Of a stretch of DNA of 64,000 nucleotides, positions 1 through 64,000 are shown one piece after another. The notes under the pieces were generated by a model, which saw only the letters and a list, made by a program, of their open reading frames with translations, was not told the DNA's origin and searched no databases. The translations under genes were made by a program, and so were the position numbers. Each line of letters starts with the position of its first letter. The stretch's first letter is position 1. The DNA comes from Pseudobutyrivibrio sp. MD2005. GTDB taxonomy: Bacteria; Bacillota; Clostridia; Lachnospirales; Lachnospiraceae. The stretch is taken from NCBI RefSeq assembly GCF_000621865.1, contig NZ_JHXE01000020.1, forward strand, positions 1 through 64,000, written 5' to 3'.

Positions 1-130
1 TTTATTCTTCTGATTAGCCACTTTTCCTCTGACTTGACTAATCTATTTCTCATTTATTATTTTGATTAGCCACTTTTCCTCTGACTTGGCTAATCTAATT
101 CTTGTTTATTCTTCTGATTAGCCAAATTAG
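1..130. repeat. 52-bp tandem repeat with internal inverted repeat
   Basis: Two full 52-bp units (1-52 and 53-104) and a partial third (105-130) follow head to tail and probably continue left of the window. Each unit holds GATTAGCCA followed 14 nt later by its complement. The second unit has TGGCTAATC, a perfect 9-bp stem. The first has TGACTAATC, where minus-strand RNA would keep a G-U pair. The third unit breaks off after the first half of the stem. Function unknown. There is no spacer diversity, so this is not a CRISPR array. Confidence 0.75.
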
Positions 131-205
131 AAAAAAGACTATAGAAATATGGCTTTTGACGACTTGATGAAAGAATTTAATTTAGAGCTCTTTGATGCAA
201 ACTGT

Positions 206-332
206 GCGAGACGGGGTGCGGGTGTCCAGTGGACACCTCTGCGGAGCAGAAGCACCGACCGAGCCGGCAGGCGAGACCTCGAACCTTCGAGGCCCGTATG
301 GGCTACGCGCTCGCCGGGATTAAGGAAACATC
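206..332. repeat. GC-rich 127-bp repeat, copy 1
   Basis: This GC-rich block recurs at 364-490 (offset 158) almost unchanged, and its central part recurs at 59915-59972. It contains several short hairpins, for example GTGTCC-agt-GGACAC and CCTCG-aacctt-CGAGG. It begins with GCGAGACGGGG, which resembles the 3' end of the tRNA-Gly gene at 608-680. The upstream bases 187-204 resemble the trailer of that tRNA with its hairpin removed. Base composition differs sharply from the AT-rich surroundings, so I read it as mobile or inserted DNA at a tRNA hotspot. Confidence 0.75.
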
Positions 333-363
333 CAAAATTAATTACACTTTAGATCCAATCTGC

Positions 364-490
364 GCGAGACGGGGTGCGGGTGTCCGGTGGACACCTCTGC
401 GGAGCAGAAGCACCGACCGAGCCGGCAGGCGAGACCTCGAACCTTCGAGGCCCGTATGGGCTACGCGCTCGACGGGATTAAGGAAACATC
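364..490. repeat. GC-rich 127-bp repeat, copy 2
   Basis: Second copy of the unit at 206-332. It starts with GCGCGAGACGGGG, matching 12 of the last bases of tRNA-Gly (minus-strand gene). The hairpin spacer is GGT instead of AGT, and a C-to-A change precedes the closing GGGATTAAGGAAACATC. That last segment runs directly into a hairpin (488-524) that also occurs beside the other tRNA-Gly gene at 63314. Confidence 0.75.
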
Positions 491-524
491 ACGATTTCTC
501 ATCGCAAGCTCGATAAATCGTGAT
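488..524. repeat. Small hairpin repeat (ATCACGATTT stem)
   Basis: ATCACGATTT at 488-497 pairs with AAATCGTGAT at 515-524. An inner ATCG/CGAT stem lies in the loop. Related sequences occur at 42952-42994, with its own extended stem after etfA, and at 63320-63349, where the right arm of the stem is lost. It is a dispersed short element of unknown role. Confidence 0.55.
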
Positions 525-548
525 AGGTCGTCCCGTCTCGATTGAAGT

Positions 549-610
549 GCTCTTTAATGCAAAAATGAGGCCATCCAAATGGATGACCTCATTTTTTGCA
601 TTAAAAGAGC
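549..610. terminator. Long trailer hairpin of tRNA-Gly
   Basis: GCTCTTTAATGC...GGCCATCC at 549-576 pairs almost perfectly with the complementary arm at 581-610, making a stem of nearly 30 bp around AAAT. It lies immediately 3' of the minus-strand tRNA-Gly gene and includes A/T runs on both sides, so it probably ends transcription. The same hairpin occurs at 61232-61294 and 63465-63527. Just beyond it, GTCCCGTCTCG (530-540) is the exact complement of tRNA bases 612-622. Confidence 0.7.
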
Positions 611-680
611 GCGAGACGGGACTCGAACCCGCGACCTCCACCTTGGCAAGGTGGCGCTCCACCAACTGAGCCACTCGCGC
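608..680 (-). tRNA. tRNA-Gly(GCC)
   Basis: Read on the minus strand this is a 73-nt tRNA. The 7-bp acceptor stem is GCGCGAG/CTCGCGC with discriminator U. There is a normal D arm, an anticodon stem CCACC/GGTGG around the loop TTGCCAA (anticodon GCC, glycine), and a T arm with loop TTCGAGT closed by GCGGG/CCCGT pairing. CCA is not encoded. An identical gene sits at 63525-63597, and its last 20 bases are repeated alone at 61292-61311, as expected for an integration target. Confidence 0.97.
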
Positions 681-777
681 AATTTGCTGGCTTTTCGAGC
701 TCCGCGAAGAAAAAACGGCAACTCGCTTTAACAGCTATATATCAATTTCAAATCGTCATTTCCTGACGACAATGGTT

Positions 778-806
778 ATTCTATATGAACTCAGCTCATA
801 AGTCAA
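778..806 (-). promoter_or_regulatory. Sigma-A promoter of tRNA-Gly
   Basis: On the minus strand, TTGACT (806-801) is followed after exactly 17 bp by TAGAAT (783-778), about 100 bp upstream of the tRNA. The second tRNA-Gly gene has the same arrangement and the same ACAATGGTTATT sequence next to its -10 box, which supports both. Confidence 0.7.
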
Positions 807-843
807 GGGATTTTTTTAAGTTGTAAGACTCAAAAAAATCCCT
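805..843. terminator. Hairpin terminator after the lipoprotein gene
   Basis: AAGGGATTTTTTT (805-817) pairs with AAAAAAATCCCTT (831-843). It lies downstream of the minus-strand lipoprotein gene 863-1399 and touches the -35 box of the tRNA-Gly promoter, so it insulates the two units. Confidence 0.6.
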
Positions 844-862
844 TTAATATTCTGAAAACTTT

Positions 863-1399
863 TTAGTTCAATGAGCTGTCATATTCGATAGAAATAAGGC
901 TTTCTCCATCAAATAAGAATACTAGAGTCATGCCGTCCTTTTCATACTTCATCGAGCTAGTGCCTTCTTCTGTAGCCTGGCCGTATGCTTCTACTATGTC
1001 TTCTCTTGAGCTAGAAAGATCGATGCCTTCGGCTGTAGCTACATTATCTGTCTTAAACAATACATAAAGTACTCTATCTACATCACCATCTGGATATGTC
1101 TGAATCTCAAAATCACTGTATGTGTAAAGCTTACCAATACCTTCGGCTGCACAGCTTGGAGACTCGAAATATTCCTGTGGTTCACCCAACTTTTCAATAA
1201 CAGGTGCCACATCTGAATCAACCGCAATATCCATTCCATCATAATTGAATACATATCCTGCTCCAGCAGCCTCGCTCTCGCCACTTGCATTTGAAGTATC
1301 TGTTGATTCAATTACCTTTGTGTCGTCTGAGCTGCCACATGCAACAACTGCAAATGACATAGCCATAATCATTCCTAATGCTATAATTCTTTTTTTCAT
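863..1399 (-). CDS. Putative secreted lipoprotein, function unknown
   Basis: 178-residue protein with a lipoprotein signal: MKKR, hydrophobic stretch, and lipobox VVAC (Cys about residue 21). A Ser/Thr/Gly-rich linker follows, then a single globular domain of about 125 residues in which the motif D-V-x-x-V-(I/V) may mark a small two-lobed fold. The start is set by AGAGAGGA 6-8 bases upstream. I do not recognise the family. It is probably anchored to the outer face of the membrane. The gene upstream encodes an envelope transglutaminase-like protein, and the 36-bp gap may keep the two in one transcript. Confidence 0.8.
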   Translation of the reverse strand: MKKRIIALGMIMAMSFAVVACGSSDDTKVIESTDTSNASGESEAAGAGYVFNYDGMDIAVDSDVAPVIEKLGEPQEYFESPSCAAEGIGKLYTYSDFEIQTYPDGDVDRVLYVLFKTDNVATAEGIDLSSSREDIVEAYGQATEEGTSSMKYEKDGMTLVFLFDGESLISIEYDSSLN

Positions 1400-1435
1400 T
1401 TTTTATCCTCTCTTTTCTATATAATAACTAGCATT

Positions 1436-2665
1436 TTACTGAATAGGTGGATACTTGCTAGGGTCATAGTTATGGGTATTCTTGTGACTATTTGAATATG
1501 CCCACAAGTCGGCATCATGCCAATAAAAGATTCTAGTGCCATCTAGCTGTAGGTTTGGATCGTAATGATACCAGCCCTCTCCAACATCAATGAGCAACCA
1601 GTAATGACCTCTGGTATCCCTAATCTTTTCAATCTCCATATTTTTAATGCCTAGACGATTAAGCATTACTTCTGCTGTCTTCTGCTTAACTGTGCAATCA
1701 CCTATGCGATTGTACATACCTTTATAGGCTGCCGAATACAAATCATCAATACCAGCACTTTCCGAATATGTAATATTATCTACCACCCAGTTGTAAACCG
1801 CCCTAGCCTGTTCCAACTGCGACATGTCGTCCTTAATGATTTCTGCAAGGATTTCATCAGCCATGGCATTGACTGTCTCTTCTGTGGCCGCGCTTATCTT
1901 GGCAGATACTATTTTGATTGTGGTGGACTTTTCTGTTACGTTACCCGCAGAATCTGTGGCTATATATTTAACAGGATATACACCTCTTTTATCTGAATTT
2001 ACTTCAGATGTGTCTACCTCAAGTGTAGGATTATCATCCTGATCATCTGTCACCACAATATTCTTCTTGTAGGAAATAGCATCACCCTGAGCAAATTGCA
2101 AAGGCTCAACACCTGCGATTTCTGGAGGTGTAACATCCTCTACCACTTCACAAGGAATAGACGCCTCTGATGAATTTCCAGCTTCATCAGTGACCACTAC
2201 TGTGATGTCAAAGCTTCCTTTTTTTGAAAAATCGTATTCATCCTTGAAATCTATCACACAATTTGAGACATCGTTAACTGATTCAACCAAATCTGCTGCT
2301 GTAGGAGCCTCTGCTGTGGTGTACATTTCAATAGAATCTTCTGTAAGAGAAAACTCTGGAGCCACTGTATCCTGCACATGCAACGTTGTTTTAAAAGTCT
2401 TTTCGCCGAAAACCGGAACCTTGCAAGTGATTTTAAGCGGATAATCCCCCACCTTGTTCAAATCATAGGTTGAGTCTTTTGTAAAAGAAGCAGTCTTTTC
2501 TTCCTTCTTCAAAAAATCCTGCACTGAACATTCAGCACTACCTGCCTCGATATAAACTTCCGAATATACCAAATCAGTTTTCTCATTATAATAGTATAGA
2601 CCACCTGCACAGAGCCCTGAGATTAGGCCTACAGCTAATAGTAGTATTATTATCTTCCTTTTCAT
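1436..2665 (-). CDS. Membrane-anchored Ig-like/transglutaminase-like protein
   Basis: About 409 residues. An N-terminal signal anchor (residues 5-25) is followed by two or three bacterial Ig-like domains with the recurring D-x-x-x-P-E and D-E/S-A-G-N-x-(S/T) pattern of cadherin/HYR-like modules. The C-terminal domain is transglutaminase-like. Its likely catalytic triad is Cys324 (in GDCTVK), His354 (in RGHYW) and Asp369 (in YHYDPN). The start is the ATG at 2665, preceded by AAAAGGGA; a longer in-frame reading begins 60 bases upstream without a good ribosome site. It probably acts on cell-envelope peptides outside the membrane; the substrate is unknown. Confidence 0.82.
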   Translation of the reverse strand: MKRKIIILLLAVGLISGLCAGGLYYYNEKTDLVYSEVYIEAGSAECSVQDFLKKEEKTASFTKDSTYDLNKVGDYPLKITCKVPVFGEKTFKTTLHVQDTVAPEFSLTEDSIEMYTTAEAPTAADLVESVNDVSNCVIDFKDEYDFSKKGSFDITVVVTDEAGNSSEASIPCEVVEDVTPPEIAGVEPLQFAQGDAISYKKNIVVTDDQDDNPTLEVDTSEVNSDKRGVYPVKYIATDSAGNVTEKSTTIKIVSAKISAATEETVNAMADEILAEIIKDDMSQLEQARAVYNWVVDNITYSESAGIDDLYSAAYKGMYNRIGDCTVKQKTAEVMLNRLGIKNMEIEKIRDTRGHYWLLIDVGEGWYHYDPNLQLDGTRIFYWHDADLWAYSNSHKNTHNYDPSKYPPIQ

Positions 2666-2779
2666 ATTTATATCCCTTTTCTCCGTCTCTAAATTATATC
2701 CTTTTTTATAAGAAAAACAAAGCATTAGTGCATGTTAGGATTTACAGCATCGAAGTTCGTTTTTTAGTTATCAATTTTA

Positions 2780-2810
2780 TTGATAGCGGGTAATAAAATC
2801 TAGGTATAAT
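2780..2810 (+). promoter_or_regulatory. Probable metQNI promoter
   Basis: TTGATA (2780-2785) and a perfect TATAAT (2805-2810) are separated by 19 bp, about 75 bases before metQ. No SAM riboswitch or T-box leader is visible in the short interval, which is unusual for a Firmicutes methionine transporter. Confidence 0.5.
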
Positions 2811-2882
2811 TAGAACCATTGAATTAGCATTATATGTGTGATAAAGTCTCAATTAATAAAGATAAAGCACAGGAGGAGACAT

Positions 2883-3749
2883 ATGAAAAAGAACAATTTA
2901 ACAAAGCTTTTAAGCTTATCACTAGCTTCTATAGTAACTGCAGGTGCATTAGTTGGATGCGGTAGCTCAGCAAACTCAGATAAGGCTGATAATGGCTCAG
3001 GGGCATCAGGAGATCTTGAGGTAATCAAAGTCGCAGCATCAGCTACACCACATGCCGAGATTCTTGAGCAGGCAAAGTCAGCCCTTGCTGAACAGGGATA
3101 TGATTTACAGATTCAGATTTTTGATGACTATGTACAGCCAAATGAAGTTGTAGAATCTGGCGATTTTGATGCAAATTACTTCCAGCACGTTCCTTATCTT
3201 GATAGTTTTAACGAGGAGCACGGCACCCACCTTGTAGATGCAGGCGACATCCATTATGAGCCATTCGGTATTTACCCTGGCACAAAGTCATCCCTCGATA
3301 ATTTAGCTGACGGCGATGTTATCGCTATCCCAAATGACACAACAAACGAAGCAAGAGCACTTCTTCTTCTTCAGGACAATGGCCTCCTTACATTAAAGGA
3401 TGGCGTTGGCTTAGAGGCTACTGTAAATGATATTACTGATAACCCTCTTAATCTTGAGTTCCAGGAGCTTGAGGCTGCACAGGTTGCAAGAGTTGTAAAC
3501 GAAGTTGCATTCGTTGTATTAAATGGTAACTACGCTCTTGAAGCTGGTTATTCAGTAGCTAAGGATTCTGTTGCATATGAATCTACTGATTCTGTTGCAG
3601 CTGAGACTTACGTTAACATCATCGCTGTTAAAGAAGGAAACGAAAATGACCCTAAGATTCAGGCTCTTGTTTCTGTTCTTAAGTCAGATGAAATCAAAAA
3701 ATATATCGAAGACACATATGATGGTGCTGTAGTTTTCTACGATAAATAA
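2883..3749 (+). CDS. metQ: Methionine ABC transporter substrate-binding lipoprotein
   Basis: 288-residue NlpA/MetQ family protein with a signal peptide and lipobox (A-L-V-G-C). The mature domain has family landmarks such as ATPHAEIL, F-D-D-Y-V-x-P-N, A-N-Y-F-Q-H-x-P-Y and IAIPNDTTNEARAL. It captures methionine (L or D) outside the cell and delivers it to MetNI. The start at 2883 is fixed by AGGAGGAGA; a longer frame from 2838 lacks this. It is the first gene of metQ-metN-metI. Confidence 0.95.
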   Translation: MKKNNLTKLLSLSLASIVTAGALVGCGSSANSDKADNGSGASGDLEVIKVAASATPHAEILEQAKSALAEQGYDLQIQIFDDYVQPNEVVESGDFDANYFQHVPYLDSFNEEHGTHLVDAGDIHYEPFGIYPGTKSSLDNLADGDVIAIPNDTTNEARALLLLQDNGLLTLKDGVGLEATVNDITDNPLNLEFQELEAAQVARVVNEVAFVVLNGNYALEAGYSVAKDSVAYESTDSVAAETYVNIIAVKEGNENDPKIQALVSVLKSDEIKKYIEDTYDGAVVFYDK

Positions 3750-3847
3750 GTCACACACTTGACCGAGAATTAAACAAATAGTAATCTTAATGAGTGTAGC
3801 TAGCAAGGCTGCACTCATTTCATTTAAACGATTATGTGGAGTAAAAT

Positions 3848-4867
3848 ATGAACGAAATTGTTGTAAAGAATCTTTCAAAAACATTCGATCAGAGTTCTGA
3901 AAAAGTTCATGCCCTAAAGGATATCAATCTCACTATCGAGACGGGTGATATTTACGGTATCATAGGTATGTCTGGAGCAGGTAAAAGTACTCTTGTCAGA
4001 TGTTTTAATTTCCTTGAAAAGCCTACCAGCGGAGAAGTTTGGATTGGCAATAAAAATCTTGGTTCCTTAAGCGAACAGGAGCTTAGAGCTGAACGTAGCG
4101 ATATTGCTATGATTTTCCAGAACTTCAACCTGCTTATGCAGAAAAATGTTTTAGATAATATCTGCTTCCCATTACGCCTACAAAAGGTCTCAAAAAGCGA
4201 AGCAAGAGCACGTGCAAAAGAACTACTAGAAGTCGTTGGGCTTTCAGACAAAGCAAAAGCTTATCCAGCTCAATTATCAGGTGGTCAGCGTCAGCGTGTT
4301 GCCATCGCAAGAGCACTAGCTAGCAATCCTAGAATCCTTCTATGTGACGAAGCTACTTCTGCCTTAGACCCACAGACTACCGCTTCTATCTTAGAGCTTC
4401 TAAAAGATATCAATCAAAAATTTGGCATTACAATCGTTGTTATCACACATCAGATGTCAGTAGTATCTGAGATTTGCAACAAGGTTGCCATCATTGAAAA
4501 AGGTCAGGTAGTTGAACATGGTTTAGTTGAAGATGTGTTTAATCATCCAAAATCTTCAGCTGCTAGAGAATTAATCTTGCGCGGCGACTCTACCAATAAT
4601 GGCGGTATTGTTGAAACACTCAATGGCGAACGCAAAATTCGTATTGTTTTCTCTGAGAATTCATCATATGAGCCTGTAATTGCAAATATGGTTTTAAAAT
4701 TCCAGACAGCGGTCAATATTCTTCGCGCTGACACCAAAAATGTTGGCGGCGTTGCAAAGGGTGAAATGATCCTAGGTCTTCCTGAAGACACAAACTTACA
4801 AGAAAACATTATCACTTTTCTCAAGGAGCGCGGTCTAGAAATCGAGGAGGTAACAGGCGATGTTTGA
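3848..4867 (+). CDS. metN: Methionine ABC transporter ATPase
   Basis: 339 residues. Walker A GMSGAGKST, Q-loop, signature LSGGQRQRVAIARAL and Walker B ILLCDEATSALDP are all intact. The C-terminal 100 residues (from about 240) form the NIL domain typical of MetN, which binds methionine and inhibits transport when the pool is high. It lies 98 bp after metQ and overlaps metI by 8 bases, implying translational coupling. Confidence 0.96.
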   Translation: MNEIVVKNLSKTFDQSSEKVHALKDINLTIETGDIYGIIGMSGAGKSTLVRCFNFLEKPTSGEVWIGNKNLGSLSEQELRAERSDIAMIFQNFNLLMQKNVLDNICFPLRLQKVSKSEARARAKELLEVVGLSDKAKAYPAQLSGGQRQRVAIARALASNPRILLCDEATSALDPQTTASILELLKDINQKFGITIVVITHQMSVVSEICNKVAIIEKGQVVEHGLVEDVFNHPKSSAARELILRGDSTNNGGIVETLNGERKIRIVFSENSSYEPVIANMVLKFQTAVNILRADTKNVGGVAKGEMILGLPEDTNLQENIITFLKERGLEIEEVTGDV

Positions 4868-5519
4868 TGAACAAGTTATTAATATGATTTTAGAAGGTAT
4901 CAGGGATACCCTTTACATGACTTTAGGCTCTACAATAGCTGCTTATATTTTCGGATTGCCTCTTGGTATATGCCTTAAAATCACTAGTTCAGACGGTTTG
5001 ACACCTAACAAAATAATCTATGGTATTTTAGATGTAATCTGCAATATTGTCAGATCAATACCATTCTTAATTCTACTTATATTGTTAATACCATTTACTC
5101 GACTTGTTGTTGGCAAAAGTTACGGTTCTACCGCTACTATCGTTCCACTAGTTTTCTGTGCAGCACCATACATTGCCAGAATGGTAGAATCTTCACTTAA
5201 CGAAGTTGATCCTGGTGTTATTGAAGCAGCCAAATCTATGGGAGCAAGCAACTGGGATATCGTATTTAAGGTTATGCTTGTAGAAGCCCGTACATCTCTT
5301 ATTGTGGGCGCTACTATCACAACAGGTAACATTCTAGGGTACTCTGCAATGTCAGGTACTGTAGGTGGTGGTGGATTAGGTGATATTGCTGTTCGCTATG
5401 GATACTACAGATGGCAGACTGATATTATGATTGTCACAGTTATTTTGTTGATTATTTTATTCCAAATCATACAAAACATTGGTATGAAAATTGCAAACAA
5501 TCTAGACAAACGTAAGTAA
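4860..5519 (+). CDS. metI: Methionine ABC transporter permease
   Basis: 219-residue integral membrane protein with five or so hydrophobic segments. The cytoplasmic coupling loop EAAKSMGASNWDIVFKVML is the EAA motif that docks onto MetN. The start codon lies inside the end of metN and uses the GAGGTAACAGGCG region as ribosome site. Last gene of the operon; a strong terminator follows 5 bp later. Confidence 0.95.
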   Translation: MFDEQVINMILEGIRDTLYMTLGSTIAAYIFGLPLGICLKITSSDGLTPNKIIYGILDVICNIVRSIPFLILLILLIPFTRLVVGKSYGSTATIVPLVFCAAPYIARMVESSLNEVDPGVIEAAKSMGASNWDIVFKVMLVEARTSLIVGATITTGNILGYSAMSGTVGGGGLGDIAVRYGYYRWQTDIMIVTVILLIILFQIIQNIGMKIANNLDKRK

Positions 5520-5524
5520 TATAA

Positions 5525-5565
5525 AAGCTGTAATTGATAAGTCCTTTGCTTATCAATTACAGCTT
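5525..5565 (+). terminator. metQNI terminator (also within the end of the convergent gene)
   Basis: AAGCTGTAATTGATAAG (5525-5541) pairs perfectly with CTTATCAATTACAGCTT (5549-5565), followed by CTTTTTT. The stop codon and last residues of the convergent gene 5557-6255 are encoded in this stem. Confidence 0.9.
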
Positions 5566-6255
5566 CTTTTTTATAAGTATGATATTTGAACAGACGCTAC
5601 TAATAAGTGAGCCCTTTACATATTCCAGGTATTCATCATAATCTATATAATATAGTTTTCCCCAGGATGATATTTTCACCATGGTCTTATGCACATCACT
5701 CGCATCATGAATAACAGCTATCGCATTTACGTAATGACTATTAGTGTATGTAACAGGAATGTATTCCCTAGTAACTGATTTATAGGAATATAATGTTATC
5801 TTCTTTCCCATCCGATACAAAGACCAAATGACAGGTATATCGTTATCTAACATCTCTTCCATTTTTTCCAGCATATCATCATGTCCATATCGCCCATTGT
5901 AGCAAGCCTTATAGCTCCCCTTTAGGCACTGGTTAATGTATCTGCAAATCTGCCATGGGGTTAACCCTAACGCATATTTTCCAAAGAACTGATGCATATA
6001 AAGCTTAGATAAAGGATTGCATTTCAAAAAACTCTCAATACGTTTCCCATATTCATCCTTATCAACCCTATTATTACCTGAAATATGATAACAAGCATCC
6101 AATGCAGCAATTATACCGCACCCTTGCCCTTTCACATTGCACCATGGCTTATCTGAAAACCACTCTTGATTTGATCCATTACCAATTACTCTTCCCTGCT
6201 CATTAACTATCTGTATGTACTGCCCCTTTAAACCAGCCACAATTATCGCCCCCAT
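5557..6255 (-). CDS. Papain-fold cysteine peptidase-like protein (tentative)
   Basis: 232 residues, no signal peptide, Cys- and Tyr-rich. Three islands look like a papain/C39-type site: GQGCGIIAALDACY (oxyanion Gln and nucleophile Cys at about residues 44-46), SHYVNAIAV (His near 173) and ISSWGKLYYID (Trp-Gly near 196). This order and spacing fit C39-like peptidases or acyltransferases, but overall similarity is not obvious and the assignment is inference. The C-terminal Lys-rich residues and stop codon are encoded by the metI terminator. The upstream region is the giant hairpin 6325-6934. The start codon lacks a strong ribosome site. Confidence 0.6.
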   Translation of the reverse strand: MGAIIVAGLKGQYIQIVNEQGRVIGNGSNQEWFSDKPWCNVKGQGCGIIAALDACYHISGNNRVDKDEYGKRIESFLKCNPLSKLYMHQFFGKYALGLTPWQICRYINQCLKGSYKACYNGRYGHDDMLEKMEEMLDNDIPVIWSLYRMGKKITLYSYKSVTREYIPVTYTNSHYVNAIAVIHDASDVHKTMVKISSWGKLYYIDYDEYLEYVKGSLISSVCSNIILIKKKL

Positions 6256-6324
6256 ATATCCAACTATTCTTTTTCTATTATACTAAATTTAAGGCAATAT
6301 TCATTTCCTATAAAGAAAAAATCC

Positions 6325-6934
6325 GTTACCATTCACAGTCTGTTTTGTAGGTACGCCCTCAACAAAGGCTGTGGCCTCCAGTATACACATGGCGCATTGC
6401 AAGAATATTGCGTTTTTCTAATGGGCCATTTATGCATCTTTATTTACATGTGTCTTTTGCAGGCCTGTACAATTTTGAAAAAGGTTTTTAGATGGCGGAC
6501 ACAAAACATAATATAAAGTGTACTTCTCAGACTGAGGGGAACTTGGTTGATTTTGGAGCGAGCCTAGTAACATAAAAGCAGGTTTTGCAATATATAAGCA
6601 TGCGCTGCCATGGACGGCAGCGCAAGTGGTCACTTAAAACACGATGTTGAATGTGCCACGGTGATTATATATGCAAAACCTGCTTTGTCATGTTACTTAG
6701 CAAGCGGAATATGAAACCAAGTCCCCTCAGTTTGAGAAGTACATATAAAACTTAAGTGTCCGCCACCTAAAAAACATTTTTCAAAATGGTTCATTCCGCA
6801 ACAAGACACATGTACAATGCATAAATTTGGCCCATAAGAAAAACAGCAATATTCGCAAAATCACGCCATATGTATACTGGAGGCCACAGCAGGGGTGAGG
6901 GCGTCATAAATGAATGTCAACTGTGAATGGTAAC
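6325..6934. repeat. Giant hairpin repeat, copy 1 (610 nt)
   Basis: The whole interval is an imperfect palindrome. Perfect 15-bp terminal inverted repeats (6325-6339 and 6920-6934) are followed inward by about 280-nt arms that pair along most of their length, with fixed internal loops. The arms close at 6577-6596/6666-6687 (AGCAGGTTTTGC with its complement). The central 70 nt contain a GC-rich hairpin GCGCTGCC/GGCAGCGC (6602-6623). A second copy lies at 20595-21209. Copy differences are often compensatory. No convincing reading frame is present. It may be a structured RNA gene or a fold-back mobile element. Confidence 0.85.
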
Positions 6935-6940
6935 AAAAAT

Positions 6941-6971
6941 CCCAGTGGCTAGACTAATTCTAACCACTGGG
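6941..6971 (-). terminator. Terminator of the 120-residue protein gene
   Basis: CCCAGTGG-c-TAG and CTA-a-CCACTGGG form a stem. On the minus strand it is followed by a T run (ATTTTTG), and then the giant hairpin starts at once. The second giant hairpin is bordered in the same way. Confidence 0.85.
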
Positions 6972-6985
6972 ACAATATTTCTTAA

Positions 6986-7348
6986 TTACGAATATAACTT
7001 CTTTACGTTTCCCTCTGCAATATCAGCTTCTTTTATCTGAAAATCGCCATTGAGGAAAGCTTCAAGCTGACCATATGTATTAATAGCCTTACCATTTACA
7101 AGAATAATAAATGGCTTTTGGCCTTCTGCATTTAATGTCATTCTATAATCAACTCTATCAAGTGCGTACTCAATTCCCATCTCATAAGATGTAAAGTAGC
7201 TATGCGCATTTCCTAATGTATGATCTGATGTAATCCAATATTCCTCGACCAAATTAATATTTGGTTCTATTAAAGTCATCTTTACGAATTTTTCTTCACT
7301 TTCTTCACGTAATAATCTGTATTCTTTATTAAGTGTTGTAAGTTCCAT
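6986..7348 (-). CDS. Conserved-looking small protein, function unknown
   Basis: 120 residues, soluble, acidic, no signal peptide or motif that I recognise. It has an alternating pattern suggestive of a small alpha/beta fold (L-V-E-E-Y-W-I-T, F-I-I-L-V-N-G-K-A-I). The ribosome site AAGAGGTGAA precedes the ATG at 7348, and a strong terminator follows, so it looks like a genuine single-gene unit. Confidence 0.7.
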   Translation of the reverse strand: MELTTLNKEYRLLREESEEKFVKMTLIEPNINLVEEYWITSDHTLGNAHSYFTSYEMGIEYALDRVDYRMTLNAEGQKPFIILVNGKAINTYGQLEAFLNGDFQIKEADIAEGNVKKLYS

Positions 7349-7432
7349 TTTTCACCTCTTATAATAACTGAGACCATAAAACAATGAAACTTTATCACGC
7401 TTTGCGTTATATGTCAATATATTATTAAATTA

Positions 7433-8770
7433 TTATTCTAATTTATAACTTTTCTTCCATAACATAGGAAGTGGTATTGTTAATAATATTGCTTTTAAAA
7501 CATTATCTGCAATCATGCAGCACCATACATATATGAGCCCCTGGTTGAAAACACGAATACCGATATAAGTAGCCAGAATTCTTACAAGCCACATTCCTCC
7601 AAACTCAATAACAAATGGATATTTTGTCTTTCCAAGACCATAATAGATTCCCTCTGAAATAATGTACATACCAAAGAATGGCTCAGAAAAAGCTACCATC
7701 TTTAAAACCATAGCACCTAAAGCTATAACGCTCTCATCCGAGGTAAAAAATCCCATAAGTGGTTCTGCAAAAACAAATAATAATATGCCACTAAATGTCA
7801 TTGCAAGCAGTGTACACACAATACTGCTTACGCAGACAGCATGATATTTATCGTGATTCTGCTCTCCATAGGAAATACCTACCATAGTATTAGCAGCTGA
7901 TTTAAAACCGTAGCCACCAATATAAAACAATTCCTCTGCCCCTACAGCTATGCTATGGGCAGCAAAAATTATAGTGCCCATGTGAGAGACCAAACTTGCA
8001 AAAACAACATATCCAGATGTAGAGGCCACATTGATAAGAAGTACAGGCAATGATAGATTCCACATCTTTTTAGTAATGCTCTTATCGGTTTTGAATATGC
8101 TATCTTTAAACCTAAGATAAGGATTGCTAAAGAATACAATAAGAGTAAGTATTCCTCCTAACGCAGCCGAGATACAAGTAGCATAGGCTGCTCCATCAAC
8201 ACCCATTCCAAGCATGTAGATAAAAATATAATCTAGACATAAGTTTACAGCATTGATAACAATACTAATTATCATAGGAGTTGTTGTATCTTTTGTAGCT
8301 CTTATCGCTGATGACAAAATATAATGTACACTCTTTAGGATAACCGGTACTGAAATCCAGAAGAAATATCTGGTAGCCGCAGGTCTGATTGCTTCTTCAG
8401 CACCCATCCATGTAGCTACAAACGGTGCTACCGCAAAGCATATAACCTCTATAACTGCACCTACGCCTAATGCAAACAATAAACATTGTTTAGCCACTTG
8501 CTTAATCTGGTGCTCTTCTCCTGCACCAATAGCCTGTGCAATAAGTGTCATTGCCGCCACACCAAAAGCATATGGCATGCTTCCTATAAGCCAGGTGATT
8601 GTAGTGGATGTGGATACTGCCGCTGTTGCGTCTGCCCCAAGTCTACCTACCATCGCAGTATCTACATACTGCATCAAAACAGATAGGATTTGCTCTAGCA
8701 TTGTAGGCACAGCCACTGTAACCACAGTCCAAAACACGTTATTATATTTAGAATTAACTTTCATCCTCAT
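7433..8770 (-). CDS. MATE family multidrug efflux transporter
   Basis: About 445 residues with 12 hydrophobic segments and the two homologous halves of MATE pumps. The first half opens with AVPTMLEQILSVLMQYVDTAMVGRLG and the second with SLPVLLINVASTSGYVVFASLVSHMG. Such pumps export cationic compounds by Na+ or H+ antiport. I place the start at 8770 (MRMKVNSK, after GGAAAAAG), which overlaps the end of the J-protein gene. A longer reading to 8824 would run into that gene. The overlap suggests co-transcription with folC and the J-protein gene. Confidence 0.88.
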   Translation of the reverse strand: MRMKVNSKYNNVFWTVVTVAVPTMLEQILSVLMQYVDTAMVGRLGADATAAVSTSTTITWLIGSMPYAFGVAAMTLIAQAIGAGEEHQIKQVAKQCLLFALGVGAVIEVICFAVAPFVATWMGAEEAIRPAATRYFFWISVPVILKSVHYILSSAIRATKDTTTPMIISIVINAVNLCLDYIFIYMLGMGVDGAAYATCISAALGGILTLIVFFSNPYLRFKDSIFKTDKSITKKMWNLSLPVLLINVASTSGYVVFASLVSHMGTIIFAAHSIAVGAEELFYIGGYGFKSAANTMVGISYGEQNHDKYHAVCVSSIVCTLLAMTFSGILLFVFAEPLMGFFTSDESVIALGAMVLKMVAFSEPFFGMYIISEGIYYGLGKTKYPFVIEFGGMWLVRILATYIGIRVFNQGLIYVWCCMIADNVLKAILLTIPLPMLWKKSYKLE

Positions 8771-9224
8771 TATTATCTTTTTCCATTCCATTTGCCCAGA
8801 CCATTGATTGGATTGCTCTAGCAACTCTTATAGCATCAATAGCCTCCATAGCTCGTTTATAATCAGCTTCCTGCTTTTCATATTGAGCTGTAAATTCCTT
8901 CTGCTTTTGTTCAAAAGCTTCTTTTCTTTTCTGCTTTTGCTTTTCAGCTTTTTTCTGAAAAGCAGTATAATCTGCATTGCTTGCTGTCGTACGTTTAGTA
9001 GTCTTTCCTAATACTTTACTATGGGTAAGAACCTTTCCAGCATTGTCCTTAATCAAAAAATTATATGCTTCCACAATACGATTATAGGCAGTTGTATCCA
9101 TATCACCTGTAACATCAGGGTGACATTTCTTTACCAAATCCTTATAAGCAAGCTTAATCTGTGCTTCGCTTGCTGTAATTCCTAATCCAAGTGCCATCAA
9201 GGCTTCCTGTCTAGTTCTTATCAT
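8754..9224 (-). CDS. J-domain (DnaJ-like) protein
   Basis: 156 residues. An N-terminal J domain carries the diagnostic His-Pro-Asp at residues 35-37 (KKCHPDVTG). A long charged, Lys/Glu/Gln-rich coiled-coil follows (about 85-140). It lacks the Gly/Phe, zinc and C-terminal domains of DnaJ, so it is a specialised co-chaperone that would stimulate DnaK ATPase for an unknown client. It overlaps folC by 14 bases and the MATE gene by 17. Confidence 0.85.
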   Translation of the reverse strand: MIRTRQEALMALGLGITASEAQIKLAYKDLVKKCHPDVTGDMDTTAYNRIVEAYNFLIKDNAGKVLTHSKVLGKTTKRTTASNADYTAFQKKAEKQKQKRKEAFEQKQKEFTAQYEKQEADYKRAMEAIDAIRVARAIQSMVWANGMEKDNNEDES

Positions 9225-10422
9225 AACTCCCCAGTACTTCTCCTATAAAATACAATGAACCAAATACTACAATCCTGTTCTCCTGCTTCAAAGCCAATTC
9301 TAACGCTTCATCATATGAATTACATGATGTAGATTCCACCCCTGTGTTATTAATTGCCATTGCAAGCTCCTTTGCCTGCAACGCTCTATTAGAATCCACT
9401 GTAACCGTATAAAACCTTCTTGCAATAGGCGTAATAACCTTAATCATATCAAGGTAATCCTTGTCTGCCATTACAGCCATTATAAATGAAAATTTCTCCT
9501 TTGGAAATTCCATAGCTAAGCTATCGTATAAAGCCTCCACTCCAGATGGATTATGAGCTCCATCTACCATGATAAATGGATCATAAGAAATGATTTGCAT
9601 CCTTCCTGGCCATACAGCTTTTGCAAGTCCTTCATCAATGGTCTGATTATTAACACCTATATCTAGACACTTTATTATATCCACTGCAACTTGTGCGTTT
9701 TTTCTCTGATATTTTCCAAATAATCCTATTATTTTATCTGCAGAAACCTCCCCAGAAATAACATAGTGACTATTAAGTTCTTTACAACGGTTAATAATGA
9801 CATTAGTTGCACCTTCATCCATCTGACCTATTACAACAGGTACTCCGGATTTTATTATTCCAGCCTTCTCAGCCGCAATCTTTTCAATGGTATCTCCTAA
9901 ATACTGAGTATGTTCGAGACCGATCGATGTTATTGCGCAAACCTCTGGCTTCCGCAGTAATCCATTGGTAGAATCCTTTGCACCACCAAGGCCTGTCTCC
10001 AAGACAATATATTTAACGCCCTGTTCTTTGAAATACAAAAGTGCCATGGCCAGCCAATAATCAAACATCGTAGGCTCTAATTCAAGCTTTAGCGACAATA
10101 AGTATTCTCCAAGCCTTGCGACATCATCTTTTGGTATCTGAACACCGTCAATCCGAATGCGCTCTGTATATTCTATTAAATGTGGAGATGTGAAAAGCCC
10201 CACTTTAAAAGGTTCAAAAGACGCAAAAGAAGCAGCCTGTAAGATGCTACTCACAAAAGCTGCTACTGAACCTTTTCCATTGGTTCCAGCTATGTGGATA
10301 ATGCGCATTCCCATTTCTGGATGCTCTAAAACTTCTAAGAGCTCCCGGGTGACATCTCTTCCACATGCTTTACCAAATCTATGTTTATTGTCTATTGTAT
10401 TTACTACTTCTTCGTATGTCAT
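9211..10422 (-). CDS. folC: Dihydrofolate/folylpolyglutamate synthase
   Basis: 403 residues, Mur-ligase fold. P-loop HIAGTNGKGSVAAF lies at about residues 42-55, and the GLGGAKDSTN and DGAHNPSG motifs are in order. It adds glutamate to folates (and may also make dihydrofolate from dihydropteroate), keeping the cofactor in the cell. It lies 4 bp after degV. Folate users dfrA and thyA are at 53-55 kb. Confidence 0.93.
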   Translation of the reverse strand: MTYEEVVNTIDNKHRFGKACGRDVTRELLEVLEHPEMGMRIIHIAGTNGKGSVAAFVSSILQAASFASFEPFKVGLFTSPHLIEYTERIRIDGVQIPKDDVARLGEYLLSLKLELEPTMFDYWLAMALLYFKEQGVKYIVLETGLGGAKDSTNGLLRKPEVCAITSIGLEHTQYLGDTIEKIAAEKAGIIKSGVPVVIGQMDEGATNVIINRCKELNSHYVISGEVSADKIIGLFGKYQRKNAQVAVDIIKCLDIGVNNQTIDEGLAKAVWPGRMQIISYDPFIMVDGAHNPSGVEALYDSLAMEFPKEKFSFIMAVMADKDYLDMIKVITPIARRFYTVTVDSNRALQAKELAMAINNTGVESTSCNSYDEALELALKQENRIVVFGSLYFIGEVLGSYDKN

Positions 10423-10426
10423 TCTT

Positions 10427-11263
10427 TTAGACTACCAAAATAACTCCACCATCATTTGCGTACATGGTGCTGACACCTCTCATGTCTACAATGAAGATTT
10501 CCTTAAATTTGGCTAACGACTCCATTTTTTTCTTTAATGATAGAGCACGCTCTGGACAATTACAATGAGAAATAGCAAGAACCTTTTCCTCGCAATTTGT
10601 AGTAACTTCCATTACACACTTTGTCATTTTATCAATTGCATGTGTCATGCCACGGCCCTTAGCAAGCTGCTGGATATATCCAGTATCTGTAGAACCCATG
10701 ACAGGCTTAATATTAAGTGTCTCAGCAATTGCAGCCTTTAAGCCTGATAATCTACCAGACTTTCTGAATGTCTCAAGTGTCTCGAGAACAAAGAATGTGT
10801 GCTGCTGCTCAATGTATGATTCAACTGCTTCCACAACCTGCTCAAATGACATGCCAGCATTCTCGCATTCAGCTATCTTTAATCCAATAAGTGTCTCGCC
10901 GATTGAGGCAGATCTTGAATTAAATACGTAAACATTTTTTGATTCATTGTCTTCTTCAAAGATATTCTTTGCAAGACAAGCACTATTATATGAGCCAGAA
11001 AGCTCTGCAGATAATGTGACAATATAAATATTTTCTGCATCACATTCCATCTCTTTGATGTATGCATCAGGAGATGGGCATGCAGACTTAGGAGCATTTG
11101 GACTTTCAGCAACAGCTTTAATAAAGCTAGCCTGATCAAATGTCTCATCATCATAAATCTGCTTACCATCTATTTCAAGAATCAATGGTACACTAGCAAA
11201 ATGACCATCCTTCTTCATATCCTCTGTAAGCTCTCCGCAGCTATCTATAATGATTTTATACAT
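10427..11263 (-). CDS. DegV family fatty-acid-binding protein
   Basis: 278 residues. It shows the DegV pattern: early D-S-x-x-E-L, then the LSAELSGSYNSA fatty-acid carboxylate-binding motif and FVLETLETFRKSGRLSG. Family members (FakB type) hold an acyl chain for the kinase FakA. The partner kinase is not in this window. Strong ribosome site GGAGGAATGAGG precedes the ATG. Confidence 0.9.
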   Translation of the reverse strand: MYKIIIDSCGELTEDMKKDGHFASVPLILEIDGKQIYDDETFDQASFIKAVAESPNAPKSACPSPDAYIKEMECDAENIYIVTLSAELSGSYNSACLAKNIFEEDNESKNVYVFNSRSASIGETLIGLKIAECENAGMSFEQVVEAVESYIEQQHTFFVLETLETFRKSGRLSGLKAAIAETLNIKPVMGSTDTGYIQQLAKGRGMTHAIDKMTKCVMEVTTNCEEKVLAISHCNCPERALSLKKKMESLAKFKEIFIVDMRGVSTMYANDGGVILVV

Positions 11264-11381
11264 AATTTCCTCATTCCTCCATCCACGTTGGGATTAATTT
11301 CATATGTATTATATCATTCAAGCATTGCCACGTAAATAGTCTTTATTATTTCAACATGTAGTTTTAATAACCACATGCGTG

Positions 11382-12590
11382 CTAATTCCATTTTACAGTG
11401 ATTACATTTGCATTTTCATCTAAAAGATAATATACAGATGTAAGCCCATCGCAGTAATCTGATATATGCTTCTCTCCGAAGAAATAATCCAAAACTCTAT
11501 TATATAAATCAGAATTACTAAATTTAAGAGATATTTCCGCATCCCCTGCCGCATAGGATTCTCCCAGCTTTGCACCAATAGAATCCACACCGTACCAATC
11601 GTAATACAGCCCGTTATGCACAAAGTAATCATCTGCATTTGATAAGCACTCAGGCACTTCAAAGGTGCTTGTAATCACGTGATTTTGACTGATTTCCTCT
11701 GTAGTCATAGCAAGATATGCATAATTCACACGCTTGGTGGTATCGTTGTTGCTATCTAAATATTTGCTATTGCCCCATGTGACATCCATATAATAATATG
11801 CGCCATCAAGATGCACCAAATTCCATGCATGACTCTCATTATTAGCTGTACCTGTAATAATTGTGCTTGATATTCCAAGCTTATCAAGTAAATACCACGC
11901 TGCATCTGCATAACCCTGACAAACAGTAGACTGATATAAAAAGACACTGAGAATATTTTGATTTTCAAGACTATTGGTATCGTAGTCTACCTTTTCTATA
12001 AGAGTCTCGAAAACATAAAGTGCTTTATCAAAATCGCTGGCCGAGGGACTGATGCCCGAAAGCCATTCTGCAGCCACAGAATCTACTGTAGCCTGGTAGA
12101 TATCCCTCTGATCCTCTGACATTGTATATTTAGGCTCAAACTCAAGACCAACTACATTATTATTGCTGGTGTATGTGTTGTACTGATATCCATTTATCCA
12201 GAATAATCCACCATAATCAGCTAAAACCGCCTCATAAGCATTGGCAAGCACGTCTTTATCCTTAGTAGATAGAGTAATTCTATCTGAATAATTCTCTATA
12301 CAGGAATATATCTGATCATAAGCTGTCTGCTCTTCCTCCGTGAGCTGCTGATATGCATATCTATCGTAAGAAACGCTTTCTACCATGACAGCATCCTGCA
12401 ACATGGAATTGCCCGATGAATTTTCGCCATACCAATTTGCCAATCCATTCAGCCCAGCACTGCGCATAATCTGCGTAGGATTAAAGCTTCCATTTTTAAT
12501 GCTTAAAACAACGCATATTGCAATGAATATACCGGTAATTATTGTCAAAGTTCCTATTAAATTTAGTAGGAAATGTATTATCTTTTTCAA
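11382..12590 (-). CDS. Membrane-anchored transglutaminase-like protein
   Basis: 402 residues beginning with a TTG start, chosen because AAGGAG lies 6 bases upstream. One N-terminal hydrophobic anchor (7-30) leads into an extracytoplasmic region. The transglutaminase-like core is near residues 200-275: Cys in STVCQGYADAAWYLLDKLGI, His in NNESHAWNLV and Asp in YYMDVTWGN. This is a second envelope protein of the class found at 1436-2665, without Ig-like modules. Substrate unknown. Confidence 0.82.
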   Translation of the reverse strand: MKKIIHFLLNLIGTLTIITGIFIAICVVLSIKNGSFNPTQIMRSAGLNGLANWYGENSSGNSMLQDAVMVESVSYDRYAYQQLTEEEQTAYDQIYSCIENYSDRITLSTKDKDVLANAYEAVLADYGGLFWINGYQYNTYTSNNNVVGLEFEPKYTMSEDQRDIYQATVDSVAAEWLSGISPSASDFDKALYVFETLIEKVDYDTNSLENQNILSVFLYQSTVCQGYADAAWYLLDKLGISSTIITGTANNESHAWNLVHLDGAYYYMDVTWGNSKYLDSNNDTTKRVNYAYLAMTTEEISQNHVITSTFEVPECLSNADDYFVHNGLYYDWYGVDSIGAKLGESYAAGDAEISLKFSNSDLYNRVLDYFFGEKHISDYCDGLTSVYYLLDENANVITVKWN

Positions 12591-12610
12591 ATATTCTCCT
12601 TAAAAAAATA

Positions 12611-12635
12611 AGGCAGCGTATTAACTACGCTGCCT
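12611..12635 (-). terminator. Terminator of the cold-shock gene
   Basis: AGGCAGCGTA/TACGCTGCCT form a perfect 10-bp stem. On the minus strand TTATTTTTTT follows, just before the ribosome site of the next gene. Confidence 0.88.
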
Positions 12636-12722
12636 CTCCCCTTAATCTTTTTTGTGTTGCCTATAGCTTGTTTTTCATAACATAACCAAAGGTATCCCGA
12701 AAAATAGATTAATGAAATTTGA

Positions 12723-12926
12723 TTAACGTACTACTGTTACGTTAACAGCCTGTGGTCCCTTTGCCCCATCAGTTACTTCATACTCAACTGTAGCACCTTC
12801 TTCGAGAGTCTTAAAGCCCTCTGAATTGATACCGCTGAAGTGAACGAATACATCGTTTCCAGCTTCGTCTGAGATAAATCCGTAGCCCTTTGAATTGTTG
12901 AACCACTTAACTGTACCTTTGCTCAT
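12723..12926 (-). CDS. cspA: Cold-shock protein (Csp family)
   Basis: 67 residues, one cold-shock domain with RNP1 (KGYGFI) and RNP2 (VFVHFS) motifs. It binds single-stranded RNA/DNA and acts as an RNA chaperone. GGAGG lies just before the ATG, and about 150 bp of upstream untranslated sequence fits post-transcriptional control typical of csp genes. Confidence 0.95.
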
Positions 12927-13096
12927 GCTAAAGTACCTCCAATATATTACTTGCCAAGTCTTCCTTGACTATATTTAGTTTAACAGAACACTTATTCAAA
13001 GTAAAGAAAATGTCCGAATATTTTGTACAAATTTTTGTTTTCGTTACTTAATAGCTGTAAAACTTAATCTATAAAGGAGGTTCGTAACACTTTTTT

Positions 13097-14605
13097 CTAG
13101 TTTGCAGCTGCTTTTTCAGGAAGGACTCCAGTTGTTCTGACAAGAATCTTCGGTCCGCCCTTCTTTTCAATATAATCTTCTGTAATAATTACCTGTCCAA
13201 TATTATCATCCTTAGGAATCTCATACATAATATCAAGCATGAATTCCTCAATGATTGATCTGAGGCCTCGAGCCCCTAGCTTTTTATCAAGAGCTTTCTT
13301 TGCGATTGCATGTAAAGCACCGTCATCAAACTCAAGCTTAACCTCATCAAGCTCCAAAAGCTTTTGATATTGCTTAATGATAGCATTTTTTGGCTCTTTA
13401 AGGATTCGAACCAACATATCCTCATCCAGCATCTCTGTAGCAAATACAATAGGAAGACGGCCGATAAACTCTGGTATCATACCAAACTCTCTAAGATCCT
13501 CTACAGTAACCTTCTGAAGAATATTTTTATCATCATCATATTTATCCTTTAGATCAGCCATAAATCCCATAGATGAATGCTTATTTAAGCGAGACTTAAT
13601 GATTTCATCCATAGCTGGGAATGCTCCGCCACAGATAAATAAAATATTTCTAGTGTTGATTGTGGTTGTTGGAACCATAGCATTTTTGCTTGAAGCACCA
13701 ATTGGCACCTCCACATCAGCTCCCTCAAGAAGCTTCAGCATACCTTGCTGTACTGATTCGCCACTAACATCACGCTGATTTGCATTTTTCTTTTTAGCAA
13801 GCTTATCAATCTCATCAATAAAGATGATACCCTGCTGACATCTTTCTACATCATTGCCCGCTGCTGCAAGAAGCTTACTAACAACCGACTCAATATCATC
13901 ACCTATATAACCTGCTTCAGTCAAAGATGTAGCATCTGTGATTGCAAGAGGTACATCAAGAAGTCTTGCTAATGTACGAACCAAATATGTCTTTCCAGAA
14001 CCTGTAGGTCCAAGCATAAGCATATTTGACTTTTCGATTTCGATATCATCCATAGTTCCTGTAGCAACTCTCTTGTAATGATTGTAAACTGCTACAGACA
14101 TAACTTTCTTTGCATAATCCTGACCAACGACATAATCATCAAGCTTCTCTTTGATTTTGTGAGGAGGAATGATGTTATTTATATCTATTGCTGGTGCTGG
14201 TCTGTCTTCTTTTTCCTTTGAGCCTGCTGCGCCATGTGCATTTTTAACCTTTGGTCCTTCGCCGAATAGACTACCTAGATTTAAAAAACTTATATTTGGC
14301 ATTTTAGACATATCAACATTACTCTTTGAATTGTCTCCTCCGCCTAGGCCGAAGCTACCCATTGAATCAAATGTGTGCTGCATACAGTCTCGACATACAC
14401 TCATTCCTGGAGCCAACTTTATAAGTGGACCAGTAATATTATCTGGCCTATGACAGATATAGCAAAACTCTGTTGGCTTTGATTCTTTCTTTTCTTCTGT
14501 ATCTTTGTGGATTTCTTGTCCTGTAACTTCCTCTATAACCTCATCTGAAATATCCACTGTATTTTTCTCATCTGGGTCAAATTCTCTAAAATCCTGATCT
14601 GACAT
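13097..14605 (-). CDS. clpX: Divergent ClpX-type AAA+ unfoldase
   Basis: 502 residues, about 80 longer than usual ClpX. An acidic 45-residue N-terminal extension precedes a zinc-binding domain (Cys48, 51, 71, 74). A Gly/Ser-rich insert of about 60 residues follows, then the AAA+ core: Walker A GPTGSGKT (199-206), pore loop GYIG (232-235) and Walker B IIFIDEID (260-267). The ClpP-docking IGF loop is reduced to S-M-G-F near 346. It unfolds proteins for ClpP or alone. No clpP is adjacent. It may be a second ClpX paralogue. Last gene of a four-gene operon. Confidence 0.88.
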   Translation of the reverse strand: MSDQDFREFDPDEKNTVDISDEVIEEVTGQEIHKDTEEKKESKPTEFCYICHRPDNITGPLIKLAPGMSVCRDCMQHTFDSMGSFGLGGGDNSKSNVDMSKMPNISFLNLGSLFGEGPKVKNAHGAAGSKEKEDRPAPAIDINNIIPPHKIKEKLDDYVVGQDYAKKVMSVAVYNHYKRVATGTMDDIEIEKSNMLMLGPTGSGKTYLVRTLARLLDVPLAITDATSLTEAGYIGDDIESVVSKLLAAAGNDVERCQQGIIFIDEIDKLAKKKNANQRDVSGESVQQGMLKLLEGADVEVPIGASSKNAMVPTTTINTRNILFICGGAFPAMDEIIKSRLNKHSSMGFMADLKDKYDDDKNILQKVTVEDLREFGMIPEFIGRLPIVFATEMLDEDMLVRILKEPKNAIIKQYQKLLELDEVKLEFDDGALHAIAKKALDKKLGARGLRSIIEEFMLDIMYEIPKDDNIGQVIITEDYIEKKGGPKILVRTTGVLPEKAAAN

Positions 14606-14614
14606 GCTTAACTC

Positions 14615-15589
14615 CTATCTATCAACTTCAAAAAACTTGAATACCTCTGCGTAATATTCCAAAATTATATCATCAGTAGCATTGAAAATTTCGTGCTTAC
14701 TTCCCTCAAATCGAATGACTTTACAGTCTTTTGCAAGCTCTGCAAATTCGTTCTGTGCCTCTGGAACAACCAGCGTATCCATTGCCGCTTGCATTATTAT
14801 AACAGGAATTTCTACCAAGCTGGCTTTTTTAAGAATTTTTTTAGAAACATTAACTGATTCCTTTGACCACCCATATGTAGCGCCATTTGTCTGATAGTGC
14901 TCATCCCTTTCTCGCTCGTTATACTGATATGTATATCTGGCTTTTGAAAGACAAGAGCATTTCGGATACTTAAAGGAATGATCATAATCATGATGTCCCA
15001 AAATGTATTTTTTTCTGAAGAATGGCAGTATCGTAAGGATTGATACCATTTTCACTACTGGCTTTGGTCTTCTACCAGTTTTAAGCTTTATCATTGGGGA
15101 TGATAAGATAGCCCTTTCAAACACTCTTGGGTATTTTTCCAAATAAAGAGCTCCGATTGCTCCTCCCATAGAGTGAGCAAAAAGGAACAAACGCTCAGTA
15201 ATACTTTCAGGAATAACCACTTTTTCAATAAACTCGTTAAAGTCTACTATATAGTCCTCAAATCTGTCTACGTGCACTTTGCACAATCCTTTGACCTGTC
15301 TGTCTGAAAGGCCATGGCCACGATGCTCTACTATGAATACTGAATACCCCATCTGATAGAAGTAATACAGTGTTTCAGTGTATTTACTAATGAACTCACA
15401 AAAGCCATGGCTCATTACTATTGCAGCTTTTTCCTCTGGATTTATAAGAGTTTGGTAGTGAAGCTTAAGGCCATCTCTTGTAGTTATGTACCCGTCTTTA
15501 ATTTTCTCATTTAGAAAAGGAAGGACTTTGCCCTTCATAGAATCGGCAAAATCCTGCTCCTTAATAAAATAATTTTCTATTGTCTTCAT
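14615..15589 (-). CDS. Alpha/beta hydrolase, lysophospholipase-like
   Basis: 324 residues with the serine-hydrolase nucleophile elbow HSMGG (in LFAHSMGGAIGALYL), the EHRGHGLSDR motif of lysophospholipase/monoglyceride lipase proteins, an Asp in MDTLVVP and a C-terminal His in EGSKHEI. No signal peptide, so it acts in the cytoplasm or at the inner membrane face. It stands directly after a glycerophosphodiester phosphodiesterase gene, so together they could strip acyl chains and then hydrolyse the head group of phospholipids. Confidence 0.87.
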   Translation of the reverse strand: MKTIENYFIKEQDFADSMKGKVLPFLNEKIKDGYITTRDGLKLHYQTLINPEEKAAIVMSHGFCEFISKYTETLYYFYQMGYSVFIVEHRGHGLSDRQVKGLCKVHVDRFEDYIVDFNEFIEKVVIPESITERLFLFAHSMGGAIGALYLEKYPRVFERAILSSPMIKLKTGRRPKPVVKMVSILTILPFFRKKYILGHHDYDHSFKYPKCSCLSKARYTYQYNERERDEHYQTNGATYGWSKESVNVSKKILKKASLVEIPVIIMQAAMDTLVVPEAQNEFAELAKDCKVIRFEGSKHEIFNATDDIILEYYAEVFKFFEVDR

Positions 15590-15590
15590 G

Positions 15591-16427
15591 TTAATCCCAT
15601 TTATAACTATTTACAATTTGAAGTGCAACATCTGGGTAATTAGTGATAATTCCATCCAATCCCATATCACAAGCCATATGTAAATTTTGTTTAGAATTCA
15701 CAGTCCAGGTGTTAATCTTGATACCAAGCTCGTGACATCTCTCAACATAGTTAGGGTACTGCACATTATAAAGCGCAGGATGTAAAGCCTCTACACCATG
15801 CTCTTTTCCATATTCCGGCATATTAAGAGTGCCATCCATGTAAAGAAATCCTGTGCGGGCTTCTGGAAACAGCTCCTTTATTCGCATAATACTATAGTGA
15901 TTAAAGGATGAATAGATTACTCTGTCTTCCATGCCAAATTCCTTTGTCATGGCAACTATATCCTCCTCGATACCTTCGTAGAAGATAACGCCTGTCTTAA
16001 GCTCGATATTAATGATAAGATCCGTTGGCTTAATCAGCTCAAAAACTTCTCGCATGGTAGGAATAGCAGCTTCCTTGCACTCCGGATGAGTGGCATTGTA
16101 ATTGAATCTGCGAAGCTCTTCTAAGGTATAATCCTTAACACTACCCTTACCATTAGATGTTCTATCAATCTTTTCATCATGAATTACAACAAGCTGCCCA
16201 TCTTTTGTCTTGTGAATATCTAGCTCTATACCATCAGCTCCCATCTCAACAGCTTTTTCAAAGGCTGGCATAGTATTTTCTGGCAAATATCCACTTGCGC
16301 CTCTATGGGCATATACTAAAGGTCTTTTCACTGATGTGCTACCTCTTTTCTTGATACCTTTAAGATTATAAAACTTAATCCTGATTTGTTTTAACAACAA
16401 CCTGGTACGATAAAATCGTTGTTTCAT
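15591..16427 (-). CDS. Glycerophosphodiester phosphodiesterase
   Basis: 278 residues. A basic N-terminal segment of about 33 residues is followed by the GDPD TIM barrel: AHRGASGYLPENT (catalytic HRG), GADGIELDIHKTKDG (metal ligands) and VVIHD. It releases sn-glycerol 3-phosphate from glycerophosphodiesters. The start overlaps the preceding gene by 4 bases (ATGA) and the stop is 2 bp from the lysophospholipase gene, a tight operon. Confidence 0.92.
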   Translation of the reverse strand: MKQRFYRTRLLLKQIRIKFYNLKGIKKRGSTSVKRPLVYAHRGASGYLPENTMPAFEKAVEMGADGIELDIHKTKDGQLVVIHDEKIDRTSNGKGSVKDYTLEELRRFNYNATHPECKEAAIPTMREVFELIKPTDLIINIELKTGVIFYEGIEEDIVAMTKEFGMEDRVIYSSFNHYSIMRIKELFPEARTGFLYMDGTLNMPEYGKEHGVEALHPALYNVQYPNYVERCHELGIKINTWTVNSKQNLHMACDMGLDGIITNYPDVALQIVNSYKWD

Positions 16428-17701
16428 TTTGAATATACCACCATCTGTAATGCATGCTGAGATACAACTTCATCAATCGCCTGAATACGTCCCTTAATAG
16501 CGTATTCAATCTGTGTAATCTCTTTCGCATGTGGACGAACCCTCTGATAAATAGCTTCCATATGAGGCTTCATATCTTCTGTTTTGTATCCTTCCTCAAA
16601 TTCAAGAACTACAAGATGACGCATTGCCTTTGTATCTTCCTCTACCTTTGTAAGGAAGCTGATTGAAAGAATGTCATCATGCTCTTTACCATACTCTAAA
16701 AGCTCACTACGAATACCTGTTGTCTCTTCGGATTCCTTTGGAACACCAAGAAGAATTCTCTTGCCTGCAGGAATTTTCTCCTCACGGACATGATTTGTAA
16801 ACTCATTCTCACCAAATTCGCTCTGATATCCTGGTGTATTTGTAATAGTGTCTAGATATGGAACAGGAAGCGTACATGGTACCTTGTTAAATGGGTTGAT
16901 AGCGATACCTGAATATACATCACCCTTCTTTAACATAGCGTATACATCCTGGAATGATACAATTTGAGTATGAACCTTCTGTCCATCCTTACTGATTCCC
17001 TTCCACTTTCTAAGAGAATCCCAATCTGTAAACAAAGGTAATACCATGCTATCCTTACCCTCTGGTGTTCCAGTGAGCTTGATTTGTGATTTAAGCATAT
17101 AAAAACCGATTTTAGTATCCTTCTTAATTACAGCTACGCCCTTTTCGTTAATTTCTGGCTCTGTATCCATCTTGATTGGTGTAATGAAATGACCATGGCT
17201 TGCCCAATATGCTAATGTACCGTGGAAACCATTATCCTTGCCATAAACAACCATCCCATTGATGATTCCAGCCAATGCAGGATTTTCGATTGATACTCTA
17301 GGATCAACCTTATCCTGTGGCTTAAGGTTGGAAATAACAGAATACTTCTTGAGTGAAACTTCATCAGGAAGATTGAGCTGTAAAGATACATGAGTATCTT
17401 CTGCCTCATCCACGATAGATGTCTTGTCCTCAATTTTAGCTTCTACAGCCTGAATCTCACAAGCTACAGCTTCTGCACCTGGCTGGTATACATAAACTGT
17501 ATCGCCCTTCTTAAGATGACCAGCTAACTGACCTGAAACGATACTTCCATTTCCGTCAAGCATTGTTGTAATTCCATCTACTATCACAGAAAATCTTCTG
17601 CTTGTATCAATAGTATCTGTTATATCAGAATCTTCTAATCTGATATCTTCAGCTTTACTTTCTTCAACTTGTTCTTTTTTCTTTTTGTCAAATAAACCCA
17701 T
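16424..17701 (-). CDS. SseB-domain protein with N-terminal beta-barrel
   Basis: 425 residues. Residues about 35-115 (D-G-x-G-S-I-V-S-G-Q-L-x-G-x-L-K-K-G-D-x-V) look like the translation-factor domain-2 barrel. The rest matches the SseB N- and C-terminal domain arrangement (MVLPLFTDWDSLRKW, then a domain ending in EFEEGYK...HMEAIYQRV). SseB proteins are linked to serine sensitivity, but their chemistry is unclear. First gene of the operon that continues into GDPD, lysophospholipase and clpX. Confidence 0.75.
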   Translation of the reverse strand: MGLFDKKKKEQVEESKAEDIRLEDSDITDTIDTSRRFSVIVDGITTMLDGNGSIVSGQLAGHLKKGDTVYVYQPGAEAVACEIQAVEAKIEDKTSIVDEAEDTHVSLQLNLPDEVSLKKYSVISNLKPQDKVDPRVSIENPALAGIINGMVVYGKDNGFHGTLAYWASHGHFITPIKMDTEPEINEKGVAVIKKDTKIGFYMLKSQIKLTGTPEGKDSMVLPLFTDWDSLRKWKGISKDGQKVHTQIVSFQDVYAMLKKGDVYSGIAINPFNKVPCTLPVPYLDTITNTPGYQSEFGENEFTNHVREEKIPAGKRILLGVPKESEETTGIRSELLEYGKEHDDILSISFLTKVEEDTKAMRHLVVLEFEEGYKTEDMKPHMEAIYQRVRPHAKEITQIEYAIKGRIQAIDEVVSQHALQMVVYSK

Positions 17702-17776
17702 AACATGTTCTCCTACTAATATTACTTACATGTCTAACGACACAGATATCATTATACTAGAAAAACCCGTAAAAAA

Positions 17777-17807
17777 AAACCTTCCACACATAAAGTGTGA
17801 AAGGTTT
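17777..17807 (-). terminator. Terminator of the zinc-ribbon gene pair
   Basis: AAACCTTCCACAC/GTGTGAAAGGTTT stem with a TTTTTTTTT tail on the minus strand, 10 bp after the stop of 17817-19169. Confidence 0.9.
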
Positions 17808-17816
17808 AATTAATCA

Positions 17817-19169
17817 TTATTTAACTGATGTACTCATTACATAATCGTATGACTCATACCATTCTTTTTCTTCATCCATGTCTGCCTTAACATCATCTAA
17901 TGAAGCATAGCCATAGTAGTTGTATTTTGTTCCAGATTCAGATTCATACTCTGCTGAGTGATAATCTACACCATAGAAGTTAGAGTAATCACACTCTTTA
18001 TCTTCATTAATGAATACGTCTGTAATTGAAACAACTGCGTAATATGTAAATGACTCTGAATCACCCTCTTCATCTTCAACATCAGCATTTACTTCAAATA
18101 CTAAGTATACATAATTGCCGTCACCTTCTTTAGAGAAGAGATATGCGCCAAGATAATCAGCACTGTTAACTGTAGCATTGCCATCAAAGCCAGAATCATA
18201 CTCAATCTCATCCTGTGCATATGTGATAACTTCAGCAAGGCTCTTTGCATTTAATTCTGAAACATCTGTTACATAATGTCCTAATCCCTCAACAGTATAT
18301 TCCTTTTCTGTTGCAGAAGGAACTTTGCCGAATCTTTCAGCACAATTTTCTTTTAATTCTTTTTCGCTATATCCTGAAGCATATGTAACTGTAATCTTAT
18401 CGCCTGTTGATAAGTCATAGTTCTTGCTTAATGAATATGAGTAAGCAGAATATACTTCATCATTGCCAGTTACTTCTACCTTAGCTGTTCCATTTCCGTC
18501 GAGACCAGAATATGTTACCTTGATTCCTTCAAATGGATCAAATGATTTTACTTTCTTAAGGCCTTCTACAGTGAACTTCTTGTCCTCAGCCTTGATAGTG
18601 ACACCATACTTCTTCTTGATAGCGTCTGTCTTAACCTTGTATGAAACCTCAACTTCATCACCGTTTTTAAGCTTATTAGCTGGGTCAACTTCATATTTAA
18701 TCTTACTATCTACAGCGTATCTCATCCACCAACCGATAAGCTCTTCGTCGCCTTCAAAATCTTCTTCTCTCTCGACTTTTTTCTTATCCTTGAAATCTGT
18801 CTTTTCATAGAGGTCTACCCAGAATTGTTCATCGATTTCGACTGTAGCTTTACCCATTGAATCGTATCCATCAAATTCAACTGTAACATAGTCATTAATA
18901 TTGATTGTGTGCTTTCTAATGTTGAGGAAGATACCTCCAGCAATTAATGCAACGATTACTACAGCTGCAATAATCCAAACATATACTGGAACTTTCTTCA
19001 TTTTTTCGCTAACTGGAACAGCTGGAGCTACATTTGTAGCTGCTGTGCTAGTAGCTGTTGGCTGTGGTGTAAAGCCAGGTGCCACCTCTGGAACAGACTG
19101 CTTAGCGCCACATTCTGTACAGAATGCTGCACCATCATCTATTTTTGCTCCACAATTCTCACAAAACAT
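17817..19169 (-). CDS. Zinc-ribbon, membrane-anchored protein
   Basis: 450 residues. The N-terminal zinc ribbon is CENCG...CTECG (residues 3-22). A Pro/Ala/Thr linker, one transmembrane helix (about 63-86, VPVYVWIIAAVVIVALIAGG) and a large acidic outer region follow. That region has repeated beta modules with V-x-F-D/S-G-x-D-G-x-(A/G)-x-A-x-V and D-x-V-x-V-x-Y. This domain order is common in Clostridia; the function is not known. The ATG follows a weak GGGAGAATTG site. It is 25 bp after the companion zinc-ribbon gene. Confidence 0.82.
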   Translation of the reverse strand: MFCENCGAKIDDGAAFCTECGAKQSVPEVAPGFTPQPTATSTAATNVAPAVPVSEKMKKVPVYVWIIAAVVIVALIAGGIFLNIRKHTININDYVTVEFDGYDSMGKATVEIDEQFWVDLYEKTDFKDKKKVEREEDFEGDEELIGWWMRYAVDSKIKYEVDPANKLKNGDEVEVSYKVKTDAIKKKYGVTIKAEDKKFTVEGLKKVKSFDPFEGIKVTYSGLDGNGTAKVEVTGNDEVYSAYSYSLSKNYDLSTGDKITVTYASGYSEKELKENCAERFGKVPSATEKEYTVEGLGHYVTDVSELNAKSLAEVITYAQDEIEYDSGFDGNATVNSADYLGAYLFSKEGDGNYVYLVFEVNADVEDEEGDSESFTYYAVVSITDVFINEDKECDYSNFYGVDYHSAEYESESGTKYNYYGYASLDDVKADMDEEKEWYESYDYVMSTSVK

Positions 19170-19194
19170 ACTTCAATTCTCCCTAATATTATTT

Positions 19195-19971
19195 TTACCA
19201 CATTGAATCAAATGCATCATAGATTGCATTTTGAGTCATCTCTGTAACTAAATCTACAGCCTTGTTGTAACCAATTGCTACAATGATAAATGTAATTACA
19301 ACTGTAACAATGACAAATACATTGATTGCCTTTGTATTAGAGTTCTTAATAATTGTCTTAAATGCAAGGAATGAATAGATAGTATCTACTACTAACCAAA
19401 TGATAGCAACTGCAATCTCTCCTACTGGGAATGCCATCTTTGCAAATAAGAAAATAACTAATACAAAAACAATACCAGGAATAGTTGTAACTGAAAATAA
19501 TGATAATGCGTTAACAAATGTACCTTCAGTATCCTTTGTTAAGTATGCAAAAAGAGCATATACTACCTTAATAGCAACAAGTCCAGCTGTTACTCCCAAA
19601 CCAATAAGGAATGGTGAATCAGCATACTCCATTAATAAGCTAATGAATAATAATGAAAATGCTGTAAAGATTCCTAAGATAACAAACTCTGCTATCTGTG
19701 ATGTAGATGTGTAAACCTCTTCAAAAAGCTCTACAGGAGCTGTGAAGAATTTCTTGCATACATCAACAAGCTCTGTACCAACATTTGTTGCTACAGCCTT
19801 TGCTGCCTCTGCTGTCTGATTTGGAGCTACGTTTACTGGCTGAGCTGCCTGTGCCCCTTCTGTTGCCTGTGGCTGTGGATTAGCTGCTGCAGCTTGTGCT
19901 GCCTGTGCTCCCTCACAGCTACATGTCTGTCCATCTTCTAATTGCGAACCGCAATACTTACAAAATGCCAT
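19195..19971 (-). CDS. Zinc-ribbon polytopic membrane protein
   Basis: 258 residues. It has an N-terminal zinc ribbon (CKYCG...CSC), an Ala/Gln-rich low-complexity linker (22-65) and five or six transmembrane helices from about residue 100 resembling Yip1-like domains. It is translated from GGGAGG upstream of the ATG and shares an operon with 17817-19169. Function unknown. A divergent promoter region separates it from mscL, which also ends in a zinc ribbon. Confidence 0.8.
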   Translation of the reverse strand: MAFCKYCGSQLEDGQTCSCEGAQAAQAAAANPQPQATEGAQAAQPVNVAPNQTAEAAKAVATNVGTELVDVCKKFFTAPVELFEEVYTSTSQIAEFVILGIFTAFSLLFISLLMEYADSPFLIGLGVTAGLVAIKVVYALFAYLTKDTEGTFVNALSLFSVTTIPGIVFVLVIFLFAKMAFPVGEIAVAIIWLVVDTIYSFLAFKTIIKNSNTKAINVFVIVTVVITFIIVAIGYNKAVDLVTEMTQNAIYDAFDSMW

Positions 19972-20137
19972 TTTAAATCCTCCCTTTGATTTATTATTAT
20001 AGCTTTAAATATTTTCGCAAATCTTAGAAAAAAAAGCAACAAATTACATCAATATTTTTATCTATTGCGCAGAAATATTTAAATGTATAAAATTATTTTG
20101 GTAGTTAATCAATAATAATCACATATGGGAGGTTCAT

Positions 20138-20581
20138 ATGAGTAAAAAAGGTTTTATTGCAGAATTTAAAGAATTTATTTTACGCGGAAATGTAATGGAT
20201 ATGGCAGTCGGTGTTATCGTAGGTGGCGCTTTCACAGCCATCGTAACATCACTCAACGAAGATATCCTTACACCAATCTTAGGAATCTTTGGTGGCACCG
20301 ACTTTTCAGAACTCAAGGTTAAGCTTGGCTCAGGCGAAGCAGCCCCTGTTCTTACATACGGCAATTTCATCACAGCCATCATCAACTTCCTCATTACAGC
20401 ACTTGTAATCTTCTTAATTATCAAGGCTATAAACAGAGGTTCAGAAAGAGCAGCCGCATTATTAAAGCGCAACAAGGAAGAAGCCGAAGCTGCAGCTCCT
20501 ACCGAAAAAGACTGCCCATATTGCTTCAGCAAAATCCACATCAAGGCAACTCGTTGCCCACACTGCACAGCCCAGCTATAA
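20138..20581 (+). CDS. mscL: Large-conductance mechanosensitive channel with C-terminal zinc ribbon
   Basis: 147 residues. The first 95 residues are MscL (FILRGNVMDMAVGVIVGGAF pore helix, second helix ITALVIFLIIKAINRG). The pentameric channel opens under membrane tension to release solutes. The C-terminal tail carries two CxxC pairs (CPYC...CPHC) forming a probable zinc ribbon in place of the usual short helix bundle. GGGAGG precedes the ATG. The giant hairpin starts 13 bp after the stop and no separate terminator lies between. Confidence 0.95.
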   Translation: MSKKGFIAEFKEFILRGNVMDMAVGVIVGGAFTAIVTSLNEDILTPILGIFGGTDFSELKVKLGSGEAAPVLTYGNFITAIINFLITALVIFLIIKAINRGSERAAALLKRNKEEAEAAAPTEKDCPYCFSKIHIKATRCPHCTAQL

Positions 20582-20594
20582 AAGCCCCAAATAC

Positions 20595-21209
20595 TGTCCC
20601 CATTCACAGCTACTTTCGTACAGACGAGGCCCGCATCCACGCCGTAGCCGGCCTTATGCAGGGGCTTGCATTGCATGAATATTGCGTTTTTCTAATGGAC
20701 CATTTATGCATCTTTATTTACATGTGTCTTTTGCAGGCCTGTACAATTTTGAAAAAAGTTTTTGGGTGGCGGACACACAGCATAATATTATTTGTACTTC
20801 TTAGACTGAGGGGAACTTGGTTGATTTTGAAGTGCGCTTAGTAACATAAAAGCAGGTTTTGCAATATATAAGCATGCGCTGCCACGGACGGCAGCGCAAG
20901 TGGTCACTTAAAACACGATGTTGAATGTGCCACGGTGATTATATATGCAAAACCTGCTTTGTTATGTTACTTAGCAAACGTAATATGAAACCAAGTGCCC
21001 TCAGCCTGAGAAGTACATAAAAAACTTCAGTGTCCGCCACCTGAAAAACATTTTTCAAAATGGTTCATTCCGCAACAAGACACATGTGCGATGCATAAAT
21101 TTGGTCCATAAGAAAAACAGCAATATTCGCAAAATCGCAAGCCCCTGCATAAGGCCGGCTACGCCGTGGGTGCGGGCAGGCCACTACAATAAAACTGTGA
21201 ATGGGGACA
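20595..21209. repeat. Giant hairpin repeat, copy 2 (615 nt)
   Basis: Second copy of the element at 6325-6934. Terminal inverted repeats TGTCCCCATTCACAG (20595-20609) and CTGTGAATGGGGACA (21195-21209) are perfect. The central 100 nt differ from copy 1 at essentially one base. The subterminal stem (about 20635-20675 with 21140-21175) is unrelated in sequence to the equivalent stem of copy 1, yet it pairs over more than 30 bp. Both copies end next to the T run of a minus-strand terminator. This pattern points to selection for pairing or to arm-to-arm correction of a palindrome. Confidence 0.85.
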
Positions 21210-21216
21210 AAAAATA

Positions 21217-21247
21217 AAAGCCAGCTTGCGGTCTGCAAACTGGCTTT
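21217..21247 (-). terminator. Terminator of the 34-codon gene
   Basis: AAAGCCAG-c-TTGC pairs with GCAA-a-CTGGCTTT. On the minus strand TTATTTTTTG follows and leads into the giant hairpin. Confidence 0.85.
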
Positions 21248-21352
21248 CTATAACTGATTCTTTGTGTGTTCTAGTTTTTTGATTTGCCTTCTAATTCGGT
21301 GATTTTCAAATAATGTCTTAAATAATTTAACTTTGAAGATTAATACTTTCAT
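21248..21352 (-). CDS. Small basic protein candidate (34 residues)
   Basis: An ATG at 21352 follows GAGAGG by 8 bases. The frame gives 34 residues beginning MKVLIFKVKL and ending LEHTKNQL, with a TAG stop one base before a strong terminator stem. It is strongly basic with an amphipathic helix-like pattern. Ribosome site, frame and terminator together support a real gene. The function is unknown; a membrane-active or RNA-binding peptide are both possible. It is below usual gene-finder limits. Confidence 0.5.
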   Translation of the reverse strand: MKVLIFKVKLFKTLFENHRIRRQIKKLEHTKNQL

Positions 21353-21501
21353 AACTACTACCTCTCATTCTCACTGATATGTTGCTTATTATGTGAACAA
21401 TTAGTGAATTACAACTTAAATGTAGCATTATGTGGTCTTAATCTCAACTACTTGGCATAATCATCCATATTTTGGCAAGAAGTTAATTTCTTCACTTTCT
21501 G

Positions 21502-22734
21502 TTATTTTTGGTGAAGAGCTGTTGCTATGGATACTCCCACAAGTTCATTGTATGGGATAATCGTAGCCTGTAGGGCGTGATACAAATCTGACTTGCCTGG
21601 CCATACAGTTGTAAGAAGATTATTGTGTTCGTCTAATTGATGGAACCATGAACCATTTTTGTGGTCGAGAACCTTCTCATCTAAGTACTGCATAAAGGCA
21701 GCGTAGTCTTTTTTGTATTTCACGTTTCCTGTAACATTGTATAAAACAGCTGATGCATTAATGGCTTCAGCAAGTGTCCAATGCATTCTGTCGTGCACAA
21801 CAGGCTTGCCAGACCAATCAGTGGTGTAGCATATTCCAGGTGCCCCATCTGCGTTCCAGCCATCTTCTACGGCTCTGTTGTATAGCTTTTCAGCTATCTT
21901 GATGTAGTCTTTGGCGTTTTCGTTGTCTGGGTCTTGGTATGTGGATACGGCCCACTGGGTGATAAGTCGTGACCATTCAATTCCATGCCCAGGTGTTGCA
22001 CCATAAGGCTTAAATTGGTCGTCCGGACGATCCTTGTTGCATTCCAAATCTGGCTTCCAGTCACTTGTGAAATGCTCTGGAATTCTCCAATCATTATCTC
22101 TGGCCCATCCTACTATATGGGATATGATACGGCCAGCCCTTACACGGTAGTTTTCGTCGTCCATAGCATCTGCAGCTGCAAGAAAAGCCTCTACAGTGTG
22201 CATGTTGGCATTGATGCCTCTGTAATCATCAAGTACTTTAAAGTCTGTATCCCAAGTGTCTACTGAAAGACCGAGTTCATCATCCCAAAAGAACTTATCG
22301 TATATACGAAGTGCATCCTTTAGTAATTCTTTGGCGCCTGGGCGACCAGCAAGCATTGCAGATGATGCCGCAAGGATTACAAATGCATGTGCATAGCATT
22401 GTTTGCCAGGCAGTATGCCTCCATCTGCTGTGACACCTGCATACCATCCTCCATGTTCAGTGTCATGCAGCTCACCAGTAAGGCCCTTTAAAGCTGCATC
22501 AGCAAGCTCCTCGCTGCCCTCATGTCCAAGCATTGTTCCAAGACTGTACACATGGCACATTCGGCTTGTAATCCAGGTCTCACGAGGCCTATCTTTCCAT
22601 GGTGTTCCATCATCCCCCAAATAATAAGAGCCTCCGCCAGGCGAAGGAAATCTGTGTCCAAAGGACAGCAGATTATTCCTAATCTCCCTAACAAAGGCTT
22701 TATTTTCTGCGGAATTCAATTCATATTTACCCAT
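21502..22734 (-). CDS. AGE-family aldose-ketose isomerase (mannose isomerase/YihS-like)
   Basis: 410 residues, N-acylglucosamine 2-epimerase (alpha/alpha barrel) family. Landmarks include the Arg of ITSRMCHVYSLG, HTVEAFLAA, HGIEWSRLI and the C-terminal His of DLYHALQATIIP, matching the Arg/His set of the YihS/mannose isomerase branch rather than renin-binding epimerases. It would interconvert an aldose and a ketose, for example mannose and fructose. The neighbouring fructokinase makes this reading attractive. Sulfoquinovose isomerase or cellobiose epimerase are alternatives. The start at 22734 follows AAAGGGGGA; an upstream in-frame ATG lacks a site. Confidence 0.82.
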   Translation of the reverse strand: MGKYELNSAENKAFVREIRNNLLSFGHRFPSPGGGSYYLGDDGTPWKDRPRETWITSRMCHVYSLGTMLGHEGSEELADAALKGLTGELHDTEHGGWYAGVTADGGILPGKQCYAHAFVILAASSAMLAGRPGAKELLKDALRIYDKFFWDDELGLSVDTWDTDFKVLDDYRGINANMHTVEAFLAAADAMDDENYRVRAGRIISHIVGWARDNDWRIPEHFTSDWKPDLECNKDRPDDQFKPYGATPGHGIEWSRLITQWAVSTYQDPDNENAKDYIKIAEKLYNRAVEDGWNADGAPGICYTTDWSGKPVVHDRMHWTLAEAINASAVLYNVTGNVKYKKDYAAFMQYLDEKVLDHKNGSWFHQLDEHNNLLTTVWPGKSDLYHALQATIIPYNELVGVSIATALHQK

Positions 22735-22753
22735 GCCATCCCCCTTTCGCATG

Positions 22754-23554
22754 TTAATCAATGATTCCTATTTTTTTCAACCCATAATATATTCCATCAG
22801 CTTCATTGCTAAAGGTTACGTTTTTAATTCGAGCCTTCAGCTCCTCTGGTGCATTCTCCATTAAAAAAGGGGTTCCCACAGTTTCAAGCATTTCCAAATC
22901 ATTGTAGTGATCCCCAAATGCAACTGCATCTTTAATATTAATATCCCATTTATTACAAATAAATTCAATACTCTTTCCTTTAGAAATTCCTTTATTCATA
23001 ATTTCTATGAGTATGTCTGACGAGCGCACTATTGAAAGACATGGGAATTTGTTTTTCAAAGCTTCTTCTATCTCATCAGTTTTGTCAGGATTGCACATGC
23101 ACAGTAGCTTTCCAACATCTACTCCATCGGCAAGCATATCAACATTGCCCTCGGTGGCTTCAGCTTCCACAATGCTTTCCTCTAAAGCTACTCGTGCATC
23201 TGCCCTATTATTCACAATCCATGAATCCATAGAATAGATATTCCACGTGCAATCAAAATTTTCAGCTTCAAGGAATGTAATTATTGCTCTGGCTGTTTCC
23301 TTCGAAAATCCATTTGAATAGATAATTTGTCCATCACCATCAATCATCAGTGCCCCGCTATAACAAACGATAGGACAGACAAATTTATATCTTTCAAATA
23401 TTGGATATACACCAGAAGGACCTCTTGCAGTCACAATTACAAAGGGAATATCCTTGCTCTGCAAACTCTTGATTGCTTCACGTGTACTATCAAGCATTCT
23501 ATGTTTATTATTTAATAATGTACCATCTACATCACAAAATACGATTCGTTTCAT
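22754..23554 (-). CDS. Cof-type HAD phosphatase
   Basis: 266 residues. HAD motif I FCDVDGTLLNN, motif II VTARG, Lys in KGISKGKSIEF and motif IV AFGDHYNDLEML, with the C2 cap of Cof/YidA enzymes. It probably removes phosphate from sugar phosphates in this sugar operon. An upstream GTG (23563) is in frame and overlaps the fructokinase stop. The ATG at 23554 is preferred. Confidence 0.88.
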   Translation of the reverse strand: MKRIVFCDVDGTLLNNKHRMLDSTREAIKSLQSKDIPFVIVTARGPSGVYPIFERYKFVCPIVCYSGALMIDGDGQIIYSNGFSKETARAIITFLEAENFDCTWNIYSMDSWIVNNRADARVALEESIVEAEATEGNVDMLADGVDVGKLLCMCNPDKTDEIEEALKNKFPCLSIVRSSDILIEIMNKGISKGKSIEFICNKWDINIKDAVAFGDHYNDLEMLETVGTPFLMENAPEELKARIKNVTFSNEADGIYYGLKKIGIID

Positions 23555-23559
23555 CAACC

Positions 23560-24540
23560 TCACCTTGTAGATGCTAATGCCTTTACATCATCAAGCTGTG
23601 GCATCACTCTGAGAGCACCTTTAACTCTTGTAATAAGAGATGCGGCAGCATTAGCTGTTGTTAACATTTCTTTAAGTTTCGCTTCATCTAAATTATCAAC
23701 ACCGTACTGTAACAAATAGTGGATAACAGTACCGCAGAATGTGTCACCTGCGCCAGTTGTCTCGATTGTTTCATCTGAAAGGAATGGAGCAACTTCAACG
23801 ATTACTTCGTCCTTGCCCTCTGGCTTGTAATAAGCACGACTTCCATCTTTGCCCATAGACACAGTAATAAGAGGAATATTGAACTTCTCACGAATCTTGT
23901 GTACGCCTGCTGTAAAGTCCTCTTCGCCTGTAAGCCACTGAATCTCATTATCAGAAATCTTAAGGTAATCACAATATTCCATTCCCTTGAGAATCTGCTC
24001 TTTTGCTTCATCAAGACTGTTCCATAATGGCTCTCTTAAGTTAGGGTCAAATGTGATAACAGCTCCATTCTTCTTAGCTTCCTCAAGTGCAAATAAAGTA
24101 GCCTCTCTTGGCATTTCGTGAGTCATTGAAAGTGTTCCAAAATGGAAAATCTTTGTATTTGCAATTGTCTTTGGATCGATTTCATCCTTGCGAAGCATCA
24201 TATCTGCGCCTGGATTTCTGTAGAAAGAAAAATCTCTATCGCCATCTGGGAATGTCTCTACAAATGCTAATGTAGTGTGTACGTCCTTATCCATCTTAAG
24301 ATTGTCTGTCATGATACCAACTTCCTCAAGTGTTCCCTTGAGCTTGCGGCCAAACATATCATCTCCAACCTTACCAATAAAACCAACGCTATGTCCAAAT
24401 CTCTTTAACATAGCAAGTACATTACATGGGGCCCCACCTGGATTAGCCTCAAACATACTATTTCCCTGTGCTGAAACTCCATTGTTTGTCATGTCAATTA
24501 AGAGCTCGCCTAAAGCTACAACATCAATTGTTTTTTCCAA
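23560..24540 (-). CDS. PfkB-family fructokinase
   Basis: 326 residues, ribokinase fold. The N-terminal motif GGAPCNVLAMLKRFG and C-terminal signature TTGAGDTFCGTVIHYLL (catalytic Asp, anion hole) are intact, and the sequence type is that of fructokinase (GELLIDM, PGGAP). It would phosphorylate fructose to fructose 6-phosphate. It follows the ABC importer after a small hairpin and precedes the HAD phosphatase and isomerase with almost no gap. Confidence 0.9.
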   Translation of the reverse strand: MEKTIDVVALGELLIDMTNNGVSAQGNSMFEANPGGAPCNVLAMLKRFGHSVGFIGKVGDDMFGRKLKGTLEEVGIMTDNLKMDKDVHTTLAFVETFPDGDRDFSFYRNPGADMMLRKDEIDPKTIANTKIFHFGTLSMTHEMPREATLFALEEAKKNGAVITFDPNLREPLWNSLDEAKEQILKGMEYCDYLKISDNEIQWLTGEEDFTAGVHKIREKFNIPLITVSMGKDGSRAYYKPEGKDEVIVEVAPFLSDETIETTGAGDTFCGTVIHYLLQYGVDNLDEAKLKEMLTTANAAASLITRVKGALRVMPQLDDVKALASTR

Positions 24541-24569
24541 AATTAATATTCCTCCTTAATATATATAAA

Positions 24570-24592
24570 GGGCAGTGTTTTTGCCACTGCCC
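24570..24592 (-). terminator. Hairpin between binding-protein gene and fructokinase
   Basis: GGGCAGTG/CACTGCCC stem; TTTATATATA follows on the minus strand. It probably causes partial termination, so the binding protein is made in excess over the downstream enzymes. Confidence 0.6.
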
Positions 24593-24621
24593 CCATTATA
24601 ACAAAGATTATGAAGAAGAAG

Positions 24622-25767
24622 TTACTTTAATAGTTCCATTCTTGAAGGATCGTTTGCAAATACTTCCTTTGCATTGTCCTTTGTAACAACTACTGGTGGA
24701 AGCTCATAGATAGGTACATCAATTACACCATTGTTTGTTGTTACGTCTGTTGAAGGCATTCCGTTACCTGCCTGAAGTGAATCGATGATTTCGATTGTCT
24801 CAGCTACAAGGTCCTCTGTTGGCTTTGCAACTGTTGAGTACTGACGTCCCTGCCATACCCATTCAACTGACTCGTTCTCAGCATCAAGACCAGAAACAAC
24901 TGGGATGTCCTGACCTGCGTTCTCGCATGCTGTGATACAAGCTCTAGCAATACCATCGTTAGGGCAAAGAACACCATCGATATCCTTATCTGAGTAGTTA
25001 CCAGCAAGGAGTGAATCCATTCTCTGCTGAGCCTTAGCATTGTCCCAATCCTGTGTAGCGCACTGTGTGAAATCTGTCTGACCAGATACAACTACAAGTG
25101 TTCCGTCATCAATCTTTGGCTGAAGAACTGACATAGCACCCTTGAAGAAGTTAGGAGCGTTAGGATCAGCTGGGCCGCCGCCAAAGAGCTCGATGTTGTA
25201 AGGAGCCTCACCCTTCTGCTCCTCAAGACCCTGTAATAAAGCCTGTGCCTGAAGTTCACCAGTCTTTACAGAACCGAACTGAACTACACCATCAACACCT
25301 GATGTGTTCTCAAGAAGACGGTCATAACCGATTACGTATACGCCAGCTTCTTTAGCCTGCTCAAGTACAGAACCAAGCTGTGATCCATCAACAGGACCTA
25401 CAACGATAACCTTAGCACCGTTCTCAATCATTGACTCAATCTGCTGTTGCTGCTGAGTTACCTTCTGGTCAGCTGCCTGTACGATTGGATTGTAGCCAGC
25501 ATCTGTAAGCTGTGCTGTAAACATTTCCTCAGCCTCTTTCCAGTTCTGAGTTCCTAACCATGGAAGAGATACACCGATTGTTGCACCCTCCTCGAATCCT
25601 GGCATATCAGCAGTTGTAGCAGCACCATCAGTTGTCTGCTCTGTAGCTGTCTGATCGTCAGTTGTCGCTGTGTCAGTAGTTCCCTCTCTGCTGCCCCCGC
25701 AGCCTGCAAATGTAGTAGCCATCATTGTTGCTACCATTGCCATTGACAAAAGCGTTCTTTTTTTCAT
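24622..25767 (-). CDS. Monosaccharide ABC transporter substrate-binding lipoprotein
   Basis: 381 residues, periplasmic-binding-protein (ribose/xylose, ChvE-like) class. It has a signal peptide with lipobox TFAGC, a Thr-rich linker and then a domain starting IGVSLPWLGTQNWKEAEEMF. The start at 25767 follows AAGGAGGAAGG. ChvE relatives bind glucose, galactose, xylose, arabinose or mannose, so the sugar cannot be named from sequence alone. It works with the two genes upstream. Confidence 0.9.
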   Translation of the reverse strand: MKKRTLLSMAMVATMMATTFAGCGGSREGTTDTATTDDQTATEQTTDGAATTADMPGFEEGATIGVSLPWLGTQNWKEAEEMFTAQLTDAGYNPIVQAADQKVTQQQQQIESMIENGAKVIVVGPVDGSQLGSVLEQAKEAGVYVIGYDRLLENTSGVDGVVQFGSVKTGELQAQALLQGLEEQKGEAPYNIELFGGGPADPNAPNFFKGAMSVLQPKIDDGTLVVVSGQTDFTQCATQDWDNAKAQQRMDSLLAGNYSDKDIDGVLCPNDGIARACITACENAGQDIPVVSGLDAENESVEWVWQGRQYSTVAKPTEDLVAETIEIIDSLQAGNGMPSTDVTTNNGVIDVPIYELPPVVVTKDNAKEVFANDPSRMELLK

Positions 25768-25852
25768 TTTCCTTCCTCCTTGTTTTTGCACTTACGTGCT
25801 TTTTAACTTTTTTATATAAGGCGCAGCGCACTGCGGCCATGCCTTCTAAAAA

Positions 25853-27076
25853 TTAGTTTGCAGATTTTGCTTCTTTACCCCCAAATAATCTGCCAATGAT
25901 TGAGCTCTTTCCGCTCTTCTTGTTGTATACATCAAATGCAACTGCTGCAAGAAGTACAAATCCTTTGATAACCTGTGTCTTATCAGCACCTACACCCATA
26001 AGCATAAGTCCGTTGTTAAGAACAGCCATTACAAGACCACCGACGATAGTTGCAAGAATTGTTCCAACACCACCTGATACTGCAGCACCACCAATGAATA
26101 CTGATGCGATTGCGTCCATTTCCCAAGATGTACCATCAGCAGGACCTGCTGCTGTTGAACGACCTACGAAAAGGATACCTGCGATTGCTGCAAGTAATGA
26201 CATGTTTACCATTGTAAGGAAATATGTCATTTTAACATTTACACCTGAAAGAGCTGCTGCTGCTTTGTTACCACCTACTGCATATACGTGACGTCCAAAC
26301 TTTGTACGCTGTGTAATGATGTGATAGATGATTGTAAGTAAAAGTAAGATAAGTCCTGGTACTGGGAAGGATGTGCCTACACGTCCTGAACCAAATAACC
26401 ATGTGAAATATCCAATTAAAACTGTCATAAGAGCGATTCTAACAACTACTGCCCAGAATGGATCTTTTGAGCCTGAGCCATTGTCTGAATGCTTGTATTT
26501 CTTAAGCTGTGCTACTACGTAACAAACAATACCGATAATACCAAGTAAAAGAGTTGAGTTGTTCATTCCTGTGAATGCTGGGCCCCATTCTGGTAAGTAT
26601 CCAGAACCAAACCACTTAAGCTGCTCTGGTGCAGGAACTGAAATTGAATGTGAAATCCAAATAACACCACCTCTGAAGATCATCATACCACCAAGTGTTG
26701 TGATGAATCCTGGGATACCAAGCTGTGCCAAGAAAAATCCATGCCATGCACCAGCTAAGATACCAATTGCGATTGCGATAAGAACTGCTACCCACCATGG
26801 AACATTGTAGTTCTTAGCAACCAGTGCCATAACCATTCCTGAGAAACCGGCTACAGAACCAACTGACAAGTCGATCTGACCAATAACAATTACCATTAAC
26901 ATTCCGAGAGCTAATACAAGTACGTATGCGTTACCTGAAAGCAAGTTCTGGAAGTTTGATGATGTAAGCATTCTTCCACCAGAAATGATATTGAATATAA
27001 TAATCAGCGCAGCTAACGCAACAACCATAGTGTATTGACGAAGGTCTCCGCCCAATACCTGTTTAATGTATTTCAT
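25853..27076 (-). CDS. mmsB: Multiple-monosaccharide ABC transporter permease
   Basis: 407 residues, 10 or more membrane helices, single-permease type as in MmsB/XylH. It contains the family segment IGQIDLSVGSVAGFSGM and the GGNKAAAALSGVN coupling-region motif. It forms a homodimer with the double ATPase encoded just upstream. Gap of 29 bp to the ATPase gene. Confidence 0.88.
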   Translation of the reverse strand: MKYIKQVLGGDLRQYTMVVALAALIIIFNIISGGRMLTSSNFQNLLSGNAYVLVLALGMLMVIVIGQIDLSVGSVAGFSGMVMALVAKNYNVPWWVAVLIAIAIGILAGAWHGFFLAQLGIPGFITTLGGMMIFRGGVIWISHSISVPAPEQLKWFGSGYLPEWGPAFTGMNNSTLLLGIIGIVCYVVAQLKKYKHSDNGSGSKDPFWAVVVRIALMTVLIGYFTWLFGSGRVGTSFPVPGLILLLLTIIYHIITQRTKFGRHVYAVGGNKAAAALSGVNVKMTYFLTMVNMSLLAAIAGILFVGRSTAAGPADGTSWEMDAIASVFIGGAAVSGGVGTILATIVGGLVMAVLNNGLMLMGVGADKTQVIKGFVLLAAVAFDVYNKKSGKSSIIGRLFGGKEAKSAN

Positions 27077-27105
27077 AATTTATTCCATCCTTTCATATCC
27101 ACGTA

Positions 27106-28641
27106 TTAGTTTGAAGTGATTGTCATCTTCTTCATCAAGCCTTCCTGATTTGCTTCGCTTGCTGCGAGCTCACCAGTGATAGTACCTTCAAAAATTGTAT
27201 AAATTCTATCAGCCATACCTAAAAGCTCTGGTAATTCAGATGATACTAAAATTACAGCTTTTCCATCATCAGCTAACTGATGAATGAGTTTGTAAATCTC
27301 ATATTTTGCACCTACGTCAATTCCTCGAGTAGGCTCGTCAAGAATCAGAATATCAGGTTCTGTGAACATCCATTTTGATAAAACAACCTTCTGCTGATTA
27401 CCACCTGAAAGAGTAGTAACACCAGCTTCGATATTTGCTGTCTTAATCTTTAATGATTTTCTGTATTCTTCAGCTGCTCTCTTTTCATCATTCAAATCTA
27501 AAAGACCATTTTTTGTAATCTTATCTAGATCTGCGGATACAACTGTTGTTCTAATGGAATCTAAAAGATTTAATCCTAAATTCTTTCTATCCTCAGGAAC
27601 ATATGCAATACCGTTTTTAATAGCCGCTTCAACGGATGTAAGCTTTACCTCGCGGCCCTTAATCTTTATCTGACCACTTCTGTAGATTCCATAGTTTCTA
27701 CCGAAGATTGAACGCATAAGCTCTGTTCTTCCGGCACCCATAAGACCTGCGAATCCAACGATTTCTCCAGCTCTTACATTGAAGCTTGCATTCTTGCAAA
27801 GCATTCTGCCTTCAACATCAGGATCTTCAACGTTCCAATTTGATACCTCAAATATTACGTCACCAATCTTTGGCTGATGTTCTGGATAACGGTTTTCGAT
27901 TGAACGACCAACCATGGCTTTGATGATTTTGTCCTCATCAACCTTTCCAGCTTCTACATCATAGCTCTCAACTGTGTGTCCATCTCTGATAACCGTAACA
28001 GCATCAGAAACAGCTGCGATTTCGTTAAGCTTATGAGAAATCATGATACATGTGATTCCCTTGTTCTTAAGCTCAACCATAAGGTTAAGAAGATTCTCTG
28101 AATCTGCCTCATTTAAAGCTGATGTTGGCTCATCAAGAATAAGAAGCTTAACATTCTTTGAAAGTGCCTTAGCAATTTCAACAAGCTGCTGTTGTCCAAC
28201 ACCAAGATGCTTTATAAGGATGTCTGGGTTAATTGAAAGACCAACCTTCTGAAGTATTTCATAGGTTCTTCTTTTTTCTTCACCCCAATCAATTAATCCT
28301 CTGTTTGCAATCTCGTTACCCATAAAGATGTTCTCTGTAATGGATAATTCAGGAATCATTGTCAACTCCTGGTGGATAATTGCGATTCCAGCACTTTCTG
28401 ACTCCTTGATGTTTTTGAACTTCATCTCAGCGCCCTTGTAGATGATTTTTCCATCATAAGTGCCGTAAGGATATACTCCAGACAAAACCTTCATCAGTGT
28501 AGATTTACCTGCACCATTCTCACCGCATATAGCATGTATAGTGCCTTCCTTCACTGAGAGGTTGACATCATCTAGTGCCTTAACACCTGGAAATTCTTTT
28601 GTAATCCCTTGCATCTGTAGGATAAAAGAATTATTCTCCAT
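27106..28641 (-). CDS. mmsA: Multiple-monosaccharide ABC transporter ATPase (two ABC domains)
   Basis: 511 residues with two ABC cassettes. The first has Walker [13 protein letters not shown], signature [15 protein letters not shown] and Walker [12 protein letters not shown]. The second has a degenerate Walker A ([10 protein letters not shown]), signature [15 protein letters not shown] and Walker [13 protein letters not shown]. The degenerate second site is normal for this sugar class (XylG, MglA, MmsA). It powers sugar uptake with the permease and lipoprotein. Confidence 0.92.
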
Positions 28642-28676
28642 ATTTGTATTACCTCCCTTATATATATACCTGTGCT

Positions 28677-29894
28677 TTAGTTTGAAACTAAATATTCACT
28701 TGGTTTCCTAAGAACTCTATCAGTGGCAATTGCCGCTGCCCCATATAATGTAGGATCAATACTTAATGTTGATATCTCAATTTTGACCCTGTTATGTATC
28801 TCTGGTATTGTTCGCTCTTCAACAATCTTTTTGACTGTTGGAAGTATCAGCTCATCTCCCTTCGAAATACTATCTCCTATTACTATTATTTCTGGATCAT
28901 ATGCGTTGATTAATGTTACACAACCCAGCCCTATATAGAATGCTATTTCTTCAACTAGCTTTTTAGCTTTTTCATTACCTTCTCTGGCCGCTTCAAAAAC
29001 ACGGTCACAAGCCTCAACTCTGTTTTTGTATTTTTCATTGAAAAGTTCTGGTAATTCCTCACCGGCTCTTTTCAGAAATGCCATTGTGGAACAATAAAGC
29101 TCTAAGCACCCTTTATTACCACATTCACAAGGCAATCCATTGTAATCAATGCTGATATGACCAACCTCACTGGCAATTCCCTGATTTCCCATAAGCAAGC
29201 TGTCGTGATCAACAACTCCTGAACCAACGCCTTCGCCTACAAGGAAATATGTAAGTGATGATAATGGTCTGCCATGATTACCGAACCACCATTCTGCAAG
29301 TGCTCCTGCATTGGCATCCTGCTCAATAAACACTGGTTTATCAAATTCATTCTTTAATTCATCAATGAAGTTGATGTTATGCCAGCTTGGCATTCTTGTT
29401 ACCATCGCAATTCGGCCTTCTTTTCTAAGATACGGCCCCGGAAGTGCTAAGCCTATAGCAACAACATTGGAATACTCATCTAAAAGCTTTTGAATCTGGT
29501 CTTTCATCTGGCTAAGTACCTTACCCGCATTCTCGTCAAGACCAAATTCTGTCTCGCTTTGTGTGTAAAGCTTTCCAGATATATCAAACACGCCTATTGC
29601 AAAAACATGTCTTGCAAACTTAACCCCTATAACAAGATTTTTTTCTGCATTAAGTCGTATTCCTATTGAACGTCTATTTCCACTCCCTTTTACAATACCA
29701 ACCTCCGAAACAATACCCATATCTATTAGATAGCCTACAAGCTTTGTGATAGATGCTTGAGTAAGTCCCATCATCTTAGCAATCTCAGCTCTACTGCAAA
29801 TTTCCTTTTGCTGAAGTATTCGAACTATTGCTGAACGATTCATCTCTGTTAAATCAGTAGTATTGTTTCCAGCAACCTCTGTTACTTTTTTCAT
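28677..29894 (-). CDS. ROK family transcriptional repressor
   Basis: 405 residues. An N-terminal winged helix-turn-helix (about 12-75, with [12 protein letters not shown]-type recognition) is joined to a ROK sugar-kinase-like domain. The zinc-binding CxCGxxGCLE motif ([13 protein letters not shown]) is present, and an ATP-site motif is kept in part. Such XylR/NagC-type regulators leave DNA when a sugar or sugar phosphate binds. The start at 29894 follows GAGGTGAC. It is the first gene of the sugar operon, and its promoter overlaps the palindrome at 29920-29947. Confidence 0.92.
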
Positions 29895-29919
29895 TAAAGT
29901 CACCTCGTAATTGCTTTCA

Positions 29920-29947
29920 AGTGTTAATCACTTAACACTGTTAACAC
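29920..29947. promoter_or_regulatory. Probable operator of the ROK repressor
   Basis: AGTGTTAATCACTTAACACT (29920-29939) is a 20-bp perfect inverted repeat (8-4-8), followed directly by GTTAACAC. It overlaps the expected transcription start of the ROK gene, just downstream of the -10 box, the ideal place for autorepression. Confidence 0.72.
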
Positions 29948-29974
29948 AATAATGCTAATTGTCTCTAGGGTCAA
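29946..29974 (-). promoter_or_regulatory. Promoter of the sugar operon
   Basis: On the minus strand TTGACC (29974-29969) and TATTGT (29951-29946) are 17 bp apart. The repressor palindrome lies across the start point. Confidence 0.6.
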
Positions 29975-29989
29975 TAGGATTTAGTACTA

Positions 29990-30008
29990 TTTCACAATTT
30001 TTGTGAAA
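29990..30008. promoter_or_regulatory. Second palindrome upstream of the sugar operon
   Basis: TTTCACAATTTTTGTGAAA is a perfect 8-3-8 inverted repeat located about 20 bp upstream of the -35 box. It could be an activator or catabolite-control site. It does not match the cre consensus well. The rest of 30009-30244 shows only AT-rich sequence. Confidence 0.5.
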
Positions 30009-30332
30009 CATATAAAAATAGGGTGTGCATTTTTTATAAAATCTCTACAATGACTGAATTTTCAGCGTTTTTCAGCATAAATAATCAATCAAATAGTCAT
30101 TTCTCGCCCCAAAAATCGCTCAAATTCATTCATTTATATGGTTACTCTATGATTATTTCAATCAAAATAATCAAATCTCAATCATCAGAAATAGCATATT
30201 GCACAATTCAGCTAAAACGTAAATATGCATTTTTTAGATAATAAAAAATAGGCTACGCCTACTCAACTCCCCTGCCCCTCAATCATGAGGGGTGGGGTTT
30301 ATCTCTTAGTTCTAGTCTTCTATAATTATCTT

Positions 30333-31469
30333 ATGGGTAACATTCTTCAAGAAATATTCCTAGATAATTACGAAGAATTTATGATGACCACACATCCACG
30401 CCAGGCTGTCATTGATAATGTAAACAAGATGATTGAGTGTGGTAATCCTTCTTTTGGTGGTGCCATGTACGGATGTACAAAATGTGGCACTCTTAAATTT
30501 GTCCCTTTCAGATGTCACAGTAGATTCTGTCCCACCTGCGGAACCCAGTACTCCGCTAAACGAACTACTGCCATGTCTTTTAAACTTGTCAGAACCACTC
30601 ATCGCCATTGCGTTTTCACTATCCCCGAAGAACTTAGACAATTCTTTCTTGATGACAGAGATTTGCTAAACTGTCTTTTCTCTTCTGTTCGTTCTGTAGT
30701 TTTAGAAATGTTTCATAAAGATAACAAATCTGAATGCTTTACTCCTGGTATGATTTGCGTATTACATACTTTTGGAAGAAGTCTTCAGTGGAACCCTCAT
30801 ATTCACTGCTTAGTAACTGAAGGTGGTGTTGGCAATAACACTGTATGGCGCCCCAAAAAGCACTTTAACTATACATATCTAAGAAATGCTTTTCGAACCG
30901 CTCTCTTGAATGAAATGGAAGGAAAAATCGGTCCTTCATTCAAGAAAACAAAAGCATATATCTACAAACACTGTGCTAATGGCTTTTATGTCTATGCAAA
31001 ACCAAATCAATGTAATCCAAAACAGATTGCCAAATACATTGGCAGATATCTTGGCAGACCTGTTATCTCTACAAAACGAATAGACAGCTATAAAAATGGC
31101 ATTGTTACCTATCACTATAATCGTCATGAGGATGATAAATTAATGGTAGTAAAACTTCCTGTCATTGATTTCATGAAACTCCTTGCTCAACACATACCAG
31201 AAAAGCACTTCAAACAAATCCGATACTATGGCATCTATGCCCGCAATAGGGAACAGGATCATAACATCTTAAAAGCCATACCTAAAGAAAAACATCGTTT
31301 TCTTTTGAATAAAACTAAATGGCGCAACTCCATTGCTGCAACATTTGGTTATGACCCAATTCAATGTCCTTGCTGTAAGGAAACAATGACTATACTTGAA
31401 ATCAAGTATGCTCATCATTCATACACTCTACAGGAACTCTACGAAAGAGCTTGGGCTAAAGCTGGATAG
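30333..31469 (+). CDS. IS91 family transposase
   Basis: About 378 residues from the ATG at 30333; an upstream in-frame start at 30285 lies inside the hairpin. The N-terminal zinc-binding domain has CTKCG...FRCHSRFCPTCGTQYS. The HUH motif is in WNPHIHCLVTEGG, and the catalytic tyrosine region is KYIGRYLGRP. A second CPCC cluster is at the C terminus. It nicks single-stranded DNA and moves by rolling-circle transposition. The frame is complete and could be active. No clear ribosome site precedes the start. Confidence 0.92.
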   Translation: MGNILQEIFLDNYEEFMMTTHPRQAVIDNVNKMIECGNPSFGGAMYGCTKCGTLKFVPFRCHSRFCPTCGTQYSAKRTTAMSFKLVRTTHRHCVFTIPEELRQFFLDDRDLLNCLFSSVRSVVLEMFHKDNKSECFTPGMICVLHTFGRSLQWNPHIHCLVTEGGVGNNTVWRPKKHFNYTYLRNAFRTALLNEMEGKIGPSFKKTKAYIYKHCANGFYVYAKPNQCNPKQIAKYIGRYLGRPVISTKRIDSYKNGIVTYHYNRHEDDKLMVVKLPVIDFMKLLAQHIPEKHFKQIRYYGIYARNREQDHNILKAIPKEKHRFLLNKTKWRNSIAATFGYDPIQCPCCKETMTILEIKYAHHSYTLQELYERAWAKAG

Positions 31470-31489
31470 GTTCCTATATCTTTCTCCAA

Positions 31490-31711
31490 GTGTTAAAATC
31501 ATTAAAAAGCTTGGAGGTGATTCTTATTAGTAACAACAATCCTGTAGATGAAATAAGAACTAAATATATCCAAAATCCACCTGAAGGAATGACGGCATCT
31601 GACATCAAAGCTATGAGCGATGATGATTTATTAGATATGCACTATTTCCTTGAAGATGATGATTTTGATTCAGAAGATGAAGTAGGTGCAGAAGGTTTTT
31701 ATATCTTCTAA
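31490..31711 (+). CDS. Acidic accessory protein of the IS91-type element
   Basis: Up to 73 residues, very rich in Asp and Glu (DDDLLDMHYFLEDDDFDSEDE). It lies 20 bp after the transposase and is followed by a GC-rich terminator. The strong ribosome site CTTGGAGGTGAT sits inside the longest frame, so translation more likely begins at a non-AUG codon just after it (ATT at about 31529), giving about 60 residues. Function unknown; perhaps a transposition modulator. Confidence 0.55.
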   Translation: MLKSLKSLEVILISNNNPVDEIRTKYIQNPPEGMTASDIKAMSDDDLLDMHYFLEDDDFDSEDEVGAEGFYIF

Positions 31712-31731
31712 GTAATACTTCTTGTTTTCAT

Positions 31732-31755
31732 GCCCGCCTCCGCGCGGGCCTTTTT
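31732..31755 (+). terminator. Terminator at the end of the IS91-type element
   Basis: GCCCGC-ctccgc-GCGGGC stem followed by CCTTTTT on the plus strand. Confidence 0.75.
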
Positions 31756-31840
31756 AGTTCAAGATTTCTCCGAAGGAGAAATTTCCTATAAAGTAAAAAA
31801 GAGTTTCGCTTTGCAAAACTCCAGCAGCTGGCTAAAAAAA

Positions 31841-31870
31841 AAAGTGCCTCGGATTACCCGAAGCACTTTT
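31841..31870 (-). terminator. nrdD terminator
   Basis: AAAGTGC-c-TCGG and CCGA-a-GCACTTT stem. On the minus strand a run of ten T follows. Confidence 0.9.
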
Positions 31871-31880
31871 GATTAACTAT

Positions 31881-34271
31881 TTAGTTCTCATCAACATATT
31901 TCTGAATGTTGCTTGCGTTAGCATAACGCTTAACATCATCACCATCAACAACAACTAATGTAGGAGCCTGCATAACTCCATATTTCTTTGTCATATCTAC
32001 CTGCTCTTCAGCATCGATAAGGATGTAGTCCTCATCCTCAAGAATTTCCTTTGCTCTAGCACAGTTTGGACATGTCTTTGTTGTGAATAGATACTTAACA
32101 CCTGTTGTAGGTTCCTCAGAGACTACCTGAAGATTAATCTGTGGCTGCTCTTTCTTTGCTGCTTCAGCCACATGCTTTTCTCCTGCACGGCGGCAAACAG
32201 AACCAGCAATATCGTAAAGCTTACGATTCTTGAACTCCTGAGTCTTGCCCTCGTTCCAGTTCTGAACTGGACGATAGTAGCCAGTGATACGGCTATAAAC
32301 TTCTGCTGTCTTGCCACAGTGTGGACATGTGTAATGCTCACCTGCAATATAACCATGTTCCTTACATACAGAATATGTAGGAGACAATGTGTAATATGGA
32401 AGCTTGTAGTTTTCAGCGATCTTACGAACAAGATTTGCTGCAGATTCCCAAGTAGGAAGCTTCTCACCAATGAATGCATGGAATACAGTACCTGATGTAT
32501 AGAGTGTCTGTAATTCATCCTGAACATCAAGTGCATCAAAGATATCTGATGTGTATTCTACAGGCATGTGTGAGCTGTTAGTGTAGAATGGTGTGTCACC
32601 TTCCTTACCAGCTGTGATGATATCAGGGAACTGCTCACGGTCATGCTTTGCAAAACGGTATGTTGTAGACTCTGCTGGTGTAGCCTCAAGGTTGTAAAGA
32701 TCACCATACATCTCCTGATAATCAGAGAGACGCTCACGCATATGATTCAATACATCCTTTGCAAACTGCTGTGTCTTCTTGCTAGTCATATCTGCGCGAA
32801 GCCAATTTGCATTAAGACCTACTTCATTCATACCGATAAGACCGATTGTTGAGAAGTGGTTATTGAATGTTCCAAGGTATCTCTTTGTATAAGGATATAA
32901 GCCTTCATCAAGAAGCTTTGTGATAACACCACGTTTAATCTTAAGTGAACGTGCACTGATGTCCATAAGCTTATCAAGACGTGCATAGAAATCTGCCTCG
33001 TCAACAGCCTGGTAAGCAATACGTGGAAGGTTGATAGTTACAACACCTACTGAACCAGTGCTCTCACCTGAGCCAAAGAATCCACCTGACTTCTTGCGAA
33101 GCTCGCGAAGATCAAGACGAAGACGGCAGCACATAGAACGTACATCGCTTGGCTCCATATCTGAATTGATATAGTTGCTGAAATATGGTGTACCATACTT
33201 AGCTGTCATTTCGAATAATAATCTGTTGTTTTCTGTGTCAGACCAATCAAAATCACTTGTAATAGAATATGTAGGGATTGGATACTGGAATCCACGTCCG
33301 TTGGCATCACCCTCAATCATTATCTCAAGGAATGCCTTGTTAACCATATCCATTTCCTTCTTGCAGTCCTTGTATTTGAAGTCCTGCTCCTTGCCACCTA
33401 CGATAGCTGGAAGTTCTGCAAGGTCGTTTGGTACAGTCCAATCCAAAGTAATATTTGAGAATGGAGCCTGTGTACCCCAACGTGAAGGTGTGTTAACACC
33501 ATATATAAATGCCTCAAGGCACTTTTTAACTTCTTCGTATGAAAGATGATCAGCCTTAACAAATGGTGCAAGATATGTATCAAATGAAGAGAAAGCCTGA
33601 GCGCCTGCCCATTCATTCTGCATGATACCAAGGAAGTTTACCATCTGATTGCAAAGAACTGATAAATGCTTTGCAGGAGCTGATGTAATCTTTCCTGTAA
33701 TTCCACCTAAGCCCTCTTGGATAAGCTGCTTAAGCGACCAACCTGCACAGTATCCTGTAAGCATTGAAAGATCATGAATGTGGATATCTGCATTACGGTG
33801 TGCCTGTGCAATCTCCTCATCATAAATCTCTGAAAGCCAGTAATTAGCTGTGATTGCGCCAGAGTTTGAAAGGATAAGTCCACCTACAGAATATGTAACA
33901 GTAGAATTTTCCTTTACACGCCAGTCTTCTACCTTAACATAGCTATCTACAACATTCTTGTAATCAAGAACTGTAGACTTCATGTTACGCATCTTTTCAC
34001 GCTGTTTTCTATATAAAATGTATGCTTTTGCAACATCTGTATAGCCAGTCTGCTCTAAAACGTTTTCAACTGAATCCTGAATATCTTCAACTGAAATCTT
34101 TCCATCTTTAATCTTTGTCTGGAAATCTGCTGATACTCTAAGTGACAATAAGCCGATAATATCGTCATTGTATTCTTTCTTTGTAGCTTCAAAAGCCTTA
34201 GCAATGGCATCATTAATTTTACCTAAATTAAATTCAGCGATTTCTCCATCTCTTTTTACAACATCAAACAA
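31881..34271 (-). CDS. nrdD: Anaerobic ribonucleoside-triphosphate reductase with fused thioredoxin-like domain
   Basis: 796 residues. An ATP-cone lies at about 1-90, followed by the catalytic barrel. Glycyl-radical motif SRITGYYRPVQNWN has Gly at about 664, preceded by a CPHC metal-finger pair. After a short linker the last 70 residues form a glutaredoxin/thioredoxin-like domain with TCPNC (Cys 734 and 737). The fused domain suggests thiol-based rather than formate-based reduction. The activating enzyme gene nrdG is not next to it; an IS91-type element lies downstream. Promoter region with NrdR boxes. Confidence 0.95.
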   Translation of the reverse strand: MFDVVKRDGEIAEFNLGKINDAIAKAFEATKKEYNDDIIGLLSLRVSADFQTKIKDGKISVEDIQDSVENVLEQTGYTDVAKAYILYRKQREKMRNMKSTVLDYKNVVDSYVKVEDWRVKENSTVTYSVGGLILSNSGAITANYWLSEIYDEEIAQAHRNADIHIHDLSMLTGYCAGWSLKQLIQEGLGGITGKITSAPAKHLSVLCNQMVNFLGIMQNEWAGAQAFSSFDTYLAPFVKADHLSYEEVKKCLEAFIYGVNTPSRWGTQAPFSNITLDWTVPNDLAELPAIVGGKEQDFKYKDCKKEMDMVNKAFLEIMIEGDANGRGFQYPIPTYSITSDFDWSDTENNRLLFEMTAKYGTPYFSNYINSDMEPSDVRSMCCRLRLDLRELRKKSGGFFGSGESTGSVGVVTINLPRIAYQAVDEADFYARLDKLMDISARSLKIKRGVITKLLDEGLYPYTKRYLGTFNNHFSTIGLIGMNEVGLNANWLRADMTSKKTQQFAKDVLNHMRERLSDYQEMYGDLYNLEATPAESTTYRFAKHDREQFPDIITAGKEGDTPFYTNSSHMPVEYTSDIFDALDVQDELQTLYTSGTVFHAFIGEKLPTWESAANLVRKIAENYKLPYYTLSPTYSVCKEHGYIAGEHYTCPHCGKTAEVYSRITGYYRPVQNWNEGKTQEFKNRKLYDIAGSVCRRAGEKHVAEAAKKEQPQINLQVVSEEPTTGVKYLFTTKTCPNCARAKEILEDEDYILIDAEEQVDMTKKYGVMQAPTLVVVDGDDVKRYANASNIQKYVDEN

Positions 34272-34424
34272 TTTTTCTCACCAATTTCCTTTCTCTAGTA
34301 TCCTCAAATTGTGTCAAAAAAGGACTCCCCTTCACCTTTTTGTTGTCGCGACATTTTGTTCATCTAAGGTACTTTCGACTTGATTATATGTTATCAAAAT
34401 GTAGGGTATTATTCAATGAACAAA

Positions 34425-34440
34425 AACTATATATAGTGTT
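34425..34440. promoter_or_regulatory. NrdR box upstream of nrdD
   Basis: AACTATATATAGTGTT is close to the NrdR consensus ACACTATATATAGTGT and lies about 155 bp before nrdD. NrdR represses ribonucleotide reductase genes when ATP/dATP levels are high. A paired box normally sits about 31 bp away; only a weak match is seen there (34456-34471). Confidence 0.7.
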
Positions 34441-34535
34441 TTTCGTCATTATTACCTAAATTTATATTTGTTATTTGAATATTTTCTAGGTAGATTTACG
34501 CTTCAACCTATACAATATTTTGTGTTTCCGCAGAA

Positions 34536-34566
34536 AATGGACACACTATATTTAGTGTGTCCATTT
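34536..34566. terminator. Terminator of the TPR gene containing a NrdR-like box
   Basis: AAATGGACACACTA pairs with TAGTGTGTCCATTT around a short loop, downstream of the minus-strand TPR gene. Its core ACACTATATTTAGTGT (34543-34558) also matches the NrdR box pattern, so one sequence may serve as both terminator and repressor site. Confidence 0.6.
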
Positions 34567-34583
34567 ATTGTTAAATTCAGTAT

Positions 34584-35537
34584 TTATCTGGTTTGCAGGA
34601 AGATAAGTTCCTTTGCCGCAGCCTCATCATTTGGATAATCCTCAACATATTGTGTCAAGAAATCCTTCGCTTCTGAGTACCTATCCAGCTTTTCAAGTGC
34701 TGCAACCTGTCCCTTCATAAGTTCAGCCATATTGTCTATTGAATCAAGACTCAACCCTGCTTGATAATACCCTAGAGCATTTTCATAATTGCCATTTGCC
34801 ATCTCAATGTCACCAAGAGTAGCAAGTGCACCGCTAGTAACATCGTCAGATTTAGCATATTCCTCTAGCAATGCTTTAGCTGAATCATAATCTCCCTCAT
34901 CCTGATAAAGCTTTGCAAGATATAACTTTGCTTCTACAATATCTTTATCCACTGCTTTTTGAAGATTTGTTTTGGCCTCTGAAGTCTTGCCAAGCATGTA
35001 GTAGATTCTTCCTTTATAATATGTGCCATTAGCACTCTTGTCTGAAATATCTAAGGCATTATTCAGATATACAAGCCCCTGATCAGTGTAACCTAGGGAA
35101 TTAAGATTCTCATAAATCTGTATATATAATAGGTAGTTCTTTTTATCTACGGCAACGGCTGCATCGTAATCAGTGATAGCTTCACCAATTTCTCCCTCGC
35201 CGGCATAAATACTACCACGCAAGAAATAGGCCTCGTAATTATCCTCATCGTATCGAATTAAATAGGTGTATGTCTTAACAGCATCGTCAAAAAGACCTGC
35301 TGAATATTGTGCTGCCGCCTTGTAGTAATTGATATCTATCTCCAAGTCAGTAACTTTACCAATGGATTTGCCTAGAGCCTGATTAAATAAATCAATAGCC
35401 CCTTCATAATCTCCTGCTTCCATCGCAGCCACACCTTCGTCACGTAAGGCTACTTCTTTTTCATTATATTTACCACAACCAGCTAAACTGGATGCTATAC
35501 ATAAAGTTAACAGTAATGTGATTAATCGTTTTCTCAT
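34584..35537 (-). CDS. TPR-repeat lipoprotein
   Basis: 317 residues. A signal peptide with lipobox SLAGC (Cys about 21) is followed by about seven tetratricopeptide repeats (for example EGVAAMEAGDYEGAIDLFNQAL and GNYENALGYYQAGL). It should be a surface-anchored scaffold for protein-protein contacts; partner unknown. Confidence 0.87.
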   Translation of the reverse strand: MRKRLITLLLTLCIASSLAGCGKYNEKEVALRDEGVAAMEAGDYEGAIDLFNQALGKSIGKVTDLEIDINYYKAAAQYSAGLFDDAVKTYTYLIRYDEDNYEAYFLRGSIYAGEGEIGEAITDYDAAVAVDKKNYLLYIQIYENLNSLGYTDQGLVYLNNALDISDKSANGTYYKGRIYYMLGKTSEAKTNLQKAVDKDIVEAKLYLAKLYQDEGDYDSAKALLEEYAKSDDVTSGALATLGDIEMANGNYENALGYYQAGLSLDSIDNMAELMKGQVAALEKLDRYSEAKDFLTQYVEDYPNDEAAAKELIFLQTR

Positions 35538-35634
35538 AGAAATTATTTTATCAAAGTAAGAAACCTTTGTGTAGATTAAATATTGAGTTATATTGTGTTA
35601 TAATGTGACTCAAATAATAAAGGAGACTAACAAT

Positions 35635-36903
35635 TTGGACACACACCTGTTAATTAGATTTATAGTTCTTATATTACTGTTGATTCTTTCAGCTTTCTTC
35701 TCATCAGCAGAGACAGCTCTTACCACAGTCAACAAAATCAAACTAAAAACAATGGAGGATGATGGCAACAAAAAAGCTGCCGGTGTACTAAAGGTTATCT
35801 CACGTCCTAAGAAAATGCTTTCTGCAATATTAATAGGAAACAATATCGTTAACCTATCAGCATCATCACTAGCAACAACACTTGCAATAGACATTTTTGG
35901 AAGTGTTGGGGCAGGTATTGCGACAGGTATTCTTACATTATTAATATTGATTTTTGGTGAGATTACTCCTAAATCTTTAGCCACTACCTACTCTACAAGC
36001 CTAAGTTTTGTCTTCGCACCTGTGATTGGCGGCTTGATGTGGATTCTTACTCCAGCGATTACAATCATCAACTTCCTATCAGGTCTTATCATCAGGCTGT
36101 TTGGAATTGATCCAGATTTTAAAGACGATTCTATCACTGAAGAAGAAATCAGAACCATGGTTGATGTTAGTCATAAAAATGGTGAAATTGAAGGTGACGA
36201 ACGCACAATGATTCACAAAGTATTTGATTTTTCAGATGCCTGTGCGAAGGAAGTAATGATTCCACGTATTGATATGACCATGGTAGATGCTGATATTTCT
36301 TATCAGGATTTGATAACAGTCTTCAAGGAAGATATGTATACAAGAATTCCTGTATGCACTCCTGATACAGAAAGTGTTATTGGAATTGTCAACATGAAGG
36401 ATTTCCTGGGACTTAATCCAGGGGATGATTTCAACATTAACAATTATATCCGCGAAGTGTATTTTACATACGAAATGAAAAACGTTTCAGATCTTTTTGA
36501 TGAAATGCGCGAGGAATCTGCTACTGTTTCTATTGTTTTAGATGAATATGGCGATTTAGCCGGTATGATCACTATGGAAGATCTGCTTGAAGAAATCGTT
36601 GGTGAAATTCGAGATGAATATGACGAGGACGAAGAAGATCCTATAATCAAACTAAGTCCAAGAGAATATCAGGTCTTAGGCTCAATGAATCTTGAAGATT
36701 TGTGTGATATTATTCCTCTTGGCTTTACCAGTGAAGATTATGACACCATTGGCGGTTACATAGTAGGTGCTTTCGATCATTTTCCTAATGCAGGTGAGAC
36801 TTATGTATCTGAAAACGGCGCCATAATCCGAGTGCTTTCCGTGGATAAAAAGCGTATCACAAAGCTTAGAATCAAACTACCTGCTCAAGATATTGAGCAG
36901 TAA
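35635..36903 (+). CDS. CNNM/CorC-type transporter with CBS domains
   Basis: 422 residues from a TTG start chosen because AAAGGAG stands 9 bases upstream; the frame is open further up without a site. The N-terminal CNNM domain has four hydrophobic helices (FFSSAETALTTVN motif). Two CBS domains (about 205-330) and a C-terminal CorC/HlyC domain (DYDTIGGYIVGAFDHFP) follow. Relatives export Mg2+ or related cations. The last 32 bases overlap the convergent gene 36872-37627. Confidence 0.9.
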   Translation: MDTHLLIRFIVLILLLILSAFFSSAETALTTVNKIKLKTMEDDGNKKAAGVLKVISRPKKMLSAILIGNNIVNLSASSLATTLAIDIFGSVGAGIATGILTLLILIFGEITPKSLATTYSTSLSFVFAPVIGGLMWILTPAITIINFLSGLIIRLFGIDPDFKDDSITEEEIRTMVDVSHKNGEIEGDERTMIHKVFDFSDACAKEVMIPRIDMTMVDADISYQDLITVFKEDMYTRIPVCTPDTESVIGIVNMKDFLGLNPGDDFNINNYIREVYFTYEMKNVSDLFDEMREESATVSIVLDEYGDLAGMITMEDLLEEIVGEIRDEYDEDEEDPIIKLSPREYQVLGSMNLEDLCDIIPLGFTSEDYDTIGGYIVGAFDHFPNAGETYVSENGAIIRVLSVDKKRITKLRIKLPAQDIEQ

Positions 36904-37627
36904 ATAAAGCAATATTTATAATTAGACCCATTGCCCCAGCGATTTGATATAGCTGCTTGCATCTAAATGCTGGTGCATGGGTTAATTTTTTTGTCTGTTT
37001 TTGCCATGCAAGATTTCCGTCACATCCAAATTCATTTACACGAGCTAATTCATGTTGCTGAAGAATGAACCATATTACACTTATTGTATTAACAACAATA
37101 AATATAACCAGACTTATTTCACTTTTCAGTTCATTATATAACGCAAGGTTAAGTCCACAGAATATTATCTTCTCAAAAAATACAATGAATCTGTTTCGAA
37201 TAATAATCCCCTTCACCTCTTTAAGTGCATTTCCCCAGTTATCCACAGCGCTATTAAGCTGCTCTATTATTACATTCCTATCAAATTTCTTTATTATAGC
37301 TTCATGTGATATATAAATTGGATAGCAGCCTATCTTACTTTCTATGTATTCAAAACCTCTTGATAAATCACCATAAATCATGCCTTTGAACACAATCCGC
37401 TGCAAAGCCTTATGCTTTTTACTTCCAAGAAAGCTCATATATACATCTCTCAACAGCTTGTCTAAAGGGCTGCCCTTACGTAAAAAGTAATTAATTCGCT
37501 GTAAATAAAGCTTTCTCAGATAAAATAAGCGAGCCTCTTTAAACCATCTAAAAATAGATATGCACAACGAAATAAGCTCTGCAACAATCCACAAAGCAAA
37601 GCAATAAATAAGTGTATTAAGTTCCAT
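36872..37627 (-). CDS. Membrane protein of unknown function
   Basis: 251 residues. Hydrophobic segments lie at the N terminus (about 5-25), at about 165-190 and at the C terminus. The soluble middle, rich in Lys/Arg, has a helical pattern that faintly recalls type II secretion F-like (TadB/C) domains. I cannot assign it. Its 3' end runs through the end of the convergent CNNM gene. Confidence 0.6.
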   Translation of the reverse strand: MELNTLIYCFALWIVAELISLCISIFRWFKEARLFYLRKLYLQRINYFLRKGSPLDKLLRDVYMSFLGSKKHKALQRIVFKGMIYGDLSRGFEYIESKIGCYPIYISHEAIIKKFDRNVIIEQLNSAVDNWGNALKEVKGIIIRNRFIVFFEKIIFCGLNLALYNELKSEISLVIFIVVNTISVIWFILQQHELARVNEFGCDGNLAWQKQTKKLTHAPAFRCKQLYQIAGAMGLIINIALFTAQYLEQVV

Positions 37628-37656
37628 AAATATTGGGAAATAGTAAAAAATAAAAT

Positions 37657-37680
37657 AACGACACGAAAAAACGTGTCGTT
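37657..37680 (-). terminator. Terminator of the cyclophilin gene
   Basis: AACGACACG/CGTGTCGTT stem with ATTTTATTTTTT after it on the minus strand. Confidence 0.88.
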
Positions 37681-37718
37681 ATAATAGCATGATAATTAAA
37701 AAATATCAAGAATAGTAA

Positions 37719-38240
37719 TTAGTGTGTCTGAGGTTCTGGATACTCAACACCGAAAGTCTCAACTGTAACTTTCTTCATCTTCTGCTCTGTTACTGGACGA
37801 TCAGACCAATCTGTCTCTGTCTCAGCAATCTTGTTTACAACATCCATACCCTCGATAACTTTACCGAATGCAGCATAATCACCATCAAGATGTGGGCTAG
37901 TCTTGTGCATAATAAAGAACTGACTTCCAGCTGAGTTAGGCATCATTGTACGAGCCATAGATAACACGCCTGGCTCATGCTTTAAATCATTCTTGAAGCC
38001 ATTGCTAGAAAACTCACCATCGATTGAATAACCAGGGCCGCCCATTCCTGTTCCATCTGGATCTCCACCCTGAAGCATAAAGCCATTGATTACTCTGTGG
38101 AAGATTACTCCATCGTAGAAATTGTGGTTAATAAGGCTGATAAAGTTGTTTACTGTGTTTGGAGCGATTTCAGGATAAAGCTCAGCTTTCATGATATCGC
38201 CATTCTCCATTTCGATTGTAACTATTGGATTCTGTGCCAT
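37719..38240 (-). CDS. ppiB: Peptidyl-prolyl cis-trans isomerase (cyclophilin type)
   Basis: 173 residues. Cyclophilin signature FHRVINGFMLQGGDPDGTGMGGPG, the active-site Arg in FHRV, and MARTMMPNSAGSQFFIMHK. No signal peptide, so cytoplasmic proline isomerase. An intergenic hairpin of the 38268/46103/47185 family separates it from the upstream mrp gene. Confidence 0.95.
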   Translation of the reverse strand: MAQNPIVTIEMENGDIMKAELYPEIAPNTVNNFISLINHNFYDGVIFHRVINGFMLQGGDPDGTGMGGPGYSIDGEFSSNGFKNDLKHEPGVLSMARTMMPNSAGSQFFIMHKTSPHLDGDYAAFGKVIEGMDVVNKIAETETDWSDRPVTEQKMKKVTVETFGVEYPEPQTH

Positions 38241-38267
38241 TTTAATTCTCCTTTAATACTTTAATCC

Positions 38268-38356
38268 GCCTGTTACACTCTCAATCCTGAGATATTGCTC
38301 CGTCGAGCTGGAGAAAGCTCTCCTTGAGCAACACTCAGAGATTGATAGCTACAGGC
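38268..38356. repeat. Intergenic hairpin family, copy 1
   Basis: GCCTGTTACA at the left pairs with TACAGGC at the right, and inner blocks (CAATC/GATTG, TGAG/CTCA, TGCTC/GAGCA) continue the stem to an apical part containing CTCCGTCGAGC. Related elements of 84-85 nt lie at 46103-46186 and 47185-47269. All sit between genes of minus-strand operons. The arms covary between copies while CCTGTTACA-like ends and CTCCG stay. Confidence 0.78.
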
Positions 38357-38366
38357 TCATCTAAAT

Positions 38367-39230
38367 TTATAATTTCTCTAATATCTCTTTCGCACTAACG
38401 AGGTACTCGTTTTCTACGTCAAAGATACGACCGCCATCGGCTGCTGTAGCAAATTTGCGATCCATTGGGAGCTTTCCGATAACTGGTACATTTAGCTCAC
38501 CTGCAACTTCGTCTATGTGGCTCTCGCCAAAGATTTCGATCTTCTTTCCACAATCAGGGCAAGCAATGTATGAATAGTTTTCCACAAGGCCAAGTACTGG
38601 TATATGCATCATATCTGCCATATTGTATGCCTTTTTAACTATCATCTGTACAAGCTCCTGTGGACTTGTTACGATTACAATTCCATCCACTGGAAGTGAC
38701 TGAAAGCATGTAAGTGGAACATCTCCTGTTCCAGGTGGCATATCAACAAATAAATAATCAATATCCCCCCACTGTACATCTGTCCAGAATTGCTTTACAA
38801 CACCTGCAACAACAGGACCTCTCCAGATAACAGGCTGCTCTTCATCATCAAGAATAAGATTAACAGACATAATCTTTGTTCCATCCTCTGCAACCTCTGG
38901 AAGCATAACGCCTTCTGCATTTGCTGCAGCTGGACCATGTACACCAAACATCTTTGGAATTGATGGACCAGTAATATCAGCATCTAAAATACCTACTGAA
39001 TAACCAGCTCTAGCCATAACGCCAGCAAGTGATGATGTAACAAGTGACTTACCAACACCACCCTTACCTGAAACGATTCCTATTACATGTTTTATATTTG
39101 AATTCTTATTTGGTTCTTCAATAAATGATGTGTTTCTTGTGCCATTTTGTGCTGAAGCATGTGATGGACATCCTTCGCAAGAACCTCTACTACATGAGCT
39201 TGCTGAAGCACATGATTCGTTTTCTGCCAT
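38367..39230 (-). CDS. mrp: Mrp/NBP35-type iron-sulfur carrier ATPase
   Basis: 287 residues. A Cys-rich N-terminal tail (about 6-23) precedes the deviant Walker A GKGGVGKS, the switch region DADITGPSIPKMFG and DMPPGTGD. A C-terminal CPDCG pair (about 235) can bridge a cluster in the dimer. It carries Fe-S clusters to apo-proteins. Upstream gene of ppiB. Confidence 0.92.
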   Translation of the reverse strand: MAENESCASASSCSRGSCEGCPSHASAQNGTRNTSFIEEPNKNSNIKHVIGIVSGKGGVGKSLVTSSLAGVMARAGYSVGILDADITGPSIPKMFGVHGPAAANAEGVMLPEVAEDGTKIMSVNLILDDEEQPVIWRGPVVAGVVKQFWTDVQWGDIDYLFVDMPPGTGDVPLTCFQSLPVDGIVIVTSPQELVQMIVKKAYNMADMMHIPVLGLVENYSYIACPDCGKKIEIFGESHIDEVAGELNVPVIGKLPMDRKFATAADGGRIFDVENEYLVSAKEILEKL

Positions 39231-39378
39231 TTTAAACCTCCTATTTTACAAATAATACCGGGAATTATTATATCATAAATCCTCTGTTTGTACCGTCTAA
39301 TTATGAATCATATTGAAAAAAGCCTATAAATATAGGATTTTTACGCTTGTTGTTATACGATTCAACCTGCATCGCTAC

Positions 39379-39588
39379 TTATCCACAATTTCCACAATGA
39401 TATTTTTATAGTTGAGGATAACTTCTTTTTTCCACATAGATTATATGTTGATAAAAAATAACTCCAGTAAACAAACCGCGTATTTACTGGAGTTATCGGC
39501 ATTTTTTATATTAGTGATTCGAATATCAACAACTTAAGTTTTCCCCAAAAGTTATCCACATATGTAAATAACTCGGAATATTTCCACA
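39379..39588. promoter_or_regulatory. DnaA-box-like cluster
   Basis: Two perfect TTATCCACA boxes (39379-39387, 39552-39560) and three TTTCCACA near-matches (39389-39396, 39429-39436, 39581-39588), all on the same strand, lie in one AT-rich intergenic region between the GH2 gene and mrp. No dnaA or dnaN is nearby, so it is not an obvious oriC. A DnaA-titration or regulatory site is possible. Confidence 0.5.
39458..39496 (-). terminator. Terminator downstream of the GH2 gene
   Basis: ATAACTCCAGTAAA/TTTACTGGAGTTAT form a perfect 14-bp stem. TTTTTTAT follows on the minus strand. Confidence 0.85.
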
Positions 39589-39596
39589 ATTCACTC

Positions 39597-41351
39597 TTAA
39601 TATATCTTTTGAACTTTCCTATCATAGGTAAGAAGTCCATTTAACTCATCTTCTATATCAGTAGCCTGTGTGAATACAGCTCCACTTAACCCTTCTGCCT
39701 CAAGAGAACTAATCTTTTCCATTAAGGCATCATATGCATCTTGCAAATCCTTAGGTTGATTGTATCGCTTATATCCATACATGGCCTCTCTTTTCACATG
39801 GTTACCAACCTTAAGAGAAAAACCACCATATTCAGATATTACATATGGACGCTCCCCTGGCTTTACCTTAAGCTCTTCAAAGTATTTATGCTCTGAGTAT
39901 ACATCCCCACAGCCTTCATGAAACCATCCTGAAGCTGAATCATAAGGTCTGGTATCATCTATCTTTTTTGCAAACTCAAGGCACGATTTTGCATCAAATT
40001 GGCCCCATCCCTCGTTAAACAAGCACCACTGACCAATGCTGGGAACGTTTTTAAGCTGCTTTATAATCTCCTCACATTCCTTGAACCATACCTCTTTGGA
40101 ACGTGCAGTATTACGTCCCGTAAACTGAAGAAATAATCGGTTCTTATCCTTTGTATTTCCAAATGGCCTAACAACTGTTGGGATGTGGCAAATCATGTTC
40201 ATATTGTACTTTGTGCCGCCATTAACAATATCCTGCCATACAATCATACCGATTCTGTCACAGTGAAAATACCACCTCATAGGCTCCAGCTTGCAATGCT
40301 TTCTTATCATATTAAAGCCCAAGCCCTTGATTGTCTCAATGTCATTTATCATTGCAGCATCAGATGGCGGTGTCATTAAGCTTTCTGGATAATATCCCTG
40401 ATCCAACACCCCATTCATAAAATATGGCTTGTGATTTAAAGTGAGTCTAGGAATACCATTTTCATCCTTGCCAACACCAAAATGCCTCATGGCAAAATAC
40501 GTGGAAAAATTATCTTTCCCATAACTAATATTTAAAAAATAGAGAATTGGACTATCTGGAGTCCACAGCTTATACTGGTTAAGATAAACACTAATATATA
40601 TCTTATCTTCAAGGATTTTATCGACCTTAAACTCTTTTATTAAATCCTGATTAGATGAAATAACATCTACTTTTCCCTTTACTTCAGATACTTTTAAAAT
40701 GATATCAACCTTATCAGCATCTATATCAGGTGTTATCCTCATATCAGTAACATATGCTTCCGGAACCCATTCCATCCACACTGTCTGCCAGATGCCACTT
40801 TGTGCTGTGTACCACATGCCGCTAGGCTCTATAGTTTGTTTTCCTCTGGCATAACCGACTTCATCTGTGTAGTCTCTAACCTTTACTTTTAGCTCGTTAT
40901 TTCCCTCTACAACGTAGTCTGTTATATCAAATGAGAATGCAGTGTATCCACCCTCATGCATACCTATATTTACCCCATTCATAGAAACATGAGCCACTTG
41001 ATCAACTGCTCCAAAATGAAGAATAAGGCGCTTGCTTTTCTTTAGCTTAGTCAGACAAAAAACCTTTGTATATTCTAATGTATCTTCAGGCTTGATAGGA
41101 CTACAGCCCACACCAGATAGCTTTGTCTCAGGCGAAAACGGTACTTCTATTTTCCCAATAGACGATGCATGCCCCTTTTCATCTATGATTCTATAGTCCC
41201 ATTTCCCATTTAAATTTATATATGAATTACGTTGAAGCTGTGGCCTTGGATATTCCTGCAAGCCCTCATATTTGTAGTCTGTGGAAATATCGTAAGTCGC
41301 TGCATTTTTATTTGGTTTTGCAAGAGCCCCAATCATTTCCTTCCAATACAT
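39597..41351 (-). CDS. Glycoside hydrolase family 2 enzyme
   Basis: 584 residues: sugar-binding jelly roll, Ig-like middle domain, and TIM barrel. The acid/base Glu is at about 447 (LFNEGWGQFD) and the nucleophile Glu at about 507 (ISEYGGF). No signal peptide, so it acts on sugars already imported. It is shorter than classical LacZ and may be a beta-galactosidase, beta-mannosidase or beta-glucuronidase. No transporter is adjacent. Confidence 0.85.
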   Translation of the reverse strand: MYWKEMIGALAKPNKNAATYDISTDYKYEGLQEYPRPQLQRNSYINLNGKWDYRIIDEKGHASSIGKIEVPFSPETKLSGVGCSPIKPEDTLEYTKVFCLTKLKKSKRLILHFGAVDQVAHVSMNGVNIGMHEGGYTAFSFDITDYVVEGNNELKVKVRDYTDEVGYARGKQTIEPSGMWYTAQSGIWQTVWMEWVPEAYVTDMRITPDIDADKVDIILKVSEVKGKVDVISSNQDLIKEFKVDKILEDKIYISVYLNQYKLWTPDSPILYFLNISYGKDNFSTYFAMRHFGVGKDENGIPRLTLNHKPYFMNGVLDQGYYPESLMTPPSDAAMINDIETIKGLGFNMIRKHCKLEPMRWYFHCDRIGMIVWQDIVNGGTKYNMNMICHIPTVVRPFGNTKDKNRLFLQFTGRNTARSKEVWFKECEEIIKQLKNVPSIGQWCLFNEGWGQFDAKSCLEFAKKIDDTRPYDSASGWFHEGCGDVYSEHKYFEELKVKPGERPYVISEYGGFSLKVGNHVKREAMYGYKRYNQPKDLQDAYDALMEKISSLEAEGLSGAVFTQATDIEDELNGLLTYDRKVQKIY

Positions 41352-41393
41352 ATATGTCCTCCAATCAAGCTATTTTTTTCATTATATCCTGAT

Positions 41394-42758
41394 TTAAATT
41401 CTTACTTCAGACGCTTTACGACGCACCCAGTCTCTATAAACAACCACAAGGCATATGCTATGTACTGAAAGTGTCAACAGCCAACTGCCTGGGTAAGAGA
41501 AAAACAAAACACCTTCTGTTTTATGGAACTGAAAATAGGTTGCTATCCAAATTAATCGTGTGACACAGGCTCCTAAAAGAGACACTATCATAGGAACTGT
41601 AGAACGTCCAAGACCACGCAATCCTCCTGTTAGTGTATCCATGATTCCACAAAGGAAATATGGGCAACAAACCCAGAAAAGACGCAGTGTTCCAGCCACA
41701 ATAGCAGCTTTACTATCGGTATAGATTCCAAGAAGCGGTTCTGCGAAAATGTATGCCAAATTTCCTAGAACTACACCTAAAACAGTTACTATGCCAAGGC
41801 ATTCGAATACTACTTTTCTAACTCTCTTTTCGTCACCAGCTCCAAAATTCTGGCCTACAAATGTAACACATGTCTGTGAGACAGAATTCATAGATACATA
41901 TACAAAGCCCTCTATACTAGCTGCAGCCGATGAACCAGCGATTACCGCTGTTCCAAAGGAGTTAATTGCTGACTGGATTACTACATTTGATAATGAGAAT
42001 ACAGTGCCCTGTATTCCAGCAGGCAATCCAATTCTTATAATACGATTTAATATTTTCTTATCGATACCTACTTTATTTAATTCAAGCTTCAGCGCCTCTT
42101 CCTGCTTCATGAAAAAGGCAACAAGCATAGCGCAAGATATATAATTAGATGTAACAGTTGCTATCGCAACTCCTGCAACTCCCATCTTAAATATAATTAC
42201 CAAAATAAGATTCAGAATAACGTTAACTATTCCTGCAACTGTCAAAAATGCAAGGGGATGTGTAGTATCTCCTGCTGCTCTTAGAATAGATGCCAGAAAA
42301 TTGTATAACATAATTGCAGGCATTGCTAAAAAATATAGCCTTACATAGAGTGCTGCCAAGTCAATAACGTCCTCAGGAGAGCCCATAATCTCCAAAATAG
42401 GCCTTGCAAGGAATAATCCTATAAATATTAGCAGTACACCACAAATAAGGGAAAATGCAGTGCTTGTGTGGACTGTTCGCTTAACATCTTTGAATTGACC
42501 TGCGCCATAAAACTGCGCCGCACATACATTGGCACCTACAGACATACCTATGAATAAGTTAGTCATGAGATTGATAAGGGCTGATGTGGAACCGACTGCC
42601 GCCAGAGAAGCTTCACCAGCAAATCTTCCCACAACAATAACATCAGCTGCATTGAATAGTAGCTGTAAAACCCCCGATAAGATTATCGGAACTGTAAAAA
42701 ATATGAGTTTACCCAAGAGTGGACCATGGGTCATATCGAGTTTCTTTGATTTATTCAT
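41394..42758 (-). CDS. MATE family efflux transporter
   Basis: 454 residues, 12 membrane helices. Repeated MATE halves begin IFFTVPIILSGVLQLLFNAADVIVVGRFAG and GLPAGIQGTVFSLSNVVIQSAINSFG. Cation-driven drug export is the usual role. It stands alone between the etfA terminator and the GH2 gene. Confidence 0.92.
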   Translation of the reverse strand: MNKSKKLDMTHGPLLGKLIFFTVPIILSGVLQLLFNAADVIVVGRFAGEASLAAVGSTSALINLMTNLFIGMSVGANVCAAQFYGAGQFKDVKRTVHTSTAFSLICGVLLIFIGLFLARPILEIMGSPEDVIDLAALYVRLYFLAMPAIMLYNFLASILRAAGDTTHPLAFLTVAGIVNVILNLILVIIFKMGVAGVAIATVTSNYISCAMLVAFFMKQEEALKLELNKVGIDKKILNRIIRIGLPAGIQGTVFSLSNVVIQSAINSFGTAVIAGSSAAASIEGFVYVSMNSVSQTCVTFVGQNFGAGDEKRVRKVVFECLGIVTVLGVVLGNLAYIFAEPLLGIYTDSKAAIVAGTLRLFWVCCPYFLCGIMDTLTGGLRGLGRSTVPMIVSLLGACVTRLIWIATYFQFHKTEGVLFFSYPGSWLLTLSVHSICLVVVYRDWVRRKASEVRI

Positions 42759-42809
42759 ATTCTGATTGTATCACTTTATTTATATATACACAAAAGATTG
42801 TTAAAAACT

Positions 42810-42837
42810 AAGGGCGAGCCCATTTGGACTCGCCCTT
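42810..42837 (-). terminator. Terminator of the butyrate operon
   Basis: AAGGGCGAG/CTCGCCCTT stem followed on the minus strand by TAGTTTTTAAC. Two further hairpins stand between it and etfA (42910-42950 and 42952-42994). Confidence 0.8.
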
Positions 42838-42909
42838 TAAAAAATTAAAGAAAGAAATTATAGGAAAAATCTAGTCATAAATGAATAGATATTGCCTCAT
42901 TTTTAAGGA

Positions 42910-42950
42910 GACAATCCCATTTAAAGTTCACCTTCGGTGAAGGGATTGTC
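42910..42950. repeat. Hairpin after etfA
   Basis: GACAATCCC pairs with GGGATTGTC and the inner TTCACC-ttc-GGTGAA continues the stem. It may protect the 3' end of the butyrate operon mRNA. No second copy was noticed. Confidence 0.55.
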
Positions 42951-42951
42951 G

Positions 42952-42994
42952 AATTTCACGATTTTTCTTCGTAAACTCGATAAATCGTGAAATT
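42952..42994. repeat. Small hairpin repeat overlapping the etfA stop
   Basis: AATTTCACGATTT pairs with AAATCGTGAAATT; the latter reaches the etfA stop codon. Loop and stem resemble the hairpin at 488-524 near tRNA-Gly (shared CACGATTT, CTCGATAAATCGTGA). Confidence 0.5.
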
Positions 42995-44040
42995 TAATTC
43001 TGAGCTGCAAGCTCAGCCTTGATAGCCTCTGTAAGAGCTGGAACGATCTTGTTAAGATCTCCAACGATACCGTAATCAGCTACATCAAAGATAGGAGCTG
43101 TCTCATCCTTGTTGATAGCGATGATGATATCAGACTCTTCCATACCTGCTGTATGCTGGATAGCACCAGAGATACCGATTGCGAAATATACGTTAGGACG
43201 AACAGTCTTACCTGTCTGACCTACCTGAAGATCCTTTGGCTTCCAGCCTGAATCTACAACTGCACGTGAGCATGATACTGTACCACCAAGAACCTCTGCA
43301 AGATCCTCAAGCATCTTGAAGTTCTCTGCAGAACCAACACCACGACCACCAGAAACAAGAATCTTAGCATCCATGATATCTGCTGTTGTAGATACGTTCT
43401 TTACGATGTTAAGGATTTCTACGAATCTGTTGTTTACTGTAAGCTCAGGGTTGAAGTTGATAACTTCTGCCTTGCGGCCTGGCTGCTTCTCAAGCTTCTG
43501 CATAACACCTGGACGAACTGTAGCCATCTGTGGACGGTTGTCTGGGCATGCGATTGTAGCGATTGTGTTACCACCGAATGCTGGACGAGTCATAAGAAGC
43601 TGATTGTGCTTCTGTTCCTGACCTTCTCTAGCCTGAAGTGGGAAATCACCAATCTCAAGTGATGTACAGTCAGCTGTAAGACCTGTCTGAACTCTAGCTG
43701 AAACTGTAGGGCCAAGATCACGACCGATAGCTGTTGCACCAACGAGCATGATTTCTGGCTTGTACTCATTAATATAAGCTGTAAGAGCCTGAGCATATGG
43801 CTCTGTACGATATGTCTCAAGTTCCTTATTGTCGATAAGAACTACCTTATCAGCGCCGTACTCGCCAAGCTTATCAGCAAGAGCTGAGATATCGTGACCA
43901 AGTACTACTGCTGTTACGTCTGTTCCTAATTTTTCTGCAAGCTCATGTGCCTTGCCGATAAGTTCGAAGGCAATTGAGCTAAGTTTATTATCAACCTGCT
44001 GAGCGAATATTGCTACGCCCTTGTATTCTTCTAATGACAT
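42994..44040 (-). CDS. etfA: Electron transfer flavoprotein, alpha subunit
   Basis: 348 residues. The C-terminal FAD domain has GGRGVGSAENFKMLEDLA, the conserved VDSGWKPKDLQVGQTGKTVRPNVY and GISGAIQHTAGME blocks. With EtfB and Bcd it forms the complex that couples crotonyl-CoA reduction by NADH to ferredoxin reduction in anaerobic butyrate formers. GAGGAGG precedes the ATG; 18 bp from etfB. Confidence 0.95.
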   Translation of the reverse strand: MSLEEYKGVAIFAQQVDNKLSSIAFELIGKAHELAEKLGTDVTAVVLGHDISALADKLGEYGADKVVLIDNKELETYRTEPYAQALTAYINEYKPEIMLVGATAIGRDLGPTVSARVQTGLTADCTSLEIGDFPLQAREGQEQKHNQLLMTRPAFGGNTIATIACPDNRPQMATVRPGVMQKLEKQPGRKAEVINFNPELTVNNRFVEILNIVKNVSTTADIMDAKILVSGGRGVGSAENFKMLEDLAEVLGGTVSCSRAVVDSGWKPKDLQVGQTGKTVRPNVYFAIGISGAIQHTAGMEESDIIIAINKDETAPIFDVADYGIVGDLNKIVPALTEAIKAELAAQN

Positions 44041-44058
44041 TATGTTTGCCTCCTCTTA

Positions 44059-44841
44059 TTAAATTACATGCTTTTCTTTAAGCTTGCCAACGATATATTC
44101 TACTGATTCCTTAGGATCAAGAGCAACCTTCTCGCCTGCTCCCTTACGAACCTTATCAGAAGCCTTTGCGATCTTTGTTGGAGAACCAGCAAGACCGATG
44201 TTAGCATCATCAAGATCTGTGAGGTCATCACGGCCCCAAACTGTTACTTCCTTGTCATATGCATCAAAGATGCCGCCTGGAGTCATGTAACGTGGCTCAT
44301 TTAACTCTGAAAGTGCAGTAATAAGGCAAGGCATCTGAGCCTTTACTTCATGATATCTGTCCTCATACTGACGCTTAACGATAACGCTGTTACCCTCTAC
44401 CTTGATATCCTCAGCATAAGAGATAACTGGAAGTGCAAGATGCTCAGCAATCTGTGGACCAACCTGAGCTGTATCACCATCGATAGCCTGACGACCTGTG
44501 ATAATAAGATCGTAATCAAGCTTCTTTACTGCAGCTGCAACTGTTGAAGATGTAGCCCATGTATCAGCACCACCAAGGCGTCTATCTGTAACAAGAACTG
44601 CCTCATCAGCACCCATAGCAAGTGCTTCACGGAGCATATCATCAGCCTTTGGAAGTCCCATTGTAAGAACTGTAACCTTTGCACCTGTCTCATCCTTGAT
44701 TCTAAGAGCAGCCTCAAGACCTGCCTTATCATCTGGGTTCATAATTGCGAGCATTGATGCTCTATCAAGAGTTCCATCTGGGTTGAACTTTACGCCGCCC
44801 TTTGTGTCAGGAACCTGTTTAATACATACTACGATATTCAT
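44059..44841 (-). CDS. etfB: Electron transfer flavoprotein, beta subunit
   Basis: 260 residues with the N-terminal VCIKQVPDT signature, GPQIAEHL, and the AMP/FAD-binding ITGRQAIDGDTAQVGPQ motif. In bifurcating systems this subunit carries the second FAD that accepts hydride from NADH. Spacing to bcd is 37 bp. Confidence 0.95.
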   Translation of the reverse strand: MNIVVCIKQVPDTKGGVKFNPDGTLDRASMLAIMNPDDKAGLEAALRIKDETGAKVTVLTMGLPKADDMLREALAMGADEAVLVTDRRLGGADTWATSSTVAAAVKKLDYDLIITGRQAIDGDTAQVGPQIAEHLALPVISYAEDIKVEGNSVIVKRQYEDRYHEVKAQMPCLITALSELNEPRYMTPGGIFDAYDKEVTVWGRDDLTDLDDANIGLAGSPTKIAKASDKVRKGAGEKVALDPKESVEYIVGKLKEKHVI

Positions 44842-44878
44842 GTATTTAATCTCCTTTTTTCACACGATAATAAACTAA

Positions 44879-46048
44879 CTATTTAAGCATAGCGCCAGAG
44901 ATAACGAGTCTCTGAACCTCAGATGTACCTTCGTAGATTTCTGTGATCTTAGCATCACGCATCATACGCTCAACATCGTACTCTCTTGTGTAACCATAAC
45001 CACCGTGAAGCTGTACAGCCTTTGTAGTAACAGCCATAGCTGCCTCAGCTGCGAAAAGCTTAGCCTCAGCTGCCTCAATAGAGTAGCTTGTCTTGTGATC
45101 TTCCATGTACTGATCCTTTGTGCAAGCAGCCTTGTAAACAAGGTACTTAGCAGCATCCATACGAGCCTTCATATCAGCAAGCTGGAATGCTGTGTTCTGG
45201 AATGCAGCGATTGGACGACCAAACTGCTTTCTTTCCTTTACGAAATCGATTGTTGCATCGATTGAGCCCTCGCCAATACCAAGAGCCTGAGCAGCGATAC
45301 CAATACGTCCACCATCAAGTGTGTGCATAGCGATACCAAAGCCCTTTCCTCTAGGTCCAAGGATGTTCTCCTTTGGAATACGGCAATCCTGGAAGATAAG
45401 CTCGTATGTAGAAGAAGCACGGATACCCATCTTCTTCTCCTTTGTACCAAATGTAAATCCTGGTGTATCTTTCTCAACGATGAAAGCTGAGAACTTCTTA
45501 GACTTACGTCCTCTAGCATCCTCAACGATGTCTGTTACAGCGAAGATGATGTAGATATCAGCTTCCTTACCGTTTGTGATGAAGCACTTAGAACCGTTAA
45601 GTACCCAAGAATCTCCATCTTCCTCAGCTCTACACTGAGCGCCCTGTGCATCTGTACCAGCACCTGGCTCTGTAAGTGCGAAAGCACCAAGCTTCTTACC
45701 ACTTGCAAGTGGAACTAAGAACTTCTGCTTCTGCTCTTCTGTACCGTATGTAAGAATAGGATCGCAGCAAAGTGATGTATGCGCTGAAACGATAACACCT
45801 GTTGTACCGCAAACCTTTGAAAGTTCCTCTACGCACATGATGTATGTAAGAATATCACATCCCTGTCCGCCGTACTCCTTTGGAATTGGAATACCCATGA
45901 AACCGTACTTCATCATCTTCTCAACGTTTTCACGTGGGAACTGCTCTGTCTCATCAATTTCCTGAGCCATTGGCTTAACTTCATTCAAAGCGAACTCTCT
46001 GAATAACTGTCTAGCCATCTCATGCTTCTTATCTAATGTAAAATCCAT
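44879..46048 (-). CDS. bcd: Butyryl-CoA dehydrogenase
   Basis: 389 residues, acyl-CoA dehydrogenase fold. It has FAD-binding FALTEPGAGTDAQG, the catalytic Glu of IYEGTSEVQRLVISG, and the C-terminal LHGGYGYTREYDVERMMRD. It reduces crotonyl-CoA to butyryl-CoA with EtfAB. The start at 46048 follows AAGGAG. The frame is open a further 33 codons upstream, but that part is the intergenic hairpin. Confidence 0.95.
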   Translation of the reverse strand: MDFTLDKKHEMARQLFREFALNEVKPMAQEIDETEQFPRENVEKMMKYGFMGIPIPKEYGGQGCDILTYIMCVEELSKVCGTTGVIVSAHTSLCCDPILTYGTEEQKQKFLVPLASGKKLGAFALTEPGAGTDAQGAQCRAEEDGDSWVLNGSKCFITNGKEADIYIIFAVTDIVEDARGRKSKKFSAFIVEKDTPGFTFGTKEKKMGIRASSTYELIFQDCRIPKENILGPRGKGFGIAMHTLDGGRIGIAAQALGIGEGSIDATIDFVKERKQFGRPIAAFQNTAFQLADMKARMDAAKYLVYKAACTKDQYMEDHKTSYSIEAAEAKLFAAEAAMAVTTKAVQLHGGYGYTREYDVERMMRDAKITEIYEGTSEVQRLVISGAMLK

Positions 46049-46076
46049 GATCTGAATCTCCTTAATTTTATTCGCA

Positions 46077-46212
46077 ATCCATTGCACTATAGTTTTTCTC
46101 CCGTCTGTTACAGCTACAAGCCTAATGAATTCTCCGCTCGACAACATGTCTCGCGTAAGAATTATTAGAGCTTGTTGCTTACAGACTATTAAGACTCTAT
46201 GAGCAATGGATT
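46077..46212. repeat. Intergenic hairpin family, copy 2 (hbd-bcd gap)
   Basis: The core 46103-46186 has GTCTGTTACA...AGCTACAAGC...AATTCTCCGCTCGA on the left, pairing with AGAATT, GCTTGTTG and TTACAGAC on the right. An outer stem AATCCATTGC/GCAATGGATT (46077-46086/46203-46212) extends it. Same family as 38268-38356 and 47185-47269. It sits inside the butyrate operon and could tune mRNA processing or translation of bcd. Confidence 0.78.
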
Positions 46213-46257
46213 AATATAAACTGACTTTAGCCTTATCTGGCTTGGTTACGTAACGAA

Positions 46258-47130
46258 TTACATTGCATCTACTGCTGTCTTTGTACGATCTGCGTTGTAT
46301 ACGTAGAATCCCTTACCAGACTTGCAACCAAGGTTACCACCACGAACCATCTTACGAAGAAGTGGGCAAGCACGATACTTGCTGTCACCTGTCTCGTTGT
46401 AAAGAACGTCCATGATAGCAAGGCAGATATCAAGACCGATGAAATCGCCGAGCTCAAGTGGTCCCATTGGGTGGTTAGCACCAAGCTTCATAGCAGCATC
46501 GATACCAGCGATATCAGAAACACCTTCCATCTTGATGAATGCAGCTTCGTTGATCATTGGGATAAGGATACGGTTTACTACGAAACCAGCAGCCTCGTTA
46601 ACCTGTACTGGAGTCTTGTTGATTTCCTTAGAAATCTCAACGATTCTATCAACTGTCTCCTGTGGAGTGTTAACACCAGCGATAACCTCAACAAGCTTCA
46701 TTCTATCAGCAGGGTTGAAGAAGTGCATACCGATCATTGGACGGTTAAGACCATTTCCAATCTCTGTGATTGAAAGTGAAGATGTGTTTGAAGCGAAGAT
46801 GCACTCAGGCTTAGCGATCTCGTCAAGCTCCTTGAATGTTGTCTTCTTAACTTCCATGTTCTCGAAAGCAGCCTCAACGATAAGGTCACAATCCTTGCAA
46901 AGGTCTTCCTTGAGACCTGGAGTGATCTTAGCGAGGATAGCATCTACTGCTGCCTGCTCCATCTTTCCTTTTTCAACAAGTCTTGCATAACCCTTAGCAA
47001 TCTTGTCCTTTCCGCCTTCAGCCCACTCCTGCTTAATATCGCAAAGAGCTACTTCATAACCATCAACCATAGCAAATGCCTTAGCAATGCCCTGGCCCAT
47101 TGTACCTGCGCCAATTACGCCTACCTTCAT
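46258..47130 (-). CDS. hbd: 3-hydroxybutyryl-CoA dehydrogenase
   Basis: 290 residues. N-terminal Rossmann motif VIGAGTMGQGIAKAF, and the catalytic His/Glu in GMHFFNPADRMKLVEV. It reduces acetoacetyl-CoA to 3-hydroxybutyryl-CoA with NAD(P)H. AGGAGG stands before the ATG. Confidence 0.96.
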   Translation of the reverse strand: MKVGVIGAGTMGQGIAKAFAMVDGYEVALCDIKQEWAEGGKDKIAKGYARLVEKGKMEQAAVDAILAKITPGLKEDLCKDCDLIVEAAFENMEVKKTTFKELDEIAKPECIFASNTSSLSITEIGNGLNRPMIGMHFFNPADRMKLVEVIAGVNTPQETVDRIVEISKEINKTPVQVNEAAGFVVNRILIPMINEAAFIKMEGVSDIAGIDAAMKLGANHPMGPLELGDFIGLDICLAIMDVLYNETGDSKYRACPLLRKMVRGGNLGCKSGKGFYVYNADRTKTAVDAM

Positions 47131-47184
47131 TTTTAGTTCCTCCTAATATTTTTAGTCCGAGCCAGTTAATTAAGTCTTTCTCTC

Positions 47185-47269
47185 GCCTGTTACATTCACA
47201 AGCCTAATATTTCTCCGCTCAGCGTGGAATGCTTCGCTTGAGAAATATAAGAGCTTGAGAATTACAGGC
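47185..47269. repeat. Intergenic hairpin family, copy 3 (thl-hbd gap)
   Basis: GCCTGTTACATTCACAAGC pairs with GCTTG...TTACAGGC, and ATATTTCTC pairs with GAGAAATAT. The apical CTCCGCTC is shared with copy 2. The arms differ from copies 1 and 2 at many places but remain complementary. Confidence 0.78.
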
Positions 47270-47365
47270 TATTTGAACCTACATTTACTGCCTCTCGCTT
47301 AAATTTTAAAGTGTATCGAATAATTAAATATTCTAAATGGATGCTTATCGTCTTAACGATAACGA

Positions 47366-48568
47366 TTAGCCTTCGTACTTCTCGATAATTGTAGCGCAAC
47401 CCATACCGCCACCGATGCAAAGAGTAGCAAGACCCTTCTTGTACTCTGGGTTGTGAATCATATCGTAAATAAGTGTTACAAGGATACGAGCACCTGAAGC
47501 TCCTACTGGATGTCCAAGAGCGATAGCACCACCGTTTGGATTGAGCTTGTTAAGGTCGAAGCCAAGCTCCTTACCAACTGCTACAGACTGTGCTGCAAAT
47601 GCCTCGTTAGCCTCATATACATCAAGATCATCAATTGTAAGACCAGCCTTAGCAAGAGCCTTCTTTGTTGCTGGAACAGGACCGATACCCATGATTTCTG
47701 GAGCACATCCGCCAAGAGCACCAGCTACGAATGTAACGAGTGGCTTAACACCAAGTTCCTTAGCCTTCTCCTCAGACATAACTACGAGTGCTGCAGCACC
47801 ATCGTTGATACCTGAAGCATTACCAGCTGTAACAACTCCGTTTGGATATAAAGCCTTAAGCTTAGCAAGACCTTCCATTGTTGTACCAGGTCTTGGGCCT
47901 TCATCTGTATCGAAAAGAACTGTTTCCTTCTTCTTCTTGATTTCAACAGGAACGATCTCGTCCTTGAATGCACCAGATTCGATAGCTGCACAAGCTTTGT
48001 TCTGTGAGTTAACTGCGAACTCATCAAGCTCTTCTCTTGTAAGCTTCCACTGCTCAGCGATGTTATCAGCTGTCTTGATCATGTGGTAGTCATTGTATGC
48101 ATCCCAAAGAGCATCCTTAACCATTGTATCTACTAAAGCACCCTGGCTGTTTGATGGCCAAGTCATTCTGTAACCAAAACGTCCATTTGGAAGTGCGAAT
48201 GGTGCAAGTGACATATTCTCCATACCACCTGCTACTACTACATCAGCATCACCTGCGATAATCATCTGTGCTGCCTGGTTAACACAGTTAAGACCAGAAC
48301 CACAAACAACGTTTGTTGTAACTGCTGTTGTCTCGTTTGGAAGACCAGCCTTGATAGCTGCCTGACGAGCAACGTTCTGTCCTAAACCAGCCTGGATAAC
48401 GCATCCCATATATACGTGCTCTACGTCCTCTGGCTTGATTCCAGCTCTCTTAACTGCTTCCTTGATTACGATAGCACCTAAGTCTGCTGCTGGAGTGTTG
48501 CTAAGTGATCCGCCCATTGTACCAATGGCTGTTCTACATGCGCTAGCAATAACTACTTTTTTTCCCAT
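47366..48568 (-). CDS. thl: Acetyl-CoA C-acetyltransferase (thiolase)
   Basis: 400 residues. Acyl-enzyme Cys in [26 protein letters not shown] and the C-terminal catalytic [13 protein letters not shown]. It condenses two acetyl-CoA to acetoacetyl-CoA, the first step of butyrate formation. First gene of the operon. AAAGGAGAAAG precedes the ATG, and the 500-bp upstream region holds three Rex-like sites. Confidence 0.96.
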
Positions 48569-48689
48569 GTTTTTCTTTCTCCTTTTAAGAAATACTTTTT
48601 TGTTTTGGCGTTATTTAGTCAGATTATTTTAACAAGAAACGATATCTACTAACCGTTTGTGCAATGTATATAAAAATGCATCTCTCAAA

Positions 48690-48707
48690 CTGTTAATTTT
48701 TTAACGA
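48690..48707. promoter_or_regulatory. Rex-type operator 1
   Basis: CTGTTAATTTTTTAACGA matches 12 of the 14 fixed positions of the Rex consensus TTGTTAANNNNTTAACAA, about 120 bp upstream of thl. Confidence 0.65.
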
Positions 48708-48861
48708 ACCTTGGTAAAAAAAATAAACCTCACTACGCCGCCGATGTGAAAATGGTACCATATCTAGTCAGTGATTTCAAATAAAATTTTTGTCAGAAAA
48801 GGGCTTGACTACGAACTTGTCAGAATATTCCCATCAGGTTTAGTCAATTCTCTAATACCGC

Positions 48862-48879
48862 TTGTTAAATAATTATCAA
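48862..48879. promoter_or_regulatory. Rex-type operator 2
   Basis: TTGTTAAATAATTATCAA matches 13 of 14 fixed positions of the Rex consensus. It overlaps a possible minus-strand TTGATA -35 element. Confidence 0.7.
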
Positions 48880-48959
48880 GAAACATTGATTTTTCGTCTC
48901 CACGGAAACTTTGGCATCTATTTTCAGTTTTCGAATTGTGTCTATTCCGGTGAAAATTC

Positions 48960-48977
48960 TAGTTAAATTCTTAACAA
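48960..48977. promoter_or_regulatory. Rex-type operator 3
   Basis: TAGTTAAATTCTTAACAA matches 13 of 14 fixed positions of the Rex consensus. The interval 48569-49004 otherwise shows no gene. It is the control region of the butyrate operon. Confidence 0.65.
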
Positions 48978-49004
48978 GCTTTTTTCTATATATTTCACAA
49001 AAGA

Positions 49005-49041
49005 AACAGCACTTGGAAAATGGTTATTTCCAAGTGCTGTT
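49005..49041 (-). terminator. deoD terminator
   Basis: AACAGCACTTGGAAA pairs perfectly with TTTCCAAGTGCTGTT. TCTTTTG follows on the minus strand. Confidence 0.85.
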
Positions 49042-49073
49042 ATAAGTCTTTTTATGGTCTTACTCTAATGGAA

Positions 49074-49790
49074 TTACAATACAATTGCTGTCTCAAGAGC
49101 AAGCTTCATCATCTCTGTAAATGACTTCTGACGATCCTCTGCTGGAATCTCCTCTGAAGTAACAAATGAATCAGAAATTGTAAGCATACATGTGGCATTC
49201 TTGCCAAGCATATTTGCATTGTTGAAAAGAGCAAAGCTTTCCATTTCTACGCAGTCACATCCGCAACGCTCTTTAACTGCTTTCCAGCCGCCCATTTCAG
49301 GTGCTGTGTAGAACTGATCTGCAGAATGAACCTTTGCAAGCTTAGCATCAATGCCAAGCTCCTTAGCCTTTGCAATTGCAATGTCATTAATCTTCTTGCT
49401 TGGGTAAAGAGTCTTATCCTCTACTCCATTTGTATACTTTGCAAAAGTGCTGTCTGAATAAGCACTTTCAGAAATAACTACGTCTAAAACATTTAATTTA
49501 TCTGTGTAGCTTCCAGCTGAACCAATACGAATGATGTTTTCAACATCATAGAACTCATAAAGCTCGTATGAGTAAATACCAATTGAAGGCATTCCCATAC
49601 CACTAGCCATAACTGAAACTGGAACTCCCTTGTATGTGCCTGTAAAACCTAAACAGTTACGAACTGTATTAACACATTTTACATCCTCCAAAAAATTCTC
49701 AGCTACGAATTTTGCACGTAATGGATCGCCAGGCATAAGGACTGTCTTTGCGAAATCACCCTTCTTGGCTTCATTATGTGGTGTTGCCAT
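49074..49790 (-). CDS. deoD: Purine-nucleoside phosphorylase (DeoD type)
   Basis: 238 residues: TPHNEAKKGDFAKTVLMPGDPLRAKFVAE, the GSAGS phosphate region and the VEMESFALF ribose-binding motif. It splits purine nucleosides with phosphate for salvage. The start at 49790 follows AAGGAGG; an upstream in-frame ATG is inside the preceding gene's end region. End of the thyA-to-deoD gene string. Confidence 0.95.
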   Translation of the reverse strand: MATPHNEAKKGDFAKTVLMPGDPLRAKFVAENFLEDVKCVNTVRNCLGFTGTYKGVPVSVMASGMGMPSIGIYSYELYEFYDVENIIRIGSAGSYTDKLNVLDVVISESAYSDSTFAKYTNGVEDKTLYPSKKINDIAIAKAKELGIDAKLAKVHSADQFYTAPEMGGWKAVKERCGCDCVEMESFALFNNANMLGKNATCMLTISDSFVTSEEIPAEDRQKSFTEMMKLALETAIVL

Positions 49791-49806
49791 AGTTTTTCCT
49801 CCTTTA

Positions 49807-51033
49807 TTAATTATTATAGTTATAGAAATAATGGGCATTTAATACAGTGCCCGATGTTCTATCAAGAAATCCTGACTGACCTGCATCTACCTGTGATTGA
49901 TGCAATGCCTGCGCATAAGTATAAGTACAGAAGAACAACGCGTCAGTGTTGGTATTGCCGGCAATAGCCTGCGATGCGGCATATTGGCACGCACTATTTG
50001 GTCCCTCAGCTAAAATGATTGCCACTCGACCAGATGTAACAGGTGCAAACTGCCCAGAAGAATAGATTACTCCTGATACAGTGTTAGGGAATCTTGAGCT
50101 AGCAACTCTGTTCATAACAACTGAACCTACTGCTAATCTACCAGCATCTCCCTGATTGGCTGCCTCAGCCTGAATCAATGCTGCAAGCAAAAGTGTCTCT
50201 TCATCTGTTGTGCTGTAGCCACCAGAGTATCCACCTCGCTCACCAGCAAGCTTTTCAGCTAAAGCCACCTGCGCATCCTGATACTGTTTTTGAATTCTTT
50301 TCTCGTATGATTTTGCCTCTTCCAGCTGTTTCTCCAATTCCTCTATTGCAGCTTGTGTATCTGCGATTTGAGAATTAGTAGTGTTTAACGCTGTAGAAGT
50401 ATTATTTACTAATGTTCCAAGCTGATTTTTCTTTGACTTCAGGTTGCTTTGATATGCGCTAAGCTCATCGCTCTTCTCCTCAATAGCAGCTTTTGTCTCT
50501 TCCAGCTTTGCCTCTGTCTCTTCAAACTTTTTTACAGCCGCTTGATCATAAGCTGTAATTTGAGACATATATTCTAAACGCTGCAAAAACTCTGAAATGG
50601 AACCACATTCCAGATAATTTACAAGTGTGTTTGTCGATTTATTCTCATACATATACTGGATGCGAAGCTTCATTGATTCTTTTTGCTCATCGAGGCTCGC
50701 TTGTGTTTTTTTGAGCTCCTCATTCAATAAATCAATGTCAGCCTCTACTTCAGCTATGTCCTCCTCTGTGGATGATATTTCGCCAACTACAGAGGTTATT
50801 TGATTATTAAGATTTGAAATTTGCCCCGAAAGACTATCCGCCTGCTCCTCAAGTTGTCCCTTGGCGTCTTCTACCTGCTTCTTAGTATCGTTAATTTCAT
50901 TAACCGCATTAGACGCTTTTTCAGACTCTTCCTTAAGCCTATCAACTTCAGACTGTGATGCCTGTGCAGATGTGCTATAGATACACACCGCCGCCAGAAT
51001 CAGCATAGCAAGGCAGCCCCTTATTTTTTTCAT
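49807..51033 (-). CDS. Secreted coiled-coil cell wall hydrolase (SleB/CwlJ type)
   Basis: 408 residues. A signal peptide ending STSAQA leads to a long coiled coil (about 30-260, heptad-rich in Glu/Lys/Gln, of the type in peptidoglycan-hydrolase activators). A C-terminal hydrolase_2 domain follows: LLLAALIQAEAANQGDAGRLAVGSVVMNRV with the catalytic Glu, and later GFLDRTSGTVLNAHYFYN. It should cleave peptidoglycan outside the cell; the coiled coil may hold it autoinhibited. The start at 51033 follows TAGGAG, and the ilvN stop overlaps the upstream region. Confidence 0.88.
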   Translation of the reverse strand: MKKIRGCLAMLILAAVCIYSTSAQASQSEVDRLKEESEKASNAVNEINDTKKQVEDAKGQLEEQADSLSGQISNLNNQITSVVGEISSTEEDIAEVEADIDLLNEELKKTQASLDEQKESMKLRIQYMYENKSTNTLVNYLECGSISEFLQRLEYMSQITAYDQAAVKKFEETEAKLEETKAAIEEKSDELSAYQSNLKSKKNQLGTLVNNTSTALNTTNSQIADTQAAIEELEKQLEEAKSYEKRIQKQYQDAQVALAEKLAGERGGYSGGYSTTDEETLLLAALIQAEAANQGDAGRLAVGSVVMNRVASSRFPNTVSGVIYSSGQFAPVTSGRVAIILAEGPNSACQYAASQAIAGNTNTDALFFCTYTYAQALHQSQVDAGQSGFLDRTSGTVLNAHYFYNYNN

Positions 51034-51041
51034 AAATTCTC

Positions 51042-51551
51042 CTATCGGCAAGAGCTGCTGATTGATTCTACCGCAACAGCACCGCCACGAGTCACCTCTA
51101 TTTTCTTAAATCTAGATTTTAAAAGCGTGATTAACTCATTATTTTTTCTCTCTGTAAGTGTACATTGAAACAAAACTGAATCAACCCCAATATCTACGAT
51201 TTTAACATTTCCACCCTGGTCAAAAACTTCAGCTATCTGAAAAGCTTCAGTCTTACCTTCATTGTTAAGGTTAAATACCTTAGCAAAAAGGATTTCTTTC
51301 ATATGTATTGGCATGGTAGTAAGGTCGATAACCTTGATTACTTCAACCATAGCATTTAGCTGCTTTTTAATCTGTTCAAAGGTTGTATCATCGGCCTTAA
51401 CTGATATTGTCATTCTAGAGACATCTTCCCTTTCTGTTGTACCAACTGTAAGCGTCTGCAAATTATATGATTTAGCAGAAAAAAGGCCTGATACCTTAGC
51501 CAAAACACCGACCTGATTTTCAACGTATAAAGCAATCCATCTATTTTTCAT
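51042..51551 (-). CDS. ilvN: Acetolactate synthase small subunit
   Basis: 169 residues. An N-terminal ACT domain (VENQVGVLAKVSGLFSAKSYNLQTL) is followed by a second ACT-like half. The regulatory subunit confers valine feedback control on IlvB. 5 bp after ilvB. Confidence 0.94.
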   Translation of the reverse strand: MKNRWIALYVENQVGVLAKVSGLFSAKSYNLQTLTVGTTEREDVSRMTISVKADDTTFEQIKKQLNAMVEVIKVIDLTTMPIHMKEILFAKVFNLNNEGKTEAFQIAEVFDQGGNVKIVDIGVDSVLFQCTLTERKNNELITLLKSRFKKIEVTRGGAVAVESISSSCR

Positions 51552-51556
51552 CTTTT

Positions 51557-53248
51557 CTACCTCAAAATCATTTCACTAAGTGGAGTACCGCTCTTTACCA
51601 TAGGAAGCACTAAATCGTCTGGAGAAACAGCAAAGTCCAGTACTGTTGGCCCCTCTGTATTTGCCTTTGCATCCTCAAGGGCTGCTACTACTCCTTCGGA
51701 ATCCATCACTCTAATAGCCTTACAATTGTAGCTGTATGCCCATTTCAAGAAATCAGGATAGTAGTTTCCATCCTCAGCAGATAAATCTGTGATTTCGTAT
51801 CGCTTACCATAAAACAGCTGCTGCATTTGGCGAACCATGCCCAGATTGGCATTGTTAAATATGCATATAACTATTGGTGTTTTAACAGACATAGCCGTTG
51901 CCATCTCCTGCATATTCATTTGGAAACCTCCATCGCCTGTAATTAAAACAACAGGCTTCTTAGGATTTCCGATTGCAGCGCCAATAGCTGCCGGGAATCC
52001 AAATCCCATAGTTCCCAATCCGCCAGATGTAATAAACTCCTGATCTTTGTTAAGCTTAATAAACTGGGATGCCCACATCTGATGTTGACCTACATCAGTA
52101 ACTATATTCGCATCAGGGAACACCCTATTAATTCCTTCACAGATTTCCTGAGGTGAGATGCCTATTTTTGAATTAGGCATACTTAATGGGTGTTCTTCTT
52201 CCCATTCGTTTATCTTAGCCAACCATTTTTCTGTATTGATTTTTTCTGCATACTCCACCAAACGTTCCAAAGCTATGCCTGCATCCGCAGTAACTGGAAC
52301 GTCAACTGAAACGTTTCGAGATATTGATGCTGATGCAATATCAACATGGACGATTTTGGCCTTTGGCGCAAATTCATCCAACTCACCAGTAATTCTATCA
52401 TTAAATCGTGTTCCAATTGAGAACAAAACATCACATTCTGTTACTGCCTTATTTGCAGCAAACCTACCGTGCATTCCACAGTTTCCAACAAACAATGGAT
52501 GATTCTCAGGCATAACGCCCTTACCCATAACAGTAGTTGTCACAGGCACATTCATCTTCTCTGCAAATTCTAAGAGCCTATCCTGAGCACCTGAAATTCT
52601 AACGCCACCGCCTGCTAAAATAAGTGGACGTTTTGCATTCTTCAGAAGACGATATGCTTTTTTGAGCTGACCAATGTGAACAGTCTCATTCGGATGATAT
52701 CCTCGAATATCTACATGATTTGGATATTCTGGATTTCCAGTCATAACCTGTATATCCTTAGGAATATCAATAAGTACAGGACCTGGCTTTCCTGTAGATG
52801 CAATTTGAAAGCCCATTTTGATTATCTTGCCCATATCATCACGCTCGCGAACTGTAACACCGTATTTGGTGATAGAGCGTGTCATTCCTACGATATCAAC
52901 TTCTTGGAACGCATCATTACCTATAAGGTGAAGTGGCACCTGTCCTGTAAAAATGACCATAGGAATGCTGTCGTAATAAGCATCTGCTATTCCGGTAATA
53001 GTGTTAGTAGCGCCAGGGCCTGAAGTAACCAGTACCACCGCAGTCTTGCCCGTAGCTCGAGCGTATCCTTCTGCCTCGTGCACAAGCGCTTGCTCGTGAC
53101 GACCTAAGACCACCTTTATATCCTCGGTCTTGTATAGCTCGTCCACAATATCTGTAATCATACCGCCAGGATATGCAAATATTGTATCTACGCCTTCTTC
53201 CTTTAATGCTTTAACAAACAGTTTCCTTCCAGTAATATTAAGTGCCAT
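51557..53248 (-). CDS. ilvB: Acetolactate synthase large subunit
   Basis: 563 residues, thiamine diphosphate enzyme. Activating Glu in GRHEQALVHEAEG, FAD-binding middle domain, and TPP motif GDGGFQMNMQEMATA. First committed step of branched-chain amino acid synthesis. TTGAGGTACG precedes the ATG. It is tightly linked to ilvN and close to dfrA, with no leader-peptide attenuator or T-box visible in the 28-bp gap. Confidence 0.96.
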   Translation of the reverse strand: MALNITGRKLFVKALKEEGVDTIFAYPGGMITDIVDELYKTEDIKVVLGRHEQALVHEAEGYARATGKTAVVLVTSGPGATNTITGIADAYYDSIPMVIFTGQVPLHLIGNDAFQEVDIVGMTRSITKYGVTVRERDDMGKIIKMGFQIASTGKPGPVLIDIPKDIQVMTGNPEYPNHVDIRGYHPNETVHIGQLKKAYRLLKNAKRPLILAGGGVRISGAQDRLLEFAEKMNVPVTTTVMGKGVMPENHPLFVGNCGMHGRFAANKAVTECDVLFSIGTRFNDRITGELDEFAPKAKIVHVDIASASISRNVSVDVPVTADAGIALERLVEYAEKINTEKWLAKINEWEEEHPLSMPNSKIGISPQEICEGINRVFPDANIVTDVGQHQMWASQFIKLNKDQEFITSGGLGTMGFGFPAAIGAAIGNPKKPVVLITGDGGFQMNMQEMATAMSVKTPIVICIFNNANLGMVRQMQQLFYGKRYEITDLSAEDGNYYPDFLKWAYSYNCKAIRVMDSEGVVAALEDAKANTEGPTVLDFAVSPDDLVLPMVKSGTPLSEMILR

Positions 53249-53276
53249 TCTACGTACCTCAAAGTTGTTTAATTAA

Positions 53277-53768
53277 CTAACGTGCCTGTGTATATGTCCT
53301 AAAATAAAACTCTATGTCATAATATGTCTGCTCCTCAGATTCCTCTGCAAGCTTCCATTTTGAATTGTCATCCAAATTTGGAAAATAGGTATCTGCATCA
53401 TATGCGTAATCAACATATGTAACAAATGCTCTATCACATTCATCCAGCATCATTCTATAAATGCTTTCGCCACCAATGATAAAAATATCATCGTTATTAT
53501 ATTTTGTTAATTCTGCATTTAATTCCTCTTTTGAATGAACAACTATCGCATCCTTAACCTGATAATTATTATCTCTTGTAAGAACGATGTTAACTCTATT
53601 TTTCAGAGGCTTACCATTTGGAAAGCTCTCTAATGTCTTTCGGCCCATTACAACGACTTTGCCTGATGTGGTCTCCCTGAAAAACTTCATATCATCTGGG
53701 ATGCTCACCAGCAATTTATTATCTTTGCCTATAGCCCAATTTCTATCTACTGCAACAATTAAATTCAT
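53277..53768 (-). CDS. dfrA: Dihydrofolate reductase
   Basis: 163 residues: VDRNWAIGKDNKLLVSIPDDMKFF (substrate Asp), VVMGRKTLESFP and IFIIGGESIYRMML. It reduces dihydrofolate regenerated by ThyA. GAGAGGAG precedes the ATG. Follows thyA after a short hairpin-rich gap. Confidence 0.95.
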   Translation of the reverse strand: MNLIVAVDRNWAIGKDNKLLVSIPDDMKFFRETTSGKVVVMGRKTLESFPNGKPLKNRVNIVLTRDNNYQVKDAIVVHSKEELNAELTKYNNDDIFIIGGESIYRMMLDECDRAFVTYVDYAYDADTYFPNLDDNSKWKLAEESEEQTYYDIEFYFRTYTQAR

Positions 53769-53811
53769 CTAAACTCCTCTCATCGGCCCTCCAAGAATCT
53801 CAAGCTCCCGT

Positions 53812-53848
53812 AGGGCACCCTCCCAGTAAACTGGGTCCCTCCTTATAT
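53812..53848. repeat. Short hairpin repeat (CCCAG-TAAA-CTGGG)
   Basis: In the thyA-dfrA gap, CCCAG-TAAA-CTGGG is followed by TCCCTCCTTATATGCAT. A second copy at 63414-63441 reads CCCAC-TAAA-GTGGG followed by TCCCTCCTATGTGCAT. The G/C swap in the stem is compensatory while loop and tail are conserved. Confidence 0.55.
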
Positions 53849-53853
53849 GCATA

Positions 53854-54705
53854 TTAAACAGCGATAGGTATGTTACGGATTTGTTCGCCGGCTTCGTATC
53901 CCTCTACGATAAGATCATCAGTTGTAAAATCGTAGAAGTTTTTGACGTCAGGATTGAGACGAACCTTTGGAGCCGGAAGCTCTGGACGACTCAACAACTC
54001 CTTAATTGCATCAACATGTCTATCATAGATATGTGCGTCAGCAATAACGTGTACCAACTGACCTGGTATCATATCATTTACCTGAGCAACCATCATAAGG
54101 AGAATTGCATACTGGCAAACATTCCAGTTGTTAGCCGCAAGGATATCCTGCGAACGCTGATTTAGCACCATGTTAAGTACCAGCTTATCTGAATTTTTAT
54201 CCTTAGTGACATTATAAGTAGCTGAATAACAGCATGGATCCAAATGTCCTGTAGCAAGATCATGGAACTGATATAGATTGGTCATGATTCTACGAGAGTA
54301 AGGAGTCTCTTTTAGCTGCTTAAGAACATAATCCATCTGATCAATCATTTCGCCCTTAAACTGGAATTTTTCTCCTACTACGTATCCATAGGCAGTTCCA
54401 ATTGAACCATTCTCATCAGCCCACTCATCCCAGATATGTGGCTTTAAATCTTTGATGTTGTTTGATTTACGCTGATATATCCATAGGATTTCATCCATAG
54501 CTGATTTGAGAGCCGTTTTTCTAAGAGTAAGTGCTGGAAACTCCTCTCTCAAATCATATTTATTAACAACACCAAACTGCTTAATTGTATAGGCTTTTTC
54601 GCCTGTATCCTGCCAGATTGGACGGACAATTTCGTCCTTTGTATCTGTGCCATTCTCTAAGATATCACGGCACATATTCTTAAAAATTATGTCGGCTTTA
54701 CTCAT
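53854..54705 (-). CDS. thyA: Thymidylate synthase
   Basis: 283 residues. Active-site Cys in LDPCCYSATYNV, folate and dUMP residues in RSQDILAANNWNVCQYA. Methylates dUMP with methylene-tetrahydrofolate, forming the dihydrofolate that DfrA recycles. AAGGAGAGG precedes the ATG. Confidence 0.95.
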   Translation of the reverse strand: MSKADIIFKNMCRDILENGTDTKDEIVRPIWQDTGEKAYTIKQFGVVNKYDLREEFPALTLRKTALKSAMDEILWIYQRKSNNIKDLKPHIWDEWADENGSIGTAYGYVVGEKFQFKGEMIDQMDYVLKQLKETPYSRRIMTNLYQFHDLATGHLDPCCYSATYNVTKDKNSDKLVLNMVLNQRSQDILAANNWNVCQYAILLMMVAQVNDMIPGQLVHVIADAHIYDRHVDAIKELLSRPELPAPKVRLNPDVKNFYDFTTDDLIVEGYEAGEQIRNIPIAV

Positions 54706-54955
54706 AAAACCTCTCCTTCGTAAAACTTGATTATATTGTAAACTTCTATATATCTACACTTAATCTATGTTATATTCCTTATAAATTTTACCACAACATA
54801 TTGTGGGATTGAATAGTAAATTTACTATTTTTAGATTACCAGGAACTAAAAGGCTTTATTCTTGAAAAAAGAGTCTGATTGAGTTACTATATCTTGTAGT
54901 TATGATAATTAGGCTGCTCCAACGGAAATATATCAGCCTAGTTTTAGGAGAAGAA

Positions 54956-55204
54956 ATGAGTCAACAAAAAGTCGATCAGAAGAAATATGATAGAGTTCAT
55001 CGTAAGTCTTTAGTTAGAAAGAAAAAGATAGAAGAGACAATGAGCATCATCTGTGTTGCAGTAATCGGTCTTTTTATAGTAGGTTGGATTGGTTTTTCAA
55101 TTTACACAAAGATTCAGGCTGCCGCTGCAGAAAATGTAACATACGAGTATTACGATATCGATACCACAGCTATTGAGGATTATTTCTCAACATTAAATAA
55201 TTAA
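54956..55204 (+). CDS. Small single-pass membrane protein, unknown function
   Basis: 82 residues. A charged N-terminal region (about 1-32, Lys/Arg-rich), one transmembrane helix (about 33-54) and an acidic outer tail ending DYFSTLNN. Start at 54956 after TAGGAGAAG. The topology would put the basic part inside. No family recognised. Followed by a bidirectional terminator. Confidence 0.72.
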   Translation: MSQQKVDQKKYDRVHRKSLVRKKKIEETMSIICVAVIGLFIVGWIGFSIYTKIQAAAAENVTYEYYDIDTTAIEDYFSTLNN

Positions 55205-55207
55205 AGC

Positions 55208-55237
55208 AAAGGAACCAAGCATTTCGCTGGTTCCTTT
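55208..55237. terminator. Bidirectional terminator
   Basis: AAAGGAACCA/TGGTTCCTTT stem with inner AGC/GCT pairing and T run on the plus strand (TTTTTC). Lies between convergent genes. Confidence 0.85.
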
Positions 55238-55241
55238 TTCT

Positions 55242-57905
55242 TTACGGCCTATCAAGCTTATGTAAAACTATCTTCTTTTGAGTTATTTCAAAACTGGTTC
55301 GGCTGCCAACCACCTCTCTGCAGTAATCCAAAGTTTTTTGCATTTTATTAGCCATTTCATGTATAGCCTCATCAATCGAATCATCGTTGGTATAATAGTA
55401 CAAATTAAAATCGTTCTTTGTCATTCGCATTGATTTCACGGCATTTAACTTTTTATTCTCGAATATTTCCACCTCATCAGTCAGTGTATCTATATCGTAT
55501 AATACAAGTGGATTTCTACTTGCTACAACGTCTACCTCATCTGCCAATCTGACCAGTGCTGCCAAATAAGGCATATGTACAATATTTCCATTAGGTAATT
55601 TCAGCTCTGCAGGATACTCTTTTTCACTGTATAAATCAGTCTTTCTATGACCTCGCACCGTCTGCTTTATGGCAAATAAATGCTCTTTTGAAGGTATATC
55701 AAACAAATCATGATACTTCTCTATAAACAATGCGCTAAACTCATTATGTTTTTTCCTAATAAAATCAGCTTTTGTTGCATCTGGATTCTTACCAAAGAAA
55801 TCATCTGTATCCAGAATTTTCTTAAACTCCTCATAATCGCTTTCACTTACGCCCATGCCTACATCATGCAAGAAGCAGGAAACCAAAAGTATATAGATTT
55901 CATCTGCGTTGAGTTTATTAATCTGGGACTCGCCTATCGCTCTGTTGCAGGAATCTATAACATTAAGAGTATGAAACTCTGAATGATCCGTATACTCAGG
56001 GAATATCAGCTTATATTTTGAAAGGATATTTTGAGTCGAAAAAACTGTATCTCTATAAATATTATGAAGGTTCTTATCCCGTTCTTTCAATGTCCTTTCA
56101 AGAAGATAATCCAATCTCTTTTTTTCAATAAGATTCTCATCTTTTATTGTTATTGTAAGAACATTCAAGCCCAACATGTTCTGATAAGCAACATCATCCG
56201 CAATGTTATAAACCATTCTTATGCCGATATTATCTGCATCACTATCTGCCGCAATCATTTCTGCCATTTCAGACGGGTTAAATGGTTTACAATCATCTTT
56301 TATTCGAAGAACAACTTCTCCAGGCTTAAAAATCACCATGCTGTTTAGCAAATGATTTTTCTTATCTAATCCAAAACCATGTTCCACTACATTGGCACAC
56401 ATCTCCTCCAAACAAAGTGCAGCATAGTAAGATGTTTTCTTATCTAATTCATTATCCTCGCAAAACTTCTGAGTTTTAGCTGATGACAGAGAAACATCTT
56501 CCAGATTGTGTATTGCCACATCCAATCTATGATCATCTTGAATACCAAAATCCGGCTTAAGCAACATGCACTCATCGATAGTTTTAGGAAATCTGCGCCA
56601 GAAAATAATGCAATATATTACAGCTGTCAATATCGTAGCTACGACACCTATAACGTTAGACAGCCATACGCCCAATGCCCCCATAATCGGCGCAAGTATT
56701 GCAGATGGAATAACCATTGAGAAAAATCCATCAAAAACAGAGACAAAGTTAACGTAAATCTTATGATCCAGGGCCTGCAAATAATTAGTGATAAGCTGGC
56801 ACAATAATACAAGAGGAACAATCATCGCATAAATCATTATCAACTGATGAGTGTACTGATATACGATAGAGTTCTTGTCTGCAAAAAATATCGATGTGAT
56901 ATAAGATGACAACGACAGAACAACCGCCGCAAATGCTACTGAGGCTATCATTCCCTTAGTCAAAACAATTCTTATTGTTGCTCGCATTGAGAGCTTATCT
57001 TCTTCTCCAATAAATACGCTAGTAAGCATTCTAACAACAGAGCCATTTCCTAAGCAAAAGGCTATCATGAAGCCGTTTATCATGCTATAGGCAGACATTG
57101 CAGATAGACCATCATTTCCAACATAAACAAGAAGAATCCTGTTAATAACTACACCTCGAACTGCCAAGCAGAAAACAAGAAGTGCCCCTGGAAATCCTAT
57201 TTTTATCATATCCCATAAATCCGACCATACAATATCGTTTATACGATATTTAAACTGTGCCTGGGATGTGAAATAATATGGAGCCAAAATCAGGAAATAA
57301 ACCCAGTTACTCAAAGATGTAGCCAAAGCCAATCCCCAAATGCCCCAATTGAATACTGCAACAAAGGCAATATCAAATGCAACATTTGATATGATCATTC
57401 CTGCGACGCCAATATATCCAAGAGTATTTTTTCTCTCTAATTGCAAAAATGCCGCAAGCTGTTGTGAAAGAAGCATTGGCAACAGGCCAATTGCATATCC
57501 AACAATATAATTAATCAATCCTGCCTCAAGCTGATCACTTGCTCCTAAAATATGGGCAAGCATTTTCGGAACTGTCAGCCATACAATAGTTGCAACTGCA
57601 CCAATTGTGAATGTTGTTGAAATATTGAGTGTGAACACTCCGCCTGTTCTTTTCACATCACCCTTACCAATATATTTTCCACATAAGACAGTAGTTCCGC
57701 CTAAAATGACAGAACTTACAGCAGTCATCACATTAACCATCGGAAAATATAGACCAACAACTCCCACAGACATTGCATCTATAAAATGACCTGCCACCGC
57801 GCCATCAACAATAGAATTGATTGACCCCATAGCGCATACTAATATCTGTACAGGAAGCAAAGAAAAAAACAGTCTTGAAATCATTTGATTGTCATTCTTT
57901 TTCAT
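55242..57905 (-). CDS. MATE transporter fused to RsbW-like ATPase and HD domain
   Basis: About 887 residues. Residues 8-445 form a MATE-type membrane domain with 12 helices. Residues about 470-590 look like a GHKL/HATPase anti-sigma (RsbW/SpoIIAB) domain: N-box LCLEEMCANVVEHGFG, DDCKPFNP in place of DxGxG, and NIGIRMVYNIAD. Residues about 620-830 are an HD hydrolase with His647, HD at 682-683, His722, GHRK near 755 and Asp791. A transporter controlled by kinase-like and phosphohydrolase domains is implied, perhaps in signalling. ATG 57905 follows GAAGGTAG. No frameshift. Confidence 0.85.
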   Translation of the reverse strand: MKKNDNQMISRLFFSLLPVQILVCAMGSINSIVDGAVAGHFIDAMSVGVVGLYFPMVNVMTAVSSVILGGTTVLCGKYIGKGDVKRTGGVFTLNISTTFTIGAVATIVWLTVPKMLAHILGASDQLEAGLINYIVGYAIGLLPMLLSQQLAAFLQLERKNTLGYIGVAGMIISNVAFDIAFVAVFNWGIWGLALATSLSNWVYFLILAPYYFTSQAQFKYRINDIVWSDLWDMIKIGFPGALLVFCLAVRGVVINRILLVYVGNDGLSAMSAYSMINGFMIAFCLGNGSVVRMLTSVFIGEEDKLSMRATIRIVLTKGMIASVAFAAVVLSLSSYITSIFFADKNSIVYQYTHQLIMIYAMIVPLVLLCQLITNYLQALDHKIYVNFVSVFDGFFSMVIPSAILAPIMGALGVWLSNVIGVVATILTAVIYCIIFWRRFPKTIDECMLLKPDFGIQDDHRLDVAIHNLEDVSLSSAKTQKFCEDNELDKKTSYYAALCLEEMCANVVEHGFGLDKKNHLLNSMVIFKPGEVVLRIKDDCKPFNPSEMAEMIAADSDADNIGIRMVYNIADDVAYQNMLGLNVLTITIKDENLIEKKRLDYLLERTLKERDKNLHNIYRDTVFSTQNILSKYKLIFPEYTDHSEFHTLNVIDSCNRAIGESQINKLNADEIYILLVSCFLHDVGMGVSESDYEEFKKILDTDDFFGKNPDATKADFIRKKHNEFSALFIEKYHDLFDIPSKEHLFAIKQTVRGHRKTDLYSEKEYPAELKLPNGNIVHMPYLAALVRLADEVDVVASRNPLVLYDIDTLTDEVEIFENKKLNAVKSMRMTKNDFNLYYYTNDDSIDEAIHEMANKMQKTLDYCREVVGSRTSFEITQKKIVLHKLDRP

Positions 57906-58076
57906 AATCATCTACCTTCATTTTTTATGTTCAAAAGTCCAAATTTCAACAATTGTCTATTATTTATTTAAACAAATATTTATGTCCAAACCATGGTCTT
58001 TCTGTGAAATTAGAAAGAGTGTAATTTATACGGTTTTAAGATATACTTAACCTATTAATATAAAGGTGGTTTTAAC

Positions 58077-58898
58077 ATGAAATTAGAAAATAAAAATGGT
58101 GTATCTTTTCTTACATTTGATTCCTTCAAAAATGCTGGTATTAAGCATGGATTTTCTACTCGAATAGGCGGTGTAAGCGAAGGTGTATTTGATTCGTTAA
58201 ACTTAGGCTTTAATAGAGGTGATTCAGATGATAATGTTCGTGAGAATTATCATCGAATCGCAGATGCTTTGGATATGAACTACGACCGCATGTGTCTTTC
58301 AAAACAGACTCATACTACAAATGTAATTGTCGTAGATGAAAAAGATGCTGGCAACGGGCTTACAAAACCGCTCCCTTATGATGATGTGGATGGACTGATC
58401 ACCAATGTAAAGGACATGCCACTTGTAACATTTTATGCAGACTGTGTCCCACTATTTTTCTACGATCCCGTCAAAGAAGTAGTTGCCCTTTCTCACTCTG
58501 GCTGGCGTGGAACTGTTGGCAAGATTGGCAAAGTTACTATCGAAAAAATGCAAGCTGAATTTGGCTGCGATAAAAATGACATCTTATGTGGAATCGCTCC
58601 AAGTATTTGCCGTGATTGTTATGAAGTAAGCGCTGATGTTGCAGAAGAATTTATCAAAGCTTTTGGCGAGGAACATAAAACTGAGTTACTCCGACCATCT
58701 ACATTTAACCCAGATGACAAAGACAAATACATGCTAGACTTATGGTCAGCTTGCCGCTTAGTATTTCTTGAGGCAGGCATCCCTGAAAACCATATCGAGA
58801 CTACTGATTATTGCACACGCTGTAACCCTAAGCTATTTTATTCTCACAGAATCATGGGTGCCAATAGAGGTAGCTTAGCTGCTTTTATTTCTCTTTAA
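58077..58898 (+). CDS. pgeF: Polyphenol oxidase family / PgeF-like protein
   Basis: 273 residues. It has the family core: HGFSTRIGGVS, QTHTTNV, TFYADCVPLFFYDP, LSHSGWRGTVG (catalytic His/Cys metal site) and the closing YSHRIMG. Members hydrolyse purine nucleosides or edit peptidoglycan precursors (removing a wrongly inserted Ser). AAAGGTGG precedes the ATG. Confidence 0.92.
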   Translation: MKLENKNGVSFLTFDSFKNAGIKHGFSTRIGGVSEGVFDSLNLGFNRGDSDDNVRENYHRIADALDMNYDRMCLSKQTHTTNVIVVDEKDAGNGLTKPLPYDDVDGLITNVKDMPLVTFYADCVPLFFYDPVKEVVALSHSGWRGTVGKIGKVTIEKMQAEFGCDKNDILCGIAPSICRDCYEVSADVAEEFIKAFGEEHKTELLRPSTFNPDDKDKYMLDLWSACRLVFLEAGIPENHIETTDYCTRCNPKLFYSHRIMGANRGSLAAFISL

Positions 58899-58903
58899 TT
58901 TCA

Positions 58904-58937
58904 AAAGCCTCTACCGCTTAGTAGCAGTAGAGGCTTT
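58904..58937. terminator. pgeF terminator
   Basis: AAAGCCTCTAC/GTAGAGGCTTT stem followed by ATTTG on the plus strand. It also serves the convergent regulator gene. Confidence 0.82.
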
Positions 58938-58983
58938 ATTTGTAGCACGCAATAAAATAGATTCCATCATTTCCTCAGCATAT

Positions 58984-59607
58984 TTACTTTACGCGTAAAT
59001 CTATGTCCTCTATATTATACATGACTAAAGGCTCATTATTATATACTATAGCAACCTTTGTCGTATTAGGATGCAAGTACGCTTTTGTTATTAATACCTC
59101 TTCATTACTCATAGATAAATCCCTATAAGACATTAATGTCAAGTTTATTATTTCTCCATTGATAGAATAATCAATATAAACCCCACCTATACTTCTATAA
59201 AAAGGCAAATCAGTTGTAACAATGAAATTTTCACCATCAAACTGCAATGCTTGTATTTGCTTAGCTGAAGATATATCCGTCCACCTTGTTTTGTATAATG
59301 TAAATCCTAATAATATGACAAGTAGCGCCAAACAAATATATACAATTTTAAGTTTTTTGCTGAGAGATTTTCGTTGTACTGTATCAGTAGATATTTTTTC
59401 CACTACTACTGTATCCCCTTTTAACAATGTATCAAGTGAAATATCTAATATCTCTGATAGCGTCACTATAACCTGTAAGTCGGGGTAGTTTCTTTCAATC
59501 TCCCAATTTGAAATGGCTGAACGTGAAACTCCTATTTTTTCTGCAAGTGCTTCTTGACTCATATTTAATTCAGTACGTCTCTGCTTAATTTGACTTCCAA
59601 CACTCAT
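58984..59607 (-). CDS. XRE-type regulator with transmembrane helix
   Basis: 207 residues. N-terminal helix-turn-helix (RRTELNMSQEALAEKIGVSRSAISNWE), linker, one membrane helix (about 88-106) and a 100-residue outer domain. It could sense an envelope signal and control transcription from the membrane. The start at 59607 follows AGGAGGTGGG. AACG-6-CGTT at 59633-59646 might be its own operator. Confidence 0.85.
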   Translation of the reverse strand: MSVGSQIKQRRTELNMSQEALAEKIGVSRSAISNWEIERNYPDLQVIVTLSEILDISLDTLLKGDTVVVEKISTDTVQRKSLSKKLKIVYICLALLVILLGFTLYKTRWTDISSAKQIQALQFDGENFIVTTDLPFYRSIGGVYIDYSINGEIINLTLMSYRDLSMSNEEVLITKAYLHPNTTKVAIVYNNEPLVMYNIEDIDLRVK

Positions 59608-59914
59608 TATTCCCACCTCCTAGATTTACATTAACGTTTTAGCGTTGAAAGTACAATAAAAACAAGCTAATTGGGCATGTCACAATTTGTGACACGCAAG
59701 GATATCCCCAAACAATACATGCCCGATACTAAAGATATTAAAATCTTTCTATCCAATATTTGCCTTATAAATCTTGATTCATCTGTGAATCTACTGTTGT
59801 AGCTAAATTTATTATTCAAACTGCAAGATTTACTAGTCTATTTATATTAGATTTTGTAATTTTTCCTAGTTTACGGGATATCTCATGGAGTATCCTTCTT
59901 TTTCCGTAGTGATT

Positions 59915-59972
59915 AGTCCGGTGGACACCTCTGCGCAGCAGAAGCACCGACCGAGCCGGCAGGCGAGACCTT
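59915..59972. repeat. Partial GC-rich repeat, copy 3
   Basis: The bases GTCCGGTGGACACC onward match the central part of the units at 206-332 and 364-490 for about 57 bp and stop at GCGAGACCT. The hairpin CTGCG-C-AGCAG differs from CTGCG-G-AGCAG by one base. The gap 59608-60031 otherwise contains AT-rich sequence with no gene seen. Confidence 0.7.
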
Positions 59973-60031
59973 GTAACGACAAAAACAGTACCGCAAATAC
60001 GATATTACCTTTCATTGTTGTCGAATTTAAA

Positions 60032-60730
60032 TCAAAACAACATTCTTTTAAACCAGTTATTAACACTCTTACTCCAAGCTAAAAATCTACTTATTGCACT
60101 TTGTTTTAATGCGCTGTGCTTATTCTTGTCAACCGTTTGTAGAATACTGTCATTAATAGAGTGTATCTTATAATCATAAGTCTCTATCACCGATAGAGCC
60201 GGCCTTATTTTAATTCGTTTACAATAATTATTTTGTATATGGTATCCCCCTAGAAATTGTCTTGTACCATCTGTAAGTCTTTTATAATTATTATGTCTAA
60301 GCTGAACGTTTCCATCATTATCAAGAGATATAATTCTCCAGGTATCTTCTTTATATTTGATTGTCAATGTTCTTTCGAATATAGAAGTTGTCATCTTGTT
60401 AGTGACATATATCTCTCTAAGAACTTTAGCGCTTAAAAATGTATTATCGAAAAATGTGCAATATCTTTTATAGTTTTTAGGATCTTTAGCGCCAAGCCTA
60501 AGATACGCTTTGATAGCACAGCCCCTACACTGCGATAGTTTTTCATCATATTCATTCAAACATATAATATCTCTATCAGGATATTTTTGTAAAAGCTTAC
60601 ATGTTTTATCATGTATTGAATTATCAGTAATCAATTTTAAAAACTTGACTCTCTCATCGCTCAATACTCTATGCCGCCAATTACTTTCTAAAAAGACACC
60701 TCGATCACTATTATTTATCTTGTTCACCAC
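60032..60730 (-). CDS. Hypothetical protein of the accessory region
   Basis: 232 residues, basic, with a CRGC cluster near residue 68 and a beta-rich middle (DTWRIISLDNDGNVQLRHNNY). No signal peptide or known domain recognised. It is divergent from the XRE repressor at 60814 and separated by two operator-like palindromes, so it is probably the repressed effector of that small element. Confidence 0.6.
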   Translation of the reverse strand: MVNKINNSDRGVFLESNWRHRVLSDERVKFLKLITDNSIHDKTCKLLQKYPDRDIICLNEYDEKLSQCRGCAIKAYLRLGAKDPKNYKRYCTFFDNTFLSAKVLREIYVTNKMTTSIFERTLTIKYKEDTWRIISLDNDGNVQLRHNNYKRLTDGTRQFLGGYHIQNNYCKRIKIRPALSVIETYDYKIHSINDSILQTVDKNKHSALKQSAISRFLAWSKSVNNWFKRMLF

Positions 60731-60741
60731 ACACTCCCTTA

Positions 60742-60756
60742 TATACCATTGGTATA
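60742..60756. promoter_or_regulatory. Operator 1 of the divergent XRE switch
   Basis: TATACCATTGGTATA has perfect 7-bp arms around a central T. Centre 60749, in the 83-bp gap between the divergent genes. Confidence 0.72.
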
Positions 60757-60768
60757 TTGATTGTATGT

Positions 60769-60783
60769 TATTCCATTGGTATA
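60769..60783. promoter_or_regulatory. Operator 2 of the divergent XRE switch
   Basis: TATTCCATTGGTATA differs from operator 1 at one base. Centres are 27 bp apart, compatible with cooperative repressor dimers. Confidence 0.7.
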
Positions 60784-60813
60784 ATCAATACTAAATTCAG
60801 GGGGGCATTATTG

Positions 60814-61164
60814 ATGGCAGGATTAAATATAAAAAGATTAATTGAATGTAGAGAAAAAAATGGAATCACTAAAATGGAAGCTGCAAAGAGAATGCAACTT
60901 TCTCAACCAGCATATTTAAGATACGAGTCCGGCGAAAGAACTCCTTCAATTCAAACGATAAATGTAATTGCAAATGTCCTACATACGTCAGTTGAATATT
61001 TAACCAATCAGACCGACGATCCAAGTCCTGTATCTTATACAATATATAAGGCATCTGATCCTGAATTATTCGAGCTAATTAGTCAATGCAAAGATAATGA
61101 ACGTAATATGATAAAAAGGATTCTTGCATATGCAAATAACTTATATGCTACGAAGAATAGCTGA
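60814..61164 (+). CDS. XRE-type phage-like repressor
   Basis: 116 residues. Helix-turn-helix at about 8-62 (KMEAAKRMQLSQPAYLRYESGERTPS) and a short C-terminal helical part for dimerisation. Start at 60814 is preceded by AGGGGGGC; the frame also opens 19 codons upstream inside the operator zone. With the twin palindromes it forms a lysogeny-type switch for the gene 60032-60730. Confidence 0.85.
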   Translation: MAGLNIKRLIECREKNGITKMEAAKRMQLSQPAYLRYESGERTPSIQTINVIANVLHTSVEYLTNQTDDPSPVSYTIYKASDPELFELISQCKDNERNMIKRILAYANNLYATKNS

Positions 61165-61223
61165 CATATTGACCATTCTAAAAGACTTACTTGAATAAAC
61201 ATGGGCATAGAAACGAAATTATT

Positions 61224-61311
61224 GATTGAATTGCTCTTTAATGCAAAAATGAGGCCATCCAAATGGATGACCTCATTTTCTGCATTAAAAGAGCGCGAGA
61301 CGGGACTCGAA
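61224..61311. repeat. Left direct repeat of tRNA-Gly 3' end (att-like)
   Basis: 88 bp matching 63457-63544 with one mismatch. It contains the trailer hairpin and the final 20 bases of tRNA-Gly (61292-61311) and then departs from the tRNA sequence. This is the usual layout of an attachment site left by integration into a tRNA gene. The rest of 61165-61399 has no gene. Confidence 0.8.
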
Positions 61312-61399
61312 TCGCATTCCTTATCCTAAAATACTGATAGAAAGGGGATTCTAGCACCGCTATTTGCTTAGGGAACACCTAAGGGGTCACCTGAAAAAT

Positions 61400-61723
61400 C
61401 TAAATTGCAAAGTCATCATCATCAGATGCCTGTAGTTGCATCAACATGCTATGCTGCTGCCCGATGTTAGCAACATCAAAAGCTTTAATGCAAGTAGATG
61501 CCCAAGGAAAAAAATTTCTCAACTCATCAACTAATACTAAAATATCCGTTTCCAGAAGTTTTTCTTTAGAATTGTAAACAGATCCTTGTCTATGTATATA
61601 CCCATGTTTTGTCATGAAACCTCTTATGTCACGATATGCAGTTCTATAATCTTTATAAAATTCTTGAAGTTTCTTTGTATCCAAATCAAACTCAATTGAT
61701 TTATAGTGTTTTCTTTTGGCCAT
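61400..61723 (-). CDS. vapD: VapD-like protein (toxin-antitoxin type endoribonuclease)
   Basis: 107 residues. Resembles the VapD family: N-terminal FDLDTKKL, AYRDIRGFMTKHGYIHRQGSVYNSKE, then a helix and IKAFDVANIG. VapD proteins share the fold of CRISPR Cas2 and some cut mRNA. 2 bp after the partner gene 61726-62052, suggesting a translationally coupled pair. Confidence 0.75.
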   Translation of the reverse strand: MAKRKHYKSIEFDLDTKKLQEFYKDYRTAYRDIRGFMTKHGYIHRQGSVYNSKEKLLETDILVLVDELRNFFPWASTCIKAFDVANIGQQHSMLMQLQASDDDDFAI

Positions 61724-61725
61724 AA

Positions 61726-62052
61726 CTAAGCCGCCTTAAATCCGAAGTATTCTACTAAATCTTCTTCGTCAAAGTCATCTGGTGTATCACTATCTTCATT
61801 ATTGCAAAGAAGCCAAATCGAAATATTCTGAACAAACCATTCTTGCTTTTTTAAGCCGTTAAGTATAATGCCTAGGTTTGGATAATCAGAGCTTGAATCT
61901 GTTCCAGAGTAAACATGTCTTCCATTTTCGAGACTCAAAGAGAAACCTCGCTTAGAAAAAATAGTATTTAACTTTTCATACAAGACGTTTATGTTAAGCA
62001 CATTATCTTTTTGAATTTTTTCTTCGTTTAAACATATAATCATTTTATACAT
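61726..62052 (-). CDS. Partner of VapD, possible antitoxin
   Basis: 108 residues, acidic C terminus (NNEDSDTPDDFDEEDLVEYFG). No DNA-binding motif recognised. It is the upstream gene of the vapD pair, as is usual for antitoxins. Start at 62052 follows GGTGAT; the frame also allows 62067. The antitoxin role is inference from position and charge. Confidence 0.6.
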   Translation of the reverse strand: MYKMIICLNEEKIQKDNVLNINVLYEKLNTIFSKRGFSLSLENGRHVYSGTDSSSDYPNLGIILNGLKKQEWFVQNISIWLLCNNEDSDTPDDFDEEDLVEYFGFKAA

Positions 62053-62189
62053 ATCAATCACCATCAATATTTTATAGTTACAAATAGATTATATCATGAT
62101 TTCAATTAAAAAATATTACTATCTTTTCACATAACTTTTCAGCGATACAGTGCAATGAAAACAACGAATGTACCCCAGTTGTACCCCTT

Positions 62190-62873
62190 TTATAAGAATT
62201 CCTTACACTTTATTTTCTTTAAAAATTCTTTCTTCAAATCTCTTTTAGAATGAAATACTTTGATTTCTGATTCAGATAAAGAATTAGCATCAGATTTTAT
62301 TTGAAGTAGCTCTAATGTACAAAGCATATCAGCAACTTGGAGCAGTTTATATTTACCCTGAGATACCTCAAGTTTACGTTCATATGAAACAATTGTTTTA
62401 CCTAATGATTCTTGTAGCACAGAGGCTAATTGTTTTTGTCCATTGTCGTAGTACAAAACAACTCTATCAAACGATGAAAAATATTCATAATGTTCATTGA
62501 TGAATCTTTCAAGTAACACAGCGGCTCTAGCTTTTAATTCATCTTCTGTTTTATATTCTTTTCTTTCGATAACAAAGTTTCTATACTGGATTGGAGCATT
62601 TTTGGCAAAATAAAATAGCTTGGTAAAGATTGTTCTTCTCTCATTTGGAGATAAGTTGCAATAAACATATTCACGTCTTATCAAGGGTAACGTGTGAACT
62701 ACATGGTTAAAGTACCCCAGATTAGCCATCTCTGTGTTGAACTTTTTAATATTATCTTCGATATTAAATTCTTGTTCATGGAAAACTAAAGAAAAAATAT
62801 ACTGAGGAGCATATTTCGAATTGTAATCTCCAAAGTCGCCAGACTCATCGACAAAGATGCTTAGTTCTTTCAT
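62190..62873 (-). CDS. DUF3800 domain protein
   Basis: 227 residues. It starts IFVDESGDFGDY, the acidic hallmark of DUF3800 (predicted RNase H-like fold), and ends with LLQVADMLCTLELLQI (second acidic site). Such proteins are common in mobile and defence islands. Start at 62873 after GGGAGAA. It probably moves with the VapD pair. Confidence 0.82.
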   Translation of the reverse strand: MKELSIFVDESGDFGDYNSKYAPQYIFSLVFHEQEFNIEDNIKKFNTEMANLGYFNHVVHTLPLIRREYVYCNLSPNERRTIFTKLFYFAKNAPIQYRNFVIERKEYKTEDELKARAAVLLERFINEHYEYFSSFDRVVLYYDNGQKQLASVLQESLGKTIVSYERKLEVSQGKYKLLQVADMLCTLELLQIKSDANSLSESEIKVFHSKRDLKKEFLKKIKCKEFL

Positions 62874-63001
62874 AATTTCTCCCAAAGAAAATGGCGGGGA
62901 GTCCCCCCGCCGATTAGGTTGGACCTTGACATTTCTGCCAGCCCAAATGCTAATTAAATGATAACAGATTTGTACGTAAAGTCAAGACACGTAGTCTATT
63001 C

Positions 63002-63202
63002 TTAAAATTCTCTAAATAGATCATCATAGGAAACATTTAATGCCGTCTTAAGTTTTTCTAACGTTTCAAATTTTATCGATGAGGTTTCATTATTGTATAT
63101 CTTATTAAAATTTTGATAGCTCATCGGTTCCATTTTCTTGAAAAGCTAGTATTTACTATGATCTTGCTCTTTTAGTATTTCATCAATCCTTAATCGGAGC
63201 AT
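63002..63202 (-). pseudogene. XRE-type HTH gene inactivated by a nonsense codon
   Basis: From ATG 63202 (after GGGAGGACAC) the frame reads MLRLRIDEILKEQ..., meets TAG at codon 19 (63148-63146), where related proteins usually have Trp, and continues in the same frame as a helix-turn-helix regulator for 66 codons to TAA (63004-63002). A single TGG-to-TAG change explains it. It would have been the regulator of the island. Confidence 0.72.
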
Positions 63203-63413
63203 ATGAGTGTCCTCCCTTTTTATGAATTGATTATAGAATTTCTCTAATTCACAGATAATTCACTTATGGATTAAATAATCTATACATCAGCTATAGTAGT
63301 CATTGCATAAGGAGGAAACATCACGATTTCTCATTGCAAGCTCGATAAAATCATACGGGAAGACGCAGCATTATATGTGCTTCGCACGGCTGCGTCGTGG
63401 CAAACAGGTTCCT

Positions 63414-63441
63414 CCCACTAAAGTGGGTCCCTCCTATGTGC
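63414..63441. repeat. Short hairpin repeat (CCCAC-TAAA-GTGGG)
   Basis: Second copy of the hairpin at 53812-53848, with a compensated stem change. It lies in a 90-bp insertion that separates 63349 from 63447 relative to the other tRNA-Gly locus; CGCAGC/GCTGCG near 63365-63395 forms another hairpin there. Confidence 0.5.
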
Positions 63442-63456
63442 ATTTCGTCCCGTCTC

Positions 63457-63544
63457 GATTGAAGTGCTCTTTAATGCAAAAATGAGGCCATCCAAATGGA
63501 TGACCTCATTTTCTGCATTAAAAGAGCGCGAGACGGGACTCGAA
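63457..63544. repeat. Right direct repeat of tRNA-Gly 3' end (att-like)
   Basis: Counterpart of 61224-61311, here joined to the complete tRNA-Gly gene. Holds the trailer hairpin (63465-63527). Just outside, GTCCCGTCTCG (63447-63457) complements tRNA bases 63529-63539, as at the first tRNA locus. Confidence 0.8.
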
Positions 63545-63597
63545 CCCGCGACCTCCACCTTGGCAAGGTGGCGCTCCACCAACTGAGCCACTCGCGC
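63525..63597 (-). tRNA. tRNA-Gly(GCC), second copy
   Basis: Identical to 608-680 in all 73 bases, anticodon GCC. The intact gene stands at the right border of the VapD/DUF3800 island. Confidence 0.97.
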
Positions 63598-63627
63598 AAA
63601 TTGCTGTTGTTCTCAACAACAATGGTT

Positions 63628-63656
63628 ATTTTATAAGATAAATACCCTTTAGTCAA
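63628..63656 (-). promoter_or_regulatory. Sigma-A promoter of the second tRNA-Gly
   Basis: TTGACT (63656-63651) and TAAAAT (63633-63628) on the minus strand with a 17-bp spacer. Confidence 0.72.
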
Positions 63657-63728
63657 TACTAAAAAATAAAGTTGCAAAGCTTCTTCATTATTGAATGATT
63701 TTCAGAAAACTTCATTTTCCTAGTTTAT

Positions 63729-63998
63729 TTACATCCAGCTATAATCTCCTCCCGTAACAGCCAACGAAAGAAGCGCATCCATTCTCTCCACTTCCTCTAC
63801 ACCTTTCACAACCTGCAAAAGCTTCGCTGTTTCTTTTACAACTGGCATCTCTTCATCTGGTCCAATTTCCATATCAGGCTCTTTCCCACAATAAGGGCAA
63901 ACTAAACTAGGCCCCACTTGAACAGATAAAAATCTATTTGAACACTCACTACATTCATAAAATCCAGCAAGTGATGTTTCTTCTGGTACGTAGTACAT
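63729..63998 (-). CDS. Zinc-ribbon small protein
   Basis: 89 residues in view. A zinc ribbon of the form CSEC...CPYC (about 16-43) is followed by an acidic stretch and a helix. The ATG is 2 bases from the window edge, so the ribosome site and true start cannot be checked. Function unknown. Confidence 0.6.
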   Translation of the reverse strand: MYYVPEETSLAGFYECSECSNRFLSVQVGPSLVCPYCGKEPDMEIGPDEEMPVVKETAKLLQVVKGVEEVERMDALLSLAVTGGDYSWM

Positions 63999-64000
63999 AT

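Follow-up and report, generated by a model that had tools for sequence, protein, structure and literature searches.

A long fold-back repeat of Pseudobutyrivibrio with a TwoAYGGAY core is probably a non-autonomous, MITE-like mobile element

We propose that the 610-nt hairpin at positions 6325 to 6934 of the window (the whole 64,000-nt stretch of Pseudobutyrivibrio sp. MD2005 DNA that was analyzed) is probably a non-autonomous fold-back element of the long-inverted-repeat, MITE-like kind, the arms of which are rewritten jointly by DNA-level copying. The unit has terminal inverted repeats (TIRs) and an 8-bp target duplication, is present in dozens of copies, occupies sites that are shared across species, carries an inner part that inverts, and has arms that are symmetric between the two strands. 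A fold-back mobile element was one of the readings offered by the initial annotation, and the terminal repeats, the 8-bp duplications, and the many copies support it.

The hairpin was said to fold back over almost its full length, and this is borne out by the minimum free energy (MFE) of copy 1, which was -319.3 kcal/mol compared to a shuffle mean of -154.5 (z -30.4, 20 shuffles), and by that of copy 2 (20595 to 21209, 615 nt), which was -345.5 (z -27.2 against shuffles). Copy 1 runs from TIR to TIR on the + strand, with the perfect 15-bp ends that had been described, GTTACCATTCACAGT at 6325 to 6339 (+ strand) and ACTGTGAATGGTAAC at 6920 to 6934 (- strand), and the 8-bp direct repeat at its flanks, AAAAATCC, is perfect, lying at 6317 to 6324 and 6935 to 6942 (8/8 match). 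The right-hand AAAAATCC continues into a hairpin, CCCAGTGGCTAGACTAATTCTAACCACTGGG, which by eye looks like the terminator for the leftward open reading frame (ORF) at 6986 to 7348. Copy 2 spans 20596 to 21208 (+ strand) when delimited by its fold and by its TIR variant GTCCCCATTCACAG; its GTCCCC...GGGGAC ends are present as reported, no target duplication is recognizable at its flanks, and it lies between the end of the ORF at 20138 to 20581, which from its sequence we take to be mscL-like, and a terminator-like hairpin. Both copies are in A-rich DNA, each adjoining a hairpin taken by eye for a terminator. The two share 300 nt at 94% identity (6394 to 6693 and 20668 to 20967), and the inner pair GGGCC/GGCCC of copy 1 does read GGACC/GGTCC in copy 2. 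The claim that both copies have identical internal loops held for the inner arms and failed for the outermost ~70 nt of the arms, which, loops included, are mostly unlike between the copies and self-complementary within each; in copy 1, the left subterminal internal loop and variable outer helix occupy approximately 6340 to 6394 (+ strand). Elsewhere in the window, two 162-nt stretches (528 to 689 and 63445 to 63606) that are 99% identical hold tRNA-Gly(GCC) genes at both window ends, a 56-nt G+C-rich repeat occurs three times (224 to 279, 382 to 437, and 59916 to 59971), and a DUF3800-XI RNA (RF02975) lies at 62896 to 62945 on the minus strand (50.7 bits).

The terminal repeat of the unit is GTTACCATTCACAG(T), and the ends can also be written as the pattern GTTAC(C/T)ATTCACAG. 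Younger-looking copies have GTTACCATTCACAGT at both ends, followed inward by two differing subterminal stretches and then by the helix, and this end has been lost from many other copies. The TIR pattern GTYACHATTCACAGT was found in 22 of the 29 genomes of the genus, and the reversed control gave no match. Ends were recognizable at 29 of 66 copies, taken as 10 or more matches out of 14 at each end, and five of these 29 (L001, which is copy 1, L005, L007, L009, and L079) have perfect 8-bp direct repeats, compared to 0 of 812 mismatched pairings; a further copy (L003) matches at 7 of 8 positions. Mean flank identity at a length of 8 was 0.56 compared to 0.31 in mismatched pairings, and the remaining lengths between 4 and 12 showed no comparable excess, so the signal is specific to 8. 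Conserved TIRs, in the younger-looking copies, and a target duplication of fixed length are both features expected of a MITE.

No IS256-type transposase was matched in the element's own genome, and a non-exhaustive search for an autonomous element joining these ends to a transposase found none, which counts against our reading. An IS4-family element of one relative (L251 and L252 in G003), with a 451-aa open frame carrying DDE_Tnp_1, lies inside an GTTACTATTCACAGT terminus; we rejected it as the autonomous partner because it has ends of its own, CAATGTCATT, and had inserted into the TIR, the insertion in L251 being flanked by a 9-bp duplication, ATTCACAGT. The ends of the fold-back element are not the CAATGTCATT of the genus' IS4-family elements, which speaks against derivation from them. 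An 80-bp element with the same ends (L253) has a perfect 8-bp duplication. The same terminal repeat, GTTACTATTCACAGT, also bounds an element of ~192 bp (L301 to L326; for example, L258 at 1044 to 1235), which has matches in 19 of 29 genomes, a multibranched fold, a perfect 8-bp duplication in 0 of 23 copies, and no Rfam match in the four copies searched (L255, L258, L260, and L265). By eye, GGTATAACC-type motif repeats were seen near the same terminal repeat in L049 and L073.

In its own genome, the family gave 49 TwoAYGGAY matches when all 91 candidates were scored, and a DNA search gave 88, with the palindrome counted on both strands. A wider search, in which stricter filters and the scoring of no more than 38 candidates in each genome make the copy counts lower bounds (at least the number given), found the family in 26 of the 28 other genomes of the genus, the exceptions being G010 and G026, and in two of eight other genera of the family; it was not found in 24 further genomes of the order or in 14 control genomes (0/14). 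One core subtype was found in 29 stretches of named contigs, 27 of them from Pseudobutyrivibrio, one from a Lachnospiraceae bin, and one from Butyrivibrio fibrisolvens 16/4. The unit of a second genus (G032) mostly measures ~235 to 300 nt, with AACTTCC/GGAAGTT ends on many copies, and in another (G036), TwoAYGGAY cores occur in head-to-head pairs ~240 to 300 nt apart (C47:139778-140356 and C33:53805-54433). We computed fold-back ends at 39 core-bearing loci of the own genome and at 29 loci in relatives; 11 of the 49 own matches fall outside this set. The fold-back was shorter than 560 nt at 15 of these 68 loci (6 own, 9 relatives); the full hairpin is thus not kept everywhere, a point against our reading.

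In 26 of the 28 other genomes of the genus we located the gene that borders copy 1 on the right. No core lay beside it in any of the 24 loci inspected, two of which have less than 100 nt there, and the flanks are too diverged for the junction to be read. For copy 2, 25 loci offered 1500 nt of right-hand sequence, in which the best match was a 16-nt chance match (two loci), and diverged flanks again made the junction unreadable. With copy 1, many relatives have a different left neighbor, and the flanks have diverged; these core-free orthologous loci are therefore not strict empty sites. Gene context was called by a crude rule (open frames of at least 70 aa) that picks up spurious frames: it gave 7 convergent, 25 tandem, and 5 divergent contexts in the own genome (37 of 39 copies) and 27, 31, and 6, respectively, in relatives (64 of 68 copies). 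The rule miscalls copy 2 as tandem owing to a frame on the minus strand that overlies the rightward ORF at 20138 to 20581, and the ORF list suggests a convergent context.

At 10 sites, 21 pairs of copies have both flanks alike across species (flank identity, ~70 to 99%). Relative to these flanks, 10 of the 21 pairs, drawn from 6 of the 10 sites, have cores in opposite orientations, and in the alignments of L095/L188 and L080/L081 the inner segment has been swapped cleanly between the arms with the outer loops unmoved. A clean inner swap is the outcome expected of recombination between inverted repeats, and a core that inverts is less likely to have a fixed cis-regulatory role.

The sites shared across species also bear on how the arms change. 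Counting by script, with both arms of both members aligned, we found 33 mirrored columns in the outer zone of orthologous pairs compared to 2.9 expected under independence (8 of the 11 planned pairs); in these counts L095 enters two pairs, the zones take in some coding flank, and the alignment close to indels is uncertain. One pair, L097/L099, contributes 16 (11 transitions, 5 transversions), about half of the total, followed by L190/L192 with 10, L178/L181 with 4, and L088/L095 with 3; the other four of the eight pairs have none (L183/L184, L095/L188, L080/L081, and L166/L180, the last of which is nearly uninformative, its alignment being almost all coding flank). This unevenness weighs against our reading. 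In 30-nt bins taken outward from the core, L097/L099 percent identity falls to 27, 33, and 60 on the left and to 33, 47, and 67 on the right, with 73 to 97 nearer the core, 73 to 100 further out, and 43 and 35 in the truncated last bins. L190/L192 dips to 63 and 46, its right flank also having bins of 67 and 77, and the lowest bins of L183/L184, last bins aside, are 87 and 78. It is unusual for arms at a shared site to change fast and yet remain complementary. Simple purifying selection on pairing fits poorly with an outer helix that changes faster than its flank, and conserved internal loops argue against complete homogenization of the arms. Arm-to-arm correction that mimics covariation, raised by the initial annotation as an alternative, fits these data best, given mirrored change in half of the orthologous pairs and a fast zone at one site; since the internal loops persist, any such correction leaves some mismatches.

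We considered that pairing might instead be selected in the DNA, for extrusion of a hairpin or cruciform that serves as a protein target, in transposition, or as a gene-end structure, with mutations in one arm compensated singly in the other. Strand symmetry of the arms, which a DNA hairpin selected for its pairing predicts as well as joint copying does, is consistent with this, as are long residence at shared sites and the retention of internal loops while sequence changes. Compensation one change at a time, however, predicts many one-sided intermediates and a pace slower than neutral, and the paired outer columns of L097/L099 hold 16 mirrored changes among 21 left-arm and 19 right-arm changes, in the most diverged zone of the locus. 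We regard selection of this kind as a tentative alternative, somewhat unlikely. Wholesale exchange of the outer arms with other genomic copies by ectopic recombination, so that a mirrored difference would mark the replacement of one copy by another, has in its favor the mosaic arms of copy 1 and the replacement of the core between L088 and L095 at one site. In L097/L099, though, it would need two arm segments from one donor while the flanks, inner arms, and core stayed in place, and we consider it unlikely.

The remaining alternative is that the whole unit is a large structured RNA of ~600 nt in which pairing is selected and covariation is genuine RNA compensation. The initial annotation had claimed an undescribed large RNA; the centre is already in Rfam as TwoAYGGAY (RF01731), and the arms lack a strand-specific pairing signature. 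The 162-nt match lies mid-hairpin on the + strand in both copies, at 6551 to 6712 (69.3 bits) and 20825 to 20986 (75.9 bits), above the covariance-model threshold of 43 bits, and in a search of the two copies no other family reached its threshold. An RNA of the + strand under selection should tolerate G.U more than A.C. Isolated arm mismatches gave G.U:A.C ratios of 107:100 for 33 own copies and 75:70 for 20 copies of relatives, and the + strand had the lower MFE in 12 of the 33 and 12 of the 20 (24/53); this per-copy test omitted the loci at which the fold-back is below 560 nt, 6 of them own and 9 in relatives. Over 85 copies the arms held 298 G.U (G.T in DNA) to 307 A.C, counts that come from related copies and are not independent events, and strand-specific wobble was absent from the arm helices. 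Gene strand was tried as the cause of this symmetry and rejected: on the supposed transcribed strand of 47 tandem copies, with crude gene calls, the ratio was 166:150, no clear excess of G.U. The ~192-bp element, of which 22 of 23 copies fold better on one strand and in which G.U:A.C is 32:14, indicates that strand bias is detectable where present, and it serves as a contrast and not as a proven RNA control.

A wobble bias that leans toward RNA was seen in the core only, not in the arms. Pairs in 100 distinct cores comprised 3648 Watson-Crick, 92 G.U, 41 A.C, and 175 other, and a single loop-closing pair supplies 20 of the 92 G.U; from these sequences, the 92:41 ratio may be read as a weak hint of an RNA role for the core. 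Among the copies that the crude rule calls tandem, 36 have the core opposite the genes and 20 have it on the same strand as the genes, a possible strand preference. TwoAYGGAY was catalogued as an RNA candidate by Weinberg et al. in 2010 (PMC2864571), where, in the available text, the table grades it as probably RNA and probably not cis-regulatory; the Rfam type given for RF01731 is Cis-reg. Excerpts of two later papers propose it as a CsrA-binding sRNA (PMC4333381) and lengthen its helix by covarying pairs (PMC7657543). The strong fold of both copies and a loop and helix architecture kept despite sequence change also favor a large RNA, but with G.U equal to A.C in the arms even on the supposed transcribed strand, strands that fold about equally, core consensus energies nearly the same on both (-36.4 and -35.5), inversion of the core at 6 of 10 sites, and an L097/L099 outer helix that outpaced its flank where purifying selection on pairing should slow change, we consider it quite improbable, not supported for the arms and possible for the core.

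We therefore return to a non-autonomous fold-back element with jointly rewritten arms. A cut-and-paste transposase acting in trans would move it, and after insertion, replication or repair of the extruded hairpin would copy short stretches from one arm to the other by template switching, through which both arms would change together and could drift fast; recombination between the matching arms would flip the inner part. Template switching that makes and mends stems has published precedent in the available portion of PMC8794818. The survival of internal loops that frequent copying should remove weighs against this scheme. So does the scarcity of host sequence copied from the flank past the element's end into the arms: of 19 own copies, one alone (L006) gave a significant signal, on which count we rejected general capture of flank. 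The TwoAYGGAY core may have a separate function as RNA or as a folded single strand. A bolder conception, which we hold to be possible but doubtful, is of a bacterial hairpin whose two arms are rewritten in single steps and stay hypervariable yet self-complementary, a mirrored diversity generator on an invertible mobile element with an RNA-catalogued core. More generally, strong covariation has in this case probably arisen with no selection on an RNA. This is of consequence for RNA screens that rely on covariation, and the comparison of wobble asymmetry offers such screens a cheap check.

Eukaryotic foldback transposons have very long inverted terminal repeats and a scant unique middle. The present unit shares both features with them and differs in its bacterial host and in a structured core with an Rfam entry; Tm1 (PMC3169594) is one such eukaryotic transposon. 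Like the bacterial MITEs and small mobile repeats covered in the available sections of PMC2229807, it has TIRs, a target duplication, and many dispersed copies; unlike them, it is complementary through nearly the whole 610 nt, its inner part inverts, and its arms vary between copies while matching within each. REPIN/REP palindromes, as presented in the portion of PMC3116915 at hand, are likewise dispersed in a bacterial genome, but our unit is far longer and has an 8-bp target duplication. Among the listed literature matches on foldback or MITE elements in bacteria or Butyrivibrio, the unit was not described, and the available passages of PMC2864571, PMC4333381, PMC7657543, PMC11701678, and PMC11661157 describe no mobile element for TwoAYGGAY. 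The unit resembles that family in the central 162 nt of both copies, which score well over the family threshold, and departs from it in that the Rfam model has 168 positions and the unit here is at least 610 nt with transposon ends, and from the RNA reading of the family in that the arms have no RNA-sense strand bias; a catalogued RNA candidate is thereby recast, at least in Pseudobutyrivibrio, as the probable centre of a mobile DNA element.
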